Shown here piece by piece: positions 1 through 21,066 of a DNA stretch of 21,066 bases (within the stretch, counting starts at the first letter, position 1; each line of letters opens with the position of its first letter). The translations under genes and the position numbers were made by a program. The DNA comes from a virus, in IMG/VR virus record IMGVR_UViG_3300030098_005981, positions 1 through 21,066 of that record, one strand, 5' to 3'. The notes beneath the pieces were generated by a model that was given only the letters and a program-made list of their open reading frames with translations, was not told the origin of the DNA and made no database searches.

Positions 1-687
1 TTGAATATGAACCAATCCCTTCCAATAGTTTGGTAAGAATATTTCCTTTCCTCTTCTTAATCTACCTCTAAAGTAAACTCCAACTTCTGGTCCCTCAATA
101 CATGCATAACGAAGTCTATTGCCTTCCCCTTTAGTAGGGTGTTGCATATCAAATGGTTTTGGTGAAGCATCTGCAGCAGCAAATCTAGCAGCAAGTCTTC
201 CTTTATTACCACCATCTATATCACCAGTAACATATAAGTCTCCTTCAATATAACAACTATTAACAGTTCCACCTCCTGTCACATATAAGGCATTATCAGT
301 AGCAGGAGTACCTAATATTTGTGAATTTCCTACCTGAGTTACAGTCCAAGGAAAAAGAAGTGGATTTCCTACTTGAGTTGTATTTCCAGTTATATTAAGA
401 GCCCAAGGAGTTCCAGCATCACCCTCCAACCTTGTATTACCCTTTACATGAACTGAACGACTGGCAGGAGTACAATCTTCATCTTCATTCTTAGTCCTTG
501 CTACCATTAATGTAGCAACATTTTCTTCAAAACCTCCTACTTCTTGATTAGGAGCACCAAGAACAACTGGACCTTCCATATGAGCAGATCCATTAATTTT
601 TACATCTCCTTCTTTAATCGCAGGAACATATCCTGTTCCTACTCTTAACTGTCCTCCAACAGTTACATCGTCAAATGTATAAGACAT
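1..687 (-). CDS. Fibre-like virion protein, 3' end cut by window edge
   Basis: This reading frame starts at ATG 685-687 and stays open for 229 codons to the left edge, so its C-terminus is missing. A strong ribosome-binding site, AGGAGGT at 693-699, lies in the last codons of the preceding gene, whose stop is only 2 nt away; this fixes the start. Residues 1-160 carry recurring [V/I/L]-x-G steps (VGGQLRVG, INGS, VKGN, ITGN, VTGG, VTGD), typical of beta-helical or fibrous phage proteins. Residues 178-210 hold the motif PFDMQHPTK followed by RLRYACIEGPEVGVYFRGRL. I recognise this block from structural and tail-fibre-like proteins of T4-like cyanophages. A distal tail role is inferred from the motif and from the neighbouring baseplate genes. 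It could equally be a baseplate decoration protein. Confidence 0.75.
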   Translation of the reverse strand, partial: MSYTFDDVTVGGQLRVGTGYVPAIKEGDVKINGSAHMEGPVVLGAPNQEVGGFEENVATLMVARTKNEDEDCTPASRSVHVKGNTRLEGDAGTPWALNITGNTTQVGNPLLFPWTVTQVGNSQILGTPATDNALYVTGGGTVNSCYIEGDLYVTGDIDGGNKGRLAARFAAADASPKPFDMQHPTKGEGNRLRYACIEGPEVGVYFRGRLRRGKEIFLPNYWKGLVHIQ

Positions 688-689
688 TT

Positions 690-1376
690 TTAACCTCCTG
701 AGTCTCCAGATGCTGAACTTTGAACTACATTATTTTTATTTACCACTGGTTGTCCATTAGTTTTAGAATTTTTTACAGCACAAGCATCAGTGACACCTTT
801 AATTAACGACCCATATATTGTCAAACAGGTATTAGCAGCTATATCCATAATACCTGTACTGGTAATTTTTGTCAATACCTTAGAGTCAAAAATTATCTTC
901 TTGGTTTCATGTATAGTGAAAGTTTCTGTAGCAGTACATTTAATATGTCCTTTAGAACCACCTTCACCCACAGCAATCAACTCTATGTCAGTTCCTTGCA
1001 ATCTAATCTTACCATTTGTAGCAGTTATACAAATGTTTCCATTAATAGCATTAATAGCAATAGTGTCTTGAGGTTCAGTATTATCCTCTCCTGCTAGAAC
1101 TTGAAAATTACCAGGACTTATTGAGGATGTCCATCCCTTTCTCTGGCCATCAACATCTAAAAATAAACTATGACGACCATCAGGAGTATCAAGCATTACA
1201 CCTGCAGTAACATCAGCCTTTTTATGAATATGACCAAACTTAATTGATCCTTTATCAGTGCCATATTTTACAGCACTATAATTTTGTTTTGAGGTAATAG
1301 TAGGATTAGATTCCTTTCCTATTTGCTCTCTACCTGGAAGTCTAGAAAGACCTTGATTACGTGCTGAGCCTGACAT
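690..1376 (-). CDS. Beta-helix-like virion protein, candidate needle or tail protein (228 aa)
   Basis: A 228-residue protein with a Ser/Gly-rich C-terminus and no signal peptide or membrane segment. Residues about 100-195 are a run of short alternating beta-type strands (for example GNICITATNGKIRLQG, then GHIKCTATETFTI and KITSTGIMDIAANTCLTIYG). This resembles the triple-stranded beta-helix of T4 gp5 C-terminal needles and related spikes. It lies downstream of the gp5-type hub gene (with the giant gene between), and that hub protein lacks such a domain. A separately encoded needle or spike is therefore an attractive inference, but not proven. The start is 5 nt after the stop of the giant gene, with no clear Shine-Dalgarno, so translational coupling is likely. 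Alternatives are a fibre adaptor or a baseplate decoration protein. Confidence 0.65.
   Translation of the reverse strand: MSGSARNQGLSRLPGREQIGKESNPTITSKQNYSAVKYGTDKGSIKFGHIHKKADVTAGVMLDTPDGRHSLFLDVDGQRKGWTSSISPGNFQVLAGEDNTEPQDTIAINAINGNICITATNGKIRLQGTDIELIAVGEGGSKGHIKCTATETFTIHETKKIIFDSKVLTKITSTGIMDIAANTCLTIYGSLIKGVTDACAVKNSKTNGQPVVNKNNVVQSSASGDSGG
693..699 (-). promoter_or_regulatory. Strong Shine-Dalgarno for the fibre-like gene
   Basis: AGGAGGT lies 5 nt before the ATG at 687, inside the 3' end of the upstream gene. It is the best ribosome-binding site seen in the window and decides the start of the left-edge gene, suggesting high and coupled translation. Confidence 0.75.
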
Positions 1377-1381
1377 AATTA

Positions 1382-4300
1382 TTAAATGAGATTGTTGGGA
1401 GTACCAGGAATGTTAAGTCTTGGATCATTGCTATTAATATCAGTACCCTGTCTCTGAATTGCAGATGGAGGTGTAGTAACTGTAGCATCGATACTTTCCT
1501 GTAGTGTATCATAAATCTGAACCAATTTGCCAGGAGTTTCATAATATCCAGCATAACGAATACCATCTTTATAGAAGACAGCACCATAGTAAGGTTTACC
1601 CTCATAAAATCCTGTGCGTTTCAATCCTACTAAATCAGTTACTTGAATTAATTGTTCAGGTCTAGGAATACCAATAGGATCTCTAACTATTTTAAATTTA
1701 GGTACAAATTGAGCACCAATTCCTGTAGGTACTTTAGGATAAACCGATCTAACATTAATTTCAGGCCATTCAGTAAATCCACTAAGTTTTTTCACAACGG
1801 TACTAGCCGTTTTCTCTTCAGGTAGAGGGGGACGTTCTCCAGGTGGGGGAGGTGGTGGATCTGTTATAATGCGTTCTGGAGGTAAAATGGGTGGTGGGGG
1901 ATATATTACTCGTTCTATTTGACCAAAAGGACCAAACTCAGGTTCAAAACATTCTTCTTCACCAGTAACAGTATTCTTAATACATACAATATCTCCTGGC
2001 CCATAATTTATTCCACCAGTACCAGTTGGAATAATTTGATCTAATTCTAAATTGACAGGATATGAAGGTGGTGGATCTCCAGTATCAGTAGGTGGTGTCC
2101 ATCCATTACCAGGATCATATATAACCACATCAGTAACAATACCAACTCCAGATATTTGCTTTGGACATGGAGGTGGTATAAGAGAAGCAGATATTCCCAT
2201 AGGATTATCAGTCCAAGGTTTAGCAACTGCTGTTCCTACTTTAGTCTTCTTAGTGATTTTAATTGCAACAACTGCAGGGTTTTGACTAAACGGTGCTTGG
2301 AAATCTAAATTAGTTAAAATTACCTCTATTTTATGTTTTCCTCTTGTAGCTTGGAACATATGAACCTGCATACCATCTTGAACATAATGACCAGCTTTGC
2401 ATATCTCATGTCCATCAAGTTTAACAATTACTGAATCATCTGCTGCTGCTTGTATATCATAAGTTCCTCTCTCAGGAAAATCAACATTATCCCAAGTAAA
2501 AGTCCATGTCTTACCATTAAAATTAGCTATATATTCTTCATCAGTTTTCCAAGTAGGAGTAATAAAAGGACCTAGAGGACCACTCGTGTAAGTGCTTATT
2601 GGAGGACCAGAATAAGAAACTCCATCTTTTACTGATCCACTACTCAATCCTCCACCTAATATAGTCTCAACTGTATCTTTAGAAGGGACCGTAAACTTAC
2701 AGAACCTTCCTTGCATATCATAAAACTTTCCATCAGAGACAGAACATATAATATCATCAAAAGAGCTGTCAGTATAATCTTCCATCTGAACCACTTGTTC
2801 TCCTTTGTTTCTTAATTTGATATTTGAATTATTATTTTGATTTTCAGATGCATTTGGTGGATATATGTAAACATCTTTTGTTACAGTACCACTATAACCC
2901 GATCTAGTCCAAGTTTTATCACCAACAGAAAATGAATCAATAGCAACATTAGGTGGATGATCCTTCCAACTCATTGTTATAGTTGTTCTAACTCTTTCTG
3001 CTGAAACACCTGCTGTAACTTTAAATCCCTTACCATCATTAGTAAATTTAACCGTACCACCAACTGTTTTAACAATTGCAATTGTAGCATTAGTATCACT
3101 ACCATGATCATCTTTCAATTTAACAGTTGTTCCATTATTAGTTACATTTATAGGATTATTACGAGGATGTAAACCCTTATATACAACAGGAACATTACTA
3201 CTTTTAGCTTTTTGACTATTACTTGTAAATTCAACATCATAAACTTTACCAACCTCTACATTTACAGTCTTAGTATCAGTAAAATCCATAGATTCTCCAT
3301 ACGCCTTTCCAATAGAATATAACCCCTTTATATCAATATTTGCACCATATAAAGATGCTGAAGAAGATTTAATAATAACATCTACATTTGTAGCTCCCTT
3401 AGTAACTTTTTTAGTTGAAGTTTGTTTTTCAGACCAATCTGCGGTACTAAAAATCTTTTTATCAATCCAAGACCAATTCTGTTTCTTATCATTACTTACT
3501 TCAACTCTTATTTGATGTTGACCTGCTTCTAAGAATTTTTTACCCATAACAGGAGATGGTGAATCATATAAACTAATTCTTGGTTTTGTATTTGGTCCAA
3601 TAACTTCTTGATTATCAATAAAAATTTTACCATTATAATCCACACTAGCCTTCACTCCATAAAATCCCTTATAAGGAACATCAACTGTCCAAGTGTTTGA
3701 ATATGAAACTCCAGCACCATCACTATTATCAGTTCCTAAAGGAGGAATAGGAGAAATAGCATAACGATTCATAAATTTAGCCCATCTAGAGTTTCTAACT
3801 GGATACCAAGAATGGTCAATATTCTTAACATCTCTAGTAGTCCACATAGGATTATTAGGACATCTACCTTCTTGCAATTGAGGTGGTTCTCTAAAATAAT
3901 TTTTATCAGGAAAAGGAGCATCAATTATCATAGCGATACCTAGTGGATTTTGATTCCAAGACTTAGCAGAAATAACTTCTACATGATTAACAACAAAAGC
4001 AGTCTTAACATCCACAGCAAGAGCCATAGGATTTCCCTTTGCCAATGGCTTACCTGGAATCTGTTCTAATTCGGCTTTTAAACTATAAGTGCCATGTCTA
4101 AAATACATAACCTCAAATGATTTTCCTGTTGCAGTAGAACCATCTCCCCTAATTTTAAATCCATCTTTTCTTATAACAATATCTTCCCTTCCAGGATGAC
4201 TAAATGTAAGAACTACATTATCATCAACCATTATTTCAACAGAGTAATTTCCATCTTCGGGAAATTGAAGATTACTCCAATTAATTTCATGAGTTCCTGC

Positions 4301-7300
4301 ATAATCCTCATTAGAAGCATTTGGATAATCAGGATATCCCAATACATTTTCACTAACCTTCTCAATCATATTAATTGGAGTAACCCCAGTAATCTTTAAA
4401 TTACCATTCTCATCATATCCACCAGTAATATCATCATCATAACCAATAGTTGTTTTATCAACAGTTATTATTGAACCAGCACCACTGCTAGCTCCAATAG
4501 TTTTGACAAGATATTTTTGACCTGCAGTAAATTCACCACTACCTTTTTCGTTAGCATATCTTCTATTAGGATCTCTTCTTAAGATAATATCACCATCATC
4601 TGCTTTTATTTTAATCTCAGTTAATGCTAAAGAAGATATTCCTGGTCTATCATTTACATTCAACTCAAAGAAAACTTTCACTTTTCCAGTTCCAGTTACT
4701 TTCATATAATTTTTACCATCCTCCTTCAAAAACTTAACACTAGCTTTTGATTCTTTAACAAGATCGTAAGTAACTTTTTTTTCTACTTTACTAACAGGAG
4801 TAGGATCGAATGGAAGAACACCAAATTTATTTAAAAAACTAGCATCTTTACCTGCACCAGGATTTATCTTCCACAATTGTCTATTTGCTTTTTGAATCCA
4901 ATCAACAGTATTAAAAACAGTAGTAACACCATCAGTTCTTGTAGAAGGTGGAGGATCAGATGGACGATCAAGTATGTATTTACAAGTGCTACCATTTATA
5001 CCATAAAATCTTCCTTGAGAAACAGAGCATACAAGATCATCCCAAGACTCATCAGTCCAGTCTTCCATCATTAAAACTTTCTCACCCTTTGTCTTCAACT
5101 GCATACGAGAGTTACTACTTCCACCTTTAGTTGGTAAATTTATCGTATGTGTCTCACTACCGTCCATAGACATCGTACGACCTGGTGGTTTAGGTGCAGG
5201 TATAGAAGTCCATCCTTTATCACCCATTCTCTCTTCATCTTCCCATGTAGTAGGCAACCACTTCCCATACCAATCTTTAACTTCCCATATTTTCTTCTCA
5301 AAATCATATCTATCTGCAGTGTTTGCAAGAGCCCAACTTTTCCGTGGTGTTATTCCTGGTGTTATTATATCATTTTCATTAAATCCAGATACTCCTTGAT
5401 CACCACGAGTAACATATGTGTAACGACTTACTGTTGTTCCTGGTGAAAATGTCCAAGTTGTAGATCCTATCTTAACTGTATTAACAACTGAAGATTTAGC
5501 TTCTGTATTATTCCAAGATAAAGTTAGAGTTACATTTCCTTCTCCTTTAATGTAGAGTTTAACATCTTCATTACTAAATGTATTATCATTATTTCTACTC
5601 TCTCCTTCACCAATAAAAGTAGCCTTACCACTAGTAATAGCAAATGTTGTGGTAATATCTTCTCCACTTGAATTTGTACCACCTCGCACTAATATCTGTG
5701 TCTTATTAATAATCGTTAGTTCTCCATCTGGATTAAGTCCAGTAATTTGAAGTGGTTTCTTAATTATTGTTGTGGGAATAGTTATTTGACCACCACTCCT
5801 AACTTTTACAGGATAAACTCTTCCATACTCAACTTTTCTTTCAAAATTTTCTTTTATATCCTTACCCTCACCATATTCTTTTGCTGCATCAATATCCAGA
5901 TCTGGAATCTCAATTCCATTTGCAAAAAGACTAGCAGTAGCAACATTAAATTTTACTTTACTATCTTTGGCAGATACTTCTCTTACATTTTCAACAACCT
6001 TCTTCATCTCCTTATGGACAAAATTCTCAATATCTACTCTAATTTTATGAGTTCCTGCAGGTATAAATTTTTTAATTACTGTAGGTTTAGATAAAGTATG
6101 ACCTTCTGTAATAGCAGATCCAAGTTCAATTTTTGGACCTATTACTTTACTATCAAGAGAAAGAACTGCTTCATTATCAGCCTGAACTCTAAAAACATAA
6201 TCACCATCCCAAGGAAAATCCTCTTCCCACTCAAATGTATATGGTTTAGCTGCCATATCACTTCCTTTCACATTAGATGATGGAATAGGTGATATTGCAA
6301 ATTTATTCATAAAATTATTTTTATCATACTCAAAACACTGTCCACCTACTGCAGTCTTTGGAGGATATACAGGTTTTCCTTCTATCTCAACCTTTCTCCA
6401 CTCAGGTTGCTGCATCATTCCTTCTTTAATCTTAGAAAGACTCCAACCCTGCTCTTGTAATTTTTTCCAATAGTTGAAACCTTCTGGTTCAGCTTCTCTT
6501 CCAAATAATTCTAGATAAAGATTTCTAATAGGATCATTTTTAACTGGATTTGAACCCCATGCCCAATGAAATACATCATACTTTGTTCTGGTGGTTGCTT
6601 CAGGAGAAACTACTCTAAGGGGTGGATGCTGTCTAGTTGTCCACCATTCACTAATTCTTTTATTTTGCGTATCCCATTTAGTTCCACCACCAGTTTTTAT
6701 AGATGCTAAAAGTCTTTGATAATTATCAATTCTTTTAGCCATTGGATCTCTTGATGATCCAATATACATTCCTGGATCCCAATCACCAATTACTTTTCCA
6801 TTAGGACCATATAACTTTCCAAAACCCACACCTTCTAATGGAGGGATACATTCATCTAAAACATATTCTTCAAAATCATTTTCAGAATCATATTCCTCTA
6901 TAAGGTAATCAGTTCCACCCACTCCAGTCTTAACAAGTGCCAAAGCAACAACACCTGATCCAACTCCACGATCATCTCTAATATCAACAATGGGAGCATA
7001 CTGATATCCAAATCCACCATGAAGAACGTCCACAGCCATTAATGAACCATCAGCACCCACTACAGGATTAGCTTGAACTCCTACACCACCTCCACCATAA
7101 AAATGGACTCGTGTACTATCACGTTCCATTGCTTTACCAGTAAGATCATAAATGAAAGAATCATCAAATTGAGTGCTACCACCTACAGCAGGAGCAGGAA
7201 GTCCTAACGAATCATCAATACTCCTTCCAGTATTACCCTCTCCATTTAACCCAACAATACCTCCACAACTACCATCTGCTCCAGCATTAATTTTGGGGAG

Positions 7301-7510
7301 CATATCCTCTGGTTGCAATTTATTAACTTCATTTATGTTTAAATATTGAACCTTTTCCCTATTTCTAAAAATAAATTGAGTTCCTGGATTTAATTTGGCG
7401 TACTGATTCGCATCATACAATCCAACATTATCTACAAATCCTCTATCGGTTGATATATAACCGACTCGAATATCACATTTAGTTGCTGGTCCAAAAAGCT
7501 CAAACGTCAT
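1382..7510 (-). CDS. Giant modular virion protein with DUF4214 and repeated PA14-like units (2042 aa)
   Basis: This is probably a distal tail or baseplate-associated adhesin. Residues 1-200 form an N-terminal region with a GGFGYQYAP motif. Residues 325-372 match DUF4214 (LYLELFGREAEPEGFNYW, then a helix ending in PEW). Four PA14-like beta units carry the FP-x-x-G-x-Y start and a later G-x-H/Y-x-I/L-x-V/A-E strand, at about 428-495, 1077-1150, 1276-1340 and 1670-1735. FMNKFAISPIP (400-410) and FMNRYAISPIP (1246-1256) begin two long repeated blocks, and each block contains a C-S-V-S-x-G-x-F-Y segment (about 803-850 and 1564-1610). A proline-rich linker (about 1869-1897) precedes a compact C-terminal region. 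PA14 units in other proteins often bind sugars, so host-surface glycan binding is a reasonable inference. A late-promoter-like GATAAATA lies 21 nt upstream. Confidence 0.85.
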   Translation of the reverse strand: MTFELFGPATKCDIRVGYISTDRGFVDNVGLYDANQYAKLNPGTQFIFRNREKVQYLNINEVNKLQPEDMLPKINAGADGSCGGIVGLNGEGNTGRSIDDSLGLPAPAVGGSTQFDDSFIYDLTGKAMERDSTRVHFYGGGGVGVQANPVVGADGSLMAVDVLHGGFGYQYAPIVDIRDDRGVGSGVVALALVKTGVGGTDYLIEEYDSENDFEEYVLDECIPPLEGVGFGKLYGPNGKVIGDWDPGMYIGSSRDPMAKRIDNYQRLLASIKTGGGTKWDTQNKRISEWWTTRQHPPLRVVSPEATTRTKYDVFHWAWGSNPVKNDPIRNLYLELFGREAEPEGFNYWKKLQEQGWSLSKIKEGMMQQPEWRKVEIEGKPVYPPKTAVGGQCFEYDKNNFMNKFAISPIPSSNVKGSDMAAKPYTFEWEEDFPWDGDYVFRVQADNEAVLSLDSKVIGPKIELGSAITEGHTLSKPTVIKKFIPAGTHKIRVDIENFVHKEMKKVVENVREVSAKDSKVKFNVATASLFANGIEIPDLDIDAAKEYGEGKDIKENFERKVEYGRVYPVKVRSGGQITIPTTIIKKPLQITGLNPDGELTIINKTQILVRGGTNSSGEDITTTFAITSGKATFIGEGESRNNDNTFSNEDVKLYIKGEGNVTLTLSWNNTEAKSSVVNTVKIGSTTWTFSPGTTVSRYTYVTRGDQGVSGFNENDIITPGITPRKSWALANTADRYDFEKKIWEVKDWYGKWLPTTWEDEERMGDKGWTSIPAPKPPGRTMSMDGSETHTINLPTKGGSSNSRMQLKTKGEKVLMMEDWTDESWDDLVCSVSQGRFYGINGSTCKYILDRPSDPPPSTRTDGVTTVFNTVDWIQKANRQLWKINPGAGKDASFLNKFGVLPFDPTPVSKVEKKVTYDLVKESKASVKFLKEDGKNYMKVTGTGKVKVFFELNVNDRPGISSLALTEIKIKADDGDIILRRDPNRRYANEKGSGEFTAGQKYLVKTIGASSGAGSIITVDKTTIGYDDDITGGYDENGNLKITGVTPINMIEKVSENVLGYPDYPNASNEDYAGTHEINWSNLQFPEDGNYSVEIMVDDNVVLTFSHPGREDIVIRKDGFKIRGDGSTATGKSFEVMYFRHGTYSLKAELEQIPGKPLAKGNPMALAVDVKTAFVVNHVEVISAKSWNQNPLGIAMIIDAPFPDKNYFREPPQLQEGRCPNNPMWTTRDVKNIDHSWYPVRNSRWAKFMNRYAISPIPPLGTDNSDGAGVSYSNTWTVDVPYKGFYGVKASVDYNGKIFIDNQEVIGPNTKPRISLYDSPSPVMGKKFLEAGQHQIRVEVSNDKKQNWSWIDKKIFSTADWSEKQTSTKKVTKGATNVDVIIKSSSASLYGANIDIKGLYSIGKAYGESMDFTDTKTVNVEVGKVYDVEFTSNSQKAKSSNVPVVYKGLHPRNNPINVTNNGTTVKLKDDHGSDTNATIAIVKTVGGTVKFTNDGKGFKVTAGVSAERVRTTITMSWKDHPPNVAIDSFSVGDKTWTRSGYSGTVTKDVYIYPPNASENQNNNSNIKLRNKGEQVVQMEDYTDSSFDDIICSVSDGKFYDMQGRFCKFTVPSKDTVETILGGGLSSGSVKDGVSYSGPPISTYTSGPLGPFITPTWKTDEEYIANFNGKTWTFTWDNVDFPERGTYDIQAAADDSVIVKLDGHEICKAGHYVQDGMQVHMFQATRGKHKIEVILTNLDFQAPFSQNPAVVAIKITKKTKVGTAVAKPWTDNPMGISASLIPPPCPKQISGVGIVTDVVIYDPGNGWTPPTDTGDPPPSYPVNLELDQIIPTGTGGINYGPGDIVCIKNTVTGEEECFEPEFGPFGQIERVIYPPPPILPPERIITDPPPPPPGERPPLPEEKTASTVVKKLSGFTEWPEINVRSVYPKVPTGIGAQFVPKFKIVRDPIGIPRPEQLIQVTDLVGLKRTGFYEGKPYYGAVFYKDGIRYAGYYETPGKLVQIYDTLQESIDATVTTPPSAIQRQGTDINSNDPRLNIPGTPNNLI

Positions 7511-7531
7511 ATCTTAGATCTCTATAACAGT

Positions 7532-7539
7532 TATTTATC
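7532..7539 (-). promoter_or_regulatory. Putative T4-type late promoter octamer (GATAAATA)
   Basis: GATAAATA is one base from the T4 late consensus TATAAATA and lies 21 nt upstream of the giant gene, overlapping the stop codon of the gp5-like gene. The spacing is nearly the same as for the exact octamer before gp26. One-mismatch octamers are common in AT-rich DNA, so the position carries most of the weight. Confidence 0.45.
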
Positions 7540-9436
7540 AATCAATTTCAAGAACATTTCTAAGTTCATCTCTTTCCTCATCTGATATTTCTACCGACTC
7601 AACAACACCACCATCATTTACAAGATCAACGTCTGGTGTTGCTTTAGAAGGTTCACCAAATGGAAGTTGTGGTACTCTTGGAGCTATAGAATTAATATAA
7701 TCATCACCAACTAATCCATTGTATCCATCTTTTATCCTAGAAAGATGCTTATTAGCAGAAACCTCAACTGCCTTTGCACTAGGTAATGCAGTTTGTGCTT
7801 GTGCTCCACCACCATCACAAAAAGTATAAAAATCAGAAACAGCTTTATTCGGTTTCTGTTCAAAAGGAAAAGCATTCATTTTAATATTTTCAAAATTAAG
7901 TGCAGAAGTCAAACTTCCTTTAATATTTCCCAACTTACTAAACAAAGACGACATCCCTCCCCCTATATCTGCTGTATCACCAAAAGAATCCCTTAAAAAC
8001 CTATCAATACCACCAATTAAACCATTATTAGTCTGTTCGATTAAATCTTTATTAACGGCTAAAACAGTTGATATTATATCTTCAGAAGTACACATTGGAA
8101 CTTTAGGTAAAGCTTTTGGTCTATCCTCATCATCATCTTGCCCACCTGCTGCTCTTGCTGCAAATTGTTGCTTTAAATCATCTACATTCAATACCTTTCT
8201 AATAATTCCATCTATCAATCCAGCATTACTATTTGTCATTTTATTATATGTCGATAAAAGATTTTGACTTAATCCATCTTTAACATCAAGAAAATCCATT
8301 CTTTTATAAGCAGGTAAAGCAGAAACTGCCTTAGTCATCTCCTTATTCATTGCTTTTTCAGTATATTCCATCATCTTATCCATAACAATTTTCATATACT
8401 TTGATTGTCTCTTAGAAGACTCACTAATCATCTTTTCTAAATTTGTAGTTCCTTCTGTTATTGATACCGCATCTGTATAACTTTGTAATGCATTCATCGC
8501 TTTATCAATATCCTGAACCAAATTATCCATGTCGGTCTGCATTGCTTTATTAGAAGACTCAACAATATTATCTGGTTTTAATACAACTCTTTTTACATTA
8601 CAAACATCATCTCTTTTAAGATCAGCCGCAGTCTGTATCATTGTGGCTTCACCTTCAATGGTGGCGCCAGGTTTAACAGGAGATCTTGGAGAGTCTGCCT
8701 CTTTAACTCTAGATTTTATTCCAGCTTGAACTCTTTTTCTAACTAATTCTTGGGATTCTTCTGTTCCTAATTGTTTCTTTTCTGCTTCTGCTTTTGCACT
8801 AATAATATCTGCCATTTGTGCAGGAGTTATATCCAAATTAGCAGGTAATCCAAATCTATTTAAACCAACTCCAGGTGCAGGCTTAGCTCTTTCTTGCTCT
8901 GTTATTTTATCTGTTGGTTTCTCTACTTTTTTATCAGTATCTGGTGGAATGGGTTTAGTTTGTCCAGAATAATCTATATTACCTTGTGAATACCCACTAA
9001 CACAAACAGTTTTACCTGAAGTAGTATTCGTAACCTCATCATCACCAATAGTAGTTCTTGCCTTAGTTTGGGTATTATTTCCCAGTACTCCCATAATAAC
9101 AGGTTGTTGTTGAGATTTACCGTCTAAGAAAAATCCAAAAACAATGTTACCTTGTCTGATCATTGGAGTTTGACCAGAGTTCTGTAAATATGCTCCCGCT
9201 GTTATGGGGTACATTACATTTGCCCAAGGAAGATTTTCAGACTTAATGGCAGTCTCACCCAAATCATGAAGACCAAAAATCCTTACTTTATATCTGTATC
9301 CCCATCCCTTAATAGTTTCTGGAGAAGGAAATTTACCAGGTATAATATTATCGCGCCAATAAGAGTCATCGGCGACTTGTCCAATCCACCAATAAAAATC
9401 TTGGCCTATAAATCCCTGATTAAATCCTTCTGCCAT
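7538..9436 (-). CDS. gp5: Baseplate hub protein, gp5-type OB-fold without lysozyme (632 aa)
   Basis: In T4, gp5 sits under the gp27 trimer and carries an OB-fold, a lysozyme and a needle. Here residues about 12-120 match the gp5 OB-fold: WWIGQVADD at the start, then YRYKVRIFGLH, NLPWANVMYPITAGA, and GNIVFGFFLDG leading to PVIMGVLG. After residue 160 the protein departs from T4: a charged linker, a long helical stretch (about 295-375), an acidic segment DDDEDRP, and helices up to 520. I see no lysozyme catalytic motif and no VxG needle repeats. The start follows the His-rich gene by 3 nt, and no good Shine-Dalgarno is visible. The gp27-type gene is two genes upstream, as expected for hub partners. 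The assignment is firm for the N-terminal domain; the role of the remainder is unknown. Confidence 0.82.
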   Translation of the reverse strand: MAEGFNQGFIGQDFYWWIGQVADDSYWRDNIIPGKFPSPETIKGWGYRYKVRIFGLHDLGETAIKSENLPWANVMYPITAGAYLQNSGQTPMIRQGNIVFGFFLDGKSQQQPVIMGVLGNNTQTKARTTIGDDEVTNTTSGKTVCVSGYSQGNIDYSGQTKPIPPDTDKKVEKPTDKITEQERAKPAPGVGLNRFGLPANLDITPAQMADIISAKAEAEKKQLGTEESQELVRKRVQAGIKSRVKEADSPRSPVKPGATIEGEATMIQTAADLKRDDVCNVKRVVLKPDNIVESSNKAMQTDMDNLVQDIDKAMNALQSYTDAVSITEGTTNLEKMISESSKRQSKYMKIVMDKMMEYTEKAMNKEMTKAVSALPAYKRMDFLDVKDGLSQNLLSTYNKMTNSNAGLIDGIIRKVLNVDDLKQQFAARAAGGQDDDEDRPKALPKVPMCTSEDIISTVLAVNKDLIEQTNNGLIGGIDRFLRDSFGDTADIGGGMSSLFSKLGNIKGSLTSALNFENIKMNAFPFEQKPNKAVSDFYTFCDGGGAQAQTALPSAKAVEVSANKHLSRIKDGYNGLVGDDYINSIAPRVPQLPFGEPSKATPDVDLVNDGGVVESVEISDEERDELRNVLEID

Positions 9437-9439
9437 ATT

Positions 9440-9709
9440 TTAATCGTCGTATACTCTACATTCAAATGAATCTGGATGATTATCACAATACACTTCTAAG
9501 TGCTGATCCTCATGACGTGTATGCCAATCATTTATTTTAGCACCACCAGGATTCTCTTCATTCTCTTCATGAGCATGAAAAGCATCATTGTGAAGTTTTA
9601 GATCTTCTTCACTATACTCTAACATACCATGATTGACATGCTCTTTATGATCTTTTGGATCAATATAAGACTCATGGTTTAAATCGTGTTCTGGAACTTT
9701 AGTAGTCAT
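9440..9709 (-). CDS. Small His/Asp/Glu-rich protein between the hub genes (89 aa)
   Basis: I do not know its function. The protein has 12 histidines in 89 residues (positions 8, 12, 21, 24, 27, 40, 45, 47, 63, 66, 70 and 78), very many Asp and Glu, and two cysteines (75, 84) in a C-terminal block WHTRHEDQHLEVYCDNHPDS. I have an impression that this block recurs in marine T4-like phages, but could not check. It has no signal peptide or membrane segment. It lies between the gp27-type and gp5-type hub genes. AAGGGAG gives a usable ribosome-binding site, and AATAAATA stands 21 nt upstream. The composition would suit metal binding, perhaps at the hub or spike, where other phages hold an iron ion; that is speculation. 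A regulatory or assembly helper is equally possible. Confidence 0.8.
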   Translation of the reverse strand: MTTKVPEHDLNHESYIDPKDHKEHVNHGMLEYSEEDLKLHNDAFHAHEENEENPGGAKINDWHTRHEDQHLEVYCDNHPDSFECRVYDD

Positions 9710-9730
9710 AAGATTACTCCCTTACGTTTG

Positions 9731-9738
9731 TATTTATT
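9731..9738 (-). promoter_or_regulatory. Putative T4-type late promoter octamer (AATAAATA)
   Basis: AATAAATAC lies 21 nt upstream of the His-rich gene, in the 34-nt gap after the gp27-type gene. It differs from TATAAATA at the first base only. It would start a transcript covering the His-rich protein and the gp5-like hub gene. Confidence 0.5.
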
Positions 9739-9743
9739 ATACA

Positions 9744-11267
9744 CTATTTGATAAAGGGTAAGAAGTTAGGATCCATAACTTTATCAGCATTTGAGGATGA
9801 TTCATTTTTAGTAGGAGTTCCCACTCTACCAAAGGAATCTCTAGTTAATACTAACTTAGTATAAGTTTCTTTAGAAGTAACATGATGGCACAAATCTGTT
9901 ATGAGATATAATCCACCATCTTCTTTATTTACTTCATCAGAACAAGCTTTATTTTCACTGGTTCCAGATTCAGGAATATCCATAAAAACTGTATCACCTG
10001 CATGTAATGAAAAATCACCAGGTATAACAATAGTTATTTGGGAAGCAAAAACTTGATTATAGCGTCTTATTGATTGATTAAAAATCTTACTATAATCAAA
10101 ATTTATTTTCTTTGAATCTGTAAGTTGTCCCTCAATAGGACCATAATTAAGTTGTCCTGTCGATATTAAATTCCAAGTAGTTCTAGTAAAAGCAGTATCG
10201 GCTTCATCAGAATTAAATTCCTTAGCTGGAAATGGTAATCTTTCTCCTGCTGTTTTTATCTCTTCATTGTTTACCTTCTCTTGTCCTTCCGAACCTAAAG
10301 CATCTTCAGAAGTACACTCCCAAGTACCCTTAAAAGGATCTAACAAGAAACTACGAGTAGAGTATGCACCCATCCGTTTTTTCTTTTGAACATCAATGCG
10401 ATTATCCATTTCTAAAGATAATGCTTTAATCTTATATCCAACAGGAGGATTAGGATCAGCACTTTCATTGTAAATGATAGATGTTTTTTGTTTACCAGTC
10501 AATAAAGTATCAATAGATTTAAAATGAAATCCATTTGCAGTTTCCCAAAAGAAATAACCTGCAGTATTTCCCTCAGATCCTTGATTTTTAGAGGAGACTG
10601 CTTTCTTAGATAATTCATTTATAGTATAAAACGGTTTTTTATTATTTCCAATATATTGTAAACGATCCTTTGTATCTTCTATATCCAAATCTTTTTTTGT
10701 TTTTAAATTATCCTTTAATATATTCTCAACTTCCTCAGATATCTGACCAGACAAACAATGTCTTACTCTTGACCATCCCTCTTCATTATCAATATATTCT
10801 TTTGATGCTAAGTCAAGTTCATAAGCTTTATTTGTTGTTTCACCATCAGTAGGAATAGAAGTTATTTTATTAATAAAAAGATTATTATCAGAAGTAAAAT
10901 CCAAACTATTTCCTTGATTATCAGTAAACTTTAAAAAAGTTTTTTCACCACCTTCAACTGGTAATCCCTCCACAACACCAACCTTACCTGACTTACTACC
11001 TCCAAATCTAGTTTTTTTTCTAGGTAAAGTATTACCAGTATCTGTAAAGATTACAGATGCTCTAACACTATCTTGCAAAATACTTTCCCAATATTGTAAT
11101 CTAACTGTTCCACCTAATATACTAACACCAACATCAGCACTTTTTTTAGAAATAAGATCTAATCTTTGAATAAGAGAAGGCTCAGAAGATTTGCCAGGTA
11201 TGTCTAACCCTTTTTGTTCGTTTCTAAAACTTGGTGTTCCTGGAATACTTCCACCTAAAATAGACAT
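9744..11267 (-). CDS. gp27: Baseplate hub subunit, gp27-type (507 aa)
   Basis: In T4, gp27 forms the trimeric hub ring that joins the tail tube to gp5. This protein has the hub signature in its second half: YFFWETANGFHFKSIDTLL (about 238-256), then a tube-like fold with RRYNQVFASQITIVIPGDFS (401-420), LHAGDTVFMDIP, and GGLYLITDLCHHVTSKETY (451-469) ending in the strand TKLVLTRDSFGR. Residues 42-75 resemble the first hub beta domain. At 507 residues it is longer than T4 gp27 (391). AAGGAGA at 11279-11285 is a good ribosome-binding site and supports the start. The position downstream of the tape-measure genes and upstream of the gp5-like gene suits a hub protein. The family is assigned from motif pattern and position. 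Confidence 0.75.
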   Translation of the reverse strand: MSILGGSIPGTPSFRNEQKGLDIPGKSSEPSLIQRLDLISKKSADVGVSILGGTVRLQYWESILQDSVRASVIFTDTGNTLPRKKTRFGGSKSGKVGVVEGLPVEGGEKTFLKFTDNQGNSLDFTSDNNLFINKITSIPTDGETTNKAYELDLASKEYIDNEEGWSRVRHCLSGQISEEVENILKDNLKTKKDLDIEDTKDRLQYIGNNKKPFYTINELSKKAVSSKNQGSEGNTAGYFFWETANGFHFKSIDTLLTGKQKTSIIYNESADPNPPVGYKIKALSLEMDNRIDVQKKKRMGAYSTRSFLLDPFKGTWECTSEDALGSEGQEKVNNEEIKTAGERLPFPAKEFNSDEADTAFTRTTWNLISTGQLNYGPIEGQLTDSKKINFDYSKIFNQSIRRYNQVFASQITIVIPGDFSLHAGDTVFMDIPESGTSENKACSDEVNKEDGGLYLITDLCHHVTSKETYTKLVLTRDSFGRVGTPTKNESSSNADKVMDPNFLPFIK

Positions 11268-11293
11268 TTAATTTACTATCTCCTTACTTATAT

Positions 11294-13405
11294 TTAACCA
11301 CCTTCATAAAGGTTGGAATATGGATCTTCTCCTCCTCCACCTCCACCCAATACTAATGGAACAAAAGATTCTTTTTGTTCTTGATTTTGATTTGATTTAG
11401 AAGGAGAAGGAGCAACAACAACTACTTCTTCAGCACCATCTTCATAGGATGCATATCTTTCAATATCTTTTTGGAAATTTTTCTTTCTTGCATTAGAAGT
11501 TGGAACAATATTATTACCATTACCTTTTACTTGACCATATTGTTGTAACTTTTCTCTCTGTGATAAGTTGTGGAAATTAGTATATTCTTCCACAGAAACA
11601 TCCTTTCCATTAATTACTCCCACTCCTCTTTCAAAATCAAAGTGAGCATTAACCTTTGAAGTAGAACTTATAGATGTATTAGTTTTATCTGATGGAATAA
11701 TTTTCTTCTTACTTTGAACATCTCCTAATTTATTAACACCACCAAATAAATTTCCCTTACGATCAAGGTCTGTTAAATCACCCAACATAAAATCAATAGA
11801 TCCCTTACCAATCCTTTGTCCTAATGAATCACCTCTCTTATCAAAATCAGTAAGTCCCATTGTAGCCCAATCGGTAAGACCAGCAACAACTCTTCCCAAC
11901 CCTTTTGGTTTTTTATCTTTTTCCCCCTTCTCAGTTATTTTTTCTATCTTATGAACTTTCTCTCCAGATGGTTTACCCTTAAGAAGATCCTGAGTTGCTA
12001 TCAAATCAGGTGTAGTTAAAAGAATACTTCCTTCTTTAATTGCAGCTTGACGACTCTTTGTTTTACCGTCCTTAGTATATCCCATAGCATCGGTTCCTTC
12101 TTTACCATAGATACTTCCAAATGCTCCTTTATCTTTAGCAAGTAATCCTAGAGAAAATGCATTTACAATTTCTCTAAACTGTTCTCGAATTCTTGCATCA
12201 AACTTAGCAAGATTTTCTCTTTGCTTTGCTTTACCTGCATCATCAAGAAAAGGATATCTTACCAACTCTATCAAGTATCTAAAAGGTGCTCCAATAATAT
12301 CTAAAGTAGTACCAATAATTCCTGTAACAAAATTAAATCCTTTAATAATCTGAAGGATTCCCCAGTCTACTGCCTTTCTTGGGTCTGTCCACCACTTTTC
12401 TTTATACCTTTTAAACCATGCATCTTCTGCTTCCTGACCTTTCTTTTTAATCTGGAATGCACCTTCACCAAGACCAGATGCAAGAAGTCCAACACCTGCA
12501 ACTATACCAGCAGCTGCTCCTGCTCCTATACCTCCTGCGGTTGCTCCTGCTCCACCTGCTGCTCCTCCTGCTGCTCCACCTGCTGCTCCACCTGCTGCCG
12601 TTGCTGCTGCTCCACCTGCTCCTCCTGCAAAAACACCTGCCATTATTGCAAATCCTGTTCCAATAGCAGCTACAGCCATTACCACTTTCTTTAATGTACC
12701 CATAACAGAATCAAATGCTTGAGCAGCATTTTCACCAAATAGATTTTTTATAACACCCCTTGTCCAATCATATGCTTTATATCCCCAATCAACAGCAGTT
12801 ACCAATATATTAAGAGCAATTCCACCTAAGTAAACAACAAAATCTAAAAAACGTGCTAGACCTTTAAGCAATGGCATCAATTTAGGTAACCAATCAATCA
12901 ACCTTACAGCTAACCATCCAAAAAGAACAGTCATAAAATATCTTTTTATTTGACCCCAAAAACTTGTAACTTGTTTAGGAAGAGGTAAATTAAATCTTTT
13001 TTTATCAAGTTTAGGAGCACCCTCTATTTCTTGCTCATCCTGTTTTCTTTCATCCTTTTCTTGCTGTTTTCGTTGATTCTTTTGTTGAGCCTTTTCTGCA
13101 GCAAGAGTTCCTTTTAATAACTTATCAATTTCTAAAACTTTTTCTTTAATAACCATTAAAGAACCAGACTTAGTTTGAGTTTCTGCTTTTGTAATAGAAG
13201 TTATTGGTGAAGATACTGGGACTATGTTACTCGAACCAGACTTAACAATCGCACCTCCTTTTTCCTTATTATCACCACCACCCATTAATTTTTCAGCCTT
13301 TACCTTTCCTACTTTAGGTTTTTTCTTTCTATTTAAAAGTTTCTTAGTAGCTACCTTTTTTACACCACTCTTTAATAAGGATTTTCCTAATGCTGCCCAA
13401 GCCAT
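11294..13405 (-). CDS. Tape-measure-like tail protein 2 (703 aa)
   Basis: Residues 1-140 are basic and charged, with KKLLNRKKK (21-29) and a helical Lys/Gln/Glu-rich stretch at 100-130. Residues about 148-260 are strongly hydrophobic helices (for example FMTVLFGWLAVRLIDWLP), followed by a Gly/Ala low-complexity run at 260-300 and another hydrophobic stretch at 345-385. Residues 502-552 carry two copies of a G-x-x-D-x-x-x-x-x-L-T-D-x-D-x-x-G motif, also found in the neighbouring 766-aa protein. The C-terminus is a flexible glycine run and EDPYSNLYEGG. This pattern of charged head, hydrophobic middle and repeats fits tape-measure or tape-measure-associated proteins inside the tail tube. Its start overlaps the upstream stop by 1 nt (TAATG), indicating coupled translation. 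Which of the two proteins sets tail length cannot be told here. Confidence 0.7.
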   Translation of the reverse strand: MAWAALGKSLLKSGVKKVATKKLLNRKKKPKVGKVKAEKLMGGGDNKEKGGAIVKSGSSNIVPVSSPITSITKAETQTKSGSLMVIKEKVLEIDKLLKGTLAAEKAQQKNQRKQQEKDERKQDEQEIEGAPKLDKKRFNLPLPKQVTSFWGQIKRYFMTVLFGWLAVRLIDWLPKLMPLLKGLARFLDFVVYLGGIALNILVTAVDWGYKAYDWTRGVIKNLFGENAAQAFDSVMGTLKKVVMAVAAIGTGFAIMAGVFAGGAGGAAATAAGGAAGGAAGGAAGGAGATAGGIGAGAAAGIVAGVGLLASGLGEGAFQIKKKGQEAEDAWFKRYKEKWWTDPRKAVDWGILQIIKGFNFVTGIIGTTLDIIGAPFRYLIELVRYPFLDDAGKAKQRENLAKFDARIREQFREIVNAFSLGLLAKDKGAFGSIYGKEGTDAMGYTKDGKTKSRQAAIKEGSILLTTPDLIATQDLLKGKPSGEKVHKIEKITEKGEKDKKPKGLGRVVAGLTDWATMGLTDFDKRGDSLGQRIGKGSIDFMLGDLTDLDRKGNLFGGVNKLGDVQSKKKIIPSDKTNTSISSTSKVNAHFDFERGVGVINGKDVSVEEYTNFHNLSQREKLQQYGQVKGNGNNIVPTSNARKKNFQKDIERYASYEDGAEEVVVVAPSPSKSNQNQEQKESFVPLVLGGGGGGEDPYSNLYEGG
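12500..12640 (-). repeat. Gly/Ala-coding low-complexity tract
   Basis: A run of GCAGGTGGAGCAGC-like triplets on the minus strand encodes Gly-Gly-Ala-Ala units (residues about 256-302 of the 703-aa tail protein). The short tandem repeats could expand or contract by slippage. The long leucine-rich frame on the opposite strand is only the mirror of this tract. Confidence 0.75.
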
Positions 13406-15705
13406 TATACACTAATCCCCAATACTCTTATTTTATCCACCGACCTCATTGCTATAGCACTAAATGATGGAATCTTTTTATTTCCTCCTCCTGCTGGTGG
13501 AGTAGAAGGAGTAGAATCCGTCAATTGATCTTGATAAGCAACTGTCACTTTTGGTTTCTTAGAAGATGGTTCTACACCCCATTTCTTATCCTTACCACCA
13601 AACATAGGATTAAATTGGAAATTACCTTTACCCCTCTTATCAAAATCAGTAACTCCCATCGTTGCCCAATCAGTTAATCCTCCTGCCATACGACGTATAC
13701 CCCAATCCTTTGGACTTCCTTCTGGATTTTGCTTATCAAAGTCCCACATACCCATTGTAGCAAAATCCAATGCTCCACCAATACCACGTTTAATTCCCAT
13801 TCCAGATTGCTTCTCACCCCTCTTTGCTTGCTCATCAGCAGAACCCCATGCCTTATCTTTACCACCACTTATAGGATCAAATTGCAAATTACCCCTACCT
13901 CTCTTATCAAAATCAGTAAGTCCCATCGTTGCCCAATCGGTAAGACCACCCGCCATTCTACGCATACCCCAATCTTTTGGACTTCCTTTACGATTTCTCT
14001 TATCAAAGTCCCACATACCACCAGTCACAAAGTCTGCAGCACCACCAACCATACGTTTAAATCCACCACCTCGATTCCCATCAGAAACAGTAGTTTTACC
14101 TCCAAATGTTGAATAACCTTTCGTTTTAAGATTACCTTCTTTATCTGTATAAATGGCTTCTTCTGGAGTTCCACTCAATATCATTATTTTTTTCCTTACT
14201 TCATTAGCCTCAGGTGAATTATAACCATATGTAGTTATTGCATCAAACTTTGCACTCTCTAATTTTAATCTCTGCTGCGCTTTCTCAGCATTTGATTGAC
14301 TCATATTACCAGATACTACTTTACCTCCTTGCATAGTAGCACTCTCACTGTTACTAAGAACCCTTCCACCTTCATTATATCTACCCATTGTTGGTTTATT
14401 AGTTCCACCTGCAGCAGCATTCATACCTTCTAGAGTATCAAGACCAAACTTATTTACAGCACCCTTTGTCATAACAAACTCACCAGGAGTTAGCATTGCA
14501 GGAACCGTATCAGTATTGCCACTTCCAGGAACTTCTCCACCTTTATTCATTTCCTTTGGTTTTATTTCACCAAAGAACCCATACCTTTTTTCTGTTCCTG
14601 TGTCTAATTTTTGAATCTGTTCTTTTCTTTCTTGATCCGCTCCTGTTAAAAAATCACCAGCTTTCTGTAATGGACTTCTATTCTCCTGTTGCTCTTTTAT
14701 TATATTAGAAGTTTCTTCTGCCCCAACTTCTTTTACAGATTGATCAACCTTTTGATCAGTTTTATTTTTTCTAGTACTTATAATTGCTGCTGTTCCAAGT
14801 AATGCAAGGGCAGCTAGTCCCCACGGACCCATTGCTACTGCAGCTGATATAAGAGCGGGAATAACAGTTCCTACAAGAGTAGTAGCAAATCCAATCAAAG
14901 TAGATATAAATCCCGTTGCAAAACCGACCAACCCTGTTCCAAATACAAGATATGCACCCAATAAAAGTGGCCACCAATCCTTTAAAAATCTAAAAATACT
15001 TTTAATTTTATCTTGATTTGCTGGATTTCCAACCCAATCTACAAGTTTAAATAATACTCTTCCAAGAAATATTTTAGTAATAAATCCTAATATTTTACTC
15101 CAAATATCTGCGAATGGACCAAGAACTTTACCTGCTATTTTTGAAACACCTTTCCATACACCCTTTGCACCTTCTAGTAATTTTTCTTTTGATGCCCTTT
15201 TTGTCTTTTCCTTTTCTTTTCTTTGTTTCTCCGTCTTTTTCTTATTAAACTTTCTATCACTTCTTAAGGTTTCAATTATAGAATTGAGACCATCAATGAT
15301 AGGATTGAATGATTGATTATCTGAATCTTCTGTTTGTTTTTCTTCTGGTTTTAAATTATCAAGTCTCTTCTCATTTGCCAACACTCTACCACGAGTATCT
15401 CTCAAAATACGGGCTAATCTACCAGTATTACTTTCTTTACCCTTTTCACCAACATCTTTTCTATTAAGAAGTTTGCTTGTAGATACTTTCTTTTTTACTA
15501 TTTGGGATTTTGCCCTTCTATTATCTCTTACTCTTTTAACTTCTTTTTGTAGGATAGGTATTCTTCTATCACTTGGATTAGAAATTGTAAGTGAATTAGT
15601 AGCCTCCATCAATGCACGTAGATAATCCATATCACTATCCACGTCCATCAAATCAATATCAAGATCTGATAGTATTTTTAAAATTGGTGGGCTAATAACT
15701 GCCAT
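13405..15705 (-). CDS. Tape-measure-like tail protein 1 (766 aa)
   Basis: Candidate tape measure protein, which would set tail length inside the tube. The charged N-terminal third includes SKLLNRK (78-84) and a Lys/Glu helix (about 150-180). Two hydrophobic blocks follow at 205-224 and 243-310, the second long enough for several membrane-type helices. Residues 388-425 hold NKGGEVPGSGNTDTVPAML and TPGEFVMTKGAV, a block I recognise from many phage tape-measure proteins. Residues 549-710 are two tandem copies of an alternating pair of units ending in WDFDK and TDFDKRG. The gene overlaps the upstream small ORF by 14 nt and has AAGGT just before its ATG. It lies immediately downstream of gp26 and its small partner, the usual place for a tape measure after tail assembly chaperones. 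T4 gp29 (590 aa) is the nearest functional counterpart, but I see no clear residue match. Confidence 0.75.
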   Translation of the reverse strand: MAVISPPILKILSDLDIDLMDVDSDMDYLRALMEATNSLTISNPSDRRIPILQKEVKRVRDNRRAKSQIVKKKVSTSKLLNRKDVGEKGKESNTGRLARILRDTRGRVLANEKRLDNLKPEEKQTEDSDNQSFNPIIDGLNSIIETLRSDRKFNKKKTEKQRKEKEKTKRASKEKLLEGAKGVWKGVSKIAGKVLGPFADIWSKILGFITKIFLGRVLFKLVDWVGNPANQDKIKSIFRFLKDWWPLLLGAYLVFGTGLVGFATGFISTLIGFATTLVGTVIPALISAAVAMGPWGLAALALLGTAAIISTRKNKTDQKVDQSVKEVGAEETSNIIKEQQENRSPLQKAGDFLTGADQERKEQIQKLDTGTEKRYGFFGEIKPKEMNKGGEVPGSGNTDTVPAMLTPGEFVMTKGAVNKFGLDTLEGMNAAAGGTNKPTMGRYNEGGRVLSNSESATMQGGKVVSGNMSQSNAEKAQQRLKLESAKFDAITTYGYNSPEANEVRKKIMILSGTPEEAIYTDKEGNLKTKGYSTFGGKTTVSDGNRGGGFKRMVGGAADFVTGGMWDFDKRNRKGSPKDWGMRRMAGGLTDWATMGLTDFDKRGRGNLQFDPISGGKDKAWGSADEQAKRGEKQSGMGIKRGIGGALDFATMGMWDFDKQNPEGSPKDWGIRRMAGGLTDWATMGVTDFDKRGKGNFQFNPMFGGKDKKWGVEPSSKKPKVTVAYQDQLTDSTPSTPPAGGGNKKIPSFSAIAMRSVDKIRVLGISV
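13576..14061 (-). repeat. Tandem coding repeat, two copies of an A-B unit
   Basis: Four related segments encode residues 549-580 (A1), 581-621 (B1), 638-669 (A2) and 670-710 (B2) of the 766-aa protein. A units read like GGALDFATMGMWDFDK and end GSPKDWG; B units read RRMAGGLTDWATMG(L/V)TDFDKRG and end GGKDK(A/K)W. The DNA of the two copies is also clearly alike, which suggests duplication rather than chance. A further B-like copy lies at 11831-11902 in the neighbouring gene. Confidence 0.85.
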
Positions 15706-15868
15706 TACCTTGTTGTTGTTGCTTTAACTTTTCGTCTTCAAGATGTTGCTGAAGTAAAGATACATAGATGTCTCGTTCCCAAGGCATCATATTTTCTATC
15801 TCTGTCAATCTATATTTATGGTACTGCATCAAGGCAAAATTAAGTCTGAAATAACTCTCCAGACTCAT
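15692..15868 (-). CDS. Small ORF at the T4 gene 51 position, probable frameshift extension of gp26 (58 aa)
   Basis: Read alone, this frame gives 58 residues starting MSLESYFRLNFALMQYHKYR and including MMPWERDIYVSLLQQHLEDE. The M/L-P-x-x-E-R-E/D-I-Y pattern is typical of short second products of phage tail assembly chaperone pairs. T4 gene 51 (249 aa) lies at this position between 26 and 27, but the size is very different, so I do not give that symbol. No Shine-Dalgarno precedes the ATG at 15868 (the upstream bases are CCCTACTGCAT). The frame is open upstream to 15916 and is reached from gp26 by a -1 shift at 15886-15892. The main product is therefore probably a fusion to gp26. Its 3' end overlaps the tape-measure candidate by 14 nt. 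Independent initiation at low level cannot be excluded. Confidence 0.8.
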   Translation of the reverse strand: MSLESYFRLNFALMQYHKYRLTEIENMMPWERDIYVSLLQQHLEDEKLKQQQQGNGSY

Positions 15869-15879
15869 ATGCAGTAGGG

Positions 15880-16599
15880 CTATGCGAAAAAACTTGCCAG
15901 TCCCTCCAATACGACATCACTTTCAACCTTTGTTTTGGGATTAGTAACTTTAATAGTATGTGATAATTTAGGCATCGTTTCAAAAAACTTTTCAATCTCT
16001 TTGAATTGAGAAGAATTCATTTGTTCTAAGAAATCTTTCATTTCTTTCTTAGTACAATCAGCAGCAGCCCATACTTCATCTTCAGTATAAACTTTATCAA
16101 TACAAGATGCAATTAAATCAAAAGATTGTTCCATTGCATTTTTCTCATTAAAATCAAAGTTATTCTTAATAAATTCATCCAAAGATGGATATTTTAACTC
16201 CATCATTATGCTAGAATCAATTTTTATTTTATTTGAATGATCTTCACTCTTTTCAACCTTAATTTCATCCAAATTAATTGTAACTGGAACTTCAGTTGTT
16301 TCATCATCAGGACATATAATATTAACTTCAAGTTCTTCTCCAACAGATTTTCCACGAATATTTAAAAATAGATATTCAATATCAAAAGTAGGAAGTCTTT
16401 CTACTTTGATTCCTTTAGTAATAATACAATTCTTAAGAACGGCTTTAATTGCAGTTGTAATCTGTTTATTATCTTCACTTTCTAAAGCAATTACAAGAAC
16501 CTTTTCTTCTTTTACGAGAAATGGTCTATATTGTATAGATGCTCCTGTCGAGGGTAACTCCAACTCATAGGTCGGAGTTGCAATTTTTGGTAAAGGCAT
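15880..16599 (-). CDS. gp26: Baseplate hub/tail assembly protein gp26 (239 aa)
   Basis: The N-terminus (MPLPKIATPTYELELPSTG, then YRPFLVKEEKVLVIA) is the highly conserved start of the T4 gp26-type baseplate protein family found in T4-like phages. The middle has an acidic beta-rich part, and the C-terminal third is helical (about 145-225). At 239 residues it is slightly longer than T4 gp26 (208). In T4, gp26 is needed for hub assembly. The position before the tape-measure candidates, and the slippery heptamer at its end, point to a tail assembly chaperone role. Transcription probably starts at an exact TATAAATA 22 nt upstream, and AGGA lies just before the ATG. The product can end at TAG 15880-15882 or continue by frameshift into the next ORF. 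Confidence 0.88.
   Translation of the reverse strand: MPLPKIATPTYELELPSTGASIQYRPFLVKEEKVLVIALESEDNKQITTAIKAVLKNCIITKGIKVERLPTFDIEYLFLNIRGKSVGEELEVNIICPDDETTEVPVTINLDEIKVEKSEDHSNKIKIDSSIMMELKYPSLDEFIKNNFDFNEKNAMEQSFDLIASCIDKVYTEDEVWAAADCTKKEMKDFLEQMNSSQFKEIEKFFETMPKLSHTIKVTNPKTKVESDVVLEGLASFFA
15886..15892 (-). promoter_or_regulatory. Candidate -1 programmed ribosomal frameshift site (T TTT TTC)
   Basis: On the minus strand, gp26 reads GCA AGT TTT TTC GCA TAG, so T_TTT_TTC fits the X_XXY_YYZ slippery form in the correct phase, two codons before the gp26 stop. After a -1 slip the next codons are CGC ATA GCC CTA CTG CAT ATG, with no stop, leading straight into the 58-codon ORF. A hairpin with arms GAGTCTGG (15859-15866) and TCAGACTT (15842-15849), 8 pairs with two G-U, starts 19 nt after the heptamer. 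That is farther than the usual 5-9 nt, so its role is doubtful. Confidence 0.65.
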
Positions 16600-16621
16600 A
16601 ATGTCCTAATAACAAGTCGTA

Positions 16622-16629
16622 TATTTATA
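16622..16629 (-). promoter_or_regulatory. T4-type late promoter octamer (TATAAATA) for gp26
   Basis: An exact TATAAATA lies 22 nt upstream of the gp26 start, in the 57-nt gap after the tube-family gene. In T4 this octamer is read by RNA polymerase carrying the late sigma factor gp55. It would drive gp26 and the tape-measure genes after it. Confidence 0.7.
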
Positions 16630-16656
16630 TATAAGGGTTATTTAAGAGTTATTATT

Positions 16657-17367
16657 CTATCCACTCAAATTTTCTATGTAATATCGAACATAAGTGAAAG
16701 AAACTGTACATTTTAATACAGAAGATGAATCATATGAAACAGGCATTGATGATATTGTTATTGGATATGCATTTACAAATTTATAAGTTAAATTATTTTT
16801 ACCTGTTTGTGTTTTAAGTTTGGTATTTTGATTTCTTGAAGGATCAGATGGATCAGGAACATTATCTATAGTATAATGCAGTGTATCCCTTTCAAACTTT
16901 CTAACTGTTAATCCTTGTTGTAGCATATATCCACTATCACCTTGAGGATATCTCATTCTGTAAAAATAATTACTATCTTGTTTCTGAATTGGAGCATTAG
17001 GAATTTGCACTCCATCTTCAGATGCACCAGTAATATAATCTATCCATTCTTCAAAAAACTTAATTGGACTATATCTTCCTCCATCAACATTAAAAGTTAA
17101 ATCTATTCTATCATCAAAAATTCTTCTATGAGCAAATCTTTCTGTAACACCAGTACGATCATTATTAGTCTCAAATGTTGCTAAATTAGATCCTGGCAAA
17201 ACTGCTTCTGAGCACAATAAATTAATTCTATCACCCATTTCATCTTTCCATTTTGCTTGAAGAGGTGGTATGGTGCTAGGTATAGCAACCTCAACCTCAA
17301 AATAAGACGTAAGAGAGGGTCTTAAAAACTTTGATTTAATGTCAGCTACTGTAACTCTACTTGGCAT
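16657..17367 (-). CDS. Tail tube family protein, possibly gp54-like tube initiator (236 aa)
   Basis: The protein has the T4 tube fold pattern: LRPSLTSYFEVEVAIP (residues about 15-30), LLCSEAVLPGSNLATFE (50-66), then ERFAHRRIFDDRIDLTF and FFEEWIDYI, with a last strand pair YPITISSMPVSYDSSS and LKCTVSFTYVRYYIE near the C-terminus. gp19 (the tube) and gp54 and gp48 (tube initiator and cap in the baseplate) share this fold. T4 gp19 is 163 residues and gp54 is 320; 236 lies between. Because gp48 and gp53 lie on the other side of the divergent gap, and the sheath and head genes are not in view, a baseplate tube-initiator role is more likely than the main tube, but I cannot settle this. Its start is 43 nt from the start of gp4 on the opposite strand. 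Confidence 0.7.
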   Translation of the reverse strand: MPSRVTVADIKSKFLRPSLTSYFEVEVAIPSTIPPLQAKWKDEMGDRINLLCSEAVLPGSNLATFETNNDRTGVTERFAHRRIFDDRIDLTFNVDGGRYSPIKFFEEWIDYITGASEDGVQIPNAPIQKQDSNYFYRMRYPQGDSGYMLQQGLTVRKFERDTLHYTIDNVPDPSDPSRNQNTKLKTQTGKNNLTYKFVNAYPITISSMPVSYDSSSVLKCTVSFTYVRYYIENLSG

Positions 17368-17369
17368 TT

Positions 17370-17377
17370 TATAAATA
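17370..17377 (+). promoter_or_regulatory. T4-type late promoter octamer (TATAAATAC) for the gp4 operon
   Basis: TATAAATACTTTT matches the T4 late consensus closely, including the bases after the octamer. It lies 33 nt upstream of the gp4 start, inside the divergent gap and almost touching the start of the tube-family gene on the other strand. It should drive gp4, the 130-aa gene, gp48 and gp53. Confidence 0.75.
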
Positions 17378-17410
17378 CTTTTTGACCTTATATATTATGT
17401 ATATGAGATA

Positions 17411-17851
17411 ATGGGAGAAAGTATTAAAAGTCTATTTAAACCCACGAAACCCAAGAAATATAAAGGCGATGTAAGTAATATTATTTGTCGTAGTTCATGG
17501 GAAAGACGATTTTGTAATTGGTGTGATTTGAATGAAAGTATTTTAGAATGGGGAAGTGAAGAGTTTTGGATACCTTACCGTGCTCCTGATGGTAGAGTCC
17601 GTAGATACTTTCCAGATTTCATCATCAAAGTTAAAGAAAATACAGGGAAATTAAAAACATATGTAATTGAAGTAAAACCCCTTAAACAGACCAAAGAACC
17701 CAAAAAGAGGAAAAGAGTGACAAAATCCTATCTCTACGAATGTCAGACATATGCTGTAAATCAGGCAAAATGGAAAGCAGCAGATGAATGGTGTAAAGAC
17801 CGAAAAATTGAATTTAAAATTATAACCGAAAGAGAACTAGGTATAAGATAA
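17411..17851 (+). CDS. gp4: Head completion protein gp4 with PD-(D/E)XK nuclease pattern (146 aa)
   Basis: T4 gp4 (also called gp50/65) completes the filled head before tail joining. This protein matches the family in KYKGDVSNIICRSSWERRFC (residues 17-36), ILEWGSEEFWIPYRAPDG, YFPDFIIKV and YVIEVKPLKQT. The residues fit a PD-(D/E)XK nuclease core of the TnsA-like type: E31 in the first helix, D69 in PDF, and E87-x-K89 in IEVKP. The C-terminal YLYECQTYAVNQAKWKAAD helix is also typical. Length is as in T4 (150). The ribosome-binding site is weak (TGAG), with a good late promoter upstream. Its stop overlaps the next start by 1 nt. Nuclease activity is inferred from the motif. Confidence 0.88.
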   Translation: MGESIKSLFKPTKPKKYKGDVSNIICRSSWERRFCNWCDLNESILEWGSEEFWIPYRAPDGRVRRYFPDFIIKVKENTGKLKTYVIEVKPLKQTKEPKKRKRVTKSYLYECQTYAVNQAKWKAADEWCKDRKIEFKIITERELGIR

Positions 17852-18243
17852 TGACAGATTCATTCGGATTTAATGGTGAAGATAGATATGCAAATCGCAT
17901 AGAACCCATAAGAGAAGAATTAGCAGCAGCAGTTAATGATCCTGAAGAAATGATGATGATCATTATGGAAGCATTAAATGATACTGTAACTCCTATACCT
18001 GAAGTAGGAAAATACTATACCTTTATATACAATGCAAAAACTCCTGATATTACCTATGACCAACATCCACTAATTGCTTGCACAGATTTACAAGCATGGG
18101 GATTTAAGGGACTTAACTTTCATTGGAGACAATCTCGTAATTATACATGGGAAGAACTAGCAGGACAACTGTATATTGTGGATTATAATGAACTAGATGA
18201 CCTTCTCAACTTTCCTTATGGAAAATTCATCCTAAATAAATAA
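17851..18243 (+). CDS. Conserved-looking protein of unknown function between gp4 and gp48 (130 aa)
   Basis: I do not recognise a named family with certainty. It starts at an ATG overlapping the gp4 stop (TAATG), so translation is coupled. Residues 1-45 look helical, with an M-M-M-I-I-M core. Residues 50-130 carry VGKYYTFIYNAKTPDITYDQ, HPLIACTDLQAWGFKGLNFH and a Tyr/Trp-rich segment ending in FPYGKFILNK. The Y-D-x-x-P-L and F-x-G-L-N-F-H pattern recalls small unnamed proteins of large marine and other myoviruses. Genes on both sides act in head completion and the baseplate, so a role in virion assembly is likely, but no function can be given. It has no signal peptide or membrane segment. Confidence 0.8.
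   Translation: MTDSFGFNGEDRYANRIEPIREELAAAVNDPEEMMMIIMEALNDTVTPIPEVGKYYTFIYNAKTPDITYDQHPLIACTDLQAWGFKGLNFHWRQSRNYTWEELAGQLYIVDYNELDDLLNFPYGKFILNK
18235..18242 (+). promoter_or_regulatory. Possible secondary late promoter octamer (AATAAATA)
   Basis: AATAAATA spans the end of the 130-aa gene, 14 nt before the gp48 start. It is one base from the consensus but would leave a very short leader. It may simply be part of the AT-rich stop region. Confidence 0.3.
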
Positions 18244-18256
18244 AAACCATGTTATA

Positions 18257-19588
18257 ATGGCAGTAACTAGCAAAACAAGTCCAGTAACTTCAGGAAAAGA
18301 AATTATATACACAGCCACTAAAGTGACTGGTCCTAATGGAAGTCCGCCAGAATATACTACAGAAATTATAAAATATGATAGTGCAGATGGAAGCAATCCT
18401 CGGACCATTGCAACAACAGATAAAGATGGAAAAACACAATGGACAAGTAATGCTTCTGATGAGGATAAAAAAGCTGCAGATAATATAAGAAAAGCAAGTA
18501 GAGATCAAGTTACTTCAATTACAGATGATGTTACCAAAAACGCAGAACAAAAAGAAGCATTAAATAAAGCATCTAATAATACAAATAAAGCTATTGCAGA
18601 ACAAAATGTAAAAGATCAACAAAAATATTTTGATGATGCTAAGAATTCAGATCCAGAACCAGGAACAAGAGAAGAGGCATTTGGTCACCATATATTTCCA
18701 GAATCCCTTAGAATTGATGGAGGAGGTCAAGACTTCTTAAAAATAGATATAATGAAATATCAACCAAGAGAATTAAACAAAGCAAATGGAACAGGTCTCG
18801 CATTAAAAGATCTAGGATTTAAGGATAGAGATGTAAATAGAAAATCTATAGGAGCTGTTATACTCCCTATTCCTGGAGGTATTAGAGATAATCAACAAGT
18901 TTCATGGTCAAATGATAAAATGACTGCAGTACAACTAGCAGCATCTGATATTGCATTATCCACGATTTCAGGAGGAGTTGGAGCAGGTATAGATCGTACT
19001 CAAGATTTCTTAGGAAGAGGACAATCAAATATTAGTGACATAAAAAAAGCTCTTACTGCAAATATTGCAGGTGCTGCTGCTGGAGCAAACAGATTATTAA
19101 CTAGAACTACTGGGGCAATTATGAATCCTAATATGGAATTACTCTTTGATTCCCCTCAGATGAGAAATTTTACTTTTAGTTTCATATTAGCACCTAGAAG
19201 TCAAAAAGAAGCAAAAACTATCATAAAAATAATAAGATTCTTTAAACAAGGAATGGCTCCAATTAGAAGTAAATCAAGACTATTTCTTCGTTCTCCTCAT
19301 ACATTTAGATTAGCATATAAACATAGAGCAAAAAAACAAGAAACAACTGCAGATCAAAATAATCCTAGCACAGATCACAAATATTTAAATAAATTTAAAG
19401 AATGTGCAATGAATGGGTTTGGAGTTGATTATACACCCAACGGACAATACTCAACATATGAAGATGGTGTAATGACTGCATATCAAGTAACAATGAATTT
19501 TCAAGAAATTGCTCCCATATATAATGATGATTATGGTGCTGACGAAACTACATTTACAACCAACACAGATCCAGAAATAGGTTTCTAA
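18257..19588 (+). CDS. gp48: Baseplate tail tube cap protein gp48 (443 aa)
   Basis: In T4, gp48 sits on the baseplate dome and, with gp54, starts tail tube growth. Clear family segments are FPESLRIDGGGQDFLKIDIM (147-166), GAIMNPNMELLFDSPQMRNF (286-305), FILAPRSQKEAKTIIKIIRF (309-328) and the C-terminal ECAMNGFGVDYTPNG with YQVTMNFQEIAPIYNDDY. It is 79 residues longer than T4 gp48 (364). The extra length appears to be in residues 1-145, a polar, Asp/Lys/Asn-rich region with helical, coiled-coil-like stretches. The start at 18257 follows a two-codon ATG TTA TAA mini-frame, and there is no good Shine-Dalgarno. The next gene starts 1 nt after its stop. Confidence 0.88.
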   Translation: MAVTSKTSPVTSGKEIIYTATKVTGPNGSPPEYTTEIIKYDSADGSNPRTIATTDKDGKTQWTSNASDEDKKAADNIRKASRDQVTSITDDVTKNAEQKEALNKASNNTNKAIAEQNVKDQQKYFDDAKNSDPEPGTREEAFGHHIFPESLRIDGGGQDFLKIDIMKYQPRELNKANGTGLALKDLGFKDRDVNRKSIGAVILPIPGGIRDNQQVSWSNDKMTAVQLAASDIALSTISGGVGAGIDRTQDFLGRGQSNISDIKKALTANIAGAAAGANRLLTRTTGAIMNPNMELLFDSPQMRNFTFSFILAPRSQKEAKTIIKIIRFFKQGMAPIRSKSRLFLRSPHTFRLAYKHRAKKQETTADQNNPSTDHKYLNKFKECAMNGFGVDYTPNGQYSTYEDGVMTAYQVTMNFQEIAPIYNDDYGADETTFTTNTDPEIGF

Positions 19589-19589
19589 A

Positions 19590-20261
19590 ATGTCCAATTA
19601 TTTTAATTTAGTTCCTGATTTTGAATATGTTAGCAGATTACCTGATGCTAAAATATCTGACTATATTACAGTAAAAAACCTCTTTAGAAGAGTTATTTTA
19701 AGAGAAGATATTTTCTCAAATTTAACATTCTTCACAAAATACTCCATTAAAGGTGATGATAGACCTGATAATGTTGCTAATAAGATATATTCCGATTCTA
19801 CCTTAGATTGGTTAATTCTTCTTGCAAACAATATTACTCATATTCCGTCAGAATGGCCAATGACGCAAAATGACTTTGATAGGTTCCTTTTGAAAAAATA
19901 TGATAATGATTATGAGAAATTATATAACGAAGTACACCATCATGAGACTATTGAAGTAAAAGATAGTAATGATGTAACTATAGTTCCTGCTGGTTTAGAG
20001 GTAAGTTCTGATTTCACCCAAACATACTATGATTACTTTATTGGTGGAATGACAACAGCAAACAATATTACCAGACCAGTCACAAACTACCAATATGAAG
20101 AAAAAATAGAAAATGATAAAAGACAAATTTATGTCTTAAAGACAGAATACATAAGTGTTGTATTAGATGACATAGAAGATATTATGCCATATAAAAAAGG
20201 ATCTACTGAGTTCCTCAGTAAATCCCTTAAAAGAGCTGAAAATATCAGACTATATCAATAA
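19590..20261 (+). CDS. gp53: Baseplate wedge protein gp53 (223 aa)
   Basis: In T4, gp53 joins neighbouring wedges and links them to the hub. Matching features are the N-terminal LKN-type segment YITVKNLFRRVILRED, the conserved YSIKGDDRPDNVANKIYSDS (residues about 51-70), and LDWLILLANNITHIPSEWPM, with W and N as in T4. The C-terminal part (KRQIYVLKTEYISVVLDDIE) matches the T4 end, where an I-K/T-I segment is followed by a final helix. At 223 residues it is slightly longer than T4 gp53 (196). A short insert with VHHHETIEVKDSNDV may explain this. It is the last gene of the rightward unit, and hairpins begin 17 nt after its stop. Confidence 0.88.
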   Translation: MSNYFNLVPDFEYVSRLPDAKISDYITVKNLFRRVILREDIFSNLTFFTKYSIKGDDRPDNVANKIYSDSTLDWLILLANNITHIPSEWPMTQNDFDRFLLKKYDNDYEKLYNEVHHHETIEVKDSNDVTIVPAGLEVSSDFTQTYYDYFIGGMTTANNITRPVTNYQYEEKIENDKRQIYVLKTEYISVVLDDIEDIMPYKKGSTEFLSKSLKRAENIRLYQ

Positions 20262-20277
20262 TCAAAAAAGTAATAGG

Positions 20278-20327
20278 GCAAAAAATTTGGGGGGATTTTT
20301 TTGCGACTTTTTTGGAATTAAAAGTCG
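20278..20327. terminator. Convergent transcription terminator with two hairpins
   Basis: Two inverted repeats fill the 83-nt gap between the convergent gp53 and gp32 genes. The first pairs GCAAAAAAT (20278-20286) with ATTTTTTTGC (20295-20304) around a G-rich loop. The second pairs CGACTTTT (20304-20311) with AAAAGTCG (20320-20327). Both flank T-runs or A-runs, so they could end transcripts from either strand. They share base 20304, so they may form one after the other. Confidence 0.65.
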
Positions 20328-20344
20328 ATTTTCCCCTGAGAGAA

Positions 20345-21066
20345 TCACTCTTCTGCTAACTTCTGAAAGTATGACAGTGCATCATCCTCATCACTGGATG
20401 AAGAGACAGCAGCAGTCACGGTTTCTTGTGCCTTACGTGCATTGAAGTCTGGTGTATAAGAACCACGAGTGTTGTCCTCATCAACCACGTCCTCATCTAC
20501 ACGACGTGCAGGAGGTCTTTGTCCTAAAACATATGTAAGACGCTTCTGAAGATCCTCATAAGATTTAAACTGATCAGGAGCAGTAACAGCAGCAAGAGAA
20601 TACTGCTTCTTCCAAATTGCTTCTAACGCATCGTCATCTTCAAGTAAAGGTGATGGTGCATCGAACTCTGACTTGTCATAGTTCCAATAACCATCCTTCT
20701 TGACGATCTTCAACTTGAAGTTTGCACCTTGCCAGAAGTCAAAAGGATTGATTGGAGTTTCATCCTCAAACTCAGGCTGCATTGCTTCCATAACCTTATC
20801 AAAGATCTTCTTACCAAACTTATAAAGGAAAACTTTTCCTTCATTAGTAGGATTAGTAGGATCTTTTACTACAAAGATATTTGCATAGTAAGAAAGCTTA
20901 CGCTTCTGTCTACGAACTACATCTTTATCTGCTTCATTACCACTGTTCCAGAGTTCACGATTGTGCTCTGATACAGGATCCTTGCCACCAGTAGTGGTCA
21001 AAGAGTTTTCAATATACCATCCACCTGGTCCTTGAAATGCATGTGAATACATTTTTGCCCAAGGGA
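20345..21066 (-). CDS. gp32: Single-stranded DNA-binding protein gp32, N-terminus outside the window
   Basis: gp32 coats single-stranded DNA in T4-type replication, recombination and repair. The frame is open to the right edge; the first visible codons (P-W-A-K before MYSHAF) align with the T4 APFAILVNHGF segment, so the ATG at 21052 is internal and about 50-60 residues are missing. Conserved parts are GGWYIEN, KLSYYANIFVVKDP, NEGKVFLYKFGKKIFDK and FWQGANFKLKI, followed by the acidic C-terminal tail (SSSSDEDDALSYFQKLAEE) used by T4 gp32 to contact partner proteins. The visible part has no cysteine, so the T4 zinc ligands C77, C87 and C90 are absent. It is read towards the convergent terminator. 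Its promoter lies outside. Confidence 0.92.
   Translation of the reverse strand, partial: PWAKMYSHAFQGPGGWYIENSLTTTGGKDPVSEHNRELWNSGNEADKDVVRRQKRKLSYYANIFVVKDPTNPTNEGKVFLYKFGKKIFDKVMEAMQPEFEDETPINPFDFWQGANFKLKIVKKDGYWNYDKSEFDAPSPLLEDDDALEAIWKKQYSLAAVTAPDQFKSYEDLQKRLTYVLGQRPPARRVDEDVVDEDNTRGSYTPDFNARKAQETVTAAVSSSSDEDDALSYFQKLAEE

Follow-up and report, generated by a model that had tools for sequence, protein, structure and literature searches.

What is the giant gene that stands directly behind the baseplate hub gene in this stretch of viral DNA, and how is its product of 2042 amino acids built? The window, that is, the whole stretch of 21,066 nt analysed here (IMG/VR record IMGVR_UViG_3300030098_005981), is DNA of a T4-like marine cyanomyovirus, judged from its neighbouring genes (gp5, gp26, gp48-like and others) and from database matches. 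The gene lies on the minus strand at 1382..7510, as supported by the ORF list, phrog_32965 and the orthologues in S-SM2 and Bellamy. Small plus-strand ORFs are visible inside it. Immediately upstream is the gene for the baseplate hub gp5 (632 aa, 7538..9436, minus strand; Gp5_OB and phrog_33098 matches), and downstream follows a conserved ORF of 228 aa (690..1376, minus strand; phrog_26118). The 2042-aa protein matches phrog_32965, a virion structural protein family, with an E value of 0 and is the orthologue of S-SM2 SSM2_017, named "PA14 domain-containing protein", and of Bellamy gp17. This kind of protein is already known; its architecture is new. A literature search on the protein family found nothing beyond a 2010 comparison of cyanomyovirus genomes, and neither virion proteomics nor cryo-EM was found for this cyanophage lineage.

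An earlier note had described the protein as built by internal duplication of PA14-like and Cys-containing blocks. The duplication is supported, but the size of the protein comes mostly from optional cassettes held in its joints. Aligned with each other, residues 380-1210 and 1211-1800 reach a local score of 327, compared with a mean of 49 and a maximum of 82 in 300 shuffles. Profiles built from the orthologue alignment match piece by piece: PA14-like unit 1 with unit 3 (99.9% probability, E 6.6e-33), unit 2 with unit 4 (99.3%, E 8.3e-21), the beta cassettes B1 and B3 (100%, E 4.5e-51) and the Cys segments C1 and C2 (99.3%, E 2.9e-20). Block score and profile matches together give a repeat signal well beyond short motifs, and the internal repeat of two blocks is thus real. 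Plain self-BLASTP of the 2042-aa protein returned the self match alone; the repeat needed alignment of the separated blocks. The motifs are found where they had been placed (FMN at 400 and 1246, CSVS at 828 and 1589, NP-x-G at 1188 and 1769). Since all four PA14-like units are mutually related, the protein has four of them, in two pairs. A tree of the PA14 cores, only 89 columns long, groups U1 with U2 in its best topology (84/87, not starred); the alternatives U1+U3 and U1+U4 are also compatible with the data (p-AU 0.37 and 0.27). As proof of block duplication the unit tree failed, and the origin of the pairs (1,2) and (3,4) is not settled by it.

The scaffold can be followed along the chain, all parts being on the minus strand. 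It begins with an N module (residues 1-300, 6611..7510), identified by profile matches and also present in a stand-alone form of 405 aa. The WTTR strand region (289-320, 6551..6646) probably supplies the first strands of PA14-like unit 1; the WTTR motif occurs in 54/67 orthologues, and the structural match covers model residues 276-500. The core of unit 1 (398-505, 5996..6319) carries the start motif FMNKFAISPIP. A linker with the start of unit 2 (864-904, 4799..4921), present in 67/67 proteins, contains FLNKFGVLPFDP and is followed at a distance by the core and tail of unit 2 (1058-1202, 3905..4339; Asp-Asp 1096-1097). Unit 3 (1222-1345, 3476..3847) is without an insert and, like the cores of units 1 and 2, is defined by profiles. 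Unit 4 (1618-1785, 2156..2659; Asp-Asp 1691-1692) is supported by Pfam PA14 and by alignment with MhPA14, and the C module (1786-2042, 1385..2155) by profile matches to the 405-aa form and to the C-terminal extension of gp5. Likely unit starts are WTTR at about 289 and about 1222, FNT-x-D-W at 866 and FSTADW at 1354. The PA14-like units are present, and four in number, but each apparently starts further upstream than had been claimed. The motif FLNKFGVLPFDP was located at residue 892 as reported, but its reading as a third, partial extra copy is wrong. It is the start of unit 2, separated from its core by a permuted-B-like cassette: in S-SM2, which is without this cassette (B2p), the motif and the unit 2 PA14 core are contiguous, and the unit 1 profile spans both (602-723, E 9.6e-10).

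How constant is this arrangement? A profile-based scan of viral contigs turned up 337 related stretches; 80 loci were retained. The comparison set contains 66 full-length orthologues plus the window protein, 67 in total; one (L011) was included by hand because its BLAST match ended before the C-terminus. Architecture was assigned by the best non-overlapping profile and is approximate for weak segments. All 67 proteins keep the modules N, U1, linker, U2, X, U3, U4 and C, so that the copy-number check proposed earlier returned four PA14-like units in 67/67. An array common to the whole set indicates that its duplication predates the family. Orthologue lengths nevertheless run between 1201 and 2269 aa; the difference comes from four joints with optional cassettes, namely B, a Cys segment resembling DUF4114 (C), DUF4214 and DUF5648. 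Across the 67 proteins the joints measure 2-189, 15-364, 2-190 and 108-494 aa, while core lengths vary far less. Joint 0 contains DUF4214, another beta-rich insert or nothing, joint 1 contains B with C (in L084, a DUF5648 domain takes their place), joint 2 is occupied by B2p or empty, and joint 3 has one or two B and/or C.

In the window protein, joint 0 holds a DUF4214 region (residues ~325-392, 6335..6538; Pfam 314-370) that had been overlooked. Its PF13946 score of 23.4 bits is marginally above the cut-off of 23.2, and 11/54 members match. Joint 1 carries the first B cassette (504-705, 5396..6001) and the first Cys segment (798-850, 4961..5119; C828 and C843), each recognised by the match to its second copy, joint 2 the cassette B2p (905-1055, 4346..4798), in which profiles and model place the halves of B in swapped order, and joint 3 the second B (1372-1556, 2843..3397; profiles) and the second Cys segment (1560-1612, 2675..2833; C1589 and C1604; Pfam and profiles). 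DUF4114 gives the Cys segment 20.8 bits, under the cut-off of 27, hence the name DUF4114-like only; for the B domain Pfam has nothing above cut-off. Judged by the matched ranges in the models, DUF4214 may be inserted into unit 1, and the joint 3 cassettes into unit 4, in each case behind the first strand. The two Cys pairs are indeed kept in both copies of the window protein, but they are no family-wide trait: C828/C843 is kept as a pair in 20/67 orthologues and C1589/C1604 in 36/67, and on these counts we rejected them as such. Invariant in 67/67 are C1217 and C1782. The named relatives fit this pattern. S-SM2 SSM2_017 and Bellamy gp17 share with the window protein the locus, the N and C modules and the four PA14-like units. 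Neither DUF4214, nor either Cys segment, nor the permuted cassette occurs in the S-SM2 protein. Bellamy gp17 differs by another insert in joint 0 and by one more B in joint 3.

The cassettes themselves show signs of rearrangement. B2p aligns to B in two swapped pieces (B1 115-196 to B2p 18-119, and B1 4-118 to 42-143). Because the two alignments overlap within B2p, the evidence for permutation is good, not final, and B2p is probably a circularly permuted B; the strand order predicted by the model, as we read it, fits this. In Bellamy, joint 3 contains two tandem B copies, and such a tandem is the type of intermediate that can yield a permutation. In 36 non-redundant proteins that carry B in both joints 1 and 3, the two B copies have a mean identity of 48.0% within a protein and 36.3% between proteins (0/2000 permutations). 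The Cys segments behave in the same way (51.5% versus 42.6%; 0/2000), while the PA14 units hardly differ (U1/U3 34.9% versus 33.6%; U2/U4 30.7% versus 30.1%, 310/2000 permutations). The own B partner ranks best in only 12/36 proteins, which indicates that exchange is intermittent. Exact DNA repeats across joints, B with B or C with C, reach 75 nt (L022/L023), 69 nt (L035), 59 nt (L019) and 45 nt (L027); codon-shuffled genes gave at most 15 nt, and the longest repeat between PA14 units is 20 nt. The window's own gene has no such internal exact DNA repeat of at least 18 nt. The B and C cassettes are thus homogenised within the genes of some relatives, and the PA14 scaffold is spared.

The whole protein matches PA14 (PF07691) with 37 bits against a cut-off of 24; single units score 14-24 bits, each below the cut-off alone, and unit 2 of the window protein alone has no PA14 match. 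Sequence searches of the PDB returned 6qdi and 6m8m for PA14 and no structure of a close relative. Foldseek matches the "PA14 sugar-binding domain" 6m8m with probability 1.00, though over 106 columns of a large model. GH2 enzymes provide the top structural matches, through their sugar-binding jelly-roll domains (Z 9.2 and 8.1 over 121 and 111 residues). The model of residues 864-2042 has a mean pLDDT of 74.7, mostly 80-95 across units 2-4, and a pTM of 0.32, that of residues 1-904 a mean pLDDT of 68.7 and a pTM of 0.35; with pTM values this low the arrangement of the domains is not to be trusted. The Asp-Asp of unit 4 aligns with chain positions 136-137 of 6m8m (MhPA14), the D-cis-D residues that act there as Ca2+ ligands (PMC6650083). 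The pair that characterises Ca2+-dependent PA14 lectins is found in units 2 and 4 and is retained in 66/67 orthologues for U2 and 60/67 for U4. U1 has Asp-Asn in 64/67, and U3 mostly Asp-Asn, with Asp-Tyr in the window protein. With the PA14 lectin domains of RTX adhesins, MhPA14 and MpPA14 (PMC8092209), the protein probably shares the fold class, and in units 2 and 4 it has the D-cis-D position. It differs in being a hub-side phage chain with four units; the Ca2+ site was compared at the D-cis-D pair, and sugar binding is putative.

The ends of the chain point to the hub. Gp5 lies directly upstream in 72/73 loci with room and the 228-aa ORF directly downstream in 58/59; in each count the one exception is an artefact of the distance rule. 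At the hub locus of SynMITS9220M01 a 405-aa protein (SynMITS9220M01_016) consists of the N and C modules without the PA14 array. The gp5 proteins of P-TIM68, B23 and P-SSM2 end in an extension that combines the N module's Gly-rich part with the C module (CTa), in the same order; CTb was found weakly, and in gp5 of P-TIM68 alone (E 0.0046). There the extension is fused to gp5, and no PA14 units are present (P-TIM68 genome). Both end modules thus occur in order at, or directly after, gp5. The Gly-rich motif was rejected as a hub tie by itself; since it is common across many cyanophage structural proteins, it is the C module and the module order that tie the protein specifically to the hub. Synteny and the end modules common with gp5 lend good support to the designation as a tail protein; its place in the virion is a prediction.

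Given the four-unit array and its conservation, the variable joints, the homogenisation in relatives, the synteny and the shared end modules, we consider it somewhat probable that the protein is a glycan-binding adhesin at the hub tip, a lectin-like array with exchangeable cassettes whose virion position, binding and role in adsorption are predicted. The N and C modules are the counterpart of the gp5 C-terminal extension of related cyanophages. In this lineage the extension forms its own gene directly behind gene 5, with the array of four PA14-type (jelly-roll, lectin-like) units between its halves. Through the end modules the chain may be fixed to the hub or the tail tip, which would place the array at the point of first cell contact. 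Units 2 and 4, with the Asp-Asp that holds the sugar-binding Ca2+ in PA14 lectins, are the putative binders of glycans; units 1 and 3 may play a structural part or be altered versions. The joint cassettes B, C, DUF4214 and DUF5648 might alter reach, stiffness or specificity, and would be gained, lost, permuted and homogenised between joints through intragenic recombination, while the PA14 scaffold diverges slowly. Several observations tell against this reading: units 1 and 3 have no Asp-Asp, single units score under the PA14 cut-off, the Gly-rich motif is widespread, CTb is weak in P-TIM68 gp5, the models have low pTM, and the window's own gene is without a long internal DNA repeat.

It might instead be that the array is a structural spacer or baseplate stabiliser, its jelly rolls making protein-protein contacts without sugar binding and its cassette variation being neutral drift in length. 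What the models resemble most closely (Z 8-9) are jelly rolls of a generic sugar-binding-like type, two of the four units lack Asp-Asp, and the 405-aa and gp5-fused forms exist without any array. Yet Asp-Asp is kept in 66/67 and 60/67 proteins in the other two units despite identities down to ~40%, and homogenisation is limited to the cassettes, so that we regard a pure spacer as unlikely. That the protein is a side fibre or a head or sheath decoration, placed behind gene 5 by operon packing, seems distinctly improbable. Related PA14 genes beside psbA/psbD do carry the RefSeq label "major head protein", and phrog_32965 is classed under head and packaging, but we saw nothing in support of that label, and the invariant neighbourhood and the end modules shared with the gp5 C-terminus of other phages speak against it.

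The free-standing PA14/B genes next to psbA/psbD (phrog_773; S-SSM5_215, Syn30, S-H38) also bear on the origin of the array. They have PA14-like units and the B-type beta domain in common with the hub gene, but stand at another genome position, where the hub end modules gave no match. A search of seven complete genomes located PA14 solely at the hub in S-SM2 and Bellamy, solely at psbA in S-SSM5, Syn30 and S-H38 (the last with one further weak match elsewhere), and at neither place in SynMITS9220M01 and P-TIM68. This distribution, in a small number of genomes, hints at relocation of PA14. In the 2010 cyanomyovirus comparison a PA14 gene family was enriched in Synechococcus phages, and hot-spots lay near gp5 and psbA (PMC3037559); the single virion protein reported for that enriched set was a different one, a point against the adhesin reading. 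It is a real, if somewhat doubtful, possibility that the two blocks were not duplicated in this gene and that the hub-extension gene instead received, in one piece, a PA14/B array already assembled in a free-standing cyanophage PA14 gene. Besides the distribution over the seven genomes, the Syn30 psbA-side gene aligns over 98% of the 603 aa of the S-SM2 array (25.6%), and the unit tree leaves the pairing unresolved. Profile strengths and shared tails, on the other hand, pair U1 with U3 and U2 with U4, as block duplication predicts; this pairing is also compatible with a block duplication in the donor gene. The import concerns origin and is compatible with the adhesin function favoured here.

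Recognition of Prochlorococcus and Synechococcus by T4-like marine cyanophages is poorly understood. This gene provides a specific candidate beside the hub gene, with units 2 and 4 as named candidates for sugar binding. Since natural relatives differ mainly in their cassettes, a link between cassettes and host range is testable. One and the same hub extension occurs fused, detached, or detached with an array. The family also presents a clear case of repeat homogenisation restricted to inserts with the scaffold unaffected, and a probable circular permutation alongside a tandem-copy form in a relative. We put forward only tentatively, as a rather unlikely reading, a hub-tip lectin scaffold under ongoing cassette exchange, in which the joints of a fixed frame of four PA14 units would trade, permute and homogenise beta-sandwich cassettes through recombination inside the gene, and so alter receptor contact without changing the frame. 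Building blocks swapped between fixed domains of sugar-binding type suggest a quickly adaptable device for contact with the host surface.

Two cysteines of the giant hub-adjacent PA14-array protein (1382-7510, minus strand) are invariant in 67 of 67 full-length orthologues, the window's own included, namely C1217 (3860-3862), located between the PA14-like units 2 and 3, and C1782 (2165-2167), at the end of unit 4. The pairs that the earlier note had described as kept in both internal copies, C828/C843 and C1589/C1604, are not invariant in this set, unlike C1217 and C1782. Downstream of the giant gene, the ORFs at 690-1376 and 1-687 (both minus strand) are conserved and beta-repetitive in appearance, and they may encode additional tip proteins.

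The families matched by the baseplate hub protein gp5 (7538-9436, minus strand) carry the name 'tail lysozyme'; by Pfam, no lysozyme domain was found in gp5 and an OB domain is the sole match. CP12 is a regulator of the Calvin cycle. Its C-terminal portion is encoded by an 89-residue ORF (Pfam E-value 4.5e-7) at 9440-9709 on the minus strand, between a tail protein gene and gp5, and 37 of the 65 related loci have a CP12-like ORF. The proximity of CP12 to gp5 in cyanophages is already known (PMC3037559). Also on the minus strand, a GGLTDWATMGLTDFDKRG-like motif occurs four times in a 766-residue protein (13405-15705) and once in the adjoining 703-residue protein (11294-13405).

Free-standing cyanophage PA14-domain proteins adjoining psbA/psbD (NC_021072, NC_015289, NC_070964) are labeled 'major head protein' in RefSeq, a name also given to phrog_773. 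In both cases, this looks like a propagated mislabel.
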